The translations under genes and the position numbers were made by a program. The notes beneath the pieces are model-generated. The model was given only the letters and a program-made list of their open reading frames with translations. It made no database searches and was not told the DNA's origin. 64,000 nucleotides of DNA from Lutibacter sp. A80 (GTDB lineage Bacteria > Bacteroidota > Bacteroidia > Flavobacteriales > Flavobacteriaceae). The stretch covers positions 2,214,501 through 2,278,500 of the forward strand of contig NZ_CP092480.1 of NCBI RefSeq assembly GCF_022429645.1, in the 5' to 3' direction. Each line of letters opens with the position of its first letter. Positions within the stretch are counted from its first letter, which is position 1. This document shows positions 1 to 64,000 of this stretch, piece after piece.

Positions 1-65
1 TTATACAAAGTAAAAGAAAAGTAATATTTCTTCAAAATTATAACTCATTGATTTAATTATAAGTT

Positions 66-2111
66 TTAAAAATTAATTTTCAGCTTATTTAAAGCTTCTT
101 CTACATTTTCTATTGGCAATTGACAAGTACCATCCACACATACATAAATTAAATTTTTAGTTTCAACAAACCTATTTTTCATTAATGGAATTGTACTGAG
201 TTTAGAACTTCCTCCAATTAATTTATTTGGTATATAATGCTTATTTATTTCTGAAACTATATGTTCAGAAGCTTTACCTAAAACTGCTATTTGATAAAAA
301 TTACCTGAAAAATTACACATTAACTGTAACCAATTAGAATATCCTGATCCGTAATTATATATTTTATGCGCTATATTTTGAAGCATTTGCTTACTTATAT
401 CTAAAAAATAACTATTCGAAAAATAATAACTTAATTTAAACAGGTTATTTGCCATTATCGAGTTTGAAGCTGGCATAACATTGTCTTCAATTTCCATTTT
501 ACGTGTTATTAGTTCATTATCTTTATTAGAAGTAAAATAAAACATTTTTCTTTTTTCATCAAAAAAATGATCTAAGCAATAATCTACTAATTGCTTGGCT
601 GTATTTAACCAAAGTTCTCCTGAAGTTGCTTCATATAAAGAAATATACGCATCAATTACAGTTGCATAATCTTCTAAAAAGCCATTTATAGTACTACTCC
701 CATTTTTATAACTATGATTTAAACTACCGTCTTCTTGTAATTGTTTTGTGTAAATAAAGGTTGCATTTTTTATTGCTACTTCTAAAAAATGAGGCTCATT
801 AAATACTTTATAAGCATCTATGTAACCTTTTAACATTAATGCATTCCATGAAGTTAACGATTTATCATCTAATCGAGGTCGTTCTTTTTTAGCACGTTCT
901 TTTAATAAAACTTTTTTCCAAATTTTAACTTTGCTCTCTAATTCTAAAACTGAAATTGAATTCTTTTTAGCAATTTCTACATCATCATTTTTTCTAATTA
1001 ACACATAATTATCATGCTCCCAAAAACCATAATAATTTACATTATAATATTCAGAAAACAGCTGAAAATCATTTTTTAAAATAGCTTCTAACTCTTGTTT
1101 TGTCCAAACGTAAAAAGCACCTTCTTCTAATTTTCCTTTTGAATTTACACTATCTGCATCTAATGAAGAATAAAAAGCTCCTTCATTATTTGTTAATTCA
1201 TCTTCAACAAACTGAAGCGTTTCGTAGACTACGCTTTTATATAATTTATTTTTTGTGGCTTGGTAAGCTTCAGCATATAAACTTACTAACTGGCCATTGT
1301 CATACAGCATTTTTTCAAAATGTGGCACATGCCATTTTTTATCAACTGAATACCTAGAAAAACCTCCTCCAATTTGATCGTAAACACCACCATAAGCCAT
1401 ATTAGTTAACGAGGTATTTACATAGGTTAATATTTCAGAATTATTTGCTTGGATAGCGTAACGTAATAAAAAACTATAATTATTTGGCATTGGAAATTTG
1501 GGAGCTCCTCTTCTACCTCCTAAATCAAAATCCATATGCTGTTTCCATTCATCAATAACAGTTTCTAATTCTGAAACTGAAAATTCTTCTCTATTACTAT
1601 TTAAGGAAATTAAATCTGTATTTTTTATGCCTTCTGTAAGTTTTACGGCATAATCTATTACTTGATTTGGCTTTTCTTTATACATTTTACTCAATTGACC
1701 TAAAGCTTGTATCCAATTTTCTTTTGAAACATACGTTGCTCCCCAAATTGGTCTTCCATCAGGCAGCGCTACACAATTAAGTGGCCAACCTCCACTACCA
1801 GTCATTAATTGAATTGCATTCATATAAACTTGATCAATATCTGGACGCTCTTCTCTATCAACTTTTATAGAGATAAAATGTTGGTTCATAACCGCTGCAA
1901 CATCTTCATCTTCAAAGCATTCATGTTCCATAACATGACACCAGTGACAAGATGAGTAACCAATTGAAATAAGTAATAATTTATTTTCTTTTTTTGCAGA
2001 ATCCAGAGCTGTAGCATTCCAAGCTTGCCAATTTACAGGGTTATGAGCATGTTGCAACAAATATGGACTTGTTTCACTTATTAAATTATTGGTAAATTTA
2101 TGGGTATTCAT
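66..2111 (-). CDS. DUF255 thioredoxin-domain protein (YyaL/SSP411 family)
   Basis: This 681-residue protein has the family architecture: an N-terminal thioredoxin-like domain (about residues 1-170) followed by an (alpha/alpha)6-barrel region resembling N-acylglucosamine 2-epimerases. The opening motif [14 protein letters not shown] and the redox motif CHWC (C55, C58) are diagnostic. No signal peptide is visible, so it is probably cytoplasmic. The biochemical role of the family is not settled; thiol-disulfide chemistry is an inference from the CxxC. It is a single gene that ends near the left window edge and is separated from dodecin by a strong hairpin. Length is normal for the family (about 670-700). 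Confidence 0.93.
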
Positions 2112-2142
2112 AATTTTTAATATGACTTATTTTAATAAAAGA

Positions 2143-2180
2143 AGAGGTTGTTTAAAAAGTTAACTTTTTAAACAGCCTCT
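2143..2180. terminator. Perfectly symmetric long hairpin, probable bidirectional terminator
   Basis: Two 19-base arms meet without a loop, with one G-T type mismatch. T-rich sequence follows on the plus side. It lies between the dodecin gene and the DUF255 gene, both on the minus strand. The inner part of the stem, GTTTAAAAAGTT, recurs in related form in the hairpins at 3285 and 6778. Confidence 0.7.
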
Positions 2181-2202
2181 TTTTAGCTGATGAAATAATT
2201 AT

Positions 2203-2403
2203 TTATTTTACTTCAAAAGTAATTTTTACATTTACTCTAAATTCTGAAACTTCATTATCATCAACCACAACACTTTGCGATTGTACAAAAGCAGATTTAA
2301 TATGCTTTACACTTTTTGAAGCATGCGTAATTGCATTTTTAGTAGCATCTTCCCAACTTTTGTTAGAACTCGCCATTACTTCAATAACTTTCATTACTGC
2401 CAT
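2203..2403 (-). CDS. Dodecin family flavin-binding protein
   Basis: This 66-residue protein matches dodecin in length and pattern: start MAVMKVIEVMASS, central SWEDATKNAI helix and C-terminal beta strands ending in KITFEVK. Dodecins form hollow dodecamers that bind and store flavins in the cytoplasm. It stands alone on the minus strand, upstream of a hairpin. A flavin buffer fits a genome with flavin-rich respiratory enzymes, but no direct link is shown. Confidence 0.92.
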   Translation of the reverse strand: MAVMKVIEVMASSNKSWEDATKNAITHASKSVKHIKSAFVQSQSVVVDDNEVSEFRVNVKITFEVK

Positions 2404-2490
2404 ATTTTTCAGTTTTAAAATTAATAATACTTAAATATACGAAATATCCTTAAAACTAACAATCGTCACATTTTACCCTATTATAAATAT

Positions 2491-2498
2491 TAACTTTG
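2491..2498 (+). promoter_or_regulatory. Bacteroidota -7 promoter element
   Basis: TAACTTTG followed by C matches the Bacteroidota housekeeping -7 consensus TAnnTTTG. It lies 20 bases upstream of the ATG at 2519. No clear -33 TTG is visible. Confidence 0.55.
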
Positions 2499-2518
2499 CA
2501 CGTTTTAAAAATTTACGC

Positions 2519-3265
2519 ATGAAATATATTGTTTCAATCTTATTTATTTTAATCAGTCTTAATTATACAAACGCCCAAACTAAGATTTTAAAAGATAATG
2601 GGGCATGGTTAACATTAACCAATAAAATTAAAATTTCTGAAAAAATTTCTATTAGCAACGTAACACAACAGCGCCGAGTTAATTTTTTAAAAAACACACA
2701 AGGCTTTTTGTATTCACCAAGTATTAATTATAAAATATCTAACAGAGTAACTGTTGGAGCCGGATTTATGCATTATAAATACTTTACTAACGGTGTTTCA
2801 CATGCTTCTATTAATAAAGATGAATATAGATATTATCAGGATGTAACAGTAAATTCTATGCTTGGAAACTTTAAAATTAATAATCGTTTTAGATTTGAAG
2901 AACGTGTAATTGATTTAATTAACGCAAACGTAACTCCAAATGTAATTGATGGCTCTAAATATGTAAACAGATTTAGGTACAGAATACAAGCTACTACCAA
3001 TTTAGTGAAATTAAAAAACAATACTTTTATTCTGGGAAAACTATCTAACGAAACTAGAATTCGTTTTGCTGGTGGAGGAATAAATGAACCCGATTTTGAT
3101 CAAAATAATTTTGCCGCATTATTAGGTTGTAAATTACTTACAAACTCTACAGTATGGATAGGCTATGGAAGGTATTATTATAAAATAGATGCTTCTCACT
3201 ATGTTTCTAATAATATTTTACACGTTAATTTAAGCTACAATTTTGATTTAACAAAAAAAGCTTAG
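2519..3265 (+). CDS. DUF2490 domain-containing outer-membrane beta-barrel protein
   Basis: The 248-residue product begins with a Sec signal peptide (about residues 1-19, ending NAQ). It continues with alternating beta strands and short turns such as RVTVGAGFMHYKYF, the pattern of the DUF2490 family, predicted to be small outer-membrane barrels. No substrate or partner is apparent. A promoter sits 20 bases upstream and a long inverted repeat follows. It is a single gene between minus-strand genes. Family assignment is by sequence pattern; function is unknown. Confidence 0.8.
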   Translation: MKYIVSILFILISLNYTNAQTKILKDNGAWLTLTNKIKISEKISISNVTQQRRVNFLKNTQGFLYSPSINYKISNRVTVGAGFMHYKYFTNGVSHASINKDEYRYYQDVTVNSMLGNFKINNRFRFEERVIDLINANVTPNVIDGSKYVNRFRYRIQATTNLVKLKNNTFILGKLSNETRIRFAGGGINEPDFDQNNFAALLGCKLLTNSTVWIGYGRYYYKIDASHYVSNNILHVNLSYNFDLTKKA

Positions 3266-3284
3266 TAAAGGTTATAATTCAAAA

Positions 3285-3415
3285 AAAAGCTATTTAAAAA
3301 GTTAAACTTTCGTCACCCGAATTTAATTCAAGTTTTCACAATAATTGTTTATTAATGTGATCTAACACCGAAACAAATTCAGTATAACAAGTTTGTTGCT
3401 TTTTAAATAGCTTTT
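3285..3415. repeat. Long-loop inverted repeat with an internal dispersed element
   Basis: A 17-base arm at 3285-3301 (AAAAGCTATTTAAAAAG) pairs perfectly with 3399-3415. The 97-base interior holds a degenerate copy of a second repeat: CGTCACCCGAA near 3311 and AAACAAATTCAGTATAACA at 3371-3389. The arms resemble those of the hairpins at 2143 and 6778, as if a terminator had received an insertion. It lies between convergent genes (DUF2490 on plus, the aminotransferase on minus), so it may end transcription from both sides. Confidence 0.65.
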
Positions 3416-3432
3416 ATAATATAAGAACTGTA

Positions 3433-4620
3433 CTAAGCCAATGCTTTTTCAATTCTGGTAACAGCTTCTCTTAAATTTTCTTCAGACGCTGCATACGAAA
3501 TTCTTATACAATCTGGAGCTCCAAATGCTTCACCTGTTACAGTAGCAATATTAGCTTCTTCCAATAAAAACAGTGAAAAATCTGTTGCATTTTCAATTTT
3601 ATGACCTTTTATTTCCTTACCAAAGAATGCAGAAACATCTGGAAAAATATAAAAAGCTCCACCTGGTATATTCAATTTAAAACCATCAATTTTACCTAAT
3701 AAATCCAACACCATATCTCTACGCTTATGGAATTCATCAACCATATATTGAATTTTAGAAACAGGTGCATCTAACGCTGCAATTGTAGCGCGTTGAGCTA
3801 TACAATTTGCTCCTGAAGTTATTTGACCTTGTAATTTATTACAAGCTCTAGCTATCCATTCTGGCGCTCCAATATATCCAATTCTCCATCCAGTCATAGC
3901 AAAAGCTTTTGCTACACCATTTACAGTAATTGTTCTATCGTACATACTTTCAATAGCTGCAAAACTAAACATAGTTTCACCATAGTTTATATGTTCATAA
4001 ATCTCATCTGAAAGAATATAAATATTTGGATATTTTTCTAAAACAGCTGCCAATGCTCTATATTCAGCTTCACTATATATAGAACCACTTGGATTATTTG
4101 GTGAATTAAATAAAATTAACTTTGTTTTAGGTGTAATTGCTGCTTCTAATTGCTCAGGCGTAATTTTAAAATCTGTATCAACTGAAGAAGGAATTTCTTT
4201 ATAAGTTGCTTCAGAAAAAATTGCTAATGCAGAATAACTAACCCAATATGGTGCTGGTAATAATACTTCATCACCTGGATTTAATAAAACTTGTAATGCA
4301 TTTGCAATTGATTGTTTAGCTCCTGTTGAAACTACAACCTGACTTGGTTTATAATCTAATCCATTATCACGTTTAAATTTATTGATAATAGACTCTTTTA
4401 AATCTGCATAACCATCAACAGGGCTATAAGAGTTATAATTATCTTTTACAGCTTGAATTGCTGCATCTTTAATAAATTCAGGCGTATTAAAATCTGGCTC
4501 TCCTAAACTTAAGCTAATAATGTCTTTTCCTGCTGCCTTTAACTCTCTAGCTTTAGCTGCCATTGCTAAAGTTGCAGATACTGGTAAACTGTTAATTCTG
4601 TTTGATAATTGATTTTTCAT
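3433..4620 (-). CDS. aspC: PLP-dependent aspartate aminotransferase (class I, Ib type)
   Basis: This 395-residue fold-type I aminotransferase has the SLSLGEPDF N-terminal motif, the NSPNNPSG substrate/PLP motif (172-179), the SDEIYEH segment and the PLP lysine K238 in VNGVAKAFAMTGWR. It should interconvert aspartate and 2-oxoglutarate with oxaloacetate and glutamate in the cytoplasm. Ib enzymes can also accept prephenate, and sequence alone does not settle this. It lies 10 bases downstream of the desaturase gene on the same strand, so the two are probably cotranscribed, without an obvious pathway link. Confidence 0.92.
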   Translation of the reverse strand: MKNQLSNRINSLPVSATLAMAAKARELKAAGKDIISLSLGEPDFNTPEFIKDAAIQAVKDNYNSYSPVDGYADLKESIINKFKRDNGLDYKPSQVVVSTGAKQSIANALQVLLNPGDEVLLPAPYWVSYSALAIFSEATYKEIPSSVDTDFKITPEQLEAAITPKTKLILFNSPNNPSGSIYSEAEYRALAAVLEKYPNIYILSDEIYEHINYGETMFSFAAIESMYDRTITVNGVAKAFAMTGWRIGYIGAPEWIARACNKLQGQITSGANCIAQRATIAALDAPVSKIQYMVDEFHKRRDMVLDLLGKIDGFKLNIPGGAFYIFPDVSAFFGKEIKGHKIENATDFSLFLLEEANIATVTGEAFGAPDCIRISYAASEENLREAVTRIEKALA

Positions 4621-4630
4621 ATAAAATTAT

Positions 4631-5731
4631 TTAAACGTGTGCTGGTTTTACACCCAATGTTTTTAGTTGATTAAAATGTTCTATTAGAGCTTTTCTAAAT
4701 GTTTTATATTCATTATAAGGTAAATTAAACTCATTTGCGGTTTCCTTTACAATTTTAGCAATTTTTCCATAATGAATATGCGAAATATGTGGAAAAATAT
4801 GATGTTCTACTTGATGATTAAGGCCTCCTGTATACCAAGATAAAAATTTATTTTTTGGCGCAAAATTTGAAGTGGTATATAATTGATGAATAGCCCAGGT
4901 ATGCTCTAAATTTCCCTCTTTATCTGGCAATGGCATTTCGGTTTGAGGAACCACATGTGCTAACTGAAAAACAACACTTAATATCATTCCTGCCGTATAA
5001 TGCATTACAAAAAATCCAATCAATACTTTCCACCAAGCTATATCTAAAACAGTTAATGGCAATACTATCCAAAGCAAATAATAAATTATTTTAGTAATTA
5101 TTAAAATAGTCCATTCTTTAGCTGGATTTGGAAACTCTCCATAAGAAAGTTTACGCTTTAAATAACTACTCATTTGTTTAAAATCTGTAGTAATAGCCCA
5201 ATTAATAGTTAGCAAACCATATAAAAATATGGAATAGTATTTTTGAAATTTATGCATTCTAAACCATTTTGAATGTTTAGAAAAACGAATAATTCTACCA
5301 GCATCTATATCTTCATCGTGCCCTTGAATGTTTGTAAATGTATGATGCAATACATTGTGCTGCACTTTCCAATTATAAACATTACCAGCTAAAATATACA
5401 TACTGCTTCCCATTAATTTATTCACCCACTTTTTGCTTGAAAAAGATTCGTGATTACTATCGTGCATTACATTCATACCAACACCTGCCATACCAATTCC
5501 AATAACAACTGTTAATAAAAGTAACGCCCATTGTGGCATTTGTACAGTTAAAATTAACACCAATGGAACTAAAAATACAGAAAACATAATTATTGCTTTT
5601 GTATATAACTTCCAATTTCCGGTACGTTTAATTTTATTTTCTTTGAAATAAGAATTCACCCTTTTATTAAGGGTTCTAAAAAATTTAGCTTTATCATTAC
5701 GAGAAAAGCTGATTGTTTTAATATTATTCAT
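4631..5731 (-). CDS. Membrane fatty-acid desaturase (acyl-CoA/acyl-lipid, front-end type)
   Basis: The 366-residue integral membrane di-iron desaturase has three histidine boxes: HDSNH (H90-H94), HNVLHH (H125-H130) and HQVEHH near residue 307. The QxxHH third box is typical of front-end and linoleoyl-CoA-type desaturases. Hydrophobic segments lie at about 44-64 and 68-88, with two more in the 170-250 region. It introduces a double bond into a fatty acyl chain in the inner membrane using O2. A promoter element lies at 5763-5770. It differs in fold from the soluble acyl-ACP desaturase at 50760. Confidence 0.92.
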   Translation of the reverse strand: MNNIKTISFSRNDKAKFFRTLNKRVNSYFKENKIKRTGNWKLYTKAIIMFSVFLVPLVLILTVQMPQWALLLLTVVIGIGMAGVGMNVMHDSNHESFSSKKWVNKLMGSSMYILAGNVYNWKVQHNVLHHTFTNIQGHDEDIDAGRIIRFSKHSKWFRMHKFQKYYSIFLYGLLTINWAITTDFKQMSSYLKRKLSYGEFPNPAKEWTILIITKIIYYLLWIVLPLTVLDIAWWKVLIGFFVMHYTAGMILSVVFQLAHVVPQTEMPLPDKEGNLEHTWAIHQLYTTSNFAPKNKFLSWYTGGLNHQVEHHIFPHISHIHYGKIAKIVKETANEFNLPYNEYKTFRKALIEHFNQLKTLGVKPAHV

Positions 5732-5762
5732 ACTATATTTTATCTATCTAAAACGTATGTGC

Positions 5763-5770
5763 CAAAATTA
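5763..5770 (-). promoter_or_regulatory. Bacteroidota -7 promoter element for the desaturase-aspC pair
   Basis: On the minus strand TAATTTTG, a TAnnTTTG match, lies about 31 bases upstream of the desaturase ATG. Confidence 0.5.
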
Positions 5771-5880
5771 CACCATTTTAGGTATTTAAATTAATTTTTG
5801 GGAAAAATATAACAATTTTTGAAAAGATGTTAATTTAATTTTTGAAATAGTAAATTTACAGCCAATTATTTTACACAATT

Positions 5881-6507
5881 ATGAAGACACTTTTAAATCA
5901 TTTTCCTAACATTACTGAAACCCAAAAAAAACAATTTTCTAAACTAGAAGAATTGTACAAATTTTGGAATGCACAAATTAATGTAATCTCAAGAAAAGAT
6001 ATTGACGAACTATACACCAAACACGTATTACATTCTTTAGGTATTGCAAAAGTTCAAGCTTTTAAACCTGGAACAAAAGTATTAGATGTAGGCACAGGCG
6101 GTGGTTTTCCTGGTATTCCGTTAGCAATTCTATTTCCAGAAACTAGTTTTTATTTAGTTGATTCTATTGGAAAAAAAATAAAAGTTGTAAATGAAGTTGC
6201 AACTGCTTTAGACTTAAAAAATGTAAAAGCAGAACAGATTAGAGCCGAAAATGTAAAAGGTGAATTCGACTTTATTGTAAGCAGAGCGGTTACAAAAATG
6301 GATGATTTTGTAAAATGGACACGTAAAAAAATAGCAAAAAAACAACATCACGAAATTAAAAATGGCATTTTATATTTAAAAGGTGGTGATTTAACTGACG
6401 AATTGGCAAATTTCTCAAATGCAACCCTTTATAATTTAACCGACTATTTTGATGATGAATTTTTCGAAACAAAAAAAGTGGTACATATTCCGTTGAAGAA
6501 ACGATAA
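5881..6507 (+). CDS. rsmG: 16S rRNA (guanine(527)-N(7))-methyltransferase RsmG
   Basis: At 208 residues it has the usual RsmG length. The SAM-binding loop VLDVGTGGGFPGIPLAI (about residues 69-85) is the family signature, followed by the FDFIVSRAV segment. It methylates G527 of 16S rRNA in the 530 loop. Here it is not beside gid/mnmG or parAB, but is followed by a small conserved zinc-knuckle-like ORF. Confidence 0.95.
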   Translation: MKTLLNHFPNITETQKKQFSKLEELYKFWNAQINVISRKDIDELYTKHVLHSLGIAKVQAFKPGTKVLDVGTGGGFPGIPLAILFPETSFYLVDSIGKKIKVVNEVATALDLKNVKAEQIRAENVKGEFDFIVSRAVTKMDDFVKWTRKKIAKKQHHEIKNGILYLKGGDLTDELANFSNATLYNLTDYFDDEFFETKKVVHIPLKKR

Positions 6508-6577
6508 ATATGACATTTGTTATAATTTATAATTAAAATAAAAGATATTTTTGTCTTAAATTAAAATTATAATAGAT

Positions 6578-6757
6578 ATGAGTCAAGTTAAAGCATGTTT
6601 AGTTTGTAAAAAAACTGCTACAGAAATACCGGTAACAAAGTTTTATTATCAAGAGAATGAATTCTATATCTGCCCACAACATATGCCAACCATAATTCAC
6701 AATCCACAAGAATTAATTGGTCTTTTAGATGGAGCTGAGGATTTTGAAGCAGTTTAG
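6578..6757 (+). CDS. Small conserved-looking protein with C-x2-C / C-x2-H knuckle
   Basis: This 59-codon ORF starts MSQVKACLVCKKTATEIPV and ends FEAVstop. Cysteines C7 and C10, then C32 and H35 (FYICPQHM), form a plausible zinc knuckle. It starts 70 bases after rsmG on the same strand and ends 20 bases before the next hairpin. Codon use matches its neighbours. No signal peptide or membrane segment is seen. I recognise no characterised family; the paired metal-ligand spacing and clean ORF suggest a real gene. Function unknown. Confidence 0.72.
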   Translation: MSQVKACLVCKKTATEIPVTKFYYQENEFYICPQHMPTIIHNPQELIGLLDGAEDFEAV

Positions 6758-6777
6758 CTTACTTTCAAAATAAAAAA

Positions 6778-6853
6778 GACTGTCTAAAAAGTTTATAAAC
6801 TCGTTAACCTGAAACAAGTTCGGGTTGACGAAAATTTCACTTTTTAGACAGCC
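6778..6853. repeat. Nested hairpin: terminator-like outer stem with inner palindrome
   Basis: The outer arms GACTGTCTAAAAAGT (6778-6792) and ACTTTTTAGACAGCC (6839-6853) pair with one G-U. Inside, 6802-6830 forms a second hairpin (CGTTAACCTGAA / TTCGGGTTGACG with two G-U pairs). The element lies between the small ORF and pruA (convergent), so it can serve as a bidirectional terminator. The outer and inner parts both resemble the element at 3285-3415. Confidence 0.68.
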
Positions 6854-6877
6854 TAATTATTCAATTAATTGTTGAAT

Positions 6878-8599
6878 CTATTTTTTCTTAAATCTATCTG
6901 ATAAATCTTTACCAAATTCTTTTAATTTTTCAACTGCACTTTCAACCTCTTTTTCAACAGTTTCAATTGTAGTTTCACCTAAAAACGGATATCTATAATC
7001 TGTTGGTGATACAAAGGTTTCTTTAATTGTACGGTTACTAACCCAGCGTAATAAGTTCCATACAGAACCAGCCTTATCATTAGTTCCAGAACCTCTAGCA
7101 CCTCCAAAAGGTTGTTGTCCAACAACCGCTCCAGTTGGCTTATCATTAATATAGAAATTACCCGCTGCGTTTTCTAATTTATTAGTTGCTACATCTATAA
7201 CATATCTGTCTCCACTAAATATAGCACCTGTTAAAGCAAACTCACTTGTTTTATCAACAACGTCTAAAATTTCTTCCCATTTTTCATCTTCATAAACATA
7301 AATGGTAATTATTGGTCCAAATAATTCAGTAGACATTGTTTTATATTGTGGATTTGTTGTAACAATTACAGTTGGCTCAATAAAATAACCAATACTATCG
7401 TCGTAACTTCCACCTACAATAATCTCCGCATCAGCATCAGCCTTAGCTTGATCTAAATAACTAGATAATTTTTTAAAAGCTCTATCGTCAATTACAGCGT
7501 TTATAAAGTTTGTTGTATCTTCTGGAGTTCCCATTTTAAAAGATTTTACATCTTCTATAACAGCTTCTTTAATTTCTGGCCATAAACTTTTTGGTAAATA
7601 AGCTCTTGAAGCTGCAGAACATTTTTGTCCTTGGTATTCAAAAGCACCTCTAGAAATTGCTGTTGCAACTTCTTGAGCATTTGAACTTGGGTGTGCCCAA
7701 ATAAAATCTTTACCACCAGTTTCACCTACAATTCTTGGGTAGGTTTTATAGGTATTCATATTTTTTCCTATAGTTTCCCAAAAACTATTAAATACTGGTG
7801 TAGATCCTGTAAAGTGAACTCCTGAAAAATCAGGGCTATTTAACAATACATCTGTAATTGTTCCAGAATTTCCTGTAACCATATTTATAACACCATCAGG
7901 TAAACCAGCAGCTTTAAATAACTCCATAATTACTTGTGCAGAATATACTTGAGAACGTGCAGGTTTCCAAATAACTACATTCCCCATTAGTGCTGGAGCT
8001 GCAGGTAAATTACCAGCAATTGCAGTAAAATTGAATGGTGTAATTGCATATACAAAACCTTCTAACGGACGGTATTCCATTCTGTTCCAAATACCTGGTG
8101 AAGATACTGGTTGATTGCTATAAATCTCAGTCATAAATTCTACGTTAAAACGTAAAAAATCGATTAATTCACAGGCTGAATCTATTTCTGCTTGGTAAAC
8201 ATTTTTAGATTGCGCAATCATTGTTGCAGCATTCATTTTATAACGGAAAGGACCTGCTAATAAATCGGCAGCTTTTAAAAATATTGCTGCTCTGTGTTCC
8301 CAACTAGTAGCTGCCCACTTAACTCTTGCTTCTGCAGCTTTTTTAACTGCTAACTCAATATGTTCTTTGTCTGCTGTATGGTATTGTCCAACACAATGTT
8401 TATGGTCATGTGGTGGATGAATATCTACCGTATTTCCGGTTCTAAATTCTTTTCCTCCAATATAAAATGGAATATCCACTTTTTGGTTATACATCTTTCT
8501 GTAAGTTTCCAATAAAAGTCTACGCTCTGGAGAACCTGGAGCATAAGATTTTACTGGTTCATTTACCGCCTTTGGTACATTATAAAATCCTGAAGCCAT
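6878..8599 (-). CDS. pruA: L-glutamate gamma-semialdehyde dehydrogenase (P5C dehydrogenase)
   Basis: The 573-residue aldehyde dehydrogenase matches stand-alone P5C dehydrogenases: N-terminus ending in APGSPER, the NFTAIAGNLPAAPALMGN segment, the GETGGKDF glutamate motif and the catalytic cysteine in GQKCSAASRAYLP. It oxidises glutamate semialdehyde/P5C to glutamate with NAD+, the second step of proline catabolism. No proline dehydrogenase gene is nearby. It carries a charged C-terminal tail of about 30 residues (rich in E and K, predicted helical), which makes it longer than the usual ~540. Confidence 0.95.
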   Translation of the reverse strand: MASGFYNVPKAVNEPVKSYAPGSPERRLLLETYRKMYNQKVDIPFYIGGKEFRTGNTVDIHPPHDHKHCVGQYHTADKEHIELAVKKAAEARVKWAATSWEHRAAIFLKAADLLAGPFRYKMNAATMIAQSKNVYQAEIDSACELIDFLRFNVEFMTEIYSNQPVSSPGIWNRMEYRPLEGFVYAITPFNFTAIAGNLPAAPALMGNVVIWKPARSQVYSAQVIMELFKAAGLPDGVINMVTGNSGTITDVLLNSPDFSGVHFTGSTPVFNSFWETIGKNMNTYKTYPRIVGETGGKDFIWAHPSSNAQEVATAISRGAFEYQGQKCSAASRAYLPKSLWPEIKEAVIEDVKSFKMGTPEDTTNFINAVIDDRAFKKLSSYLDQAKADADAEIIVGGSYDDSIGYFIEPTVIVTTNPQYKTMSTELFGPIITIYVYEDEKWEEILDVVDKTSEFALTGAIFSGDRYVIDVATNKLENAAGNFYINDKPTGAVVGQQPFGGARGSGTNDKAGSVWNLLRWVSNRTIKETFVSPTDYRYPFLGETTIETVEKEVESAVEKLKEFGKDLSDRFKKK

Positions 8600-8639
8600 A
8601 TTAATATTATTTTATAAATTTTTACTTTAAATTTGCACA

Positions 8640-8647
8640 CAAAGTTA
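8640..8647 (-). promoter_or_regulatory. Bacteroidota -7 promoter element for pruA
   Basis: Minus strand TAACTTTG (TAnnTTTG consensus) lies 40 bases upstream of the pruA ATG at 8599. Confidence 0.5.
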
Positions 8648-8706
8648 CAAAATAGTATTCACTTATTATTTTTGAAACTAATACTGATTAATCAAATTTT
8701 GATAGT

Positions 8707-9408
8707 ATGTGCACCGTTACTTTTCTTCCATTAAAAAACAATGGTTTTATTTTTACTTCTAATAGAGATGAAACTCCACTTAGAAAAACCATTCCTCCTA
8801 AAAAATATGAAGAAAATGGAGTGGAATTAGTTTTTCCGAAGGATGAATTAGCTGGTGGTACTTGGATTGGCACAAGCTCTAATAACAGATTGGTTTGTGT
8901 TTTAAACGGCGCTTTTAAAAAACATAACAGAAAAGAAAGCTATAAAAAAAGCAGAGGAATTATTGCTAAAGATGTTTTAAAAGCTAATAATTTTGAAGAA
9001 TATATTGAAAATTTAAATTTAAATGAAGTTGAACCATTTACCATGGTTATTGTTGATTGGAGCAACCCTAACTTAAGCTTATTTGAACTTGTTTGGGATG
9101 CAACTAAAAAGCATTTCAATAGATTAAAAAACGAACCTAAAATATGGTCTTCAGCTACATTGTATTCTGAATCTTCTAAAGAAACAAGGCAACAATGGTT
9201 TAAAACATGGGTTTCTGAAAGTAACTTTACTACATCAACTATTTTAAATTTTCATCATTCTGAAATTGGAGATAAAGAGCAATCTATTTTAATGAAACGA
9301 CCAAATGTTGAAACTGTTAGCATAACTTCAATAAAAAAAGAACATCAGAATATTGATTTATTATATGAAGATGTAATTCATAATTTAATATACAAAACAA
9401 GTATTTAG
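8707..9408 (+). CDS. NRDE family protein (TANGO2-like)
   Basis: The 233-residue protein begins MCTVTFLP and has the namesake motif SNRDE (18-22), followed by GGTWIGTSSNNRLVCVLNG, the typical NRDE-family core. An N-terminal Met-Cys is consistent with an Ntn-hydrolase-like fold using Cys2, which is known or proposed for the superfamily. Substrate is unknown. It ends one base before the convergent apaG stop. A small palindrome, ATCAAATTTTGAT, lies just upstream of the ATG. Confidence 0.85.
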   Translation: MCTVTFLPLKNNGFIFTSNRDETPLRKTIPPKKYEENGVELVFPKDELAGGTWIGTSSNNRLVCVLNGAFKKHNRKESYKKSRGIIAKDVLKANNFEEYIENLNLNEVEPFTMVIVDWSNPNLSLFELVWDATKKHFNRLKNEPKIWSSATLYSESSKETRQQWFKTWVSESNFTTSTILNFHHSEIGDKEQSILMKRPNVETVSITSIKKEHQNIDLLYEDVIHNLIYKTSI

Positions 9409-9409
9409 T

Positions 9410-9796
9410 TTAATTATGAATGTTAGAAACCATTAACTGAAATGTTGGTATGTAAACTTTAAACATTTTTGAAGTTGAAAAATTAACCATACTATAATAA
9501 CCTTTCATAGACCCAATAGGAGACGTTAAAAAACAATTAGAAGTATACGTATGAGATTCTCCTGGTTTAATAATTGGTTTTTTACCAATAACTCCAGATC
9601 CTTCCACAATTTCAGTATTATTTAACGAATCAAATATTTTCCAATGACGAGCCAATAATTGTACCGTTTCATTGCTTTGGTTTTCTATAGTAACCTGATA
9701 ACTAAACGCATGATACAACCTATAATTTCGATAGTTTGTACCTTCAAAATTAGATTTGACAGAGATTTTTATACCATTTGTTACTTGTTGTACCAT
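9410..9796 (-). CDS. apaG: ApaG domain protein
   Basis: At 128 residues it has the ApaG length and the immunoglobulin-like beta-sandwich pattern, including YQVTIENQSNETVQLLARHW, GSGVIGKKPIIKPGESHTY and the GSMKGYY motif. ApaG is associated with Co2+ resistance/Mg2+ efflux phenotypes in enterobacteria, but its molecular role is unclear. It is convergent with the NRDE gene and has a promoter 35 bases upstream. Confidence 0.94.
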   Translation of the reverse strand: MVQQVTNGIKISVKSNFEGTNYRNYRLYHAFSYQVTIENQSNETVQLLARHWKIFDSLNNTEIVEGSGVIGKKPIIKPGESHTYTSNCFLTSPIGSMKGYYSMVNFSTSKMFKVYIPTFQLMVSNIHN

Positions 9797-9831
9797 AACA
9801 ACTTACTAAATTGATTTTATCCAAAGATACT

Positions 9832-9839
9832 AAATTTCT
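9832..9839 (-). promoter_or_regulatory. Bacteroidota -7 promoter element for apaG
   Basis: Minus strand TATCTTTG matches TAnnTTTG, about 35 bases upstream of the apaG ATG. Confidence 0.55.
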
Positions 9840-9922
9840 GAATTTAAATAAAGCCAGTTAATTGTTAAAGTTGTCTAAATAAAATCGGTTATTCCATTTT
9901 TTACTTAAAGAAAAGTTGAAAT

Positions 9923-10624
9923 TTAATTCATTTTAGGGTCAGATCTAAGCACTCCAGTATTTGTATGTACATTTCCTACTTCCGTAATAACTGCACCCTC
10001 TGGTCCAGCCATTTGCCAATGTGGTGACTCTACTTTTTCTAATTTTGCAAAATCTCCTTCGTTAGCTTCAATAATATGATTTGTAGTTACTTTACCATTC
10101 CAATGTGCTTTTGGCACCACAACCTGAGGAAATTGATCTCTATTATTTTCTCCAACTCCTACTACATAACTTTTACCGTGTCTTATAAGCCAACCTTCCA
10201 TTTTTGCAGGATTGCCATCTGCGGCAAAATGCATGTGTTCTCCTAACATTTGTCCGGGTAATAAAAATATATCCATCAACATATATTGATCTTCTTCATT
10301 ATTTACAAACATAACAGAAGCCAATCCTAATTCCGCATAATTTCCTTTATTATAATCTGTAAGCCAAATTTGTTCTCTTAAACCATCAAAAATAGGGTAA
10401 TTATGATATTCAAGCATTTCAATTAAAGCGTCTTTTGCTTTTTCTTCTAAGAAATTTCCTTCAGCATCATAAAATTGGTCATTTGTAAATTTTAATTCTT
10501 TTTTAATCTCTTGTTTTGAAACTTCTGCCTCAATAACTTCTACCTGTTTTTTTTCAGTTTTGTTAGTACAACTACTAAAAAGAATAACAATTATTAAAGA
10601 ACACAATAGACTTATTTTTCTCAT
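9923..10624 (-). CDS. Cupin-like lipoprotein, function unknown
   Basis: Starting at the ATG at 10624 rather than the upstream one at 10660 gives a 233-residue protein with a clean lipoprotein signal (LFSSC, C19). The mature part has a cupin-like beta pattern with candidate metal ligands in GQMLGEHMHF, VPKAHWNGK, TTNHIIEANEGD and SPHW. It resembles sugar-isomerase-type or storage cupins anchored in the periplasm or outer membrane. No specific substrate can be assigned. It is transcribed alone on the minus strand. Confidence 0.72.
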   Translation of the reverse strand: MRKISLLCSLIIVILFSSCTNKTEKKQVEVIEAEVSKQEIKKELKFTNDQFYDAEGNFLEEKAKDALIEMLEYHNYPIFDGLREQIWLTDYNKGNYAELGLASVMFVNNEEDQYMLMDIFLLPGQMLGEHMHFAADGNPAKMEGWLIRHGKSYVVGVGENNRDQFPQVVVPKAHWNGKVTTNHIIEANEGDFAKLEKVESPHWQMAGPEGAVITEVGNVHTNTGVLRSDPKMN

Positions 10625-10818
10625 AAAATGAATTTTATTTTTTAAAAACTTAATAATCAATTTTTAACTAGCTTAGTATTACACAGCTAAAATTAAAGCG
10701 TAAAACTATTAAGATTAATCTAAATAAAACGCATTTTATTAAAAATATTTCATCGTTTTACAATATTTAACATTTTATTCACAATAAAAACATCAATTAA
10801 TTAAATATTTTATTTCTA

Positions 10819-12063
10819 TTAATTATTCATTTTTTCAGAATTTCCATTGCCAACTCCAATAACTCTAGTGTATCTACTTCCAAATTTATTGTAATACACT
10901 ATAACAGTATAATCGTTCTCAGTTTGGTAAAAAGAGCCATCGATATCGCTATTATTTATAGTACCATCAGCAGTTTTAGTAACAAACTGATAGTTATAAA
11001 AACCTTGCTTTAATAATAAGGAAGTTTCATACAAACCATTTTCAGCATTATAGGTAAGTTTATTAGATTCATTTAATTGCCAATTATTAAAATTACCACT
11101 AACATAAACATCCTTACCTTCTAAATTCTCTAAAGAACTTAAAGAAAAATGCACCCAACTATAATCTGCTTCTGTATTATTGTCGTCTCCATTCAAAACC
11201 CGAACTACAAAATTTCCGTTAATATCTTCAAACAACGTATAAGGCTGATCTATTCTTTCTTCATTAGTATATAAATAAGTATGGTATAAATCTGTTCCTA
11301 ATTCAACTCTTGCAATATTTAAGGTTGTATTTCTTATAGATTTTGTATCGAAATACAAAAACTCATTTCCTGCTAAAAAACTAGTTTCTTTATTGTATTT
11401 ATATAATAATTGTGTACCTCTATAAAATTGCGGTTTTAAACCTTCAATTGCAGTTTGCCAATTATTATTCTGAATTACAACAGGCAAAATTTCTTCTTTT
11501 GGGTTGTTAATTCTTAAACTAGGATGATTTATTATAAACTCAACTGATTGATTGGTATCTATTGTAGAAATATCTCGGCTTTTATAAATTGTTACACCAA
11601 CAGTTACTTGAGATTCGTAAACTACAAATTTGCGTTCAAAAACAACTTCATCGTAATCGTTTATAACATATATTTTATAATTACCAGAAATTTTTATTCG
11701 TGTATTTTCATTTGGAATTGTTAATGTATAATTTGTATAAGGCTGTAAGGTGTTAAAAGAGTTTTCGTAATCTCTAATTCTATCTTCTGCATAACCATCT
11801 ATAAATTCCGAATCAGACAAATTAGAAGAATTCCAATTATAATCACAATGTTCTATTCTATATGTATAATCGTGTTCATCGGCATTTAAATCATCAAAAA
11901 TTAATCGAATAGACTCACCAAGCCTAATAATTGGCGCATAATTATTTACTAAAGTAGGTTGAAAAATAATAGTTTTAATATGTTCCGCATCTTCAATTTT
12001 TTGTTGAGAATAATTTAGTTGAAACACAAAAATGGTAATAAGACAGGTATAAAATAACTTCAA
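10819..12063 (-). CDS. Type IX secretion system plug-type protein (DUF5103)
   Basis: This 414-residue secreted protein (signal peptide ending NYS, about residue 19) matches the DUF5103 family. Its motifs include the start IKTIIFQP, RLGESIRLIFDDLNADEHDYTYRIEHCDYNW and the ERKFVVYE strand. A member of this family is the Plug subunit that seals the SprA translocon of the type IX secretion system. The C-terminal part (around FNNWQL) resembles an early-set/CBM48-like sandwich. The start is a TTG at 12063; an in-frame stop upstream excludes an earlier ATG. It is not next to other secretion genes here. Confidence 0.85.
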   Translation of the reverse strand: MKLFYTCLITIFVFQLNYSQQKIEDAEHIKTIIFQPTLVNNYAPIIRLGESIRLIFDDLNADEHDYTYRIEHCDYNWNSSNLSDSEFIDGYAEDRIRDYENSFNTLQPYTNYTLTIPNENTRIKISGNYKIYVINDYDEVVFERKFVVYESQVTVGVTIYKSRDISTIDTNQSVEFIINHPSLRINNPKEEILPVVIQNNNWQTAIEGLKPQFYRGTQLLYKYNKETSFLAGNEFLYFDTKSIRNTTLNIARVELGTDLYHTYLYTNEERIDQPYTLFEDINGNFVVRVLNGDDNNTEADYSWVHFSLSSLENLEGKDVYVSGNFNNWQLNESNKLTYNAENGLYETSLLLKQGFYNYQFVTKTADGTINNSDIDGSFYQTENDYTVIVYYNKFGSRYTRVIGVGNGNSEKMNN

Positions 12064-12207
12064 AATTATTTGGTTTTAATAGTTTTTAACATCAAAAATT
12101 AAACCAAATATAAAATTGTAATCACAATTAAAACGATTTCGGACTGAAAACTTATTTACAAAAAGTAAAAAATTAGTTAAAATCGTTATAATAAAATTAA
12201 ATATTCT

Positions 12208-12215
12208 TATTTTTG
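12208..12215 (+). promoter_or_regulatory. Bacteroidota -7 promoter element for the nqr operon
   Basis: TATTTTTG followed by C fits TAnnTTTG, with a 36-base gap to the nqrA ATG at 12252. It is the only clear promoter-like site before the six nqr genes. Confidence 0.6.
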
Positions 12216-12251
12216 CACCGTTTTTAAAGACTATCTAAATAAACTCAAAAT

Positions 12252-13601
12252 ATGTCACAGGACATTCGAATTAAAAAAGGTTTGGATATTAAGCTAAAAG
12301 GTATTGCCGAAAAGGTTACCCAAAAAGCTAACCCTTGTAGTGTATATACACTAAAACCTGAAGATTTCCACAGTATCATTCCTAAATTATCTATTAAAGT
12401 TGGCGCTAAAGTAAAAGCAGGTGAAGCTGTTTTTTACAATAAAGCTAATGAAGATATGAAATTCCCATCGCCTGTAAGCGGTGAATTAATTGATATCATT
12501 CGTGGTGAAAAAAGAAAAATATTAGCAATTAAGATTGAAGCTAGTAATGTACAAGAATATGCAGATTTTGGCATAAAAGATCCCAAAGCTATGAAAGCTG
12601 ATGAGATTAAAAGCCATTTATTAGCTGCTGGTTGTTGGCCATTTATTAAACAAAGACCTTATGATGTTATTGCAAATCCTGCAAATACACCTAAAGCAAT
12701 TTTTGTTTCTGGTTACGCAAGTGCTCCTTTAGCTGCCGATTACGATTATGTATTGGCTGGTAAAGAAAAAGAGCTACAAGCTGCTATAACTGCTTTAAGC
12801 AAATTAACTCCAGGTACAGTACATGTATCCGTAGGTAAAAATGCTAATTCTCCTTTAACAGGCTTAAACAATTGTACATTGCATAAAGTTTCAGGACCAC
12901 ATCCTTCTGGAAATGTAGGTACTCAAATTGCAAAAATTGACCCTGTAAATAAAGGTGAAACAGTTTGGACAATTTCTCCTCAAGATTTAGTAATTATTGG
13001 AGAATTATTACTTACAGGAAAGTTTAATGCTGAAAGAACTATTGCTTTAGCAGGTTCTTCTGTTGAAGCTCCCAAATATTACACAACAATAATTGGAGCT
13101 ACAATAAGTTCTGTTGTTGATAAAAAATTAGCGGGTACTAATAATAGAATTATTAGTGGAAATGTTTTAACTGGAAAAGCTACTGATACAAAAGGTTGCT
13201 TAGGTTATTACGATAACATTATCACTGTAATTCCTGAAGGTAACGATTATGAATTATTTGGTTGGAACAAACCAGTTTTCAATAAAATATCAGCCACAAG
13301 ATCCTTAACATTTTCTTGGTTAAATCCTAAAAAGAAATACGACTTAAACACTAATACAAATGGAGAACACAGAGCATTTGTAGTTACAGGTCAATACGAA
13401 AAAGTATTTCCATTAGATATTTTTCCAATGCAAATTTTAAAAGCTTGTATGTATAAAGATCTTGATGAAATGGAAGCCTTAGGAATGTACGAAGTTGCTC
13501 CTGAAGATTTTGCTTTAACTGAGTTTGTTTGTATTTCTAAACAACCGCATCAAGAGATTATTAGAAAAGGCTTAGACTTAATGTTAAAAGAAATAGGATA
13601 A
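12252..13601 (+). CDS. nqrA: Na+-translocating NADH:quinone reductase subunit A
   Basis: The 449-residue peripheral cytoplasmic subunit begins with IKKGLDIKLKGIAE and contains KVGAKVKAGEAVFY and FPSPVSGELIDIIRGEKRKI, the barrel-sandwich domain characteristic of NqrA. NqrA contributes to quinone interaction in the six-subunit Na+ pump. It is the first gene of nqrABCDEF, 4 bases before nqrB. Length is typical for the family. Confidence 0.97.
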   Translation: MSQDIRIKKGLDIKLKGIAEKVTQKANPCSVYTLKPEDFHSIIPKLSIKVGAKVKAGEAVFYNKANEDMKFPSPVSGELIDIIRGEKRKILAIKIEASNVQEYADFGIKDPKAMKADEIKSHLLAAGCWPFIKQRPYDVIANPANTPKAIFVSGYASAPLAADYDYVLAGKEKELQAAITALSKLTPGTVHVSVGKNANSPLTGLNNCTLHKVSGPHPSGNVGTQIAKIDPVNKGETVWTISPQDLVIIGELLLTGKFNAERTIALAGSSVEAPKYYTTIIGATISSVVDKKLAGTNNRIISGNVLTGKATDTKGCLGYYDNIITVIPEGNDYELFGWNKPVFNKISATRSLTFSWLNPKKKYDLNTNTNGEHRAFVVTGQYEKVFPLDIFPMQILKACMYKDLDEMEALGMYEVAPEDFALTEFVCISKQPHQEIIRKGLDLMLKEIG

Positions 13602-13605
13602 GGTT

Positions 13606-14805
13606 ATGGGAATAAAAGAAAAATTACATAATTTCAGAGAAAAGAACAAGGACAAAAAATGGCTTCCAGCCTTTTCCGCTTTTCACACATTTTTATATAC
13701 ACCTAATGAAACAACACATTCAGGTGGGCACGTAAGAGCCGCAGACGATTTAAAAAGAACAATGAACATGGTTGTTTTAGCTATGATTCCTTGTTTAATT
13801 TTTGGAATGTTTAATACAGGATACCAACATTACCTAGCTTTTGGTGAAGCAGTTGATTTCTTATCTTGGGATGCATTTTTAGTTGGTTTAACTAAAATTC
13901 TTCCTTTAGTTATTGTATCATATGTTGTTGGTTTAGGAGTTGAATTTATTTTTGCCATTATTAAAGGACACGAAGTTGAAGAAGGTTACTTAGTAACTGG
14001 AATGCTTGTTCCACTAATTGTACCTGTAGATATACCGTTATGGATGCTTGCAGTTGCTGTTATTTTTGGTGTAGTAATTGGTAAAGAAGTTTTTGGAGGA
14101 ACTGGTATGAATATACTAAACCCTGCATTAACAATACGTGCATTTTTATTCTTTGCCTATCCTACTTGGATGAGTGGAGATAAAGTTTGGGTACACGGAG
14201 CAACAGAAAGAGCGAACGATATTATTGGAGGAGCTAATTTAGATGCTGTCTCCGGAGAAACTATTTTAGGAAGCTTAGCTCAAGGTAACGAGTTAGCCTA
14301 CTCTATTTCTGATATGTTCTTTGGTTTTATACCCGGTTCTGTTGGTGAAACATCTACCTTAATAATAATATTGGCTGGTTTATTTTTAATTTATACAAAA
14401 ATAGCTAGCTGGAGAATTATGTTATCAGCAGTAGTTGGAGCTTTAGTAATGGGCTTATTATTTAATGGAGTAGTAAATGCAGAATTAATTACTAATGGTA
14501 GTAAATTCTACACACTAATGAGTACAGAATTCTGGCATCATTTATTAATTGGTGGATTTGCATTTGGTGTGGTATTTATGGCAACAGACCCTGTAACTGC
14601 TTCACAAACAAATAAAGGTAAATGGATTTATGGTTTCTTAATTGGATTTGTTTCAATTATGATTCGTGTATTTAACCCAGCATACCCTGAAGGTGTAATG
14701 TTAGCCATTTTATTAATGAATGTATTTGCGCCAACAATTGATCATTACGTTGTTCAAGGAAATGTAAAAAGAAGATTGAAACGTTTAAAAGCAAAAACAG
14801 CATAA
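13606..14805 (+). CDS. nqrB: Na+-translocating NADH:quinone reductase subunit B
   Basis: This 399-residue membrane subunit has about ten hydrophobic segments, the GTGMNILNPALTIRAFLFFAYP motif region and the IPGSVGETSTL motif. The covalent FMN attachment motif is DAVSGET (213-219), so T219 is the expected FMN-bearing threonine. It is part of the Na+ channel and carries FMN and riboflavin in characterised complexes. It is spaced 4 bases after nqrA and 2 before nqrC. Confidence 0.97.
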   Translation: MGIKEKLHNFREKNKDKKWLPAFSAFHTFLYTPNETTHSGGHVRAADDLKRTMNMVVLAMIPCLIFGMFNTGYQHYLAFGEAVDFLSWDAFLVGLTKILPLVIVSYVVGLGVEFIFAIIKGHEVEEGYLVTGMLVPLIVPVDIPLWMLAVAVIFGVVIGKEVFGGTGMNILNPALTIRAFLFFAYPTWMSGDKVWVHGATERANDIIGGANLDAVSGETILGSLAQGNELAYSISDMFFGFIPGSVGETSTLIIILAGLFLIYTKIASWRIMLSAVVGALVMGLLFNGVVNAELITNGSKFYTLMSTEFWHHLLIGGFAFGVVFMATDPVTASQTNKGKWIYGFLIGFVSIMIRVFNPAYPEGVMLAILLMNVFAPTIDHYVVQGNVKRRLKRLKAKTA

Positions 14806-14807
14806 CA

Positions 14808-15554
14808 ATGGCAAAAAATACTGATAGTAACGTATATACAGTTTTGTTCGCAACAGGAATGGTTCTTGTTGTAGGAACATTATTAGCGTTTTTAGCGTCG
14901 TCATTAAGTGATAAAATAGCTGAAAACAAAAGAATAGAAAAGCAACAAAACATATTATATGCTATGGGCATTAACAACAACGACGAAAGTAGCGTTGAGT
15001 TTGTATCTAAAAATATAGTTGGTGAAGAATTCAATAAATATATTACTAAACAATTAGTAATTGAAGGAACGGATGCAACTGAAGATAATAATGCTTATTT
15101 AATTGATATTAAAAAAGAAGAAGCTTTAGCAAAAGACAATAACTACCAAAGAAAATTACCTTTATTTATTGGAAACAAAGAAGGTAAAGAATTCTACATA
15201 GTACCTGTTAGAGGTAAAGGTTTATGGGATGCAATATGGGGTTATGTAGCTTTAGATAGTAAATTGGTAGTTCAAGGTGTATTTTTTGACCATGCCGGTG
15301 AAACTCCTGGTTTAGGTTCTAACATTAAAGAACGCTTCTTTATGGATGACTTTATTGGTGAACATATTTTAGATGGTGATACATTTAAAGGTATAACAGC
15401 TGCTAAAGGTAATGCAGACCCAAAAAATATAAACAAAACAGATTTTGAAGTAGATGCAATTGCAGGAGCAACTATTACAGGTGACGGTCTTTCAGCAATG
15501 TTGAAAAAAGACTTGAAAATGTATCTACCTTATTTAAAAACATTAAAGCAATAA
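14808..15554 (+). CDS. nqrC: Na+-translocating NADH:quinone reductase subunit C
   Basis: The 248-residue protein has one N-terminal membrane helix (about 10-32) and a periplasmic FMN-binding domain. The flavinylation site reads DAIAGAT (216-222), with T222 as the expected FMN-threonine added by ApbE. GLWDAIWGYVALD and GETPGLGSNI are conserved NqrC/RnfG motifs. It relays electrons between NqrB and the NqrD/E centre. A long antisense ORF over its start is a shadow. Confidence 0.97.
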   Translation: MAKNTDSNVYTVLFATGMVLVVGTLLAFLASSLSDKIAENKRIEKQQNILYAMGINNNDESSVEFVSKNIVGEEFNKYITKQLVIEGTDATEDNNAYLIDIKKEEALAKDNNYQRKLPLFIGNKEGKEFYIVPVRGKGLWDAIWGYVALDSKLVVQGVFFDHAGETPGLGSNIKERFFMDDFIGEHILDGDTFKGITAAKGNADPKNINKTDFEVDAIAGATITGDGLSAMLKKDLKMYLPYLKTLKQ

Positions 15555-15557
15555 TTT

Positions 15558-16205
15558 ATGGGACTTTTATCAAAAAAAGACGCAAAATTAATAACCGATC
15601 CATTAGCTGATAACAACCCTATTACTATTCAAGTTTTAGGTATATGTTCTGCATTAGCAATTACCGCAGAATTAAAAGCTTCAATTGTAATGGCTATAGC
15701 CGTTATGTTTGTATTAGGTTTAGGAAACGTAGTAATTTCGTTAATGCGAAATATAATTCCTTCAAAAATTAGAATTATTGTACAACTAATTGTAGTTGCT
15801 ACTTTAGTAATTATAGTAGATTTAGTTTTAAAAGCTTTTGCTTACGAATTAAGTAAAACATTATCTGTTTTTGTAGGATTAATTATTACAAACTGTATTA
15901 TTATGGGACGTTTTGAAGCTTTTGCTTTGGCTAACGGACCTTGGAGATCTTTCTTAGATGGGATTGGAAATTCATTAGGATATGGAATAATATTGGTTCT
16001 TGTAGGTTTCTTTAGAGAGCTTTTAGGTTCTGGAACTTTATTAGGATTTAAAGTATTAGGAGATTCTATTGAAAAAACAGGAGTATATGCTTATGGTTAC
16101 GAAAATAACGGTTTTATGTTATTAGCACCAATGGCACTTATTACTGTAGGAATTATTATTTGGGTACAACGCTCAAGAAATGAATCATTAATTGAAGAAA
16201 ATTAA
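15558..16205 (+). CDS. nqrD: Na+-translocating NADH:quinone reductase subunit D
   Basis: The 215-residue, six-helix membrane protein has the conserved LGICSALAIT half-motif and the VGLIITNCIIMGRFEAFA segment, whose cysteines help coordinate the NqrD/E iron centre in known structures. It starts 3 bases after nqrC. A 75-base gap with no terminator separates it from nqrE. Confidence 0.97.
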   Translation: MGLLSKKDAKLITDPLADNNPITIQVLGICSALAITAELKASIVMAIAVMFVLGLGNVVISLMRNIIPSKIRIIVQLIVVATLVIIVDLVLKAFAYELSKTLSVFVGLIITNCIIMGRFEAFALANGPWRSFLDGIGNSLGYGIILVLVGFFRELLGSGTLLGFKVLGDSIEKTGVYAYGYENNGFMLLAPMALITVGIIIWVQRSRNESLIEEN

Positions 16206-16280
16206 AATTAGTATTCAGAAAACAACCACAGCTTAATTTAAGTTAAGGTTACTAAAACTGAAAACTAAAAACTAAAAAAT

Positions 16281-17018
16281 ATGGAACACATAGAATTAAT
16301 TTTTAAGTCAATATTTGTTGATAACATGGTATTTGCAACATTCCTTGGAATGTGTTCGTACCTAGCAGTATCTAAAAAAGTTTCAACAGCAGTAGGATTA
16401 GGAGCAGCCGTTATATTTGTAATGGCAATTACAGTACCTTTAAACTGGTTGTTAGATAAATATATTTTACAAGATGGAGCATTAGCTTGGTTAGGTCCAG
16501 AATATGCATCTTACGATTTAAGTTTCTTATCTTTTATACTATTTATTGCTACCATTGCAACAATGGTACAATTAGTAGAAATAATTGTTGAGAAATTTTC
16601 TCCATCGTTATACAATTCATTAGGTATATTTTTACCATTAATTGCTGTAAACTGTGCTATTTTAGGAGGTTCATTATTTATGCAATCTCGTGAAATACAA
16701 TCTATAGGTTTAGCATTTAATTACGGAATAAGTTCAGGAATTGGGTGGTTTTTAGCAATTTTAGCTATTGCTGCTATCCGAGAAAAAATTAGATATTCAA
16801 ATGTGCCTGCACCACTTAGAGGTTTAGGAATTACATTTATTATAACAGGCTTAATGGCAATTGGATTTATGAGCTTTGGAGGAATGTTAACTGGAGGAGA
16901 TGCTGAAGAAACTACAGAAAAAACTGCAGTAATTGAACCTTCACAAAAAAACACCCTAGAAGTTACAAAAGAAGAAGCTACTAATTTAGCTAAAAACGAA
17001 ACAGAAATTAAAGAGTAA
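16281..17018 (+). CDS. nqrE: Na+-translocating NADH:quinone reductase subunit E
   Basis: The 245-residue membrane subunit is paralogous to NqrD, with TFLGMCSYLAVSKK and LIAVNCAILGGSLFM carrying the iron-ligand cysteines. The core of about 200 residues is normal. About 40 further residues at the C-terminus (after GGMLTGG) form a hydrophilic, Glu/Lys/Thr-rich tail absent from the classical ~200-residue proteobacterial subunit. It ends one base before nqrF. Confidence 0.96.
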   Translation: MEHIELIFKSIFVDNMVFATFLGMCSYLAVSKKVSTAVGLGAAVIFVMAITVPLNWLLDKYILQDGALAWLGPEYASYDLSFLSFILFIATIATMVQLVEIIVEKFSPSLYNSLGIFLPLIAVNCAILGGSLFMQSREIQSIGLAFNYGISSGIGWFLAILAIAAIREKIRYSNVPAPLRGLGITFIITGLMAIGFMSFGGMLTGGDAEETTEKTAVIEPSQKNTLEVTKEEATNLAKNETEIKE

Positions 17019-17019
17019 T

Positions 17020-18333
17020 ATGATGATATTAGCAATAAATACCTTAGGTACAATTGTAGCAACTGTAGTAGCTTTCTTAGTAATAACACTATTATTAGTT
17101 GCATTATTACTGTATGTAAAACAAAAACTATCGCCTTCTGGCCCAGTTAAAATAAAAATTAATGGTGAAAAAGAAATTGAAGTAGCTTCTGGAAGTTCTT
17201 TATTAACAACTTTAGGAAATGCTAAAATATTTTTACCATCTGCCTGTGGTGGTGGTGGAACTTGTATTCAATGTGAATGTCACGTAAACTCTGGAGGTGG
17301 TGAAGCATTACCAACAGAAACACCTCACTTCACTAGAAAAGAATTACAAGAAGGTGCGCGTTTAGCATGTCAAGTAAAAGTAAAACAGGATATGGATATT
17401 TCTATTCCTGAAGAAGTATTCGGAATCAAAAAATGGGAAGCAACAGTTGTTAGAAATTACAACGTAGCATCATTTATTAAAGAATTTGTTGTTGAAATAC
17501 CTGAAGATATGGGTTACAAAGCAGGTGGATATATACAAATTGAAATTCCTGAATGTGAAGTAGACTTTAAAGATATAGATATTACAGCACACCCTGAAGA
17601 ACATGAAACTCCAGACAAATTTCAAATTGAATGGGATAAGTTTGGTTTATGGGATTTAAAAATGAAAAATACTGAATTAGTAGAGCGTGCTTATTCAATG
17701 GCTTCTTATCCTGCTGAAGGAAGAGAAATTATGCTAAATGTACGTATTGCTACTCCGCCTTGGGATAGAGCAAAAAATGGATGGATGGCTGTTAATCCTG
17801 GTATAGCATCTTCATATATTTTCTCTCGTAAACCAGGAGATAAAGTTACTATTTCAGGTCCTTATGGTGAATTCTTCATCAATGATTCAGATGCTGAAAT
17901 GTTATATGTTGGTGGTGGTGCTGGTATGGCTCCAATGCGTTCTCACTTATATCACCTATTCAAAACATTAAAAACTGGTAGAAAAGTTACTTATTGGTAT
18001 GGTGGACGTTCTAAACGTGAGCTATTCTACTTAGAACACTTCTATGAATTAGAAAAAGAATTCCCTAACTTTAAATTCTATTTAGTATTGTCTGAACCTG
18101 CACCTGAAGATAATTGGGTAAATAAAAAAGATACAGACGACCCTAACGGAGATGGATTTACTGGATTTGTACATCAAGCGGTTATAGATGAATATTTATC
18201 TAAACACGAAGCTCCAGAAGATTTAGAATTATATTTCTGTGGACCTCCATTAATGAACAAAGCCGTTCAAAAAATGGGTGAAGACTTTGGTTTAGCCGAT
18301 GAAAACATTCGATTTGATGACTTTGGTGGTTAA
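17020..18333 (+). CDS. nqrF: Na+-translocating NADH:quinone reductase subunit F
   Basis: At 437 residues it has an N-terminal membrane helix (12-33) and a 2Fe-2S ferredoxin domain with ligands C76, C82, C85 and C117. The FAD and NADH domains follow (RAYSMASYP, YVGGGAGMAPMRSHL, YFCGPPLM). It is the NADH-oxidising entry point of the pump. It is slightly longer than the ~408-residue proteobacterial form. A strong terminator follows 45 bases after the stop and ends the operon. Confidence 0.97.
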   Translation: MMILAINTLGTIVATVVAFLVITLLLVALLLYVKQKLSPSGPVKIKINGEKEIEVASGSSLLTTLGNAKIFLPSACGGGGTCIQCECHVNSGGGEALPTETPHFTRKELQEGARLACQVKVKQDMDISIPEEVFGIKKWEATVVRNYNVASFIKEFVVEIPEDMGYKAGGYIQIEIPECEVDFKDIDITAHPEEHETPDKFQIEWDKFGLWDLKMKNTELVERAYSMASYPAEGREIMLNVRIATPPWDRAKNGWMAVNPGIASSYIFSRKPGDKVTISGPYGEFFINDSDAEMLYVGGGAGMAPMRSHLYHLFKTLKTGRKVTYWYGGRSKRELFYLEHFYELEKEFPNFKFYLVLSEPAPEDNWVNKKDTDDPNGDGFTGFVHQAVIDEYLSKHEAPEDLELYFCGPPLMNKAVQKMGEDFGLADENIRFDDFGG

Positions 18334-18378
18334 TCGGACATAAAATGGAGTTCATAAAATTCCATAAAATATAAATTT

Positions 18379-18410
18379 AAAAATCCGATACTTTTGTATC
18401 GGATTTTTTA
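18379..18410 (+). terminator. Rho-independent terminator of the nqr operon
   Basis: AATCCGATAC and GTATCGGATT form a 10-base stem around TTTT, followed by a T run. It lies 45 bases after nqrF. Confidence 0.85.
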
Positions 18411-18547
18411 TTGACAGCATATCTATAAACATTATTAAGAACAACTATTAATTTAAACGCCCTTATAATTATTATAATAAAAAATAGCAGTTAAATTAAG
18501 CCTTTTAAACAACTTTACTTTATAAGTATATTTATACCAATTTAAAA

Positions 18548-18925
18548 ATGAATAGAGCCCTTACAGTTCAAGAACAGCACAATTTAGCTATGAATATAGT
18601 TGGAAAAGATTTAGAAAAACGAGGTTTTGAATTCTTAGCGGTAAACAGCTTATTAAAAAGAAATCCACAGTTTGTTTGTATCGATAAAAATAATCAGCGT
18701 TATTTTGTTATTATAAAAGTAGCACAAATAACAGAAAAACCTATTACATATAATGTTATTTGGATGGAGACCTTTAAACAACACGCTATAAAAAACAATG
18801 CAAAAATATTATTTGCAGGAGTTGGATTGGGTTCAAAAAAAGATGGTAGTAAACCTCCTATTTTAAACGACGAGTACTTATTACAATATGATGGAATTGA
18901 GTACTTAGATACAGCTTTAAATTAA
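18548..18925 (+). CDS. Conserved nqr-linked small protein of unknown function
   Basis: The 125-residue soluble protein contains an N-terminal helix (EQHNLAMNIVGKDLEKRGFEFLA) and central strands FVCIDKNNQRYFVIIKV. The strand-turn-strand with charged residues is reminiscent of small nuclease-like folds, but no catalytic motif is clear. From memory, flavobacterial homologues are often labelled as NqrF, probably through genomic neighbourhood; the sequence has no ferredoxin, FAD or NADH motifs. It lies beyond the nqr terminator and so probably has its own promoter. Confidence 0.75.
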   Translation: MNRALTVQEQHNLAMNIVGKDLEKRGFEFLAVNSLLKRNPQFVCIDKNNQRYFVIIKVAQITEKPITYNVIWMETFKQHAIKNNAKILFAGVGLGSKKDGSKPPILNDEYLLQYDGIEYLDTALN

Positions 18926-18945
18926 TTAAAATAAATGTTAATGCA

Positions 18946-18976
18946 TAAAAAAACACGCCAAAAGGCGTGTTTTTTA
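18946..18976. terminator. Bidirectional terminator
   Basis: AAAAAACACGCC and GGCGTGTTTTTT flank a four-base AAAA loop. A-run and T-run on the two sides allow it to end the plus-strand 125-residue gene and the minus-strand OmpA gene, which converge here. Confidence 0.88.
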
Positions 18977-18996
18977 TTGGGTTAATAAATATTTTC

Positions 18997-19836
18997 TTAG
19001 TTTACTTTTTGCTCTAAAAGATCAAAAAATTGTTCTAATTGTGGCATTAATACAATACGAGTTCTTCTGTTTCTAGCTCTACCTTCTACAGTATCGTTAG
19101 TAGCTAAAGGTTTATACTCACTTCTACCAGCAGCAATTAAACGCTCAGGCACAATATTAAAGTCATTTTGAAGCACTCTAATAACAGAAGTTGCACGTTT
19201 TACACTTAAATCCCAGTTATCTTTAATACCTGCAGTACTAATTGGTTTATTATCAGTGTAACCTTCAACCATAACTTCTAAATCTTTTTGAGCAGAAATT
19301 ACATCAGCAACTTTACCTAACACTCTTTTAGCATCAGAAGAGATAGTTGCACTTCCACTTTTAAATAATAATTTATCAGCTATTGAAATATAAACAACAG
19401 TTTTTTCAACATCAACTTGAATATCTTCATCAGCAAAACCATCTTTTAACACACTTTTTAATTGGAAACCTAAAGCTAAATTAATTGAATCTTTACGAGT
19501 CATAGCTTTTTGTACATGTTGAATGTACTCATCTTTTTTCCCCATTTGTGCTAACGTTTCTTTGATATTATCAGATGCAGATTTTGATAATACTGTTAAA
19601 TTGTCAACATATTCCAATGTTTTTTCTTTGTCACTTCTTAAATCTTCAACTTGTTGTTCTAAAGAAGCAACTCTACTTTCACTTTCAATTCTACATTTCA
19701 TTAAATCAGCTTTTGTATCAACTAATTCTTTGTCTTTAGAATTGAAACTACTCTCTAATTCGGTATATTTTTTCTTAGATACACACGAACTTAACACTAC
19801 TGATATTACTAATACCAATACAAAACTTTTTTTCAT
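18997..19836 (-). CDS. OmpA-family peptidoglycan-binding lipoprotein
   Basis: This 279-residue protein has a lipoprotein signal (VLSSC, C18) and a long coiled coil (about 25-120). A C-terminal OmpA/MotB domain follows (about 145-265) with VEGYTDNKP, NWDLSVKRATSV and GRARNRRTRIVL, which bind diaminopimelate in the family. It should tether the outer membrane to peptidoglycan. It has its own promoter, divergent from apbE. Confidence 0.92.
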   Translation of the reverse strand: MKKSFVLVLVISVVLSSCVSKKKYTELESSFNSKDKELVDTKADLMKCRIESESRVASLEQQVEDLRSDKEKTLEYVDNLTVLSKSASDNIKETLAQMGKKDEYIQHVQKAMTRKDSINLALGFQLKSVLKDGFADEDIQVDVEKTVVYISIADKLLFKSGSATISSDAKRVLGKVADVISAQKDLEVMVEGYTDNKPISTAGIKDNWDLSVKRATSVIRVLQNDFNIVPERLIAAGRSEYKPLATNDTVEGRARNRRTRIVLMPQLEQFFDLLEQKVN

Positions 19837-19857
19837 AATTTACACGGTTTTAAAACT

Positions 19858-19865
19858 CAAAGTTA
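19858..19865 (-). promoter_or_regulatory. Bacteroidota -7 promoter element for the OmpA lipoprotein
   Basis: Minus strand TAACTTTG matches TAnnTTTG, 21 bases upstream of the ATG at 19836. Confidence 0.5.
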
Positions 19866-19932
19866 AAAAAAATAAAATATACTCTAGCATAATTTTGTAT
19901 ATTTTAAGAGGAATTTAAGAGTTTTTATACGT

Positions 19933-19940
19933 TATATTTG
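19933..19940 (+). promoter_or_regulatory. Bacteroidota -7 promoter element for apbE
   Basis: TATATTTG followed by C is a near-ideal TAnnTTTG match, 26 bases upstream of the ATG at 19967. Confidence 0.6.
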
Positions 19941-19966
19941 CACAAATAAACTTCAGTCTTTTTTGT

Positions 19967-20953
19967 ATGAAAAATTATTTATTAATTATTGGTTTTTTAT
20001 TTTTTATTGCTTGTAAAGAAAACACACTAAAATTAAAAACATTTCAGGGAAATGCCATTGGCACCTCATATTCTATAAAATATGTTGCTTCAAAAAACGC
20101 AAATTTTGAATTAAAAATTGATAGTATTATCAACATAGTAAATAAATCAACCTCAACGTATATTCCAAGTTCAGATATTTCTAAAATAAACCATGGAGAT
20201 ACCACCATAATAGTAGATGCTATTTTTGAAGAAGTATTCAAAAAATCTGAAAAAATATACCATGAAACAGCTGGTGATTTTGATCCTACAGTAGGTGCTT
20301 TGGTAAATGCTTGGGGATTCGGTCCAGAAAAAAAGATAAACAACCTAGATTCACTTAAAATAGATTCTTTATTAAAGTATGTAGGATTTGACAAAGTAAA
20401 ACTCACAAATAAAAGAGTAAAAAAACTATATCCAGAAATTTATTTTGATTTTAACGCCATAGGTAAAGGTTATTTAGTAGATATGGTTGCACGTGAATTT
20501 GAAGCCGCAAATATTAAAAATTATATGGTTGAAATTGGTGGAGAAATTAGGGTTAGAGGTAAAAATCAACATAATGAATTTTGGAAAATTGCTATTGAAA
20601 ACCCAAATGAAGATGGATCACGATCATTTGCTAAGGTTATTCAACTAAAAGATGAAGCAATGGCAACTTCGGGTAATTATAGAAAATATAGAATTGCTAA
20701 AAATGGTAAAAAATATGTACACACTATTAATGCAAAAACAGGTTATGCTAGCGAAAGCAATTTATTAAGCGCATCTGTTATTGCTAAAACTGATTGTGCA
20801 GATGTTGATGGCTATGCAACAGCTTTTATGGCTATGGGTTTAGAAAAATCAAAAGTGTTTCTAGAAAAACATACAGAATTAAAAGCTTTTTTAATTTACA
20901 CTGATAAAAACCATGAAATTAAAACATTTAGTTCCAAAAATTTTGATAATTAA
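19967..20953 (+). CDS. apbE: FAD:protein FMN transferase ApbE
   Basis: The 328-residue lipoprotein (FFIAC, C16) has the ApbE motifs GTSYSIKY, DFDPTVGALVNAWGFGP, DFNAIGKGYLVD, EIGGEIRVRG and ATSGNYRKY. ApbE transfers FMN from FAD to threonine in Dxx(S/T)(G/A)xT-type motifs. Candidate targets encoded nearby are NqrB T219 and NqrC T222. It lies 1.6 kb after nqrF, beyond an unknown gene and a convergent ompA, with its own promoter. Confidence 0.95.
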   Translation: MKNYLLIIGFLFFIACKENTLKLKTFQGNAIGTSYSIKYVASKNANFELKIDSIINIVNKSTSTYIPSSDISKINHGDTTIIVDAIFEEVFKKSEKIYHETAGDFDPTVGALVNAWGFGPEKKINNLDSLKIDSLLKYVGFDKVKLTNKRVKKLYPEIYFDFNAIGKGYLVDMVAREFEAANIKNYMVEIGGEIRVRGKNQHNEFWKIAIENPNEDGSRSFAKVIQLKDEAMATSGNYRKYRIAKNGKKYVHTINAKTGYASESNLLSASVIAKTDCADVDGYATAFMAMGLEKSKVFLEKHTELKAFLIYTDKNHEIKTFSSKNFDN

Positions 20954-21012
20954 AAAATCAGAGACATATACAAATACTGTAACAACATAAAATTTGACCA
21001 ATAAATTTTAGT

Positions 21013-21789
21013 TTATACTTGTTCTTTACTACAAACTGGTAAAATTTCTCCTTTTACCAAACAATATTTTGTAATTAATTCTGGTGAAATTGTTTTAGAA
21101 TAGTCAACCTCTTCAACACTAAAACCAGAAGCTCTTAAACGCTCAAAATAATCTCTCCCATAAACACGCACATGGTCGTATTGGCCAAAATGCTTCGTGC
21201 GCTCTTCGGGTGAGGTTATTGAAAAGTCCTCATAGGTTTCAGCTAAATTTAAATCTTGTGGAATTTGAAAAATTCCTAATCCTCCAGGTTTTAAAACTCT
21301 ATATAATTCACTCATTGCCTTTGCATCATCTGGAATGTGCTCTAATACATGATTGCAAAAAACAACATCAAAAGTATTTGCTTCAAAAGGTAAGTCGCAA
21401 ATATCTGCTTTTACATCTGCAATAGGAGAATATAAATCGGCAGTAATATAATCTAAATTGACTTGTTTTTTAAAACGTTTTAAAAAGCATTGTTCTGGTG
21501 CAATATGCAATACCTTTTTAGGTTGTGTAAAAAAATCAGTTTCATTTCTTAAATACAACCACAATAATCTATGTCTCTCTAAAGAAAGTGTGCTTGGAGA
21601 AAGCGCATTTAAACGCTGTTCTCCATAACCATAAGGTAACATTTTCCTAAAACTTTTACCATCAATAGGATCTGTATAATTACCACCTTTTAAATAAATT
21701 GCAACCAATGGAGCCACCCAATAACTAACTTTTATTAGTATTGGACGTGGAACAGCATTCAAAAAAAACTTAAAAAGCTTCGTTAACAT
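21013..21789 (-). CDS. Class I SAM-dependent methyltransferase
   Basis: This 258-residue protein has a Methyltransf_11-type core: VLHIAPEQCFLKRF as motif I, followed by DICDLPFEANTFDVVFCNHVLEHI and YRVLKPGGLGIFQIP. The N-terminal 40 residues are partly hydrophobic and may contact membranes. The substrate is unknown. It is 33 bases downstream of map on the same strand and may be cotranscribed. Confidence 0.88.
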   Translation of the reverse strand: MLTKLFKFFLNAVPRPILIKVSYWVAPLVAIYLKGGNYTDPIDGKSFRKMLPYGYGEQRLNALSPSTLSLERHRLLWLYLRNETDFFTQPKKVLHIAPEQCFLKRFKKQVNLDYITADLYSPIADVKADICDLPFEANTFDVVFCNHVLEHIPDDAKAMSELYRVLKPGGLGIFQIPQDLNLAETYEDFSITSPEERTKHFGQYDHVRVYGRDYFERLRASGFSVEEVDYSKTISPELITKYCLVKGEILPVCSKEQV

Positions 21790-21822
21790 GTAGTTTGCCT
21801 ATTTTTACCCTTTATTTTAAAA

Positions 21823-22641
21823 TTATACAACTAACGGCACTTCTCTAAATGCATCTTCTTCGTTGCTTTCTATACCTAATTCTTTATAAATATATTTAAA
21901 AGTAGAAAGCAATTCTGGTTTTCCATTAACAATAGCTATATCATGTTCAAAATGTGCACTTGGCTTGTTGTCTCTTGTTAAAATTGTCCAACCATCATTT
22001 AATTGATTAATTCTATGAGTTCCTAAATTTATCATTGGTTCAATAGCAACTACCATACCTTCAACAAACTTTTTACCTCTTCCTCTTTTACCGTAATTTG
22101 GCATTTCTGGATCTTCGTGCATTTGTTTCCCTACTCCATGACCAACCAATTCACGAACAACTCCATAACCTCTTTCTTCGCAATAATTTTGAATTGCATA
22201 ACCTACATCTCCTACTCTATTTCCGGCTTTAAATTGACTAATTCCTTTATATAAACTCTCTTTAGTTACCTCTAATAATTTTTTAGTTTCTGGTGCAACC
22301 TCTCCTACTTCAAAAGTATACGCGTGATCTCCATAAAAACCATTTTTTAACGCACCACAATCTATTGAAATAATATCACCATCTACTAATGGCTTATCAT
22401 TTGGAATTCCATGTACAACTTGTGCATTCGGACTCATACACAATGTATTAGGAAAATCATATAATCCTAAAAATCCAGGAATAGCTCCTTGATCTCTTAT
22501 AAATTCTTCAGCTATTTTATCTAAAAACAACGTTGTTACTCCTGGTTTTACTTCTTTTGCTAATAAACCTAAAGTTTTAGACACTATTAATGCACTTTCT
22601 CGCATTAATTCAATTTCTTCTCGTGTTTTAATTAATATCAT
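21823..22641 (-). CDS. map: Type I methionine aminopeptidase
   Basis: The 272-residue enzyme shows all metal and catalytic ligands: H77, D94, D105, H168, E201 and E232 (in SIDCGA, GDHAYTF, GHGVGKQMHE, AIEPMINLG and FEHDIAI). It removes N-terminal methionine from nascent proteins. Outside the usual ribosomal-protein cluster here, it is followed by a methyltransferase gene. Confidence 0.96.
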   Translation of the reverse strand: MILIKTREEIELMRESALIVSKTLGLLAKEVKPGVTTLFLDKIAEEFIRDQGAIPGFLGLYDFPNTLCMSPNAQVVHGIPNDKPLVDGDIISIDCGALKNGFYGDHAYTFEVGEVAPETKKLLEVTKESLYKGISQFKAGNRVGDVGYAIQNYCEERGYGVVRELVGHGVGKQMHEDPEMPNYGKRGRGKKFVEGMVVAIEPMINLGTHRINQLNDGWTILTRDNKPSAHFEHDIAIVNGKPELLSTFKYIYKELGIESNEEDAFREVPLVV

Positions 22642-22664
22642 TTTTAATTGTAAATTAATTTATG

Positions 22665-22672
22665 CAAAGGTA
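22665..22672 (-). promoter_or_regulatory. Bacteroidota -7 promoter element for map
   Basis: Minus strand TACCTTTG, followed by C, lies 23 bases upstream of the map ATG. Confidence 0.55.
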
Positions 22673-22807
22673 AATCAAAAAAAGAAAATATACCGGCGGA
22701 GCTCCAAATATAAATAAATTGAATATTTGTTAAAAAAAGTGATATTTAGCAGTGTTTTTTTATTACATTCTTAGTAAATTTACAACAATACTTTTAATAA
22801 TATATTT

Positions 22808-24076
22808 ATGTATAAAGCAGTATCTGCAGAAGAAGCAGTAAAAATTATAAAATCTAACGATAGAGTATATATTCAAGCAGCAGCAGCTGCATCTCAAATA
22901 TTAATTAATGCCATGTCTGCTAGACATGAAGAACTACGCAGTGTTGAAGTTTGTCATTTACATATTGAAGGAGATGCACCATATGCCAATCCAATTTATA
23001 AAGATAGTTTCCATGTAAACTCACTTTTTATTGGTAAAAATGTACGTCATACTTTAAAAGCTGGTAACGGTTCTTATACTCCCGTATTTTTAAGTGAAGT
23101 ACCAAACCTGTTTAAAAGAAATGTTTTACCTGTTGATGTAGCTTTAATACAAGTTTCAACACCCGATAAACATGGTTACTGTTCGCTAGGGGTATCTGTG
23201 GAAGCTATTTTATCTGTAATTACCAACGCAAAACATGTTATTGCACATATAAACGATCAAATGCCAAGGGTTCACGGAGAAGGTTTAATTCATATTTCAG
23301 AAATAAACACTTTTGTTGAACATAGCACTCCTATTCACGAATTTCATATGCCAACACCAACTAAAATTGAAAATAAAATAGGTGATTATATTGCAGAACT
23401 AATTGAAGATAGAAGTACTTTACAAATGGGAATTGGTTCCATTCCTAATGCGGTATTACACCGATTGGGAAACCATAAAGATTTAGGTTTACATACTGAA
23501 ATGTTTTCTGATGGAGTAATTGATTTAATTTTAAAAGATGTAATAAATGGAAATTATAAAGAAATTAATGCCGGTAGAGCTTTAACCACATTTTTAGGTG
23601 GCTCGAAACGCCTATATGATTATGTTGATGACAACCCATTTATTGAAATGCGCTCCTGCGATTATACTAACAATGTTTCAAATATTAGACAAAACCCTAA
23701 AATGGTAGCGATTAATTCTGCAATCCAAGTAGATTTAACAGGACAAATCTGTGCGGATTCTATTGGAGCAAATATTTACTCAGGCGTTGGTGGTCAAATG
23801 GATTTTATTAGAGGAGCCTCTTTAAGTGAAGGAGGAAAAGCTATTATTGCATTACCTTCTATAACCAACAAAGGAATAAGTAGAATTGTCCCTTTTTTAA
23901 ATAAAGGAGCTGGTGTAGTTACCACAAGAGCACACGCTCAATATATTGTAACGGAATATGGAGTTGCAAATTTATATGGAAAAACAATTAACCAACGTGT
24001 TGCTGAATTAATAAAAATAGCACATCCAGATTTTAGAGAAGATATGGAACGCTCTTATTTTGAAGCTACAAAATAA
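22808..24076 (+). CDS. Acetyl-CoA hydrolase/transferase family CoA-transferase
   Basis: The 422-residue protein matches the 4-hydroxybutyrate/butyrate CoA-transferase branch: SVEVCHLHIEGDAPY, LIQVSTPDKHGYCSLG, LQMGIGSIPNAVL, HTEMFSDGVIDL (catalytic Glu expected here) and GQMDFIRGASLSEGGKAIIALPS. It moves CoA between short-chain acids, or hydrolyses acyl-CoA, in the cytoplasm. The acyl substrate cannot be set from sequence. It is a single gene with a shared hairpin downstream. Confidence 0.92.
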   Translation: MYKAVSAEEAVKIIKSNDRVYIQAAAAASQILINAMSARHEELRSVEVCHLHIEGDAPYANPIYKDSFHVNSLFIGKNVRHTLKAGNGSYTPVFLSEVPNLFKRNVLPVDVALIQVSTPDKHGYCSLGVSVEAILSVITNAKHVIAHINDQMPRVHGEGLIHISEINTFVEHSTPIHEFHMPTPTKIENKIGDYIAELIEDRSTLQMGIGSIPNAVLHRLGNHKDLGLHTEMFSDGVIDLILKDVINGNYKEINAGRALTTFLGGSKRLYDYVDDNPFIEMRSCDYTNNVSNIRQNPKMVAINSAIQVDLTGQICADSIGANIYSGVGGQMDFIRGASLSEGGKAIIALPSITNKGISRIVPFLNKGAGVVTTRAHAQYIVTEYGVANLYGKTINQRVAELIKIAHPDFREDMERSYFEATK

Positions 24077-24091
24077 AATTAGACCAAATTT

Positions 24092-24141
24092 TAACAACCT
24101 AAATTTACTCACTTAGTTTTATGAATGAATTTAGGTTGTTA
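24092..24141. terminator. Bidirectional terminator-like hairpin
   Basis: TAACAACCTAAATT and its complement form the main stem around an 11-base loop, with a few mismatches near the loop. It lies between the convergent CoA-transferase and acyltransferase genes. Confidence 0.7.
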
Positions 24142-24148
24142 TAACAAA

Positions 24149-24724
24149 TTATACTATTTTTTTTACGCTATTATTTTCTAACTGATATTTTTCGCCACTC
24201 TCTATACAAGTTGCAAATCCTTGTTTATTAAACTCGAGTTTATGTCCGTATTCACTAATCCAGCCGATTTGATTTGAAGGGTTACCAACTACCAAAGCAT
24301 AAGGAAGCACTTCTTTAGTTACAACAGCACCTGCCCCAATAAAAGCATACTCACCAATACTATTACCACAAACAATTGTTGCATTTGCACCAATACTAGC
24401 TCCTTTTTTAACTATTGTTTGTTGATATTCTCCTCGTCTAATTATTGCACTTCTCGGATTAATTACATTGGTAAAAACCATTGAAGGACCTAAAAAAACA
24501 TCATCTTCACAAATTACACCTGAATAAATAGAAACATTATTTTGGACTTTTACATTTTTCCCTAAAATAACATTAGGTGACACTACAACATTCTGACCTA
24601 AATTACAATTTTCTCCAATTTTACAATTAGACATTATATGACTAAAATGCCAAATTTTTGTTCCAATTCCTATTTCACAATTAGCATCTATTACTGCGGT
24701 TTCATGTGCAAAATAATTAGCCAT
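24149..24724 (-). CDS. Left-handed beta-helix acyltransferase (WlbB/WbpD-like N-acetyltransferase)
   Basis: The 191-residue protein has repeated hexapeptide units (IGIGTKIWHFSHIM, IGENCNLGQNVVV, VKVQNNVSIYSG) characteristic of UDP-sugar amine N-acetyltransferases. In that family WHFSHIM supplies a catalytic-region histidine. It probably acetylates an amino-sugar nucleotide for surface polysaccharide. The gene follows deoC by one base on the same strand, away from any polysaccharide cluster, so the pathway is not evident. Confidence 0.88.
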   Translation of the reverse strand: MANYFAHETAVIDANCEIGIGTKIWHFSHIMSNCKIGENCNLGQNVVVSPNVILGKNVKVQNNVSIYSGVICEDDVFLGPSMVFTNVINPRSAIIRRGEYQQTIVKKGASIGANATIVCGNSIGEYAFIGAGAVVTKEVLPYALVVGNPSNQIGWISEYGHKLEFNKQGFATCIESGEKYQLENNSVKKIV

Positions 24725-24725
24725 A

Positions 24726-25469
24726 TTAATACCCTCCTTTAGCTGTATCTCCTTCGGTTATAGCTTTAGCCGAAGATGTTCCAATACGTGTTACACCCAT
24801 TTCTACCATTTTAACTGCATCTTCAAAATTACGCACGCCTCCTGCTGCTTTAGCAGGTAATGGTTTTGCATTTTCAACAATTAATTCCATCGCTTCAAAA
24901 GTTGCTCCGTTTGGTTTACCTTCTTCAGTTTTAAAAAACCCTGTAGATGATTTTACAAATACATTTTTAGCATTTGCTTCTCCAAAATTTTCTAAAACCA
25001 CATCGCGTATTAATTGAGTTAACGCAACTATCTCTTCATTTGTTAGAGCTGCAATTTCAATAATCCATTTTGCCACTTTATTATTATCAAGAGCCAGTTT
25101 TGTACCCTTAAAAACTTCTGCTTTAACTAAGTTTATTTTCCCTTCTTTAAAAGCCGTATAATTAACAACATAATCAAGTTCGTCTACATTATCATTTACA
25201 GCATTTTGTGCTTCAGCCAATTTATCCGTAGTACTATACGTTCCTTCATGAAACCCAATTACAGTTCCTATTAAAACTTCAGAATTAGCTTCTTCTACCA
25301 TTTTTTTTGCCATTGAAACAAATTCTGGACGAATCATAGCCAATTTAAAATTATTTTCAATAGCTTCTTCAACCAAATCAACTACATTTTGTTTGGTTGC
25401 TTCTTCTGTAATATTAGCTTGTTCTGCTTTTTTTAAATATGTGGAATCTAAATACTGATTAATATTCAT
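24726..25469 (-). CDS. deoC: Deoxyribose-phosphate aldolase
   Basis: The 247-residue TIM-barrel class I aldolase has the Schiff-base lysine K173 in FVKSSTGFF, the C-terminal AAGGVRNFEDA segment and RIGTSSAKAI. It cleaves 2-deoxyribose 5-phosphate to glyceraldehyde 3-phosphate and acetaldehyde in deoxynucleoside catabolism. It is cotranscribed with the downstream acetyltransferase; no other deo gene is nearby. Confidence 0.95.
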   Translation of the reverse strand: MNINQYLDSTYLKKAEQANITEEATKQNVVDLVEEAIENNFKLAMIRPEFVSMAKKMVEEANSEVLIGTVIGFHEGTYSTTDKLAEAQNAVNDNVDELDYVVNYTAFKEGKINLVKAEVFKGTKLALDNNKVAKWIIEIAALTNEEIVALTQLIRDVVLENFGEANAKNVFVKSSTGFFKTEEGKPNGATFEAMELIVENAKPLPAKAAGGVRNFEDAVKMVEMGVTRIGTSSAKAITEGDTAKGGY

Positions 25470-25526
25470 GGTATTTTAATTTATTCTTAATGAATAACAA
25501 ATATAGTTTATTATAAAACTAAGTCC

Positions 25527-25550
25527 ATAAAAAAACCCTGCTATTGCAGG
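25527..25550 (-). terminator. Rho-independent terminator of the first tonB gene
   Basis: CCTGC/GCAGG around a four-base loop, followed on the minus strand by a run of T residues, 25 bases after the tonB stop at 25575. Confidence 0.85.
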
Positions 25551-25574
25551 ATTTAAATTTAAAAGTTCTCATAA

Positions 25575-26306
25575 TTATTCAATTTTAAAAACTATAGGCA
25601 ATCCATAGCTTACCGTTACAGGTCTTCCTCTTTGTTTTCCAGGAATCATTACTGGTAATGAACTGATAATTTCCACAGCTTCTTCTTGTAATTTTTTGTG
25701 AGGTGCTCTGGCTTGAATATTTGTAACTTTACCATTCCTATCTATTTTAAACATTACAAATATACGTTGAATACTTCCGGGTTGAAGTCCTAAATCTGTT
25801 GCTATTGCAGGATCGAAATTCTTCATCACAAATTTTGAAATTTTTTCAGAAAAACAATCTCTAAGCTCTTGTTTATTTCCAGTACAACCTGGATAAATTG
25901 GAACATCTTCAATTACAACAAAAGCAACATCCTCAACCATAACTTCCTCTTCTTCAACATCTACAATATTTTCACTCACATCTACAACAATAGCCTCTGT
26001 TTCATCTGTCTCTGTACTTTCAATTATTGTTTCTTGAATATCGATTTCATCTTCAACTTTTATTATTTTTTCAGGTAAAACAGCTTTTGGAGCCGGTGCA
26101 GTTTGCACTTCAATTGGTTTAATTTCTACTAAAACTTCATCATCATCTTCACTAATAATTGCAGCAGAAATTTCTTTTATTTGACGCGGATACGATTTCA
26201 TTTTAATAAACTCATACACCACAAAAAGTGCTAATACAAATCCTAATAGAACTAAAATTCGAGAATAATTTTCGAGAACGGCATCTGGATATTTTTTAAT
26301 TTCCAT
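25575..26306 (-). CDS. Energy transducer TonB (copy 1)
   Basis: The 243-residue protein has an N-terminal membrane helix (about 13-32), an acidic, Glu/Val-rich periplasmic linker (about 45-130) and a C-terminal TonB domain with PIYPGC, RAPHKKLQEEAV and GRPVTVSYGLPIVF. TonB couples the inner-membrane proton gradient, via ExbB/ExbD, to TonB-dependent receptors. The linker is Glu-rich rather than Pro/Lys-rich. It is tandem with a close paralogue at 26633. Confidence 0.93.
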   Translation of the reverse strand: MEIKKYPDAVLENYSRILVLLGFVLALFVVYEFIKMKSYPRQIKEISAAIISEDDDEVLVEIKPIEVQTAPAPKAVLPEKIIKVEDEIDIQETIIESTETDETEAIVVDVSENIVDVEEEEVMVEDVAFVVIEDVPIYPGCTGNKQELRDCFSEKISKFVMKNFDPAIATDLGLQPGSIQRIFVMFKIDRNGKVTNIQARAPHKKLQEEAVEIISSLPVMIPGKQRGRPVTVSYGLPIVFKIE

Positions 26307-26632
26307 AACTACCTTTTTTAAAGTTAATACAAAAAAGAAAATTTAAACTGTCTAAAACAGCTATTTATATAATGCAAGAAACTGCAATTATAAAATGTGT
26401 AAATCTGAAGTCTCTTACAAGATTTTATTTCATATTAAATTTACGCAATAATCAGCTTAAAAGCAAGTATTTACAGATAAATTTAAACTTTATTAAATTA
26501 ATTATATACGTTATTACAAAGCAGACAACACTAAAGTAATCTCATTATTTAGCACTTTAAATTTGGCACTTTCTAAAAACTTAAATTACTTATTTCAAGA
26601 CAATTTCTTCGTAATAACGTATAAGCTAACTT
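26307..26632. other. Intergenic region between the tonB paralogues
   Basis: This 326-base gap holds the upstream region of copy 1 (with TAACTTTA near its start, a weak -7 match) and, at 26505-26623, a long inverted repeat. No ORF of convincing quality is seen. Confidence 0.6.
26505..26623. repeat. Long-loop inverted repeat after the second tonB gene
   Basis: TATACGTTATTAC (26505-26517) is exactly complementary to GTAATAACGTATA (26611-26623). The 93-base interior has a shorter complementary pair around AAAGTAAT/ATTACTT. The right arm sits 10 bases after the tonB stop, so it may act as a terminator with a large loop. Confidence 0.6.
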
Positions 26633-27355
26633 TTACTCAATTTTAAAAACAATTGGCATTGAATATCTTACCTTCACAGGAGTTCCTTGCTGTTTACCGG
26701 GTTCCATTTTTGGTAATAATTTAATAACCCGAATAGCCTCCTCTTGTAATCTTTTATGAGGTGCTCTAGACTGAATGTCGACAACATTCCCATTTTTATC
26801 GATTTTAAATAATGTAAAAATTCTTTGAACACCTGGAGTTAACCCTAACTCTTCAGCTAGGCCAGCATTAAACTTTCTGTTAATGTAATTACTTATTTGT
26901 TTAGAAAAACACGCTTTCAACTCTTCTTTAGTTCCCTTACAACCAGGAAACAATGGCGCTTCTTCTAACATTACATAATCTACCTCGTCTTTAGGATCAA
27001 ACTCTTCATCTAATTTTAAATCTACCATTTTAGAAATATCAACTGGAGCATCAACATCCGGCACATCTATTAATGTTTCAAGAACATCATCATCATCTTT
27101 TATTTGATCAATAACATCGATAATAACTTTCTTTGGGGGTTGTTGCTTTATTTTTGGTACCTCTATTTTAATATCAATTAATTGTTCACTTACATCTATT
27201 AACTGCCTATCTTGATTTGATAGCATTGCAATTTGAGTGTCAGATGTTTTGTTTTGAATTAATAGGTAGGCAATAAAAAGTGATAATACCAAGCCTAATT
27301 GTGCAAATAATTTACTGTAATTCTCTAAATTTGCTTTTGGATGTTTTTTAATCAT
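26633..27355 (-). CDS. Energy transducer TonB (copy 2)
   Basis: The 240-residue paralogue of the previous TonB has the same layout: helix at about 14-31, acidic Asp/Ile/Val-rich linker with KQQPPKK, and a C-terminal domain with PLFPGCKG, RAPHKRLQEEAI and GTPVKVRYSMPIVF. The C-terminal domains are much more alike than the linkers, which suggests duplication followed by divergence of the periplasm-spanning part. The pair may serve different receptors. Confidence 0.93.
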   Translation of the reverse strand: MIKKHPKANLENYSKLFAQLGLVLSLFIAYLLIQNKTSDTQIAMLSNQDRQLIDVSEQLIDIKIEVPKIKQQPPKKVIIDVIDQIKDDDDVLETLIDVPDVDAPVDISKMVDLKLDEEFDPKDEVDYVMLEEAPLFPGCKGTKEELKACFSKQISNYINRKFNAGLAEELGLTPGVQRIFTLFKIDKNGNVVDIQSRAPHKRLQEEAIRVIKLLPKMEPGKQQGTPVKVRYSMPIVFKIE

Positions 27356-27490
27356 AATTTATTAGGTTTTATATATCCATTAAATTGCTTGTATTTTAAA
27401 TGAGTCCTATTGAGTGGTATTGAGAAGATTCACTTTTATACAAAAAATTTCGGATAAATGTTAAAATTATGTTAAAGCAAAAAACATGCC

Positions 27491-27525
27491 AAAAAAAGAA
27501 GCTGTCCTATTTGGACAGCTTCTTC
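27491..27525 (-). terminator. Rho-independent terminator of the 27568 lipoprotein gene
   Basis: AAGAAGCTGTCC and GGACAGCTTCTT form a 12-base stem, followed on the minus strand by seven T residues. Confidence 0.88.
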
Positions 27526-27567
27526 TAAAAAAATTAACCTGTTTTACGCGTTAATAATTGTTCTATT

Positions 27568-28611
27568 TTATGGTAATGCGTTAATTAAACTTTCTAAATC
27601 TGGTTGGCTAATAGGACTTAAACCTGAAATTACTTCTATATGATTATCTACTATGGTAGTTGCTTGTATTTTATAATACACCTGACCTTCAATTTCGGTA
27701 ACCATAATAATATGAATCTCTAAACCAATTGGAATTGCCCCGTAATGTTCTTTAAACAGTTCATCATTTTCATCCCAAATATCCATTCTTGCAATTGCAG
27801 TTTCTTCACCATCATAATATACATATACTGCACAATTATCTCCATTATATCCTTCAGGAACCTCTATAAAAAGTTGTGTTTTTGGTCCTGAAAAATTATA
27901 CCATCTATCTAAATTTGACCAACCAAAATCTCCTAAATCAAAGCTATAGGTTACCATATAACCGGCAGTTCCTTCAACTTCGTTAAATGCTACATTATCC
28001 TGTTCTCCATCATTATCTTCATCTGCCTCTACCCAGTCGTCTGTACTTTCTAAAGTTTCTCCAGCTTTAAAAACTTTCATTCCCCAATCTACATCTCCAG
28101 GTGCTACATCTTTACTGGTAATAACAGCCATTTCTAATAATTCTAAATCATTTGACCCTTGTTTTGCACCAACAAAAAACTGCCCAGCAGATTTTAAAGC
28201 CTCCTTATCACCGTTTGGTTTTTCACCCAAAGTTGTACGATTTTTAAGTACCATAGAAGCTTTATCATAAATTTCGATTAATTGTACGGTTACATTACCT
28301 GTTACAGGTGTTCCATTAATTCCAAAAGAATTTGGAGGAAAATTTACTTTAGTACCTTGAGAACCTGTAATAATACCACCTGTTGTAGCATCTAAAGTAA
28401 ATTCTTCTAGTGCATTAATTCTGTTATCTTGAAACCTTTCATTTAAAGCAATTCCATCTGGTTGTGGTTGTGTGTTTACATCTTCGATATCTGGATCTGA
28501 AATACAACTTGTAAAGGTTGCAATTAATGATAAACTTAATACACTTTTTAAAATGCTACTCACTACTTTACTGTTTTTTAAGTTTGTGATATTTAATTTT
28601 TGTGTCTTCAT
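27568..28611 (-). CDS. Lipoprotein with ZU5-like beta-sandwich, paralogue A
   Basis: The 347-residue protein has an unusually long signal (about 35 residues, KTQKLNITNLKNSK then a hydrophobic stretch) and a lipobox ending TFTSC (C36). The segment GSQGTKVNFPPNSFG through VTVQLIEIYDKASM resembles a ZU5-type beta sandwich. It contains an acidic EADEDNDGEQDN stretch and the C-terminal block SGLSPISQPDLESLINALP. Function is unknown. It is a close paralogue of the next gene and lies near an ECF sigma factor pair. Confidence 0.75.
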   Translation of the reverse strand: MKTQKLNITNLKNSKVVSSILKSVLSLSLIATFTSCISDPDIEDVNTQPQPDGIALNERFQDNRINALEEFTLDATTGGIITGSQGTKVNFPPNSFGINGTPVTGNVTVQLIEIYDKASMVLKNRTTLGEKPNGDKEALKSAGQFFVGAKQGSNDLELLEMAVITSKDVAPGDVDWGMKVFKAGETLESTDDWVEADEDNDGEQDNVAFNEVEGTAGYMVTYSFDLGDFGWSNLDRWYNFSGPKTQLFIEVPEGYNGDNCAVYVYYDGEETAIARMDIWDENDELFKEHYGAIPIGLEIHIIMVTEIEGQVYYKIQATTIVDNHIEVISGLSPISQPDLESLINALP

Positions 28612-28796
28612 AATATTTTTGTTTTGTTTATTTTCAATTTGTTTTACACTTATATATCAACACAATTAAAATTTGTTACCCCTTTTTTAAAAGAAATACA
28701 TTTTTTTTTAAAACTAATGTTATTCTAAATTCAAAAACCTTATAGTTTCAATGAAAATCTGCAGAAAGAACCTTTACGTTTTTTTACAATATAAAC

Positions 28797-28828
28797 CCAA
28801 AAAAAGGCTATCATTTTTGATAGCCTTT
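28797..28828 (-). terminator. Rho-independent terminator of the 28873 lipoprotein gene
   Basis: AAAGGCTATCA and TGATAGCCTTT flank a TTTT loop, followed on the minus strand by a T run. Confidence 0.85.
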
Positions 28829-28872
28829 CCCAGTTATTAACCTATTTCTAACTGTTCGCAATTGTAATATTT

Positions 28873-29931
28873 TTATGGTAATGCGTTAATTAAATTTTCT
28901 AAAGCTGGCTGTGTAATTGGAGTTAAACCTGAAATTACTTCTATATGATCTTCAACTACTGTGGTACCTTGGATTGCATAATTTAATACTCCATCTATTT
29001 CTGCAACCATAATAATATGCACTTCTTGCCCTACTGGTATACGTCCATAATGTTCTGTAAATAATTCTAATTCTGTATTATAAACATCCATTCTAGCTAA
29101 AGCAGTTGGTTCTCCATCATATGACAAATACACTGCACAATTATCTTGATCAAATTCTGCTGGTACATCAATAAAAATCTCAGTTGTTGCACCTGCAAAG
29201 TTGTACCATCTATCAAGGTTAGTCCATCCAAAATATCCTATGTCATAAGTATAAGTTGCAAAAGCACCGTCTGCTCCCTGAGCATCTCTTATTTTTGCAT
29301 CGTCTTGTTCTCCATCATTATCTTCGTCAGCCTCAAACCAATCACAATCATCATCAATTCCATCACAATCATTATCTGGACCCGTTCTAAAAATTTTCAT
29401 ACCACCATCTAAATCAGCAAAATCAACTGGACGGCTTTCAACATTTGCCATTATTAATAATTCTAATTCATTTGCACCTTGAACTGCATTGATAAAAAAC
29501 TGCCCAGCAGATTTTAAAGCCTCTTTATCTCCGTTTGGTTTTTCACCTAAAGTTGTACGATTTTTAAGCACCATAGAAGCCTTATCGTAAATCTCTATTA
29601 ATTGTACAGTTACATTCCCTGTAACTGGATTTCCATTTATTCCAAAGGAATTTGGTTGAAAGGTTACATTTGTTCCTTGCGATCCAGTAACAACTCCACC
29701 AGTTGCAGCATCTATTGTAAATTCTTCTAAATCGTTAATTCTATTATCTAAAAATCTTTCGTTTAATGCAATTCCATCTGGTTGTGGTTGTGTAATTTCA
29801 TCTTCAATATCTGGATCAGAAATACAACTTGTAAATGTTGCTATTAAAGATAAACTTAATACTCCTTTTAAAATACTACTCACTACTTTACTATTTTTTA
29901 AGCTTGTGATATTTAATTTTTGTGTCTTCAT
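28873..29931 (-). CDS. Lipoprotein with ZU5-like beta-sandwich, paralogue B
   Basis: The 352-residue tandem paralogue of the preceding lipoprotein shares the long signal peptide, lipobox, ZU5-like core and the C-terminal block. The leader just upstream of the ATG is also conserved. It differs by an insertion near residue 190 rich in Asp and Cys (DNDCDGIDDDCDW) that resembles calcium-binding repeats. Each paralogue has its own terminator, so they are probably transcribed separately. Function unknown; secreted and lipid-anchored by inference. Confidence 0.75.
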   Translation of the reverse strand: MKTQKLNITSLKNSKVVSSILKGVLSLSLIATFTSCISDPDIEDEITQPQPDGIALNERFLDNRINDLEEFTIDAATGGVVTGSQGTNVTFQPNSFGINGNPVTGNVTVQLIEIYDKASMVLKNRTTLGEKPNGDKEALKSAGQFFINAVQGANELELLIMANVESRPVDFADLDGGMKIFRTGPDNDCDGIDDDCDWFEADEDNDGEQDDAKIRDAQGADGAFATYTYDIGYFGWTNLDRWYNFAGATTEIFIDVPAEFDQDNCAVYLSYDGEPTALARMDVYNTELELFTEHYGRIPVGQEVHIIMVAEIDGVLNYAIQGTTVVEDHIEVISGLTPITQPALENLINALP

Positions 29932-30049
29932 AATATTTTTGTTTTTAATAGTTTTTAATTTGTGTTACACTAACATATCACCACTCTTAAATTTTTGTTA
30001 CCCCTTTTTCTGAAAAAAAATTATAAATTAGCATATCTAACTAATTCAA

Positions 30050-30631
30050 ATGAATCAAAAACCACACGCAGATCATATATACATAGAAGCTTTGTTGAAG
30101 AACGACAGTAGAGTGCTTTCTAAACTTTATGAGAAGTTTTCACATAAAATAGTAGCCTACGTAAGAAAAAACAACGGAAATGCTGATGATGCTCAAGATA
30201 TTATTCAAGAAACATTAGTTACTATTTACCATCAGGCAAAAGAGAAAAATTTTATACTTACCTGTCCGTTTGATGCTTACTTTTATTTATTGTGTAAAAG
30301 AAGATGGTTAAATGAACTTAAAAAAAGAGGGACTAATAGGGTAACAATTTTAGAGGATGAAGCATCTATTAAAGACGAGCACGAACAACAAGTTGAAGAA
30401 ACTGAATTATTTGAACAACAAAACCAGCTTTTTGAATCAAAATTTAAAGAATTAGGGGCTAAATGTCAAGAATTATTAAAAGCTACATTCAAAATAAAGT
30501 CAATGGAAAAAGTTGCGGAGTTTTTAGGTGTAACGTATGGTTATGCTCGTAAAAAGAAATCGCAGTGTATGGGTAAATTAACCCAACTTGTAAAAAATTC
30601 GAATGAATTTCAACAACTAAAAGACTTTTAA
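30050..30631 (+). CDS. RNA polymerase sigma factor, sigma-70/ECF family
   Basis: The 193-residue protein has region 2 (KLYEKFSHKIVAYVRKNNGNADDAQDIIQETLVTIY, about 22-60) and a region 4-like helix-turn-helix (MEKVAEFLGVTYGYARKKKSQCMGKL, about 152-178). It is divergent from the lipoprotein genes and one base from a membrane protein with an anti-sigma-like layout. Target promoters are unknown; the neighbouring lipoproteins are candidates by position only. Confidence 0.9.
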   Translation: MNQKPHADHIYIEALLKNDSRVLSKLYEKFSHKIVAYVRKNNGNADDAQDIIQETLVTIYHQAKEKNFILTCPFDAYFYLLCKRRWLNELKKRGTNRVTILEDEASIKDEHEQQVEETELFEQQNQLFESKFKELGAKCQELLKATFKIKSMEKVAEFLGVTYGYARKKKSQCMGKLTQLVKNSNEFQQLKDF

Positions 30632-30632
30632 A

Positions 30633-31370
30633 ATGGACGAATTAAAATATATTGAGTTTGAAAACTACCTAAAAAACAAGCTCTCCCAAACAGAAAAAGT
30701 AGCTTTTGAAGCAAAGCTACAATCTAATGCTGATTTAAAACAAGAGTTTAAAATATATAAAGCGTTAGAAACCTCTTTGTCTTCAAAATTTGAAAATGAG
30801 AAAGGTGAACAAGAACTAAGAAACACCTTAACTAATTTAGGAAATCAGTTTATAAAAACTGAAAAAGCTAAAAAGGAATCTAAAGTAATTTCTTTATTTA
30901 ATTATAAAAAACTATTAGTTGCCGCAAGTATTGCATTGCTTATCGGATTTTTTATCTTTAAAAATGGAAATCCAGCTTATAGTGATTTTGCTAATCATTC
31001 TAATTTGGAATTTACCGTTAGAGGCGATAATAACACAACAATTAAAACTGCTGAAACCGCTTTTAACACAAAAAATTACACAACTGCTTTTGCACAGTTA
31101 ACCGTACTTGAAAAAGAATTCCCAAACAATGTAGAAATACAGTTATATAAAGCTATTTGTTTATTAGAACTGGATAAGTTTTCTCAAGCTGAAACTATTT
31201 TTGAAAAAATAAGTACAGGAAATTCTGCTTATTCGACAAAAGCAACTTGGTATAAAGCGTTAAGTTTATTAAAACAAGAGAAATTTGAAGCTTGTAAAAG
31301 CACGCTTAAAACAATACCTGAAAGTGCTGAAGAATATGAAATAGCTAAAAAGCTTCTAAATAAATTATAG
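30633..31370 (+). CDS. Membrane protein with C-terminal TPR-like repeats, probable anti-sigma partner
   Basis: This 245-residue protein has a cytoplasmic N-terminal part (1-88), one membrane helix (about 89-106) and a periplasmic region with TPR-like helices (AFNTKNYTTAFAQLTVLE, ATWYKALSLLKQEKFEACK). The start follows the sigma gene stop by one base. This organisation is typical of flavobacterial sigma factor/membrane partner pairs, so an anti-sigma role is inferred, not shown by a recognisable zinc-binding anti-sigma motif. Confidence 0.75.
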   Translation: MDELKYIEFENYLKNKLSQTEKVAFEAKLQSNADLKQEFKIYKALETSLSSKFENEKGEQELRNTLTNLGNQFIKTEKAKKESKVISLFNYKKLLVAASIALLIGFFIFKNGNPAYSDFANHSNLEFTVRGDNNTTIKTAETAFNTKNYTTAFAQLTVLEKEFPNNVEIQLYKAICLLELDKFSQAETIFEKISTGNSAYSTKATWYKALSLLKQEKFEACKSTLKTIPESAEEYEIAKKLLNKL

Positions 31371-31420
31371 TTATTTTATTTGTGGAAATAGCACAAAACA
31401 ATATGGTTAATAGAGCTTTA

Positions 31421-32131
31421 TTAGCTTCTTAAACTCCATATTTCGTAAATTGGTGTGCCTTTACTAGACAAGCCAGAATGATGCCAATTACCATCTTTTA
31501 AACTATAATTAAATTGCAAACTTGCACCTACTCTTGTATCATCTTTTGAAAAAAATTTGATATTTTCGGTATATTCCCCATCAATGGTTGTATAAGTTCC
31601 ACCACCAGTACCCATAAATTGTTTTGTTTCGGTATTATACGCTACCCATTGAAAACGTGTTCCTGATAAAATTTTCATAGTTTTTCTTGGCTTACTTGTA
31701 TCTCTTAACTGGGTTTCGCCATTTCTAATTCTACCAGACATTAACCAAGCCCCTTGCAAAGCTCCAGGCAATCCATTATCAATTCTATTAAATTTAATTT
31801 CTTTATCAACAATTTCAAAAACAGTATCAGAAATAATAACTTTATAATTTAAGTCTTTACCAACAAGTTCTGTATTATTGGTATTGAATTCTAATTTTTC
31901 TGTCATAGAATCCCCTTCTAATATCCAAGCACCTCCTTTAGTGGAAATAAATTTACCATTAACTGCACTGTAAGTAGTTTGGACAAAATACCCTTCAGAA
32001 AAAATAATAACCGTTTTTAACTTAATACCTTTATCAGTAGTAAAATTTCTTTCCCAAGCACCAAAAATATTTTGACCTTGAACTCCAAGTGATGCAAATA
32101 CACACAAAAAAACTATAATTATTTTCTTCAT
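31421..32131 (-). CDS. Secreted protein with two DUF4488-like domains
   Basis: The 236-residue protein has a signal peptide ending VQGQ and two tandem lipocalin-like units. One starts FGAWERNF (about residue 23) and the other QGAWLMSG (about residue 127). Each has a TVIIFSEGYFVQ or TMKILSGTRFQW strand and a gGxxT/Gy core. This repeat layout is that of the DUF4488 family of secreted Bacteroidota proteins. No ligand is known. Confidence 0.78.
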   Translation of the reverse strand: MKKIIIVFLCVFASLGVQGQNIFGAWERNFTTDKGIKLKTVIIFSEGYFVQTTYSAVNGKFISTKGGAWILEGDSMTEKLEFNTNNTELVGKDLNYKVIISDTVFEIVDKEIKFNRIDNGLPGALQGAWLMSGRIRNGETQLRDTSKPRKTMKILSGTRFQWVAYNTETKQFMGTGGGTYTTIDGEYTENIKFFSKDDTRVGASLQFNYSLKDGNWHHSGLSSKGTPIYEIWSLRS

Positions 32132-32281
32132 AATTTTATATTTAATTTCTACAAGTATAACTACAACTCGTTAATAAACAACTATCCTTTTAAATATATG
32201 AAAATTAATTAGAAAAATTTAAATTAAAATACTCTAAAAACTATCCCTTTTTACAGTCTAAAAAACATATTTAAATTATAC

Positions 32282-32314
32282 AAAAAAATAGCTTGAGTAA
32301 ACACCCAAGCTATT
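32282..32314 (-). terminator. Rho-independent terminator of the TetR-peroxiredoxin operon
   Basis: AATAGCTTG and CAAGCTATT form a 9-base stem around a 10-base loop, with a T run on the minus strand. Confidence 0.75.
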
Positions 32315-32352
32315 ATTTATTAACCTAATTAATATTTTAAAAATACTTATAA

Positions 32353-33123
32353 TTACTTTTCCATTTCTTCCAAGAACTTTGTAATAACACTTGGCTCTGC
32401 TCTTTTTCTATAATCAAAATCTACAAATGAATATACTATTTTTCCATCTGTATTAATAATGTATGTAGCTGCTAGTGGTAGCTCGTTTGAAGTATCTCCA
32501 TTATGTCCGTTTAAATCAAATTTTTGATTGTATATATTAGCTACATCATCTGTTAATTTAAATACAACTCCATATTCTTTTCCTATTACATTCCCTAAAT
32601 CACTTAATACCTCAAATTCAAGATTGTGTTTTTCTGAAGTACTAATAGATTCATCTGGCAACTCTGGTGACAATGCAATTAAATTAGCTCCTTGCGCTTT
32701 AAAATTTGGCAATTCTTCTTGAAGAGAATGAAGTGTAATATTACAATACGGACACCATCCACCTCTATACCAAGTAAGAACCACAGGACCTTTCTTTAAA
32801 TAATCTTTTAACTCTACAGTTTCTCCAATTGCATTTTTTAAATTAAAGTTAGGCGCTAAATCTCCTACTTTTTTAGCAGTTTGCAACACACCACTATTCT
32901 CTACATCTTCAAAACCTTCTTTATAAATCTTTTTTGTTTTTTCGTCTGCTTTTTTATTAAAATTATTCTTTCTTTCATCCAATACAGCTTGTAAAGAAGA
33001 AGTTTCTTGTTCTTTATCCATAACTTTAGTGTCTTCTGTTTTTGTCTTATTAGTTTTTACATTATCACAAGCATAAATACCTATTGTAAAAATACTTAGC
33101 ATTACTATTTTAATAAATTTCAT
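32353..33123 (-). CDS. Peroxiredoxin-like lipoprotein (AhpC/TSA family)
   Basis: The 256-residue protein has a lipoprotein signal (GIYAC, C19), a Lys/Glu-rich helical segment (30-85) and a thioredoxin-fold AhpC/TSA domain. The redox motif WCPYC has C124 and C127. A CxxC instead of the classical PxxxTxxC puts it in the peroxiredoxin-like-2/thioredoxin-like branch. It should act in the cell envelope in thiol redox or peroxide detoxification. The TetR gene lies 40 bases upstream, probably cotranscribed. Confidence 0.86.
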   Translation of the reverse strand: MKFIKIVMLSIFTIGIYACDNVKTNKTKTEDTKVMDKEQETSSLQAVLDERKNNFNKKADEKTKKIYKEGFEDVENSGVLQTAKKVGDLAPNFNLKNAIGETVELKDYLKKGPVVLTWYRGGWCPYCNITLHSLQEELPNFKAQGANLIALSPELPDESISTSEKHNLEFEVLSDLGNVIGKEYGVVFKLTDDVANIYNQKFDLNGHNGDTSNELPLAATYIINTDGKIVYSFVDFDYRKRAEPSVITKFLEEMEK

Positions 33124-33163
33124 ATTATAATTGTTTTTGATAATTAGTTAGTTATTGTATTGT

Positions 33164-33724
33164 TTATATATTTTTGAAAATATTTTGGATGTAATTTTCC
33201 AATTGTTCTTCATTAAAAATTCGAGTTGCAGAAGAAAAACCAAACATCGCTATTATTAAATAATCTGCTTTTTGTTCAATTTGCACGTGATCTAACGCTT
33301 CTTCTTCTTTTAATTTTAAAACAAATGCATTTCTAACATCTATAGTATAATCCGTTAACATTTTTTTTACAAGATTATCTACGCTTCCTATAAATTCATT
33401 TGCTGTATTGGTTATTAAACAACCTTTAAATATGGTTTTTTCACTAGAAAAATCGACAAAATCGTAAAAATATTGTTTAATTGCAGCAACTCCACTTGCC
33501 TTTTTCATTTTACTAACAAGCTTCTGTAATTTCTTATTGTAACACCTTAAACTTTCAATAAGAATCCCATTTTTACTACCAAAACTAGCGTAAATAGAAA
33601 ATTTATTAATTCCCATTTCTTTTTCTAATTGTTGCATAGAAGTTGTTTCATAACCATTTTTCCAGAAAAGATTCATGGCTTTTTCTAAAACTTCTTGTTC
33701 GTTATAGCTCTTTACTCTAGGCAT
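33164..33724 (-). CDS. TetR/AcrR family transcriptional regulator
   Basis: Choosing the ATG at 33724 instead of an upstream TTG gives 186 residues starting MPRVKSYNEQEVLEKAM, a common TetR start. The DNA-binding helix-turn-helix is at about 20-50 (GYETTSMQQLEKEMGINKFSIYASF). The C-terminal ligand domain is not assignable. A perfect 16-base palindrome lies 23 bases upstream, the expected position for an autoregulatory operator. The downstream peroxiredoxin is likely in the regulon. Confidence 0.9.
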   Translation of the reverse strand: MPRVKSYNEQEVLEKAMNLFWKNGYETTSMQQLEKEMGINKFSIYASFGSKNGILIESLRCYNKKLQKLVSKMKKASGVAAIKQYFYDFVDFSSEKTIFKGCLITNTANEFIGSVDNLVKKMLTDYTIDVRNAFVLKLKEEEALDHVQIEQKADYLIIAMFGFSSATRIFNEEQLENYIQNIFKNI

Positions 33725-33747
33725 TTCATAATAATTATTTTCCAAAA

Positions 33748-33763
33748 CTAAACAATTGTTTAG
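33748..33763. promoter_or_regulatory. Perfect palindrome, candidate TetR operator
   Basis: CTAAACAATTGTTTAG is a perfect 16-base palindrome just upstream of the TetR ATG at 33724. Its size and position fit a TetR dimer site. Confidence 0.6.
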
Positions 33764-33845
33764 AAATGATAAATTAAAATAATGTTAAACTTTATTTAGC
33801 CTATAAATTAATAACCATTACAATAAGTGAAATCTAAAATTTAGT

Positions 33846-33853
33846 TACTTTTG
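33846..33853 (+). promoter_or_regulatory. Bacteroidota -7 promoter element very close to the tatD start
   Basis: TACTTTTG followed by C matches TAnnTTTG. Only four bases separate it from the tatD ATG at 33858, so transcription would start at or next to the ATG. Confidence 0.45.
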
Positions 33854-33857
33854 CGCT

Positions 33858-34625
33858 ATGATAATTACCGATACGCACACGCATTTATACAGCGAACAAT
33901 TTAATGAAGATAGAGATGAAATGATACAACGCGCCCTAGATGCTGGCGTTTCTCGTTTTTTTATTCCTGCTATTGATTCAACTTATCTACCTGCAATGTT
34001 AGATTTAGAAAAATCTTTTCCAAAAAATATTTTTTTAATGATGGGTTTACATCCAACACATGTGAAAGAAAATGTTAAAGAGGAATTAGCTTTTGTTAAA
34101 AAATGGCTGGATAAACGTATGTTTTATGCTGTTGGTGAAATTGGAATAGACTTGTTTTGGGACAAAACTTTTTTAAAAGAACAGCAATTTGCTTTTAAAC
34201 AACAAATTGAATGGGCTAAAGAAAAAAATTTACCTATTGTAATACATTGTAGAGATGCTTTTGATGAAGTATTTGAAGTATTAGAAGAAGTTAATGATGC
34301 TAATTTATTTGGTGTTTTTCATTGTTTTACCGGAACTTTAGAACAAGCAAAAAAAGCTATTTCATACAATATGAAATTAGGAATTGGAGGAGTTTTAACT
34401 TTTAAAAACGGTAAAATAGATCAGTTTTTAAATGAAATTGCAATAGAACATATTGTATTGGAAACAGATGCTCCATATTTAGCACCAACTCCGTTTAGAG
34501 GTAAAAGAAACGAAAGCAGTTATATTACAAAAGTGTTAGATAAATTAGTAGATATTTACGGATTAACACCTCAAGAAATTGCAGCAATAACTACGCAAAA
34601 TTCAAAAGACGTTTTTAGAATTTAA
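33858..34625 (+). CDS. tatD: TatD family metal-dependent hydrolase (DNase)
   Basis: The 255-residue TIM-barrel metallohydrolase has the DTHTHLY metal motif (5-11), LHPTHVKEN, VGEIGIDLFWD, VIHCRDAFDE, FHCFTGTLEQA and LETDAPYLAP. TatD enzymes are 3'-5' exonucleases acting on damaged or single-stranded DNA, or D-aminoacyl-tRNA deacylase-like in some reports. The last 132 bases recur, with a 2-base deletion, at 35808-35937. Confidence 0.94.
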   Translation: MIITDTHTHLYSEQFNEDRDEMIQRALDAGVSRFFIPAIDSTYLPAMLDLEKSFPKNIFLMMGLHPTHVKENVKEELAFVKKWLDKRMFYAVGEIGIDLFWDKTFLKEQQFAFKQQIEWAKEKNLPIVIHCRDAFDEVFEVLEEVNDANLFGVFHCFTGTLEQAKKAISYNMKLGIGGVLTFKNGKIDQFLNEIAIEHIVLETDAPYLAPTPFRGKRNESSYITKVLDKLVDIYGLTPQEIAAITTQNSKDVFRI

Positions 34626-34630
34626 TTGTT

Positions 34631-35725
34631 GTGAAAAAAATTATAATTGTTACAATTTTATATTTAGTTACCTTAAACATTAACGCCCAAGAATATAGAA
34701 AATACTGGAAAGATGGAGAATTAACTTGGGAAGATTTCAAAGGAAAACATACTGCAAAACACACTGCATATTTATCATATATGGTAACCTATAAAATGGA
34801 TAAAAAAGAAATTAACGATGTTATCTATCAAGGTTTATTTTCAAATGCTTATATAGATAAATCATTATCCTTTTTTCATCCAAACTTAAAAAACAATAAC
34901 TTTTTAGAATACAATCAAGTACTATTTAACCTAATTGAGATTAGCAAAAGAAATTTGCAGCAAAGACTTTTTGAGTTAAATAATGTTTACGATGCTAATT
35001 CTTTATTGATGGATAATATAAAGCATCTAGAAAAAACAATTTTCGACTTTAAAGAAGAAGGAGGTTATGGTCTTCAAAATAATATTACAAAACAATGGTT
35101 AACAAATACCCAAGAACAGTTATCTAAAATCCCTGCTTTTGAACCACCAAACTATAAAAAAAGTAAATGGACTTATGGCATGTACGGAGGTTTAGACTTT
35201 GGAATGTATGAAGAAGATTTTAGCAAATTTTTCAAAAATACACTTGCATTAAGTTTTGGTTTTGAATTTTCATATCAAAAAACACATTTGTTATTAAATA
35301 TGTCATTCACAAATAGTAAACTAAATAAAGATTTTTCAACTAATTCGTTTTTAATTCCTCAAGGAGAGAAAAGCACTATAAGTATGTTAAATGCTGCAGT
35401 TGGGTATCCTATTTATGAAACAAATAAGCTTAAAATAGTTCCATTTATTGGATACGGATTAACTGCTTTAGAAGAAGTTACTGAAAACAAAAACAAGGGT
35501 GGAATCACAAAATCAACTTCAATCTTTGGAATAAATTTTGATTTTAAAAACAAGAAAAGGATAAATTTTACACCCATATTTTTTAATATTAGAGAGGAAG
35601 GAAATAGCTTCATTAGAACAAGAATATTTATGGCTAAGTCAAATTTTGACCCTAATTTAATAGGCTACAGTATTAATATTGGAGTTGCTTATGGATTTGA
35701 AGCACGAATATTATCTAAAAAGTAA
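34631..35725 (+). CDS. Secreted protein: DUF922-like N-terminus plus C-terminal barrel-like region
   Basis: The 364-residue protein starts at a GTG 5 bases after tatD and has a signal peptide ending NINAQ. Residues 20-160 resemble the DUF922 family of secreted proteins (LTWEDFKGK; later FNLIEISKRNLQQRLFELN). The expected histidine motif (HEQxH-like) reads YNQVL, so metal ligands appear lost. Residues 175-364 are beta-rich with alternating hydrophobics, like an outer-membrane barrel. Function unknown. Confidence 0.65.
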   Translation: MKKIIIVTILYLVTLNINAQEYRKYWKDGELTWEDFKGKHTAKHTAYLSYMVTYKMDKKEINDVIYQGLFSNAYIDKSLSFFHPNLKNNNFLEYNQVLFNLIEISKRNLQQRLFELNNVYDANSLLMDNIKHLEKTIFDFKEEGGYGLQNNITKQWLTNTQEQLSKIPAFEPPNYKKSKWTYGMYGGLDFGMYEEDFSKFFKNTLALSFGFEFSYQKTHLLLNMSFTNSKLNKDFSTNSFLIPQGEKSTISMLNAAVGYPIYETNKLKIVPFIGYGLTALEEVTENKNKGGITKSTSIFGINFDFKNKKRINFTPIFFNIREEGNSFIRTRIFMAKSNFDPNLIGYSINIGVAYGFEARILSKK

Positions 35726-35727
35726 TT

Positions 35728-35937
35728 GAACAAACAACATATTACAAAACACCAATTGGGACAGCAATAATTGAAGGAAATAATAATGATATTCCAGTGA
35801 TTACTCTTTTAGAGGTAAAAGAAATGAAAGCAGCTATATTACAAAAGTGTTAGATAAATTAGTAGATATTTATAGGCTAACATCAAGAAATTGCAGCAAT
35901 AACTACGCAAAATTCAAAAGACGTTTTTAGAATTTAA
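35728..35937 (+). pseudogene. Chimeric remnant: ogt 5' fragment joined to tatD 3' fragment
   Basis: From 35728, one frame encodes EQTTYYKTPIGTAIIEG..., clearly homologous to the Ogt N-terminus FETSYYKTPIGTAKIVG at 36424. At about 35808 this joins a near-identical copy of the last 132 bases of tatD (34494-34625), shortened by 2 bases (CACCTCAAG to CATCAAG), ending in the same stop at 35935-35937. There is no intact ORF. The 3' end overlaps the stop of the minus-strand gene at 35934. Confidence 0.85.
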
Positions 35938-36305
35938 TCTGTTTGCATTCTTATAAAAGGTAAGTCTGAATAATTTTCTAACATAAGTTCTCCTTCAGAG
36001 TTAATATAATACTTAGTTGTAATTATTTCCTCATACTCATTAAATGTAAGGTTATCTTCTACAAGTTTCCAATCGAACGGGATTAATGAAGAAGTGATCT
36101 CGGTTTCTATAGTTCCTTCCCTATAAATTTTATAACCTGTATTATCATCATTAAAAATTAATTTAAATTCAAAATCATCACTAAAATCAGTTCGCATCCA
36201 TTCACCAATCAATGAAGTAGAATAATCCATTTCTTCATCATTAGTATCACATGATATTATTGAAGTAAAAATTAAAAAAATTAGAATAAATTTATAATTT
36301 TTCAT
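35934..36305 (-). CDS. Small lipocalin-like lipoprotein
   Basis: The 123-residue protein has a lipobox ending SIISC (C19), then an acidic linker and a beta-rich segment LIGEWMRTDF...FKLIFNDDNTGYKIY. This resembles the small lipocalin-like DUFs common in Flavobacteriaceae. Its stop codon overlaps the end of the tatD remnant by a few bases. Function unknown. Confidence 0.7.
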   Translation of the reverse strand: MKNYKFILIFLIFTSIISCDTNDEEMDYSTSLIGEWMRTDFSDDFEFKLIFNDDNTGYKIYREGTIETEITSSLIPFDWKLVEDNLTFNEYEEIITTKYYINSEGELMLENYSDLPFIRMQTD

Positions 36306-36423
36306 AATTAAACAAAGTTAACACAAAAAAGCTTAACACCTGATAAACAGCACCTTTTTCTAACAATTGGCACGTTTTAATAAATAAATGTATATTTAAA
36401 ACTAATAAACAAAACCAAGCACG

Positions 36424-36906
36424 TTGGAAAAATTTGAAACAAGCTATTATAAAACTCCTATTGGAACTGCTAAAATTGTAGGGTCTATTGAAGGAATTAC
36501 CTCAATTACAATTTTAGATGAAGCAATTAAAAGTTCTAAAAATATCCCGACCTGCTTACAAGAATGTATTTTACAACTAGAAGAATATTTTAAGCGTGAA
36601 CGTACAACTTTTAATTTAAAACTAAACCCACAAGGGACCGATTTTCAGCAAAAAGTTTGGACAGAATTACAGCAAATTCCCTTTGGAAAAACCAGAACAT
36701 ATCTAGAACAAACTAAAGCTATAGGCAACGCAAAAGCAATTAGATCTGTAGCATCTGCTAATGGAAAAAACCCTATTTGGTTAGTAATTCCTTGCCACAG
36801 AGTTATTGGAAGTGATGGTTCTTTAACGGGTTATGCAGGTGGTTTATGGAGAAAAAAATGGTTATTAGAACACGAAAGCGATTTAACACAACAGTCATTA
36901 TTTTAA
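36424..36906 (+). CDS. ogt: Methylated-DNA-[protein]-cysteine S-methyltransferase
   Basis: The 160-residue repair protein contains the active-site motif IPCHRV with acceptor C124, plus the helix-turn-helix and Asn-hinge region FGKTRTYLEQTKAIGNAKAIRSVASANGKNP. It accepts the alkyl group from O6-alkylguanine in a suicide reaction. The start is a TTG at 36424; no in-frame ATG precedes it. A 5' fragment of a diverged copy lies at 35728. Confidence 0.94.
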   Translation: MEKFETSYYKTPIGTAKIVGSIEGITSITILDEAIKSSKNIPTCLQECILQLEEYFKRERTTFNLKLNPQGTDFQQKVWTELQQIPFGKTRTYLEQTKAIGNAKAIRSVASANGKNPIWLVIPCHRVIGSDGSLTGYAGGLWRKKWLLEHESDLTQQSLF

Positions 36907-36938
36907 ACTATTTTTGTACAAATTCCATTCGTATAAAA

Positions 36939-39900
36939 ATGAAAAAATGCTTACTCTTATTATTTCTTTTAGTTAGCATAATTTCTAATGCCCAAAATGG
37001 ATCTAAAAACCATCATAAAAAAACATTTATTGTAAAAAATGACACAATAAAAATTGATTCTGTAAGCATTACCCCTTTTAATTTTAAAGTATTTTCTAAA
37101 AACAATATACGTATTGATAGCTCAAAATATAGTATTGATTTTTCAAAGTCACTTCTAGTTTTTAATTCTAAAAATGACAGCATATTTTCTGAAGTGATTA
37201 TTGAATACACATCATATCCAGATTTTTTAACTAAAGAATATACTGTTTTCGATAATAAGCTAATAGTTCCAAATAGTACAAATCAAACGCAATTATACAG
37301 CTTAACAACAAATGAACAAAAACTACCTTTTAAACCTTTTGACGGATTAAATACCGCTGGAAATATTACAAGAGGACTAACTGTAGGAAATAATCAAAAT
37401 GGCGTTGTAAACTCCTCCTTAGACCTACAAATTGCCGGAAAACTCTCTGACAAAGTAACCTTAAAAGCTGCTATTTTAGACACAAATTTACCAATTCAAG
37501 AAAATGGTAACACCTATAAATTAAACGAATTTGATCGTGTTTTTATAGAATTATTTAGTGATAATTGGAGTATAAATGCAGGAGACATCTATTTAAACAA
37601 CAACGAAACCTCTTTTTTAAAATTTAACAAAAAAGTATCTGGTTTAGGTGTTAATGCCAAAATTAAAAATAACAATTCTGAAGTTAACATTCAAACTTCT
37701 GGCGCAATTGTAAAAGGAAAATACAAAAAAACAGAATTTAATGGTTTAGAAGGAAACCAAGGTCCATATAGCTTAGCAGATAATTCTAGTAGTTATATAT
37801 TAATTTTATCTGGTACCGAACAAATTTACGTAAATGGAATACCTCTTAAACGCGGAGAAGAAAACGACTACACCATAGATTATAACAACGCAGAAATTAC
37901 ATTTACCACAACGTATCCTATCACTGCAGACATGCGAATTACCGCCGAATATCAATATACAGATAGGGTTTATACACGTTTTGTAACCTATAATAATATT
38001 GCTTACAAAAATAAAAAATTAACTGTAAGTGGTTATTTTTACAATGAAAACGACCTAAAAAATCAACCTTTAGAACAAGATTTATCAGATACTCAAAAAC
38101 AATTACTTTCTGAAGCTGGAAACAATTCAAGTTTAATGGTTACACCATCAGCTTACATAGACACATATTCTGAAGATAAAATTCTTTACAAAAAAATGCA
38201 GATTGGAACTTCTGAAGTTTTTGAATATTCAACAAATCAAAACGACGAATTATACAATGTTGCCTTTACATATGTAGGTGAAAATATTGGAAGTTATATT
38301 TTAAAAGAAGTGATAGCTCTTGGAAAAATATATGAATATATAGGAGAAAACTTAGGAAACTACAATCCGGTAATTCAATTAATAGCTCCTAATAAATTAC
38401 AAGTTTCAGTTTTTAAAGCTAGTTACACCCCAACAAGGAATACAAATATTGAGGCTGAAACGGCTTTTAGCAATAACGATGAAAATTTATTTTCTGAAAT
38501 TGATGATTCAAGCAATAGTGGAGTTGCAACAAAATTTAGTTGGGATCAGGTTATTTTTCAAAAAAAATGGCAATTGAAAAGCAATCTAAAATTTGATTTT
38601 ATAAATAGTAAATTTAAAAGCGTTGAACCTATACAAAGTATCGAATTTAACAGAGACTGGAATATTGAAACTATTAGTGGAAATCAAAAATTAATAAGTA
38701 GTTCTTTAGAACTTTCAAACAAAAAAAATAATACTATTAATTACCTATATGAAAACCTAGAATTCAGCGATTCATTTACGGGAAACAAACATTATTTATT
38801 TGGAAATTTAAGTTACAAAAACAGCTCCGTACAATTTAATACCAGTATATTAAACAACACCACTGCTTTTGAAGAAGGCACCTTCTTAAGATATTATGTC
38901 AGTTCTAAATACAATCTTTCAAAAAGTTGGTATGGCGTGGCTTTTAATGGTGAAAATAATAAACGAACGGACATTTTAACAAATAACCCTTTAAAAACTA
39001 GTCATAAATTTAATGAAATTGAAACCTTTTTAGGAGTTGGAGATTCCACCCAAGTATATGCACAGTTTGGTCTAAATTTTAGAACTACCGACAGTATTCA
39101 AAACACAAATTTTGAACAAGTAAATAATGCAAAAACTTTTTATATAAAATCTACATTATTAGCTTCTAAAAGCACCAATTTAAAAGCATATATCAACTAT
39201 AGAACAGTTAAGAATTTGAACTTTGAAAACGAAAATTCTCTAAATTCTAAAATAATTTACAACCAACAACTATTCAACCAATTTTTAAATCTAAACACAA
39301 ACTACCAAACACTTTCGGGAACACTCCCTTTACAAGATTACACTTACATAAAAACCGAACCAGGACAAGGTTTTTACACTTGGATAGATTATAACAATAA
39401 TGAAATTAAAGAGCTTAACGAGTTTGAAATAGCCCAATTTACAGATCAAGCAACTTATTTAAGAGTAATTTTACCCACATTAAATTATATAGCCACACTT
39501 CAAAATAAATTTTCGCAAATAGTTACATTAAATCCGCAACAATGGAAAGCAAAAACTGGGCTTAAAAAAATGATATCTCATTTTTACAATCAAACGTATA
39601 TTTTAGTTGATAGTAAACAAAAAAAAGAAGCTAACAAATTCAATCTAAATCCATTTGACACAAACAATTCAAATATATTAGGTCTAAATTTTAACTTAAA
39701 TAATAGTTTTTATTTTAATAAAGGTTTAAAAAACTACTCTACCACTTATAATTTTATAAAATCTAAAAGTAAAAGCACAACAACAATTGATAATTTAGAA
39801 AACTCAATACAGCAACACAAATTACAGTTTGAACATAAAATAGGTGAATTTTGGCAATTAAATTTTAGCTTAAGTGAAGCAATAAACAAAACTATTTCGT

Positions 39901-40328
39901 TAAACTATGATGATAGAAACTACGAATTAAACACAAAAAGTATATTTCCTAAAGTCTCATATTATTACAATACTGCCAGTTATTTTTCTTTATATTTAGA
40001 AGCTAAGAAGAAGGAAAATCAAACTGGAGATCTTGAATCTCTAGCATCTAATAAATTTGGTTTTGAAATAAATTATGCAAATAATTCTAAAAATTTAGTA
40101 AAAGCAACTGTAGATTTATTTAATAATAATTTTAAAGGTAGTAACAACACACCAATAGCATATCAAATGTTAGAAGGCTTACAACCCGGAAAAAATTACA
40201 CTTGGAGTTTGTTATTCTATAGAAAAATCAATTCATTTTTAAATTTAAATGTAAATTATTTAGGCAGAAAAAGTGAAGCTTCAACTACAATACATACTGG
40301 AACAATTCAGTTAAAAGCAATTTTTTAA
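36939..40328 (+). CDS. Very large secreted protein with SprA-like repeats and C-terminal barrel signature
   Basis: The ATG at 36939 (rather than an upstream in-frame ATG inside ogt) gives 1129 residues with a signal peptide MKKCLLLLFLLVSIISNAQ. The region around residues 280-345 contains ILSGTEQIYVNGIPLKRGEE, DYTIDYNNAEITFT and TADMRITAEYQY. I recognise this pattern from SprA and related large Bacteroidota outer-membrane proteins. Most of the rest is alternating beta, and it ends LKAIF, a terminal aromatic typical of barrels. An outer-membrane location is inferred; function unknown. Confidence 0.72.
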   Translation: MKKCLLLLFLLVSIISNAQNGSKNHHKKTFIVKNDTIKIDSVSITPFNFKVFSKNNIRIDSSKYSIDFSKSLLVFNSKNDSIFSEVIIEYTSYPDFLTKEYTVFDNKLIVPNSTNQTQLYSLTTNEQKLPFKPFDGLNTAGNITRGLTVGNNQNGVVNSSLDLQIAGKLSDKVTLKAAILDTNLPIQENGNTYKLNEFDRVFIELFSDNWSINAGDIYLNNNETSFLKFNKKVSGLGVNAKIKNNNSEVNIQTSGAIVKGKYKKTEFNGLEGNQGPYSLADNSSSYILILSGTEQIYVNGIPLKRGEENDYTIDYNNAEITFTTTYPITADMRITAEYQYTDRVYTRFVTYNNIAYKNKKLTVSGYFYNENDLKNQPLEQDLSDTQKQLLSEAGNNSSLMVTPSAYIDTYSEDKILYKKMQIGTSEVFEYSTNQNDELYNVAFTYVGENIGSYILKEVIALGKIYEYIGENLGNYNPVIQLIAPNKLQVSVFKASYTPTRNTNIEAETAFSNNDENLFSEIDDSSNSGVATKFSWDQVIFQKKWQLKSNLKFDFINSKFKSVEPIQSIEFNRDWNIETISGNQKLISSSLELSNKKNNTINYLYENLEFSDSFTGNKHYLFGNLSYKNSSVQFNTSILNNTTAFEEGTFLRYYVSSKYNLSKSWYGVAFNGENNKRTDILTNNPLKTSHKFNEIETFLGVGDSTQVYAQFGLNFRTTDSIQNTNFEQVNNAKTFYIKSTLLASKSTNLKAYINYRTVKNLNFENENSLNSKIIYNQQLFNQFLNLNTNYQTLSGTLPLQDYTYIKTEPGQGFYTWIDYNNNEIKELNEFEIAQFTDQATYLRVILPTLNYIATLQNKFSQIVTLNPQQWKAKTGLKKMISHFYNQTYILVDSKQKKEANKFNLNPFDTNNSNILGLNFNLNNSFYFNKGLKNYSTTYNFIKSKSKSTTTIDNLENSIQQHKLQFEHKIGEFWQLNFSLSEAINKTISLNYDDRNYELNTKSIFPKVSYYYNTASYFSLYLEAKKKENQTGDLESLASNKFGFEINYANNSKNLVKATVDLFNNNFKGSNNTPIAYQMLEGLQPGKNYTWSLLFYRKINSFLNLNVNYLGRKSEASTTIHTGTIQLKAIF

Positions 40329-40387
40329 AAGCAGTTTTAATTTTTGGTTTAGTTTTTGTAATTATCATATTAAATATATTATAAGTT

Positions 40388-40954
40388 ATGAAAACAATTA
40401 CATTAACAATTGCCTTGCTGTTTAGTTTAACAGTATTTTCCCAAGGCTATAAAGGCTCTTATAGAATTAATAAAAATGTGCAACAGAACTACAGAGGATC
40501 ATCGCATTTAAGTGAAGTTAAAATTGATGCTGCAAAATTAGCTATTGGAGGTATTTTAGAAGCCAGTTACGAATTTATTGGAAATGACGCCTCTGGTTAC
40601 GGAGTTTCAGTACTACTAAACCCAAGAGAGAATGATGTTTATTTTGAAAAATTTTCAATTACTCCTTTTTACAGAATGTACTTTTTAAACCAACAACATT
40701 ATGGTGCTAAAGGCCTATTTATTGAAGGTTTTTCTAAATTCTCATTTGGCACCGATGATGATGATTATGAATCATATAACCATAATAACGAGTACTTTGA
40801 TACGGCATTAGGATTAGCCATAGGTAAAAAATGGGTGAACAATAATGGTTTTATTTTAGAAATATTTGCTGGAGGAGGAAGAACACTTGGTTTAAGCGAT
40901 GTATCTCCAGAAGTTTTTTTTAGAGGAGGACTCTTTATTGGAAAAAGATTTTAA
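40388..40954 (+). CDS. DUF3575-like small outer-membrane protein
   Basis: The 188-residue protein has a signal peptide ending TVFSQG. The beta pattern ILEASYEFIG...YGVSVLLN...FSITPFYRMYF...GLFIEGFSKFSFG and terminal GGLFIGKRF match DUF3575-type small barrels. It is 59 bases after the large secreted gene on the same strand and may be cotranscribed. A strong terminator follows immediately. Confidence 0.75.
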   Translation: MKTITLTIALLFSLTVFSQGYKGSYRINKNVQQNYRGSSHLSEVKIDAAKLAIGGILEASYEFIGNDASGYGVSVLLNPRENDVYFEKFSITPFYRMYFLNQQHYGAKGLFIEGFSKFSFGTDDDDYESYNHNNEYFDTALGLAIGKKWVNNNGFILEIFAGGGRTLGLSDVSPEVFFRGGLFIGKRF

Positions 40955-40956
40955 AA

Positions 40957-40988
40957 AAAATGCCGAGTAAAATTACTCGGCATTTTAT
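40957..40988. terminator. Bidirectional terminator between the DUF3575-like gene and atpC
   Basis: AATGCCGAGTAA and TTACTCGGCATT form a near-perfect stem, flanked by an A run and T-rich sequence, between convergent genes. Confidence 0.85.
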
Positions 40989-41006
40989 ATTTTATGTATT
41001 TGAAAA

Positions 41007-41285
41007 TTAGTCTGCAAGAATAATAACCTTGTTTTCTTTCATTTCAATAGTTCCACTTTTAATTGGAAGTGTGTATTCTCCTTTTGTATTAGTAAACTTA
41101 GCTTCAAATTGTTTTTCTATATTAACATTTGCACCTCTAAATCTTACAGTTCCTTCAACAAGTAAAGAAACAATAGGTGCGTGATTATTTAACATTTGAA
41201 AATCGCCATTAATACCTGGAACTGCAATTAAATCAACTTCCGAATGCAATAATGTTGCTTCTGGTGATACTATTTCTAAAATCAT
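41007..41285 (-). CDS. atpC: ATP synthase epsilon subunit, short form
   Basis: The 92-residue protein corresponds to the N-terminal beta-sandwich of epsilon (VSPEATLLHSEVDLIAVPG, GDFQMLNNHAPIVS). The C-terminal two-helix domain found in ~135-residue homologues is absent. That domain mediates epsilon inhibition in other bacteria, so this copy cannot inhibit in that way. It follows atpD by 70 bases on the minus strand; other atp genes are not in the window. Confidence 0.94.
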   Translation of the reverse strand: MILEIVSPEATLLHSEVDLIAVPGINGDFQMLNNHAPIVSLLVEGTVRFRGANVNIEKQFEAKFTNTKGEYTLPIKSGTIEMKENKVIILAD

Positions 41286-41355
41286 CTTTTTTAGTTTTTA
41301 GTTTCAGTTTTTCAGTCTCAGTATTGTATACTGTAACTGTTAACAAAATACTATT

Positions 41356-42876
<1,521 letters not shown>

Positions 42877-42925
42877 TTATATTTTAGATAATTAATCTTT
42901 TTAGTCAATCTTCATTTTCAAGTCG

Positions 42926-42933
42926 CAAAGATA
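42926..42933 (-). promoter_or_regulatory. Bacteroidota -7 promoter element for atpDC
   Basis: Minus strand TATCTTTG, followed by C, lies 61 bases upstream of the atpD ATG. Confidence 0.55.
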
Positions 42934-42984
42934 GTTTTTTGATTTTTATTTAAAAAATAAAAAAAAAGTTTTTTAAAAAAAAAC

Positions 42985-43010
42985 AAACGCCCCAAAAGAT
43001 TGGGGCGTTT
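42985..43010 (-). terminator. Rho-independent terminator of the first large receptor gene
   Basis: AAACGCCCC and GGGGCGTTT form a GC-rich 9-base stem with an 8-base loop, then a T-rich run on the minus strand, 25 bases after the stop. Confidence 0.88.
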
Positions 43011-43035
43011 TAAAGGTTTTATTTTTCTATAATCA

Positions 43036-45951
43036 CTATGGATTTATGGTCCAAGAAACAAAATATTGAGATCCAATTTTCCCATTACCCGGCGCACTAA
43101 AATACTCTTTACCTCCTAAATTAGCTGCCCCAATTTTAAAGTTAGATTTCCATTTATCAACCGTATAATTAACTTGTGCATCTATAACGGTTCTCTCTTC
43201 AATAATAGCATCTGCAATAACAGATTGCCATAAATATTCATCGCTCCATCTTATATTTAAGTTAAAACCTAAATTTTTAATTACTTCTGTATTTCCAATA
43301 GATAATTTTACTTTATGTTCTGGCGTATTAAATCCTGCTTCATAATCTGGATCAGAAGATTGATCAAAATCAAACTTAGCATAGGTATAATTTAAACCCA
43401 AATCATAATTACCATATACTCTTGAGGTTAAACCAATACTACCACCATAAGATGAAATATCTGCTGTTGAATTTGTATAGGTTTGAAATCCTTGTAAATC
43501 ACCACTTCCAATTGCTTCCAACAGTAATTGTGTATTTTGATCTGTAGCTACATTAGCAGCATCAAAAGCTGTTACATCACCATATAGAGGCACTGCTACG
43601 TTTTTATTTCCAATAAAATCTTCAAACACATTATAATATGCACTTGCATCTATAGAAAATTTACCAAAAGCTGCTCTATATCCAACTTCAAAAGCAGTCA
43701 CATGTTCTGGTTGCACATATTCAACAGAAGATTGTTCTATCAGTCCTGCATTTAAACCTGCAGCTTGTTCCGGAGTAGCTCCAGCTGCAATTGCAATTTG
43801 AACTGCAGTAGCAAAATTTATTAGTGATGATTCTGAAAATGCGTTATCGTAAGCTCTTGCTCCAGACAATTGAACAGTAGTGGCTCCTACTACAGCCTGT
43901 CCAATTGCGCTATTAATTTGAATTGGTGAAGATGTATATCTATCTAAGTTATCTATTGCAGATCCAACTATTAAACCTACTCCTGCATCTAAACCTGTAT
44001 ATAAATCTTGCGTTGTTGGATTTCTAAATCCTGTTTGAAAAGAAGCTCTTAAATTACGTGTTTTTCCTTCTCCCAAAGCATATGACATAGAAACTCTTGG
44101 CGATACATTTCCATCAAAATTTTTGGCTTTGTCATAACGCAAAGATCCAGTAAACTTTAACCTATCGTCTAAATATTTCTTTTGAATTTGAGTATAAGCT
44201 CCATATTCATTATAACGAATTGGTCCATCAGCATCTGTAAAAATAGTTCCTCCAGAATTTAAAGCATATTGCCTTAATGAACCTCCCACTTGAATATCAG
44301 CAAAATCAATTAATCCTTGAAAATTATAATTAGCATCAACATGATATAATTTAGTATTATCTTTAAATTTAGCTCCTGTTAAAAAATCTGGATCTATAAC
44401 AATTTCACCCAAAGCTTTCTTAAATTCAGGAGTTCCTGGTTGTACCGTTATATTTGCATCGGCAAATTCTCTTGCTTGTGCATGTGCTATATCGCTACTT
44501 GCACCTGCCATTACACCTTGCAAATATGCACCTGTATAAGCTCCAAACCATTCTCCTGCAGTTTGCTTTGTTAAATTAACTCCTGCTAATTTTAAATCGT
44601 ACGAATCACCACCATCTTCACTTGTTAAATAACCTCTTACAAAAAAGTGGTCGTTTTTAATTTCTAACTTATGCTGTTGCATAAAGAAATTATTAATATT
44701 ATACCTATTTGTTCCTTGATAAATAGTATTTCCATGTCCAAATTTAGCATTATAGATCACCTCTAAATCATCTGCAAAAGGACGGTAATGTAGAGAAATA
44801 TTAGTTTTAATACTTCGCGCCTTATAATCTGTTAAATCTACCTCTTTATACCCTGTTCTAGACACATTGTCTTGCGGTAAAAGCGCACTTGAACCAACAG
44901 GAAGCGCTCCAATACTTTCTAAATATTGACCAAACGAATTTAAATCACCTAATCCTGCCGAAGCCAAACTTACCTCATCTCCATAAACATTCATTCTGTC
45001 AAATGATGTTTGTCCGGTTTCTTCTATAATTGGTGTTGCAGCCCCTGTTACACTATTCTCGTGATCATAATCTCTATAATCTGTAGCATACCAATCTGTT
45101 CCTTTTAAAAAGGAAAAAGAAGCTTTAGCAGCGAATTTATCACTAAACTTATACGCCATTCTAATTCCACCATCAAAAAATCTATTATCTCCCGCAGCCT
45201 TTTGTGAGGTTATTCCTGTTTTTACATAAACACTTATACCAGGAGAATCAAAAGGATTTTTACTTGTCATAAATAAAATACCATTAAAAGCATTTGCTCC
45301 ATATAATGCAGATGATGCTCCAGGTAAAAGTTCAACTGAATTTACATCTAACTCAGATAACCCTAAAAGATTCCCTAAAGCAAAATTTAATGCAGGTGAA
45401 GAATTGTCCATACCATCAACTAATTGCATAAATCTAGTGTTTGAAAAAGTAGCAAACCCTCTAGTATTAACACTTTTATTAGTTAAACTATTGGTATTAA
45501 TATCAACTCCCTTTAAATTTTCTAAACCATCATAAAAAGAAGGAGAAGAAGTATTTTTAATTTCTCTAATATCCATTCTTTCAATAGTAACCGGAGATTC
45601 TAAAATACGCTCTGGAGTTCTAGAAGCAGAAACAACTACCTCGTCTAAAGCAGTAGCAGATTCTTCTAATGAAATTGTTATTTTTTGATCATTTTTAGTA
45701 ATTTCAACTTTAGCTGTTGTATAGCCAATTAACGAAACTTCTAATGAAAATGGTGGGTTTTGGGTTGTATTTAATAAAAAATTCCCATCAAAATCAGTTG
45801 TAGTTCCTATAGATTTTCCAACTACTTTAATATTAGCACCTGGTATTGGCTGTCCTGTTTTTGCTTCTATTACAGAACCTGGTATTGCAGTTTGAGCAAC
45901 TAAAGAAGTACCTATAAATAGTACAAGAAAAACGCTTAATAATTTCTTCAT
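43036..45951 (-). CDS. TonB-dependent receptor, tandem paralogue 1
   Basis: With the ATG at 45951 (signal MKKLLSVFLVLFIGTSLVAQ) the protein has 971 residues. Order: signal peptide, carboxypeptidase-regulatory-like domain (about 22-100, GSVIEAKTGQPIPGANIKV), linker with ALDEVVVSASRTPERI, plug (about 115-230, VDINTNSLTNKSVNTRGF, SALYGANAFNG) and a 22-stranded-type barrel. No SusD partner is adjacent. The substrate is unknown. Very similar to the 46380 gene. Confidence 0.93.
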   Translation of the reverse strand: MKKLLSVFLVLFIGTSLVAQTAIPGSVIEAKTGQPIPGANIKVVGKSIGTTTDFDGNFLLNTTQNPPFSLEVSLIGYTTAKVEITKNDQKITISLEESATALDEVVVSASRTPERILESPVTIERMDIREIKNTSSPSFYDGLENLKGVDINTNSLTNKSVNTRGFATFSNTRFMQLVDGMDNSSPALNFALGNLLGLSELDVNSVELLPGASSALYGANAFNGILFMTSKNPFDSPGISVYVKTGITSQKAAGDNRFFDGGIRMAYKFSDKFAAKASFSFLKGTDWYATDYRDYDHENSVTGAATPIIEETGQTSFDRMNVYGDEVSLASAGLGDLNSFGQYLESIGALPVGSSALLPQDNVSRTGYKEVDLTDYKARSIKTNISLHYRPFADDLEVIYNAKFGHGNTIYQGTNRYNINNFFMQQHKLEIKNDHFFVRGYLTSEDGGDSYDLKLAGVNLTKQTAGEWFGAYTGAYLQGVMAGASSDIAHAQAREFADANITVQPGTPEFKKALGEIVIDPDFLTGAKFKDNTKLYHVDANYNFQGLIDFADIQVGGSLRQYALNSGGTIFTDADGPIRYNEYGAYTQIQKKYLDDRLKFTGSLRYDKAKNFDGNVSPRVSMSYALGEGKTRNLRASFQTGFRNPTTQDLYTGLDAGVGLIVGSAIDNLDRYTSSPIQINSAIGQAVVGATTVQLSGARAYDNAFSESSLINFATAVQIAIAAGATPEQAAGLNAGLIEQSSVEYVQPEHVTAFEVGYRAAFGKFSIDASAYYNVFEDFIGNKNVAVPLYGDVTAFDAANVATDQNTQLLLEAIGSGDLQGFQTYTNSTADISSYGGSIGLTSRVYGNYDLGLNYTYAKFDFDQSSDPDYEAGFNTPEHKVKLSIGNTEVIKNLGFNLNIRWSDEYLWQSVIADAIIEERTVIDAQVNYTVDKWKSNFKIGAANLGGKEYFSAPGNGKIGSQYFVSWTINP

Positions 45952-46379
45952 AATATCATACATAATATTGATTAACAAGAGTGCAAAATACAACTATTTC
46001 TCTATTTACGTTAAAACAAGTTACTATAAATGAATAGCACTCAATATTTAAAACGATTTATTAAGAATGTATGATATTGAATTTCATTAAGTTACATTTT
46101 TAAAAGACTATATTTAAAAAACGCTTTTTTATTTTAGGTTTGAGTATAATTTTTATAATTAAGCTTCATTATTTATTTTATTTCTATATGCTTCAAAAAA
46201 AAATTAACAAAACAATCTCTTAATCATTACAGTTGAAAAACTAAATTTAGGTTCACTTTATTTAAGCTAATATAAATAAAAAACACCTCTAAAAAACCAA
46301 ACGCTTTTTAGGTGAAATTTCACTTAAAAAGCGTTTGGTATAGCTTGGTATTAAATGCTTAAATAGCTATTTTATCTTA
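45952..46379. other. 428-base intergenic region between the tandem receptors
   Basis: It holds the leader of receptor 1 (with GTATTTTGCA about 30 bases upstream of its ATG, also seen before receptor 2) and the palindromic terminator of receptor 2 at 46296-46339. I see no gene or RNA in the remaining AT-rich sequence. Confidence 0.6.
46296..46339 (-). terminator. 44-base near-perfect palindromic terminator
   Basis: ACCAAACGCTTTTTAGGTGA and its complement form a 22-base stem with a single G-T mismatch, 40 bases after the stop of receptor 2. Confidence 0.75.
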
Positions 46380-49256
46380 TTATGGATTTATGGTCCAAGA
46401 AGCAAAATATTGCGACCCAATTTTACCATTTCCTGGCGCACTAAAATATTCTTTACCTCCTAAATTAGCTGCCCCAATTTTAAAGGTAGATTTCCATTTA
46501 TCAACCGTATAATTAACTTGTGCATCTACCACTGTTTTTGCATCAATCATTGCATCTGCAATAGAAGACTCCCACATATACTCATCATTCCAACGAATAT
46601 TAACAGCAAAACCTAAATTTTCAATCAACTCGGTATTTCCAACAGAGAACTTCACTTTATTCTCTGGAGTGTTAAATCCTGCTTCATAATCTGGATCTGT
46701 AGATTGGTCAAAATCAAACTTAGCATAGGTATAGTTTAACCCAAAGCTATAATTTCCAAATAACGTAGTAGATACTCCAATACTTCCTCCGTAAGAAGCA
46801 ATATCTGCTTTTGAATTGGTATAAACTTGAAATGGCTGATAATCTCCATTACTAATTGCAATTAAAGCCGCTGGAGTTGGACCTCCTAATTGAGCAGGAA
46901 GCGAAACAATATCAGACAAATCAACATTACCATAATGCGGTACAACAACCGTTTTATTACCTATAAAATCTTCATATTGATTGTAATATGCACTTGCATC
47001 TAAAGATAATTTTCCAAAACCTGCTCTATAACCTATTTCGTAAGCAGTTACTTTTTCTGGTTTTACATAATCAAAATCAGCAACTTTTAATAATCCTGGA
47101 TTTACTGTTCCTTGTGCAGCACTTGCCCCAAAAGCGTAAAGAGACGTTAAAGTATAAGCATTTTCATAGGCCGATCTTCCACTTAATTGAACTGTTGATG
47201 GCATACCTATGGCTTGCGCAGTTGAACTATTTTGTAATGGACTAGATGTATATCTATCTAAATTATCTGGAGCTGAACCAACTAATATTGCTTGTCCGGC
47301 ATCTAAACCAATATATTGATCTTGAGTAGTTGGATTTCTAAATCCTGTTTGAAATGAAGCCCTTAAATTTCTTGTTTTACCTTTTCCTAATGAGTATGAT
47401 AATGAAATTCTTGGCGAAATATTTCCATCAAAATTCTTAGCTTTATCATAACGTATAGAACCTGTAAATTTTAATCTATCGTCTAAATATTTTTTTTGAA
47501 TTTGTGTATAAGCACCATACTCATTATAATCTATAGAGCCATCGTAATCTGTAAAGATAGTTCCGCTCGAGTTTAAAGAATATTGTCTCCAAGAACCACC
47601 CACTTGTACATCTGCAAAATCAATTATTTCATGAAAATTATAGTTAGCATCTGCATGATATATTTTAGTTTTATCTTGAAATTTTGCACCAGTTGTTAAA
47701 TCTGGATCTGATATAATTCGATTTAAAGCTTCTTTAAATTCTGGAGTTCCTGGTTGTAAAGTTACATTAGCATCTGCATAATGCCTTGCACTTGCGTGAG
47801 CAGCATCGTTACTTGCACCTCCTAAAACACTTTGCAAATACGCACCTGCATAAGTACCAAACCATTGTTCTGCAGTTTCTTTGGTTAAATTTATCCCTGC
47901 AAAACGCATATCATAAGAATCTCCTGCATCTTCATCGGTTAAATAACCCCTTACAAAAAAGTTATCATTTCTAACTTCAATTTTATGTTGTTGCATAAAA
48001 AAGTTATTAATATTATATCTATTTGCTCCTTGATAAATAGTATTTCCTTGCCCAAATTTAGCATTGTAGATAATTTCTAAATCATCTTCAAAAGGTCTAT
48101 AGTGTAGAGCTATATCTACTTTTGCACTTTCGGCAACATAATCTGTTAAATCTCGTTCCATATAACCTGTTCTAGACACATTATCTTCTGGTAATAAAGC
48201 GCTTGCTCCTGAAGGTATTTGCCCTATAGACTCTAAATATTGACCAACACCTTTAAGATTACCAAATGGAGTTTCCGACAATTGCACCTCGTCTCCATAT
48301 ACATTTAATTTATCAAAAGCCGTTTCGGTTGTAACTGGTTTAATAATATCTGGATTCCCTACTCCATTATCTATATATTGATTGTAATCTGTAGCATACC
48401 ATTCTGTTCCTTTTAAAAATGAAAAAGAAGCTTTCGCAGCAAATTTATCGCTAAATTTATGTGCCATTCTAATACCTACATCAACAAAATTATTATCTCC
48501 TGCATCTTTAGACGAAGTAATACCTGTTTTACCATATAAACTTACACCTTCAGAATTAAACGGATTTTTACTAGTCATAAATAAAACACCATTAAAAGCA
48601 TTTGCACCATACAACGCTGAGGATGCACCTGGTAATAATTCAACTGTATTTACGTCTAATTCAGACATCCCTAAAAGATTTCCTAAATTAAAATTAAGCG
48701 CAGGAGATGCATTATCCATACCATCAACTAATTGCATAAAACGTGTATTGGCAAAAGTTGCAAAGCCTCTTGTATTTACAGATTTAAATGTTAAACTATT
48801 GGTATTAACATCTACACCTTTTAAGTTTTCTAAACCGCCATAAAATGATGGAGAGGATGTGTTTTTAATCTCTCTAGCATCCATTCTTTCAATAGTAACA
48901 GGAGATTCTAGAATACGTTCAGGAGTTCTAGAAGCAGAAACTACCACCTCATCTAAAGCTGTTGCAGATTCTTCTAACGATATTGTTAGGTTTTGATTAT
49001 TTTGAGTAATTTCTATTAGGGTTAAAGTATAACCTATTAGTGAAACTTCAATTGAAAACGGAGGGTTTTGAGCTATTTTTAAAGAAAAATTTCCATCAAA
49101 GTCAGATGTAGTTCCAATAGATTTACCTACAACTTTTATATTAGCTCCTGGAATAGGTTGCCCAGATTTTGCTTCTATTACAGATCCTAAAATTGATGTT
49201 TGAGCAAACACCGAAGCCCCTAATAGCACAAAAAAAACGCTTAGTAATTTTTTCAT
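46380..49256 (-). CDS. TonB-dependent receptor, tandem paralogue 2
   Basis: The 958-residue receptor has signal MKKLLSVFFVLLGASVFAQ, a carboxypeptidase-regulatory-like domain, plug and barrel. Its sequence is very close to paralogue 1 in the N-terminal 230 residues, the barrel strands and the C-terminal 60 residues. Differences concentrate in several barrel segments, such as around 285-335 and 670-730, which are expected loops. The pair arose by duplication; divergent loops suggest related but different ligands. Confidence 0.93.
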   Translation of the reverse strand: MKKLLSVFFVLLGASVFAQTSILGSVIEAKSGQPIPGANIKVVGKSIGTTSDFDGNFSLKIAQNPPFSIEVSLIGYTLTLIEITQNNQNLTISLEESATALDEVVVSASRTPERILESPVTIERMDAREIKNTSSPSFYGGLENLKGVDVNTNSLTFKSVNTRGFATFANTRFMQLVDGMDNASPALNFNLGNLLGMSELDVNTVELLPGASSALYGANAFNGVLFMTSKNPFNSEGVSLYGKTGITSSKDAGDNNFVDVGIRMAHKFSDKFAAKASFSFLKGTEWYATDYNQYIDNGVGNPDIIKPVTTETAFDKLNVYGDEVQLSETPFGNLKGVGQYLESIGQIPSGASALLPEDNVSRTGYMERDLTDYVAESAKVDIALHYRPFEDDLEIIYNAKFGQGNTIYQGANRYNINNFFMQQHKIEVRNDNFFVRGYLTDEDAGDSYDMRFAGINLTKETAEQWFGTYAGAYLQSVLGGASNDAAHASARHYADANVTLQPGTPEFKEALNRIISDPDLTTGAKFQDKTKIYHADANYNFHEIIDFADVQVGGSWRQYSLNSSGTIFTDYDGSIDYNEYGAYTQIQKKYLDDRLKFTGSIRYDKAKNFDGNISPRISLSYSLGKGKTRNLRASFQTGFRNPTTQDQYIGLDAGQAILVGSAPDNLDRYTSSPLQNSSTAQAIGMPSTVQLSGRSAYENAYTLTSLYAFGASAAQGTVNPGLLKVADFDYVKPEKVTAYEIGYRAGFGKLSLDASAYYNQYEDFIGNKTVVVPHYGNVDLSDIVSLPAQLGGPTPAALIAISNGDYQPFQVYTNSKADIASYGGSIGVSTTLFGNYSFGLNYTYAKFDFDQSTDPDYEAGFNTPENKVKFSVGNTELIENLGFAVNIRWNDEYMWESSIADAMIDAKTVVDAQVNYTVDKWKSTFKIGAANLGGKEYFSAPGNGKIGSQYFASWTINP

Positions 49257-49472
49257 AATATATTATTTGATTTTAGTTAATAGAATTGCAAAATACAAAT
49301 ATTTTTAGAATATCCTAAAAAACACAATAAAAAAATAGGTATTGCAAAAAAAATACGCTTATTTTTTACGAATATAATAGTGTGTTTTTTAGAAAAATTT
49401 CTAAATACTACCATTCTAAATTCACATTATTAAACATCACTTTTTAAAAATTTTAATTAAATAATATTTAAC

Positions 49473-49480
49473 TATTTTTG
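49473..49480 (+). promoter_or_regulatory. Bacteroidota -7 promoter element
   Basis: TATTTTTG followed by C lies 22 bases upstream of the ATG at 49503. Confidence 0.55.
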
Positions 49481-49502
49481 CTGAAACTAAAAACTAACTA
49501 TT

Positions 49503-49937
49503 ATGATTAAAATGATTCACTCTTACTGGGCTTACATAGTTCTTATTGTGTTAATTTTTGCAGTTATTAATGCCTTTTTAGGCTTAAAAGCAAACAAAAA
49601 ATTTGAAGCTAAAGATTTACGAATTTCATTATTTGCATTAATTGCATCTCACATTCAACTACTTATAGGTTTTGTGGCTTATTACGTATCTTCATACTAC
49701 GAAACTATGAGAAGCGTCGGCATGAGTGGTGTGATGAAAAATAGTGATTTACGAAAAATTTTAATTGAACACCCTTTAGTTGGTATTATTGCTATTACTT
49801 TAATTACAATTGGATTTTCTAAACATAAAAAGAAAACTACAGATAGTGCAAAATTTAAAACAATTGCAATATTTTATGCAATTGCATTAATTTTAATATT
49901 AAGTAGAATACCTTGGGACTTGTGGTTCGCTAATTAA
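49503..49937 (+). CDS. Four-helix membrane protein, often labelled cytochrome b-like
   Basis: The 144-residue protein has four hydrophobic helices (about 8-28, 41-62, 92-108, 119-137). H6, H49 and H90 lie near helices (IHSYWAY, ASHIQLLIGF, IEHPLVGI) and could bind heme, the likely basis for a cytochrome b-like label in relatives. That role is not proven by sequence. It has its own promoter and a downstream hairpin. Confidence 0.72.
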   Translation: MIKMIHSYWAYIVLIVLIFAVINAFLGLKANKKFEAKDLRISLFALIASHIQLLIGFVAYYVSSYYETMRSVGMSGVMKNSDLRKILIEHPLVGIIAITLITIGFSKHKKKTTDSAKFKTIAIFYAIALILILSRIPWDLWFAN

Positions 49938-49949
49938 TAAGATTTAAAG

Positions 49950-49985
49950 TTGTTTTAAAAGTGAATTCTTTCACTTTTAAAACAA
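49950..49985 (+). terminator. Perfect 16-base-stem hairpin
   Basis: TTGTTTTAAAAGTGAA and its exact complement flank a 4-base loop, 13 bases after the four-helix gene. Its position before 50003 supports the shorter acyltransferase start. Confidence 0.65.
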
Positions 49986-50002
49986 TTAATTATATTTTGA
50001 AT

Positions 50003-50734
50003 ATGAAAAAAATACTATCCTATTTTTTATCTATAATATTCTATTTTTTTTATGGAATACTCCTATTGTTTTTCCACGTATTACAGTGGATTGGTTTTAA
50101 CTTTGGTAAATATAAAGGACACAAGTTTATAGTTGACATAATGAACTGCTCCCTTACTTATCTTTTGTATGTTTTAGGCACACGCATAAAATTTACAAAT
50201 AAGTATAAAATCCCAAAAAACGTTCCTTTAATAGTTGTTTCCAATCACCAAAGCATGCACGATATTAGTCCTATTTCGTACTATTTAAGAAAACAACATC
50301 CAAAATTTATTTCAAAAATTGAGTTAGGAAAAGGGATTCCAAGCGTATCATATAACCTAAGACATGGAGGTTCTGTTTTAATTGATCGAAAAGACCCAAG
50401 ACAATCTTTATCGGCTATTAGAGATTTTGGAAAATATATTGAAAAAAACAATTATGCAGCTGTAATTTTCCCTGAAGGAACCAGAAGTAAAAACGGTGTT
50501 CCAAGACGATTTTCAGAAAATGGCCTAAAAATGCTTACCAAATTTGCCCCTTCGGCCTATATAATTCCTGTAACTATTAACAATTGCTGGAAACTTAATA
50601 AACACGGTATGTTTCCTTTAGAAGTTGGCGTAAAAGTTACTTTTGAATTTCACGAACCAATTAAGGCAAACTCACTAAAATTTGAAGACTTATTTAAAAA
50701 AGTAGAAAGCTCCATAAAAAATTCCGTAATTTAG
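50003..50734 (+). CDS. plsC: 1-acyl-sn-glycerol-3-phosphate acyltransferase
   Basis: The ATG at 50003 avoids a start inside the hairpin at 49950 and gives 243 residues. An N-terminal membrane helix is followed by the acyltransferase blocks: SNHQSMHDI (NHxxxxD catalytic), VLIDR, FPEGTRSKNG and IIPVTINN. It converts lysophosphatidic acid to phosphatidic acid at the inner membrane. The next gene is an acyl-ACP desaturase, so the two may shape membrane acyl composition. Confidence 0.92.
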   Translation: MKKILSYFLSIIFYFFYGILLLFFHVLQWIGFNFGKYKGHKFIVDIMNCSLTYLLYVLGTRIKFTNKYKIPKNVPLIVVSNHQSMHDISPISYYLRKQHPKFISKIELGKGIPSVSYNLRHGGSVLIDRKDPRQSLSAIRDFGKYIEKNNYAAVIFPEGTRSKNGVPRRFSENGLKMLTKFAPSAYIIPVTINNCWKLNKHGMFPLEVGVKVTFEFHEPIKANSLKFEDLFKKVESSIKNSVI

Positions 50735-50759
50735 CGACCTACTACTAAAAAAATAAGAC

Positions 50760-51755
50760 ATGTCGTTACACAATATCCGGTTAGAGGTAATGCTAACCCT
50801 AGAAAAAAATATAGATACTTTTGTAGAAAAGTTCTTAATTACTCCAGAAAAGATTTGGCAACCAACCGATTTTTTACCAAATTCTCAAAGTGAAAAATTT
50901 ATTGATGAAGTAAAAGAAATACGAGAAATCTCCAAAGAATTAAGCGATGATTTTTGGACAGTTTTAGTAGGTGATACTATTACCGAAGAAGCACTACCAA
51001 CATATGAATCATGGTTATTAGACGTTGAAGGTGTATCTCAACACAACAATAATGGAGGTGATAATGGTTGGGCAAAATGGATAAGAGCCTGGACTGGTGA
51101 AGAAAACCGCCACGGAGATGTATTAAATAAATATATCTATTTATCTGGAAGAGTAAATATGCGTGAAGTAGAAATTACAACACAACATTTAATTGCTGAT
51201 GGATTTGATATTGGTACAGCACGCGATCCCTACAAAAACTTTGTATACACCAGCTTTCAGGAATTAGCAACCTATATCTCTCATAATAATGTAGCAAAAA
51301 TTGCCCGTAAAAACGGACATAAATTATTAGCCAAAATGTCTAAAATTATTGCTGGTGATGAAATGCGCCATCATTTAGCATATACCGAATTTGTACGTCA
51401 AATTTTTAAATGCGACCCAAGTGAAATGATGCTTGCATATCAACATATGATGAAACATAAAATTGTAATGCCAGCAATGCACTTAAGACATTCTTTTGAA
51501 GAAAAAGGAACTTTATTTGATCAATTTTCAGTAGTTGCACAACGTGTAGGCGTCTACACCGGATTTGATTATATTGATATTATTAAAAAATTAAACACAA
51601 CTTGGGAAATAGATAAAATAACTGGCTTAACTGCAGAAGCTGAAAAAGCACGTGATTATTTAATGAAATTACCAGATCGTATGCATCGTATTACAGAACG
51701 TATAGTAATTCCTGATACCAAATACAACTTTAAGTGGATGAATCCATTAACTTAA
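50760..51755 (+). CDS. Soluble acyl-ACP desaturase
   Basis: The 331-residue ferritin-like di-iron enzyme has the two motifs EENRHGD and DEMRHH plus the ATYISH segment, and NNGGDNGWAKWIRAWTGEENRHG is the family core. It desaturates acyl chains on ACP in the cytoplasm, related to plant stearoyl-ACP desaturase. It follows the acyltransferase by 25 bases and precedes a bidirectional terminator. Confidence 0.93.
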   Translation: MSLHNIRLEVMLTLEKNIDTFVEKFLITPEKIWQPTDFLPNSQSEKFIDEVKEIREISKELSDDFWTVLVGDTITEEALPTYESWLLDVEGVSQHNNNGGDNGWAKWIRAWTGEENRHGDVLNKYIYLSGRVNMREVEITTQHLIADGFDIGTARDPYKNFVYTSFQELATYISHNNVAKIARKNGHKLLAKMSKIIAGDEMRHHLAYTEFVRQIFKCDPSEMMLAYQHMMKHKIVMPAMHLRHSFEEKGTLFDQFSVVAQRVGVYTGFDYIDIIKKLNTTWEIDKITGLTAEAEKARDYLMKLPDRMHRITERIVIPDTKYNFKWMNPLT

Positions 51756-51797
51756 ACTTGCTAAATTAGTTTTATTATTCAATACATAAACAGAAAT

Positions 51798-51835
51798 AAA
51801 AAAACCTAACTTGCTTTACACTTGTTAGGTTTTTT
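51798..51835. terminator. Bidirectional terminator
   Basis: AAAAAACCTAAC and GTTAGGTTTTTT flank a 13-base loop between the convergent desaturase and Fur-family genes. Confidence 0.85.
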
Positions 51836-51856
51836 CAAACATTTATTCAAATAATA

Positions 51857-52243
51857 TTATTTTTTGGCTTTTAAACACTCTTTACAAACTCCTGTTAAAA
51901 TACAATTTACATTTTCAACTAAATAACCTTCAGGAATAGAAAAATTAATTTCAACATTCAAACATTCTATTCCTTTACATTTTACACAATTGAAATGCAA
52001 ATGTTGATTTTCTAAAGTTTTTTTATCAGATTTTTTAGTTAAAGCAAAATACTGTTTACCATCCTCTGCAACAATTTTATGTATAACTCCATCGTCACAA
52101 AATCGATTTAAAACTCTATAAATAGTTGCTCTATTAATTGCAATATCTATTTCCTTCTCAATTGAATCTTGACTCAAGGCTTTACCTGACTTAGATAAAA
52201 CAGCCAAAACAGCTTCTTTTGTAGGTGTATTTCTTCTCTTCAT
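51857..52243 (-). CDS. Fur-family regulator, probably Zur-like
   Basis: The 128-residue repressor has a winged helix (about 5-65, RATIYRVLNRF) and a dimerisation domain with the regulatory HLHF motif (H81, H83). The structural zinc cysteines are C86, C89, C120 and C123. Fur-family members sense Fe, Zn, Mn or peroxide; the divergent zinc-type locus favours Zur. It is transcribed away from that locus, with a shared control region of about 130 bases. Confidence 0.88.
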   Translation of the reverse strand: MKRRNTPTKEAVLAVLSKSGKALSQDSIEKEIDIAINRATIYRVLNRFCDDGVIHKIVAEDGKQYFALTKKSDKKTLENQHLHFNCVKCKGIECLNVEINFSIPEGYLVENVNCILTGVCKECLKAKK

Positions 52244-52250
52244 TGGTTAA

Positions 52251-52265
52251 TGCAATTAATTCGCA
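52251..52265. promoter_or_regulatory. Candidate Fur-family 7-1-7 box upstream of the regulator
   Basis: TGCAATT-A-ATTCGCA is a partial palindrome (5 of 7 pairs) 8 bases upstream of the regulator ATG. Its position suits autoregulation. Weak on sequence alone. Confidence 0.3.
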
Positions 52266-52295
52266 ATAAACTACAGCAATATTATAAAAAAATAA

Positions 52296-52303
52296 TACAT
52301 TTG
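52296..52303 (+). promoter_or_regulatory. Promoter-like -7 element with overlapping dyad
   Basis: TACATTTG matches TAnnTTTG. A second TACATTTG occurs at 52328-52335. The first overlaps the dyad TATTAT/ATAATA (52280-52297), a possible operator for the divergent Fur-family protein. Confidence 0.4.
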
Positions 52304-52374
52304 CAAAATATATAAACACAATAGTATTACATTTGTTGCGTTTTTTTAATAAAGTAAGACAGGTTTCATTCTTA

Positions 52375-52680
52375 ATGAGAGCAAATTTAAAAAATAGTAT
52401 TACATATCTATTCTTAGTTCTTTTTATTTCAATAAAAATGACCGGGATTCATGCGTTGTTACACAACGACGATGATGAGCATGCTTTACACTGTGTTATT
52501 TGCGAAAATGCGATTACACATAATTTAACACCTGCAATTACACCAGATTCAGAAGATTTTACAATTGAAAATATTGAATTTGTTACTCCTAAAAACTTAA
52601 TTAAACACTATAGTTTTATTAGTTTAACTACAATTGAATCTAATCAGTTATTTTCGCGGCCTCCGCCTTCATTACTTTAA
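52375..52680 (+). CDS. Small His/Cys-rich secreted or membrane protein (DUF2946-like layout)
   Basis: The ATG at 52375 gives 101 residues; an upstream TTG at 52333 overlaps a promoter-like element. A hydrophobic segment (about 9-24) is followed by clustered ligands H26, H30, H36, H39, C40, C43 and H49 around an acidic NDDDEH. The C-terminus reads FSRPPPSLL. The layout recalls small metal-associated DUF2946-type proteins found beside TonB-dependent receptors. No enzymatic role is indicated. Confidence 0.7.
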   Translation: MRANLKNSITYLFLVLFISIKMTGIHALLHNDDDEHALHCVICENAITHNLTPAITPDSEDFTIENIEFVTPKNLIKHYSFISLTTIESNQLFSRPPPSLL

Positions 52681-52868
52681 TTACCGTTATACATCAATTT
52701 AAAATTTTAACTTTTTAAATTCTTAGGCTATTTATTTAATTGCCTAAAAAATAATTTATGTAAGCAATTTTAAAACAATAGACTAAACACAAGCATTAAT
52801 TTATTGTTGAATACTACTTAAAAAGTTAATTAAAATAAATTCATGTATAGATTTATTGATGTTTTTTT

Positions 52869-52883
52869 CAATAATAATTATCA
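52869..52883 (+). promoter_or_regulatory. Fur/Zur-type box upstream of the metal receptor
   Basis: CAATAAT-A-ATTATCA matches the 7-1-7 motif TGATAAT-N-ATTATCA at 12 of the 14 arm positions. It lies 19 bases upstream of the receptor ATG. AT-rich context makes chance matches possible, but the position is ideal. Confidence 0.45.
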
Positions 52884-52902
52884 AATCATTTAGTATTAAA
52901 TT

Positions 52903-55272
52903 ATGCTTCAAAAAACACTTAGTATATTGCTATGTTTTAGCTTATACACTTTAACATTTGCCCAAAACACTTTTCAAATAAAAGGATTTGTGGCAGATGC
53001 AAACAGCTTACAACCTATAGAAGGTGCTAATATTATTAGCAATAATTTATATGCTATTACGTCTTCAGAAGGAGTATTTACAATAAAAAACATAGCTAAA
53101 AAAACCTATACATTTACAGTATCGTGCATAGGTTATAAGTCTAAAACATTTACAGTAAATGCAACACCAAAAATGGAAGCTATCACGGTTTATTTAACCG
53201 AATCTGCAACCGAGCTTAACGAAATTGAAGTTCAAGGAAAAACTAAAAAAAGAGAGCTCCAAGAATCTCCTACAGTTTCATACGTAGTTTCTGAAGAGTT
53301 TCTTAATAAAAATAGAGAAAATAGCCTTATGCAAACTCTAAGTAAAATTCCTGGAGTAAGCACTATAAGTATCGGTTCTGGCCAATCTAAACCTGTAATT
53401 AGAGGTTTAGGATTTAATAGAGTAGTGGTTGTTCAAAACGGTATAAAGCACGAAGCACAACAATGGGGAAGTGATCACGGCTTAGAAATAGATCAATATG
53501 GAATTGAAAATATTCAAATTATTAAAGGTGCAGCATCTCTACTTTATGGCTCCGATGCAATTGCTGGTGTTGTAGACATTCAACCTACAAAAACACCTCT
53601 TAAAAATTCTTTTAACGGAGAAGTAAATCTTTTAGGAGAAAGCAATAATGATTTATTAGGTATTTCTGCAGGTATTCAATCACGAAAAGATTCTTGGTTT
53701 TATCGTGGAAGACTAACTTATAGAGATTATGGAGATTATAAAGTTCCAACCGATAAAATTAATTATGAAAACTATATTTTTGAACTTGATGATAATAATT
53801 TAAGAAATACAGCCGGAAAAGAAGCAAATGCAAGCTTTAGTATTGGTTATATTTCTGACAATATAAAATCTGAAACCTTTTTAAGTAATGTAAATGCTAA
53901 AAACGGTTTCTTTGCTAATGCCCATGGACTTGAAGTTAGATCATCTACCATAGATTATGACAGTTCTAATAGAGATATTGATTATCCTTATCATACGGTT
54001 AATCATTTTAAAGTTACCAACAACACCTCTATAATTCTAAACAACCACACGCTTCATTTAGATTTAGGTTTTCAGAACAATCACAGAGAAGAACATTCAG
54101 AACCATCAGCACATGGATATATGCCAAAACCAACGAATACTAAAGAACGTGAATTTGATAAAAACACCTATGCTTTAAACATTAGAGATGCCTTTAGTCC
54201 AAATAATCAACACGATATTGTTGCAGGTATAAATGTAGAATTTCAAAACAACAACATTGGAGGCTGGGGATTTTTAATTCCAAAATACAACCGCTTTACA
54301 ATTGGAGCATTTGCTTATGACCAATTTGAAATTAATTCTAATTTACATTTTCTAGCAGGTATCCGTTACGATTATGGAGTACTTAACACCAAATCGTATT
54401 TCGATTGGTATCAGTCTAAAGTAGATAATAGTGACGGTTCTACATCAAATGTATACCTACAAAGAGCGCAAAATAAAACCTTAGATTTTGGTAATATTAG
54501 TGCTTCAATGGGCTTAAGTTATTTACAGAACAATACCACTTATAAAATAAATGTAGGTAAGAGTTTTAGAATGCCTTTATCTAATGAATTAGCTTCAGAT
54601 GGTGTTAACTACCATATGTATCGTTTTGAAAAAGGAAATCTAAATTTAGACCCTGAAGAATCGTACCAACTAGACATAGATATTGACCATACAACCGAAT
54701 TATTTAGTATTGGAGTAAGTCCTTTTGTAAACTTTTTTGAAAACTATATTTACTTAAACCCTACTTCAAACTATTATGAAACCCTTCAAATTTATGAATA
54801 CACACAAAGTAAAGTATTTAGAATGGGAGGAGAATTTAGAGCTAGTTCAACAATAACTAAAAATTTACAATTAAATCTGTCTGCAGAATACGTGTATTCT
54901 AATCAAACTAATGGAGCTAAAGAAGGTTTTACACTTCCTTTTTCACCTCCATTATCAGGTCTATTTACAATAAATTATCAACTTAAAGACTTTTATTTTT
55001 TAAACAAACCTCAGTTAAGTGCTAGTTATAAAATTGCAGCATCTCAAAGTGAAATTGTACCACCAGAAGAAAAAACAGATGGTTATCAAGTACTAAATAT
55101 GTCTTTAGTTACAGAAATGGACCTTATAAAAAACAATGCACCTGTAGCAATGCGTATAAAATTAAACAATGTATTTAATACTAAATATTTTGATCATACC
55201 AGCTTTTACCGTTTAATAGACGTACCAGAAGCAGGTAGAAATTTATCAATATCATTAACAATACCTTTTTAA
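52903..55272 (+). CDS. ZnuD-like TonB-dependent metal receptor
   Basis: The 789-residue receptor has a signal peptide (ending FAQ), a carboxypeptidase-regulatory-like domain (about 25-105), a plug (about 125-235) and a barrel. The plug motifs GVSTISIGSGQSKPVIRGLG, WGSDHGLEID and KGAASLLYGSDAIAGVVDI match the ZnuD/zinc-type receptor group. His-rich stretches (HREEHSEPSAHGY; HTVNHF) lie in expected extracellular loops. It likely imports Zn or another divalent metal, energised by TonB. The two His-rich lipoproteins follow downstream. Confidence 0.86.
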   Translation: MLQKTLSILLCFSLYTLTFAQNTFQIKGFVADANSLQPIEGANIISNNLYAITSSEGVFTIKNIAKKTYTFTVSCIGYKSKTFTVNATPKMEAITVYLTESATELNEIEVQGKTKKRELQESPTVSYVVSEEFLNKNRENSLMQTLSKIPGVSTISIGSGQSKPVIRGLGFNRVVVVQNGIKHEAQQWGSDHGLEIDQYGIENIQIIKGAASLLYGSDAIAGVVDIQPTKTPLKNSFNGEVNLLGESNNDLLGISAGIQSRKDSWFYRGRLTYRDYGDYKVPTDKINYENYIFELDDNNLRNTAGKEANASFSIGYISDNIKSETFLSNVNAKNGFFANAHGLEVRSSTIDYDSSNRDIDYPYHTVNHFKVTNNTSIILNNHTLHLDLGFQNNHREEHSEPSAHGYMPKPTNTKEREFDKNTYALNIRDAFSPNNQHDIVAGINVEFQNNNIGGWGFLIPKYNRFTIGAFAYDQFEINSNLHFLAGIRYDYGVLNTKSYFDWYQSKVDNSDGSTSNVYLQRAQNKTLDFGNISASMGLSYLQNNTTYKINVGKSFRMPLSNELASDGVNYHMYRFEKGNLNLDPEESYQLDIDIDHTTELFSIGVSPFVNFFENYIYLNPTSNYYETLQIYEYTQSKVFRMGGEFRASSTITKNLQLNLSAEYVYSNQTNGAKEGFTLPFSPPLSGLFTINYQLKDFYFLNKPQLSASYKIAASQSEIVPPEEKTDGYQVLNMSLVTEMDLIKNNAPVAMRIKLNNVFNTKYFDHTSFYRLIDVPEAGRNLSISLTIPF

Positions 55273-55315
55273 ATAATAAAACAAACAATTAAAATTAAAA
55301 TTAAAAACAAATTTT

Positions 55316-56086
55316 ATGAAATCAAATTACAAATTAATAGCAATTTTTGCTTTTCTTGGACTCTTTTTACAATCTTGTGATGACGATGACGATCCAATAT
55401 TAAACGCACCAACAATTTCAAACTTTGAATATGGTGAAGGAAGTGAGCACTCAACAGACCAATTTGCTTTTAAAGGGTCTGACATTCATATTGAAGCTGA
55501 AATTAATGCAGATGCTTTAGTTAGTAGCATTACACTTGCTATACACACACACGATATAGAACCAGGTGAAAATGAAGTAGATTGGGATTTTGAACAAACA
55601 TTTACAGATACAAATTACCTAGTTTTAAACCCAACTTTTCACGAACATATTGATGTTCCAACAAACATTCCTTCTGGTGAATACCATGTTGAATTAATTG
55701 TTGTTGATGAACTAGGAAATAGCACAGAGGTTGAAGGATATATTCAAATAATAGATTATATTACTTTAAGTGAATTTTCTATAGATGAAACAGCTGCTAG
55801 AGGAGATGATTTTCACGCAGAATTTATGATAGATGCTGTTAACGGTATCCACAGTATTACTGTTGATGTACACGCACATGACATTACTGTTGGAGAAGGT
55901 GAAGTAGAATTTGATTATGAGGAAGAATTTTTAGGTGACTACCACGAACAAACTTCTGTAGAATTTCATGAGCATATTGATGTTCCTGCTACTGCACCTG
56001 TAGGTGAATACCATATTACTTTTACAGTTGAAGATGAAGATGGAAATACAAAAGAATATGAAACACATATAGATATTACCGAATAA
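55316..56086 (+). CDS. Two-domain DUF4625-like His-rich lipoprotein
   Basis: The 256-residue lipoprotein has a lipobox ending LQSC (C21) followed by DDDDD, an acidic start like the Bacteroidota surface-export signal. Two tandem modules (about 35-148 and 149-256) repeat the ligand layout: a single His (DIH or DFH), H-x-HDI, FHEHIDVP and GEYH. The even spacing suggests each module binds a metal ion, probably zinc. It starts 43 bases after the receptor and is likely cotranscribed. DUF4625 assignment is from the pattern. Confidence 0.82.
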   Translation: MKSNYKLIAIFAFLGLFLQSCDDDDDPILNAPTISNFEYGEGSEHSTDQFAFKGSDIHIEAEINADALVSSITLAIHTHDIEPGENEVDWDFEQTFTDTNYLVLNPTFHEHIDVPTNIPSGEYHVELIVVDELGNSTEVEGYIQIIDYITLSEFSIDETAARGDDFHAEFMIDAVNGIHSITVDVHAHDITVGEGEVEFDYEEEFLGDYHEQTSVEFHEHIDVPATAPVGEYHITFTVEDEDGNTKEYETHIDITE

Positions 56087-56143
56087 TAAAATAACTTTAC
56101 CGCATAGAATACACATATACTGTGCGGTTTTAAACTTTATAAA

Positions 56144-56623
56144 ATGAAATTTACACTAAAATATTTTTACTTTATAACCCTTTCCCTACTTATGTTATCT
56201 TGCTCTGATGACGATAGCGTTGATAAAGATGACCAAAAACCAACTATAAGCATCAATTATTCAGACGGTTTTCCTCAAGCTTGTGAGCAACTTGTAAAGG
56301 GACAAACTTATACTTTTAAAGCAAAAGTTACAGACAATAAAGCTTTAGCCTCTTATAGTTTAGATATCCATAATAATTTTGACCAACACACCCATGATGA
56401 TCAAGGAGAAGTATGTGATTTAGACCCTATAAAAGAAGCTATTAATCCTTTAATATTTATGGAAAACTATAGCATAGAAGGGGAATTAACTACCTATGAA
56501 ATAAATATTAGCATAACAATTCCAAATGATATAGATACTGGAGATTATCATTGCTCTTATTCTGTAACAGATACAACAGGTTGGCAAAGTAACACATCTA
56601 TTGATATTAAAATTATTGAATAA
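56144..56623 (+). CDS. Single-domain DUF4625-like lipoprotein
   Basis: The 159-residue lipoprotein (lipobox LMLSC, C20, then SDDD) has one DUF4625-like domain with ligand-rich DIHNNFDQHTHDDQGEVC and GDYHCSYSV. It is a shorter relative of the preceding gene, with different spacing and added Cys. It is third in the receptor-lipoprotein array, closed by a terminator. A surface metal-binding or metal-handing role is inferred from context. Confidence 0.8.
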   Translation: MKFTLKYFYFITLSLLMLSCSDDDSVDKDDQKPTISINYSDGFPQACEQLVKGQTYTFKAKVTDNKALASYSLDIHNNFDQHTHDDQGEVCDLDPIKEAINPLIFMENYSIEGELTTYEINISITIPNDIDTGDYHCSYSVTDTTGWQSNTSIDIKIIE

Positions 56624-56676
56624 AAAACTAACAATAGATATACATTTTTATAGTTAAATATTTTTTTGATATTTCT

Positions 56677-56711
56677 AATAGTGCCAATATTTATTATTGG
56701 CACTATTTTTT
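56677..56711. terminator. Terminator after the metal locus
   Basis: AATAGTGCCAATA and TATTGGCACTATT form a 13-base stem with a short loop and a T run. It also lies 19 bases beyond the stop of the minus-strand amidase gene, so it can serve both. Confidence 0.85.
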
Positions 56712-56729
56712 TAGCTCATTTAATTTTCA

Positions 56730-57506
56730 CTAAAAAATATTAAAACTATCCTTATCTCTTAAAAAATTAAATTTGTTTCTAGTTTTATCTAAACTATTTT
56801 TTTCTAAAGTAACAATTAAAATGGCTTCATTACATGCTGTTGTTTCAACTATTTGAGCCCCCAAATAATCAAATGCAGATGTGTGCCCATTGTATTCAAA
56901 ATTACTAGCATCTACACCTACTCTATTTACACCAATTGTATAACACATATTTTCAATAGCACGCGCTTTTAACAAGCTATCCCAAGCTAAAATCCTACGT
57001 TTAGGCCAATTTGCAACATACAATAAAACATCATAATTTTCCACATTTCTAGCCCAAACAGGAAAACGCAAATCGTAACAAACTTGTGGACAAATTTTCC
57101 AACCTTTATAATCAATAATTAGTTTTTCTGTTCCAGCTGTATATACCTTTTCTTCTCCAGCTAAGGTAAATAAATGGCGTTTATCATACTTTTCAATTTC
57201 TCCAGAAGGTTTAACAAATACAAACCTATTGTAATAATTATTATTTTGAGATATAATTAAACTTCCACAAATGGCGGTATTTTTTTCTGAAGCCATTTTT
57301 TGCATCCATTTTACGGTTTCTCCTTGCATTGATTCTGCATTGGGTGCTGCTTGCATACTAAATCCAGTTGAAAACATTTCAGGCAAAACAATTACATCAA
57401 CTGTTTCAGAGATTTCTTGTATTTTTTCTGAATAATTAATCCTATTTTGCTTTGCATTTTGCCAAACAATATCTACTTGTAATAAAGCTAATTTTAAATG
57501 TTGCAT
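56730..57506 (-). CDS. Omega-amidase of the nitrilase family (YafV/NIT2 type)
   Basis: The 258-residue carbon-nitrogen hydrolase has the catalytic triad E43 (LPEMF), K109 (YDKRHLF) and C143 (QVCYDLRFP). It resembles omega-amidases, which hydrolyse alpha-ketoglutaramate (or alpha-ketosuccinamate) to 2-oxoglutarate and ammonia. Its start overlaps the end of the methionine aminotransferase gene by 13 bases, supporting translational coupling and a shared pathway. Confidence 0.92.
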   Translation of the reverse strand: MQHLKLALLQVDIVWQNAKQNRINYSEKIQEISETVDVIVLPEMFSTGFSMQAAPNAESMQGETVKWMQKMASEKNTAICGSLIISQNNNYYNRFVFVKPSGEIEKYDKRHLFTLAGEEKVYTAGTEKLIIDYKGWKICPQVCYDLRFPVWARNVENYDVLLYVANWPKRRILAWDSLLKARAIENMCYTIGVNRVGVDASNFEYNGHTSAFDYLGAQIVETTACNEAILIVTLEKNSLDKTRNKFNFLRDKDSFNIF

Positions 57507-58651
57507 ATTATTTCTGCTGCTTTTTTTAAGGTTTCATCGGTTTTAGCAAAACAAAACCGCAATACTTTAGTATTTAATTGTTGTTCATTAAAAACCGATA
57601 TTGGAATACTCGCTAATTTATACTCTTTAGTTAATCGAATTGCAAAATCAACATCGTTTTCTTCAGTAATATTTTTAAAATTTAACAATTGAAAATATGT
57701 ACCTTTTGAAGGTGTAAATTCAAATCTAGAGTCTTTAATTAAACTTAAAAATAAATCTCGTTTATGTTGATAAAAATCATTCAATTTTAAATAATGTTCG
57801 GGTGTTTTTAAATATTCAGCAAATGCTTCTTGAATTGGATGATTGACGCTAAACACATTAAACTGATGTACTTTTCTAAATTCCGTCATTAGTTCTTTTG
57901 GAGCCAAGCAATACCCTACTTTCCAACCTGTATTATGAAACATTTTTCCGAATGAGGCAACAATAAAAGCTCTTCCAGCCAATACAGGATATAAAACTGC
58001 AGACTGATGAAACTCTCCATCAAAAATTATATGCTCGTAAACCTCATCACTTAACAATAAAATATTGGTGTCTTTTAAAATATTTTCTAATTGTAACATA
58101 TCAAATGCCGATAAAATTCTACCTGAAGGATTATGAGGCGTATTTATAATTATCATTCTAGTTTTATCAGTAATTAGGTTTTTTACCAATTTCCAATCAA
58201 TTTTAAAATCTTCTGGATTTAATTGAACAGGAATCACTTTTCCTCCAAAAAGTTGAATAGTTGGCTCGTAACAATCGTACGCCGGTTTAAAAATCACTAC
58301 CTCGTCATCTTTTTTAATAGTAGCAGCTATTGCTGTAAAAATGGCTTGTGTTGCTCCTGCAGTTACAGTAATTTCCGTTTCTGGGTTATAAGAAACACCG
58401 TACAAATGCTCTATTTTATTAGTAATTTCTTTTCGTAAACTAAAAACACCAGGCATTGGAGCATATTGATTTTTACCATTTAACATTGCTTTATACACCA
58501 ATTCAATTGAATTTTTATCACTCTCAAAATCGGGAAAACCTTGCGATAAATTCAGGGCATTTTCTTTAAGAGCCAAAGCACTCATTACAGAAAAAATAGA
58601 TGTTGGAATTTCTGGTAGTTTAGATTGAAATGAATATCTGTATATTGGCAT
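57494..58651 (-). CDS. Methionine (glutamine-type) aminotransferase, YbdL-like
   Basis: The 385-residue PLP enzyme has NLSQGFPDF, VTAGATQAIFTA, NTPHNPSG, LSDEVYEHI and the PLP lysine in SFGKMFHNTGWKVGY, which place it with YbdL/kynurenine-aminotransferase-like methionine aminotransferases. Such enzymes use glutamine as donor for ketomethiobutyrate, releasing alpha-ketoglutaramate, the substrate of the coupled omega-amidase. Confidence 0.92.
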   Translation of the reverse strand: MPIYRYSFQSKLPEIPTSIFSVMSALALKENALNLSQGFPDFESDKNSIELVYKAMLNGKNQYAPMPGVFSLRKEITNKIEHLYGVSYNPETEITVTAGATQAIFTAIAATIKKDDEVVIFKPAYDCYEPTIQLFGGKVIPVQLNPEDFKIDWKLVKNLITDKTRMIIINTPHNPSGRILSAFDMLQLENILKDTNILLLSDEVYEHIIFDGEFHQSAVLYPVLAGRAFIVASFGKMFHNTGWKVGYCLAPKELMTEFRKVHQFNVFSVNHPIQEAFAEYLKTPEHYLKLNDFYQHKRDLFLSLIKDSRFEFTPSKGTYFQLLNFKNITEENDVDFAIRLTKEYKLASIPISVFNEQQLNTKVLRFCFAKTDETLKKAAEIICNI

Positions 58652-58863
58652 TATAGTTAGATTTAAAATTTAAATTTACTAAATCTTATTTTTATTAAAT
58701 AGAAAGATCTTGTTTAAAAACTTAAATATTTTGAAGGTATATTTATTTTTAAATTCGATTAAAGTTTTGCTGTTGGTGAAAACACCAACAATAGCTAAAA
58801 CACCGATATTGACTCAATATTTCACTAATTTTTACGACCTTGCAAATTTAAATTCAATAAGCA

Positions 58864-58983
58864 ATGAAATCCTTAAAATCTTTTTGGAAGAAAAATTCTA
58901 TTTATTTTGTAGATATTTGGCAATACTTAATCATTATTGTAATTTTTATAATTGCTGGTATTATTTATTTAATAATCAATTAA
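58864..58983 (+). CDS. 39-residue single-pass membrane protein
   Basis: ORF MKSLKSFWKKNSIYFVDIWQ followed by a strongly hydrophobic helix ending IYLIIN. It has a positively charged N-terminus, then one helix (about 20-38). It is clean, with ATG start and TAA stop, and in a different frame from the longer, low-complexity ORF over the same stretch (58710-59021). I think I have seen similar short membrane peptides in Flavobacteriaceae, but no role is assignable. No strong promoter is visible. Confidence 0.5.
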   Translation: MKSLKSFWKKNSIYFVDIWQYLIIIVIFIIAGIIYLIIN

Positions 58984-59047
58984 GCCGTAAATATTCTTTT
59001 TTTAGATATTACGATCCTTAAACAAATTCAGTACAACACTAGCTCTT

Positions 59048-59254
59048 TTACTCTGAAGAATATTCTAAAATATCTGCTGGCTGACATGCTAACTCTTTAC
59101 AAATTGCTTCTAAGGTAGAAAAACGTATTGCTTTTGCTTTACCAGATTTTAAAATAGAAAGGTTTGCAGGCGTAATTCCTATTTTTTCAGCCAACTCTAT
59201 ACTTTTCATTTTTCGAGTAGCAAGCATAATGTCTAAATTTACAATAATAGGCAT
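59048..59254 (-). CDS. Cro/CI-type HTH regulator
   Basis: The 68-residue protein is almost entirely a helix-turn-helix XRE domain (MKSIELAEKIGITPANLSILKSGKAKAIRFSTLEAICKEL) with the C-terminal QPADILEY, like YozG-type regulators. It follows the DUF2975 gene by two bases, the standard pairing for this family. Confidence 0.9.
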   Translation of the reverse strand: MPIIVNLDIMLATRKMKSIELAEKIGITPANLSILKSGKAKAIRFSTLEAICKELACQPADILEYSSE

Positions 59255-59256
59255 AC

Positions 59257-59763
59257 TTATATAGTTAGTTCGTTTTCTTCTTTTAATTTTTTTGACATTT
59301 TAAAAGTTTCACTTAAAATTATAAAGAAAAACCCTAAACAGAGCATTAATAAATTTGAGCTAAAACCAATTTCCAAATGTATTGTTTGTGAATAAAAAAA
59401 ATCATATATAAATGATAAAACACCAGAGGCTATTCCCGAAATTATTAACAAATATCCAATTTTATTAAAATTTACAATAACTATTTCATCAAATATTTTT
59501 AGCCTTTGAAAACTAAGAAGTATACTCTTAAACAAGTAAATGCAATAGATTAATAAAATATAAATAAGTAACATTGCACTTAAAATAAACTTACTGATAA
59601 GGCTTGTTTCATTAATCTCTAATCCGTTTATTTTTATATTAAAAATACTAATATCATCACTTATAAAAATAAACACAGACATAAAAAGTATTAATGGAAC
59701 AGAAAACATTGATAAGATCCACAAAATGTCTACAATAGTTTTTAAGATGTTTAGCTTTTTCAT
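59257..59763 (-). CDS. DUF2975 four-helix membrane protein
   Basis: The 168-residue protein has four hydrophobic segments (about 10-34, 53-79, 100-122, 133-155), matching DUF2975. Paired with the small HTH regulator, it forms a membrane protein plus transcription factor module of unknown function, widespread in Bacteroidota and Firmicutes. Confidence 0.85.
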   Translation of the reverse strand: MKKLNILKTIVDILWILSMFSVPLILFMSVFIFISDDISIFNIKINGLEINETSLISKFILSAMLLIYILLIYCIYLFKSILLSFQRLKIFDEIVIVNFNKIGYLLIISGIASGVLSFIYDFFYSQTIHLEIGFSSNLLMLCLGFFFIILSETFKMSKKLKEENELTI

Positions 59764-59830
59764 ATTATATTTTTAGTAGTACAAATATAATAAATTATTG
59801 TTAAACGATAATAACTTGTCTTAAAAAAAT

Positions 59831-59862
59831 AAAAAACCTGTTTTATTTCTAAAACAGGTTTT
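59831..59862 (-). terminator. Terminator of the sdhCAB operon
   Basis: AAAACCTGTTTT and AAAACAGGTTTT flank a 6-base loop, with T-rich sequence on the minus strand, about 35 bases after sdhB. Confidence 0.82.
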
Positions 59863-59896
59863 AATTGAATTTCTATATTTTAAACTCTAAATAATA

Positions 59897-60637
59897 CTAT
59901 ATACTAGCTTTTAAATATTCACGATTCATACGTGCAATATTATCTAGTGAAATTCCTTTAGGACATTCCACTTCACAAGCTCCAGTATTGGTACAGTTAC
60001 CAAAACCTTCAGCATCCATTTGAGCTACCATATTTCTAACACGGTCTGCAGCTTCAACTTTACCTTGTGGTAATAATGCAAACTGAGATACTTTTGCAGA
60101 AACAAATAACATAGCACTTGAGTTTTTACAACTTGCTACACAAGCTCCACAACCAATACAAGCAGCAGCATCCATAGATAAATCTGCATTGTGTTTAGAA
60201 ATTGGAATTGCATTTGCATCTTGTGTGTTCCCAGACGTGTTTACAGATATATAACCACCTGCTTGTTGGATACGCTCAAAAGCATTACGATCTACAATTA
60301 AATCTTTAATTACAGGGAATGCTTTAGCTCTCCAAGGCTCGATATAGATAGTATCACCATCTTTAAAAGTTCTCATGTGTAACTGACACGTTGTAATACC
60401 TCTATCTGGTCCGTGAGGCTCACCATTTATATGCAATGAACACATTCCACAAATACCTTCTCTACAATCGTGATCAAAAGCAATTGGAACTTCATTTTTT
60501 GCAACTAAACTTTCATTCAAAACGTCCATCATTTCTAAAAACGACATATGTTCTGAAATATCGGTAACTTTATATTCGACCATTTGACCTTTCTCTTGAG
60601 GTCCTTTTTGTCTCCAAATTTTTAACGTTAAATCCAT
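59897..60637 (-). CDS. sdhB: Succinate dehydrogenase/fumarate reductase iron-sulfur subunit
   Basis: The 246-residue subunit has the [2Fe-2S] ligands C58, C63, C66 and C84, and the C-terminal cluster motifs [11 protein letters not shown] and [12 protein letters not shown] for the [4Fe-4S] and [3Fe-4S] centres. It passes electrons from SdhA to the heme b subunit. It starts 10 bases after sdhA, closing the operon. Confidence 0.96.
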
Positions 60638-60647
60638 AATGTCTTTT

Positions 60648-62651
60648 TTATTTGTATGAACGAGTTTTTAATTCGATATCTTTAAATTCTAATTGTTCTT
60701 TATGTAAAATTGCTTCGCTTGGTTTTCCGGTATACTCCCAAGCTGCTACATACGCATAATTTTCATCATCACGTAATGCTTCACCATCTTCTGTAACATA
60801 TTCTTCACGGAAATGTCCTCCACAAGATTCGTTTCTTTCTAAAGCATCTTTAGCAAATAATTCACCTAACTCTAAGAAATCAGCTACTCTACCAGCTTTT
60901 TCAAGCTCAACATTCATTTCATTTAATTCTCCTGGAACTTTTACGTTTTTCCAGAAATCTTCACGAATTTCTTGAATTTCTTTAATAGCTTCTTTTAAGT
61001 TTTTCTCATTACGAGCCATTCCTACTTTATTCCACATAACTAAACCAAGTTTTTTGTGGTAGTAATCTACAGAATGAGTTCCTTTATTATTGATAAAGAA
61101 TTCTAATTTTTCTTTAATTTCTTTTTCAGCTTCATCAAATTCTTTAGTATCTGTTGGAATTTTTCCTGTTCTAATATCTTTTGATAAATAAGCTCCAATT
61201 GTATAAGGTAATACAAAATAACCATCAGCCAGGCCTTGCATTAATGCAGAAGCTCCTAAACGGTTAGCACCGTGATCGGAGAAGTTAGCCTCACCAATAC
61301 AATATAAACCGTCAACAGTAGTCATTAAATTATAATCTACCCAAATACCACCCATTGTATAGTGTGTTGCTGGATAAATCATCATAGGAGTTTTATATGG
61401 ATTGTCATCAACAATTTTCTCATACATTTGGAATAAGTTTCCGTATTTTTCTTCAATAACAGCCTCTCCTAATTCTGTAATTTTTTCTTTAGAAGGGTTT
61501 GATATTCCATGTATTTTTGCTTGTTCAGATCCGTAACGGTGAATTGCAGATGCAAAATCTAAATAAACAGCCTCTCCTGTTGCATTTACACCATAACCAG
61601 CATCACAACGTTCTTTAGCGGCTCTTGACGCAACATCACGTGGTACTAAGTTTCCGTAGGCAGGATATCTTCTTTCTAAATAGTAATCTCTATCTTCTTC
61701 AGCTATTTCTGTAGGTTTTAATTTACCTTGTTGAATTGCTTTTGCATCTTCAATTTTTGCAGGAACCCAAATTCTACCATCATTACGTAATGATTCTGAC
61801 ATTAACGTTAATTTAGATTGGTAATCACCTGAACGTGGAATACACGTTGGATGAATTTGTGTCATACAAGGATTTGCAAAAAATGCTCCTTTTTTATGAA
61901 TTTTCCAAGCTGCAGTGGCATTAGATCCCATTGCATTGGTTGATAAGAAATAAACATTTCCATAACCACCTGTTGCAATAACTACTGCGTGTGCTGAATG
62001 ACGTTCAATTTCTCCTGTAATTAAATTACGTGCAATAATACCTCTTGCTTTTCCGTCAATTTTTACAACATCTAACATTTCATGGCGATTGTACATGTCA
62101 ATTTTTCCACGAGCAATTTGACGGTTCATTGCAGAATAACAACCTAATAATAATTGTTGTCCTGTTTGTCCTTTAGCATAAAATGTTCTTGACACTAACA
62201 CACCACCAAATGAACGATTATCTAACAATCCACCATAATCACGTGCAAAAGGAACACCTTGAGCTACACACTGATCTATAATAGCTCCCGACACTTCAGC
62301 TAAACGGTAAACGTTAGCTTCACGTGAGCGATAATCTCCTCCTTTTACGGTATCATAAAATAAGCGATAATTAGAATCACCATCATTTTGATAATTTTTT
62401 GCTGCGTTAATTCCCCCTTGAGCTGCAATTGAGTGTGCTCTACGTGGAGAATCTTGATAAGCAAAAGCTTTTACGTTATATCCTAATTCTGCTAGCGAAG
62501 CCGCTGCAGAACCTCCTGCTAAACCAGTTCCAACAACAATAATATCAATATTACGTTTGTTCGCTGGATTTACAAGATCTATATTTTCTTTATAAGTTGT
62601 CCACTTATCTTTAATTGGACCTTCTGGTACTCTTGAATTTAAAGTAGTCAT
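60648..62651 (-). CDS. sdhA: Succinate dehydrogenase/fumarate reductase flavoprotein subunit
   Basis: The 667-residue subunit has the FAD-binding [15 protein letters not shown] (41-55) and the covalent-FAD histidine H73 in [11 protein letters not shown]. The active-site region [13 protein letters not shown] and HYTMGGIW are also present. It oxidises succinate to fumarate or works in reverse. Its length fits Bacteroidota type B complexes. It follows sdhC by 12 bases. Confidence 0.97.
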
Positions 62652-62663
62652 ATTCTCTTAAGA

Positions 62664-63341
62664 TTAATGGTTAAAATGGTGAAATAAAGCAATTATAATA
62701 AATCCTAAAGGAACTACTATTGAATAGATAACACCTAAATTCTTAACACATTTTGTGTATTTATTATTAAAACCCATTGATTGAAAAGCCGATTGGAATC
62801 CGTGTGCTAAATGTAAGCCAAGGAAAATGAATGCAACTACATATGCAGCAACTCTCCAAATTGGCACAAACTTGTGTTGTAACTCTTCGAAATAACGATA
62901 GCCTTCTTCTCCAGGAAGCACACCGCTCATATCACCTAAAATATACTTAGTGTTAATTTCTGGAATCCAAAAATCAATAAAATGTAAAACAATAAATGCT
63001 AAAATTGTAGCCCCACTGTAAATCATAGTTCTTGACACCCATGAAGAAGTTGCAGCACCATTGAATTTTGCATATTTAACATTTCTAGCACTTTTATTTC
63101 TAATTTCTAAAATGAATCCCATTACAAAGTGAAATACCACTCCAAAAATCAATATAGGTTGCATAGCAAACTGTATTAAAGGATTAGTACCCATAAAGTG
63201 TGACAAATCATTAAAAAGATCTGCACTAAATAATGAAGTAACATTTACTGCTAAATGAATAATTAGAAAAATAATTAAGAAAAGTGCCGATAATGCCATA
63301 GCTACTTTTCTTGCAATTGATGAAGATATAAATCCGCCCAT
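62664..63341 (-). CDS. sdhC: Succinate dehydrogenase cytochrome b subunit (type B)
   Basis: The ATG at 63341 gives 225 residues starting MGGFISSSIARK; an upstream in-frame ATG at 63401 would precede the promoter. Five hydrophobic helices carry the histidines expected for two hemes (IIHLAVN, VFHFVMG, VLHFIDFW, LGLHLAHGFQSAFQSMG). A single b subunit without SdhD is typical of type B enzymes that reduce menaquinone. Confidence 0.94.
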   Translation of the reverse strand: MGGFISSSIARKVAMALSALFLIIFLIIHLAVNVTSLFSADLFNDLSHFMGTNPLIQFAMQPILIFGVVFHFVMGFILEIRNKSARNVKYAKFNGAATSSWVSRTMIYSGATILAFIVLHFIDFWIPEINTKYILGDMSGVLPGEEGYRYFEELQHKFVPIWRVAAYVVAFIFLGLHLAHGFQSAFQSMGFNNKYTKCVKNLGVIYSIVVPLGFIIIALFHHFNH

Positions 63342-63364
63342 TTTTATTAAATTTTTATAAGTTG

Positions 63365-63372
63365 CAAATATA
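63365..63372 (-). promoter_or_regulatory. Bacteroidota -7 promoter element for sdhCAB
   Basis: Minus strand TATATTTG, followed by C, lies 23 bases upstream of the sdhC ATG, and supports that start. Confidence 0.6.
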
Positions 63373-63571
63373 CTATTTTCATTTGATGATGAAAAATACA
63401 AAACAGTCTTCTTTGCTATTTAGAATGATTTTAAAATACATAATTATACTCAATTATTATACTAAAAAGTATGTTTTAAATAATTCTTTAAAGTTTAAAA
63501 AAACACTTTAAATCACTATTAAAATCGATCAAATAGTTTAATTTTTTTTAAACAATAAGGTATTTACACCT

Positions 63572-64000
63572 CTAATTCTGATAGGAATGCTTATAGACAG
63601 CCCCACTAACAATTTTAAACATATCTTCTTCAACACTTTCTCGAGGATATTCAACAAAGCGACCTATTTCTTCTCCATTTCTATAAAAAATAAAAGTAGG
63701 AACTCTAACAACATTAAATCCTTCTTGTAAATTATCTGGTGTTTTTTTACTACGATCTAAAGCTACCAATTTTAAATTATTATAATTAAAATTTGTGGCA
63801 TCTAAAATTTTATAAAAAACAGGTGTTTGTTCTTGACTGTCTCCACACCAAGTTCCCATAAAAGCTTTAATGGTAACATTTTTTAATAATGGTTTTAAAG
63901 CCTCAACAGTTTCTGTGTTTAATTCATAGTTTTCAGAATTAAATTGAAACCAATTATTAAAAGGAGCCTTTAAAAAGTCACTTTTTGCAGCAACTCCAAT
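63572..64000 (-). CDS. Thioredoxin-family protein, 5' end outside the window
   Basis: The frame of the visible ORF stays open from 63859 to the window edge, adding 47 residues before MGTWCGDSQEQTP. The visible 142 residues have a thioredoxin-like fold with WCGDS (one Cys of the motif), LVALDRSKKTPDN and VRVPTFIFYRNGEEIGR (cis-Pro). It may act in thiol redox. It is partial at the 5' end. Confidence 0.85.
   Translation of the reverse strand: MGVAAKSDFLKAPFNNWFQFNSENYELNTETVEALKPLLKNVTIKAFMGTWCGDSQEQTPVFYKILDATNFNYNNLKLVALDRSKKTPDNLQEGFNVVRVPTFIFYRNGEEIGRFVEYPRESVEEDMFKIVSGAVYKHSYQN

Follow-up and report, generated by a model that had tools for sequence, protein, structure and literature searches.

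The locus described here, from Lutibacter sp. A80, is probably a zinc-starvation operon for uptake across the outer membrane with control at two levels, one a Zur-like repressor and the other a sensor that acts as a nascent peptide. The window, by which we mean the whole 64-kb stretch of DNA that was analyzed, had been characterized previously from its sequence alone, and that preliminary description placed a Fur-family gene divergently from a small His/Cys ORF, a TonB-dependent receptor and two DUF4625-like lipoproteins, with a role in metal acquisition. All five genes were located as claimed and the proposed role is supported, with the metal narrowed to zinc from the neighbors and the context of the regulatory box. 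The features are as follows.

51857–52243, minus strand: Fur-family repressor, Zur-like by context only (PF01475, 40.6 bits against a cut-off of 23.1)
52248–52268, unstranded: palindromic Fur-family box TAATGCAATTAATTCGCAATA, the top site of the 64-kb window
52375–52680, plus strand: small ORF, putative leader peptide (HMM and pattern scan in the named loci)
52450–52464, plus strand: HxxxH of the small ORF
52492–52503, plus strand: CxxC of the small ORF
52657–52668, plus strand: C-terminal RPPP of the small ORF, with the stop three residues on
52681–52902, plus strand: 222-nt leader spacer ahead of the receptor gene, without promoter consensus
52853–52874, plus strand: short RNA hairpin, TTATTGA/TCAATAA, ending 28 nt ahead of the receptor start codon
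52903–55272, plus strand: ZnuD-like TonB-dependent receptor, with plug, barrel and N-terminal CarbopepD_reg_2
55316–56086, plus strand: lipoprotein with two DUF4625 domains (PF15418, 182.1 bits, cut-off 27)
56144–56623, plus strand: lipoprotein with one DUF4625 domain (PF15418, 146.9 bits, cut-off 27)

The array is conserved across Flavobacteriaceae beyond chance. The comparison set consists of the best 80 of 416 relatives of the last gene (the second lipoprotein) recovered in a scan, and in 69 of these 80 named loci the small ORF lies immediately next to the receptor, so that one of the grounds on which the preliminary description said it could be refuted, a lack of conserved linkage, does not apply. 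In the window the small ORF is the first gene of the operon and is followed by a long gap and then the TonB receptor. It is not always first, and in 27 of 74 loci an ORF on the same strand ends 100 nt or less ahead of it, with a MerC gene lying immediately upstream in 17 of the 74.

The small His/Cys ORF opens at a TTG codon at 52333 and ends at 52680, with the ATG at 52375 being the more likely start. Homologues were recovered in 74 of the 80 named loci by HMM and in two more by pattern scan, and three motifs are conserved. Both HxxxH and CxxC are retained in all 74 homologues, RPPP is close to the stop in all 74 (two or three residues ahead of it in 72), and the distance from CxxC to RPPP is 51 residues in 71, and 50 or 52 in the others, even though mean conservation between the motifs is just 0.49. 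Such a tail is absent from the 309 other ORFs of 60–160 aa, and codon choice within RPPP is unconstrained, since each of the six Arg and four Pro codons is used among the 74 homologues. The ORF is, on the sequence evidence, translated and under purifying selection (dN/dS 0.10–0.17 in 8 of 12 pairs).

The small ORF has no match in Pfam or NCBIfam up to an E-value of 1, and DUF2946, which we considered as its family, is ruled out by the Pfam cut-off (23.7 bits), the window protein giving no matches to it. Five of 30 relatives match DUF2946 weakly (best E-value 0.0044), and a DUF2946 search in 22 genomes matched no small ORF. The comparison is of interest in that CruR, the DUF2946 product of BP2923 in the bfrG/crtA operon of Bordetella pertussis, contains a CxxC and an RAPP motif three residues from its end, spaced 45 residues apart, and its gene is followed by a 162-nt gap and then a receptor gene. 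The window shares with CruR an exported-type small ORF ahead of a TonB-receptor gene, the CxxC, a Pro-Pro motif three residues from the stop, a nearly fixed distance between the two and a long gap (222 nt, compared to 162 nt). It differs in having RPPP rather than RAPP, in a spacing of 51 residues that falls outside 45 plus or minus one or two, in the additional HxxxH and the position below the DUF2946 cut-off, and in its zinc-type neighbors and Fur-family box, which the CruR promoter reportedly lacks. A divergent class of Bacteroidota loci contains RAPP or RGPP in place of RPPP, with a spacing of 44–45 residues in the five loci measured as opposed to 51 in the class to which the window belongs. 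As to whether RPPP can act in arrest, published RPPP variants of ApdA/ApdP retain arrest in part, and RxPP with proline at x occurs among selected arrest sequences, but most of the RAPP-like Escherichia coli and Bacillus subtilis sequences tested elsewhere failed to stall efficiently. By analogy, the small ORF most likely encodes a CruR-like arrest or leader peptide, rather than a structural part or a working membrane protein. The earlier designation as a small His/Cys membrane protein understates the ORF, since its conserved features (HxxxH, CxxC, RPPP and the fixed spacing) are those of a leader peptide.

We propose that repression by a Zur-like member of the Fur family at the palindromic box would form a first layer of control, and the leader peptide a second. 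The C-terminal RPPP would slow or arrest the ribosome three codons ahead of the stop; at low zinc the arrest would last and the downstream genes would be made, and zinc bound by the nascent HxxxH-CxxC site would pull the arrest free. About 50 residues back from an arrest point is near the exit of the ribosome tunnel, and the metal site would be placed there because it lies about that distance back from RPPP. After release, expression would end within the long, folded spacer, and Rho may be involved, as the analogy with CruR suggests. At the surface, the His-rich DUF4625 lipoproteins may bind zinc and the ZnuD-like receptor may import it. The odds are about even that the small ORF encodes an arrest peptide that senses zinc in this full sense, with a two-His, two-Cys site that on binding zinc folds immediately beyond the ribosome, 51 residues from the RPPP stall, and so releases it, and that many Flavobacteriaceae gauge zinc in this way, on top of a Zur-like repressor, for outer-membrane uptake and, at a second copy in the host, for a COG0523 zinc chaperone.

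The same features bear on whether the small ORF could instead be a conventional chaperone or adaptor that is exported and binds metal, active as a finished protein and with RPPP serving in structure or sorting. The purifying selection on the ORF would be expected of such a protein, as would its metal ligands and the N-terminal hydrophobic stretch that is seen by eye in the alignments. However, a distance fixed at 51 residues across a weakly conserved interval, the position of RPPP just ahead of the stop, the placement of the ORF ahead of non-homologous genes (receptor, COG0523 and ABC ATPase) and the long downstream gap without promoter consensus all count against this, and a chaperone or adaptor is unlikely.

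The genomic context points to zinc. MerC (two types being counted), folE (GTP cyclohydrolase I) or COG0523 genes are present in 37 of the 80 loci compared to one of 23 control stretches, and a Fur-family gene in 39 of 80 compared to none of 23; the other 43 loci have no MerC, folE or COG0523 gene within the stretch examined. The second copy of the small ORF in the host is not the first gene of its cluster and sits between MerC and the only full-length COG0523 gene of the genome, in a MerC-COG0523-ABC-2 cluster that includes an ABC-2 ATPase and two ABC-2 permeases and carries a Fur-family box as at the window. It is because of these neighbors, and of the second cluster with its common box, that we read the metal as zinc. 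In the available part of its description, the Caulobacter Zur regulon (znuK, znuGHI and zrpX) is similar in combining TonB receptors, a COG0523 protein and a Fur-family zinc repressor (that of the window being Zur-like by context), and its Zur-repressed znuGHI encode an ABC-2 ATPase and two ABC-2 permeases, as in the second-copy cluster. That part of the account does not mention DUF4625, unlike the window, and it reports two DUF2946 genes, heading other clusters, that are lower in a zur mutant, one of them short of the cut-off of the paper.

The receptor is consistent with this context. Its nearest solved chain is ZnuD (4rdr, E-value 6e-20), the zinc receptor of Neisseria, whose NCBIfam model NF038289 is among the leading models at 138.8 bits, although this is far below the cut-off of 950; the preliminary assignment as ZnuD-like is borne out to this extent. 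The window receptor departs from ZnuD in its N-terminal carboxypeptidase-like domain, its lipoprotein partners and the leader peptide. A leader mechanism that senses copper, with the receptor importing copper, has some appeal since the characterized members that we found in the literature (CruR and CutF) respond to copper, CxxC is a copper motif, and the receptor weakly matches the copper-receptor model TIGR01778 (77.8 bits) and also OprC chains. ZnuD nevertheless ranks ahead of both the copper model and the copper chains (E-value 3e-8), and the neighbors are MerC, folE and COG0523 with no copper family among the proteins scanned. HxxxH and CxxC together supply two His and two Cys, a usual set of zinc ligands. 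A published survey also finds no copper-related RAPP/RGPP leader ORFs in Bacteroidota, and we regard copper as improbable, on a par with a chaperone.

Metal-sensing leader peptides are known for copper in Proteobacteria, and a zinc member would join a mechanism shown only for copper in the literature surveyed. If the zinc reading is correct, this form, with RPPP as an arrest motif of its own, a constant spacing and two additional His, would suggest a general mechanism tuned by metal, and an RPPP leader would escape any genome survey limited to RAPP/RGPP. It would also outline a zinc-starvation regulon for the family.

The spacer that separates the receptor gene from the small ORF has a median length of 214 nt (range 114–432 nt, 69 loci), whereas the following gaps in the array are far shorter, with medians of 27 and 52.5 nt. 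It is more folded than controls (z of about -2.5). The strict promoter consensus, TTG-N17-23-TAnnTTTG, occurs in none of 70 spacers (1.9 in shuffles) and a looser form in seven, below the 11.6 of shuffles, while among the 75 regions that precede the small ORF there are 23 strict matches (1.7 in shuffles); the window's own upstream region has neither a strict nor a loose match. Spacers of this length have room for a promoter, and the conserved TATAGGTTTTG block about 50–60 nt ahead of the receptor could be taken as part of one, such that the receptor would be driven from within the spacer and the small ORF would be independent of it, but the distribution of the consensus makes this unlikely. 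The short hairpin lies about 170 nt beyond the end of the small ORF, and its 4-bp core has compensatory changes at the matching place among 43 sequences. RNAalifold found no structure by itself in the last 75 nt of the spacer, and intrinsic terminators are not in excess (10 of 70, compared to 9.7 expected). An outer stem pairing TATAGGTTTTG with CAAATCTTATA was rejected, as it is without covariation support and 450 of 500 shuffles scored as high or higher. An Rfam search of the window gave no match at the gathering score; two microRNA matches near the leader were both at chance level. The leader-peptide arrangement resembles CutF of Rhodobacter capsulatus and CutF-like leaders in its predicted nascent, exported, metal-sensing protein with a Pro-rich C-terminus and a folded element ahead of the downstream gene. 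CutF, however, switches expression on with copper and carries CxxxC, and its stem-loop masks the ribosome site of the next gene, whereas the window hairpin is well removed from the end of the ORF.

The gene at 51857–52243 belongs to the Fur superfamily, exceeding the PF01475 cut-off, and we propose that it encodes a Zur-like repressor that would respond to zinc and bind the box. The NCBIfam Zur model NF008646 scores 17.6 bits on it, below the cut-off of 167, and it carries Thr at a site occupied by Cys in all but one of the 12 relatives aligned with it; this may be a sensor position, and the metal of the regulator is uncertain for this reason. The box TAATGCAATTAATTCGCAATA, scored with a motif learned from sequences that excluded the window, has 18.9 bits compared to 10.9 for the runner-up in the window, and its core recurs upstream of the second-copy cluster. 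Boxes are found at 34 of 35 divergent Fur genes compared to 18 of 1600 random stretches, but in just 31 of 74 loci do the 400 nt preceding the small ORF contain a box of at least 12 bits. It is very unlikely that the operon serves the uptake of iron or haem under ordinary Fur, for while the haem/haemoglobin model TIGR01785 is the best NCBIfam score of the receptor (145.3 bits, cut-off 316.85) and the regulator's nearest matches among solved chains are Fur proteins, the genome has three Fur-family genes including a stronger one elsewhere (87.4 bits), the recurrent neighbors among those scanned are zinc-type with none iron-type, and the best solved relative of the receptor is ZnuD.

Both lipoproteins exceed the DUF4625 cut-off, as the preliminary description had anticipated. 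We found no paper naming DUF4625 in the literature searched, and in this respect its statement that no characterized system has this composition holds, although ZnuD, Zur, COG0523 and CruR are all components of known kinds. DUF4625 would gain a testable role in zinc capture. The first lipoprotein has conserved His in the alignment, and in the second H76, H82, H84, H136, C47 and C91 are invariant among 20 sequences. The second is predicted to be an Ig-like sandwich (mean pLDDT 87), and the matches listed in fold searches with it are sandwiches of the Ig-like, PKD, FnIII and similar types, the best having a Z of 9.6; SusD-like, BtuG-like and ZnuA-like folds do not occur in that listing, although their absence there rules nothing out. 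The arrangement is like the SusD and BtuG pairs in that surface-type lipoproteins adjoin a TonB receptor in Bacteroidota, but DUF4625 differs in being a small, predicted Ig-like sandwich. The lipoproteins may pass metal to the receptor in the manner of SusD, as the preliminary description suggested. In both lipoproteins the lipobox Cys is followed by acidic or polar residues (LQSC-DDDDD and LSC-SDDDS), in agreement with the export-like starts noted earlier, and these fit the Bacteroidetes surface lipoprotein export signals (LES) SDDDD/SDDFE, which predicts a location at the cell surface.

The positions given for the five genes of this locus in the preliminary description are confirmed, and the gene content is established, the Pfam assignments being a Fur-family protein, a TonB receptor that carries a carboxypeptidase-like domain at its N-terminus, and a pair of DUF4625 lipoproteins, of which the first has the DUF4625 domain twice. 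The Pfam search assigned no family to the small ORF. The features are as follows:

51857-52243, divergent, Fur-family gene
52248-52268, Fur-family box
52375-52680, + strand, small ORF, the proposed leader peptide with HxxxH, CxxC and C-terminal RPPP
52681-52902, 222-nt spacer
52853-52874, + strand, short covarying hairpin within the spacer, placed alike in relatives, where the distance to the receptor start is mostly 27-30 nt
52903-55272, + strand, ZnuD-like TonB receptor gene
55316-56086, long DUF4625 lipoprotein gene
56144-56623, short DUF4625 lipoprotein gene

The nearest NCBIfam models for the receptor are a haem model and the ZnuD model, both far under cut-off, and among solved chains ZnuD is closest to it (E 6e-20, with the runner-up at E 1.5e-8). 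We also note that the window Fur protein contains Thr (YFALT) at a position that is Cys in most of the relatives aligned with it (YAKC, YALC), and because of this replacement its metal site may differ.

A genome scan with the last DUF4625 gene yielded 416 relatives, the best 80 of which were retained as the locus set. Counted from record titles, these 80 loci cover about 30 genus names, with few exceptions from the Flavobacteriaceae and for the most part marine, including Winogradskyella, Maribacter, Arenibacter, Zobellia, Formosa and Polaribacter. Conservation of gene order, which the preliminary description had left to a survey, is clear: the small ORF and receptor genes are adjacent on the same strand in 69 of these best 80 loci, and a DUF4625 gene lies directly 3' of the receptor in 76 cases. 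DUF4625 is present in 30 of 199 genomes sampled from the same family; of 296 genomes sampled from the phylum, 22 have the small-ORF family. An HMM detects the small ORF in 74 of the best 80 loci, and a pattern scan adds two more (L205 and L207); in L183, L193 and L210 the contig edge is reached before the small-ORF position, as judged from coordinates, and in L151 neither the HMM nor the pattern scan finds it. Elsewhere in the Lutibacter genome, L064 (8118-9497) encodes a 459-aa DUF4625 protein (49.9 bits) whose cluster is seen again in L069. In L039 (7314-13837) there are two leader ORFs in one cluster, one preceding DUF4625-type receptor genes and the other preceding an additional receptor that has another kind of lipoprotein.

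In anatomy, with its fixed spacing, the small ORF is that of a leader peptide. HxxxH, then CxxC, then RPPP are kept in all 74 HMM-found ORFs, noting that motif loss would lower the HMM score because the HMM was trained on motif-bearing sequences. Of the 74, 71 have a CxxC-to-RPPP distance of 51 residues, two are one residue longer (52) and one is a residue shorter (50), and the residues between have a mean conservation of just 0.49 (71 sequences with spacing 51). A stop codon follows RPPP after two or three residues in 72 of 74, and an RPPP-type tail is absent from the remaining 309 ORFs of these stretches that are 60-160 aa long. Every synonymous codon for RPPP is used across the 74 ORFs, and therefore selection acts on the peptide; dN/dS is 0.10-0.17 in eight of 12 pairs, the others being 0.33, 0.37, 0.47 and 0.68. 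In the window the small ORF comes first after the divergent Fur gene, but it does not hold this place everywhere, as 27 of 74 loci have another same-strand ORF ending no more than 100 nt before it; a MerC protein is the immediately preceding ORF in 17 of 74.

The closest precedent is CruR, described in the available text of PMC9426467 as a DUF2946 protein with a CxxC and, 45 residues on, an RAPP located three residues before the end, which heads a TonB-receptor operon with a gap of 162 nt; copper sensed by its CxxC relieves arrest, and Rho then ends transcription. The window small ORF is of a class with RPPP at 51 residues, in contrast to RAPP at 45 in CruR, and although CruR-like by anatomy it is not filed as DUF2946 because it falls below the Pfam DUF2946 model. 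We infer that the ribosome would arrest at RPPP and that zinc would release this arrest, as we also infer the manner in which downstream expression would be stopped after the small ORF. In the portion of PMC12992588 available, RAPP/RGPP leader ORFs are reported upstream of TonB genes throughout Gram-negative bacteria, from a genome search relying on those two motifs, and ApdA and ApdP partly retain arrest when Ala is mutated to Pro (RPPP). RPPP is among the motifs searched in PMC10987492, where, in the text available, the majority of tested sequences lacked efficient arrest. According to the available text of PMC9973294, which does not mention zinc, Bacteroidota commonly have CutF-like proteins, and nickel or cobalt are examples of other metals that some of these may bind. 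A literature search by family name found no paper on DUF4625, none was found linking a zinc uptake regulator, Flavobacteriaceae and a lipoprotein, and the titles and abstract openings listed for related topics included the copper, arrest-peptide and Caulobacter work cited in this text, among other papers, but nothing on a leader peptide for zinc.

In a divergent class of Bacteroidota loci the motif is RAPP or RGPP, at 44-45 residues from CxxC (five loci measured), and the gap is 13-79 nt (four measurable loci); this class includes further DUF4625-receptor loci together with receptor loci lacking DUF4625. Leader ORFs in L107 and L108 (RPPP) and in L111 and L119 (RAPP) precede a different cluster, which in L107 consists of an ABC ATPase, a TonB receptor and an ABC-2/DUF3526 permease, followed by one more ORF. 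In L124 an RAPP-ending leader ORF lies shortly before a COG0523 gene with a short ORF between them; L124 belongs to another family of the phylum, and the leader-COG0523 pairing is therefore not confined to Flavobacteriaceae.

The spacer before the receptor behaves as a leader would. Its median length is 214 nt (69 loci), the median receptor-to-DUF4625 gap is 27 nt (76 cases), and the median gaps between DUF4625 genes are 52.5 nt for two different kinds (52 cases) and 55 nt for those labelled the same kind (27 further cases). The flavobacterial promoter consensus is TTG-N17-23-TAnnTTTG, and it is found in none of 70 spacers (shuffles 1.9), whereas 23 of the 75 regions that precede the small ORF contain it (shuffles 1.7); a looser form occurs in seven of 70 spacers (shuffles 11.6) and 32 of 75 upstream regions (shuffles 12.3). 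Neither form is matched upstream of the small ORF in the window itself. The mean folding z is -2.56 for the spacer (60 loci), compared with -0.24 for 60 regions preceding the small ORF, -0.69 for 60 coding stretches and -1.60 for 39 other intergenic stretches, this last difference being modest (p 0.002, ignoring kinship among sequences). The receptor-proximal hairpin has a covariation of 0.438 versus 0.261 in shuffles (0/500) and 0.283 for the best slid version, with 77% of cells paired and compensatory changes present, and RNAalifold unaided did not recover it. Conserved TATAGGTTTTG and CAAATCTTATAGTAT blocks flank this hairpin in many genera.

A Fur-family box recurs at these loci. A motif search of 37 upstream stretches, the one from the window being included twice, returned the palindrome TAATGCAACtnaGTTGCATTA, which about 60% of the stretches use; its log-likelihood was 170.9 with the duplicate removed versus at most 44.1 in 12 shuffled sets. 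With the window excluded from training, the window box is the best site in the 64 kb (18.9 bits, next 10.9); it lies between fur and the small ORF, closer to fur. The core pattern has six genome matches and its reverse has three. Of the six, two precede the cluster of the second copy (before MerC, L105), one is in the window and three are inside ORFs. In the 80-locus set, the box is at the start of 34 of 35 opposite-strand Fur-family genes versus 18 of 1600 random stretches, some motif-training genomes recurring in the set behind this count, and in 31 of 74 loci a box of at least 12 bits is found in the 400 nt preceding the small ORF. Promoter and box are both present in 18 loci; in 12 of these the box begins 40-46 nt ahead of the point where the -7 element ends, and in the remaining six it is at -68, -67 (three), +8 and +10. 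Two TACATTTG elements were seen by eye in the window, at 52296-52303 and 52328-52335.

The neighbourhood of the locus is zinc-type, and zinc is probably the ligand of the system. Genes that recur around the locus in relatives encode MerC, GTP cyclohydrolase I, COG0523/CobW GTPases of two kinds, an ABC ATPase accompanied by an FtsX-type permease and a 145-aa protein without a family, and alkaline phosphatase. MerC, folE or COG0523 is present in 37 of 80 stretches (21 of 80 without the second MerC type) versus one of 23 controls, 20 of these taken at arbitrary positions in 17 genomes and three from the window. Against the same controls, which have neither, a Fur-family gene occurs in 39 of 80 stretches and the FtsX-type permease with the 145-aa protein in 15 of 80. 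Relatives of the alkaline-phosphatase-type gene are found in five of 80 stretches, and such a gene adjoins or nears the locus in L040, L049 and L053 (PF00245 scanned for L049). In a cluster outside the window (L105, 5112-10828), the genome's second small ORF also encodes an RPPP leader, 49% identical to the window's. A MerC gene flanks it on one side and, on the other, the sole COG0523 gene of full length, the other two PF02492 matches in the genome being weak (28.6 and 25.8 bits). Behind this small ORF and the COG0523 gene are an ABC ATPase and two ABC-2/DUF3526 permeases; Caulobacter znuGHI, described as Zur-repressed in the available text of PMC4176598, comprises an ABC-2 ATPase and two ABC-2 permeases. 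The genome contains one ZIP-type protein and no ZnuA-type binding protein.

The role of the lipoproteins in the system would be to bind zinc and hand it over to the receptor. In both, the lipobox is followed by Asp-rich residues, a start resembling the Bacteroidetes export signal as presented in the available text of PMC5080379. The short lipoprotein, predicted to be an Ig-like sandwich (mean pLDDT 87), has invariant H76, H82, H84, H136, C47 and C91 (20 sequences), and in the long one H58, H109 and H111 are invariant (30 sequences), further His in both domains being nearly so.
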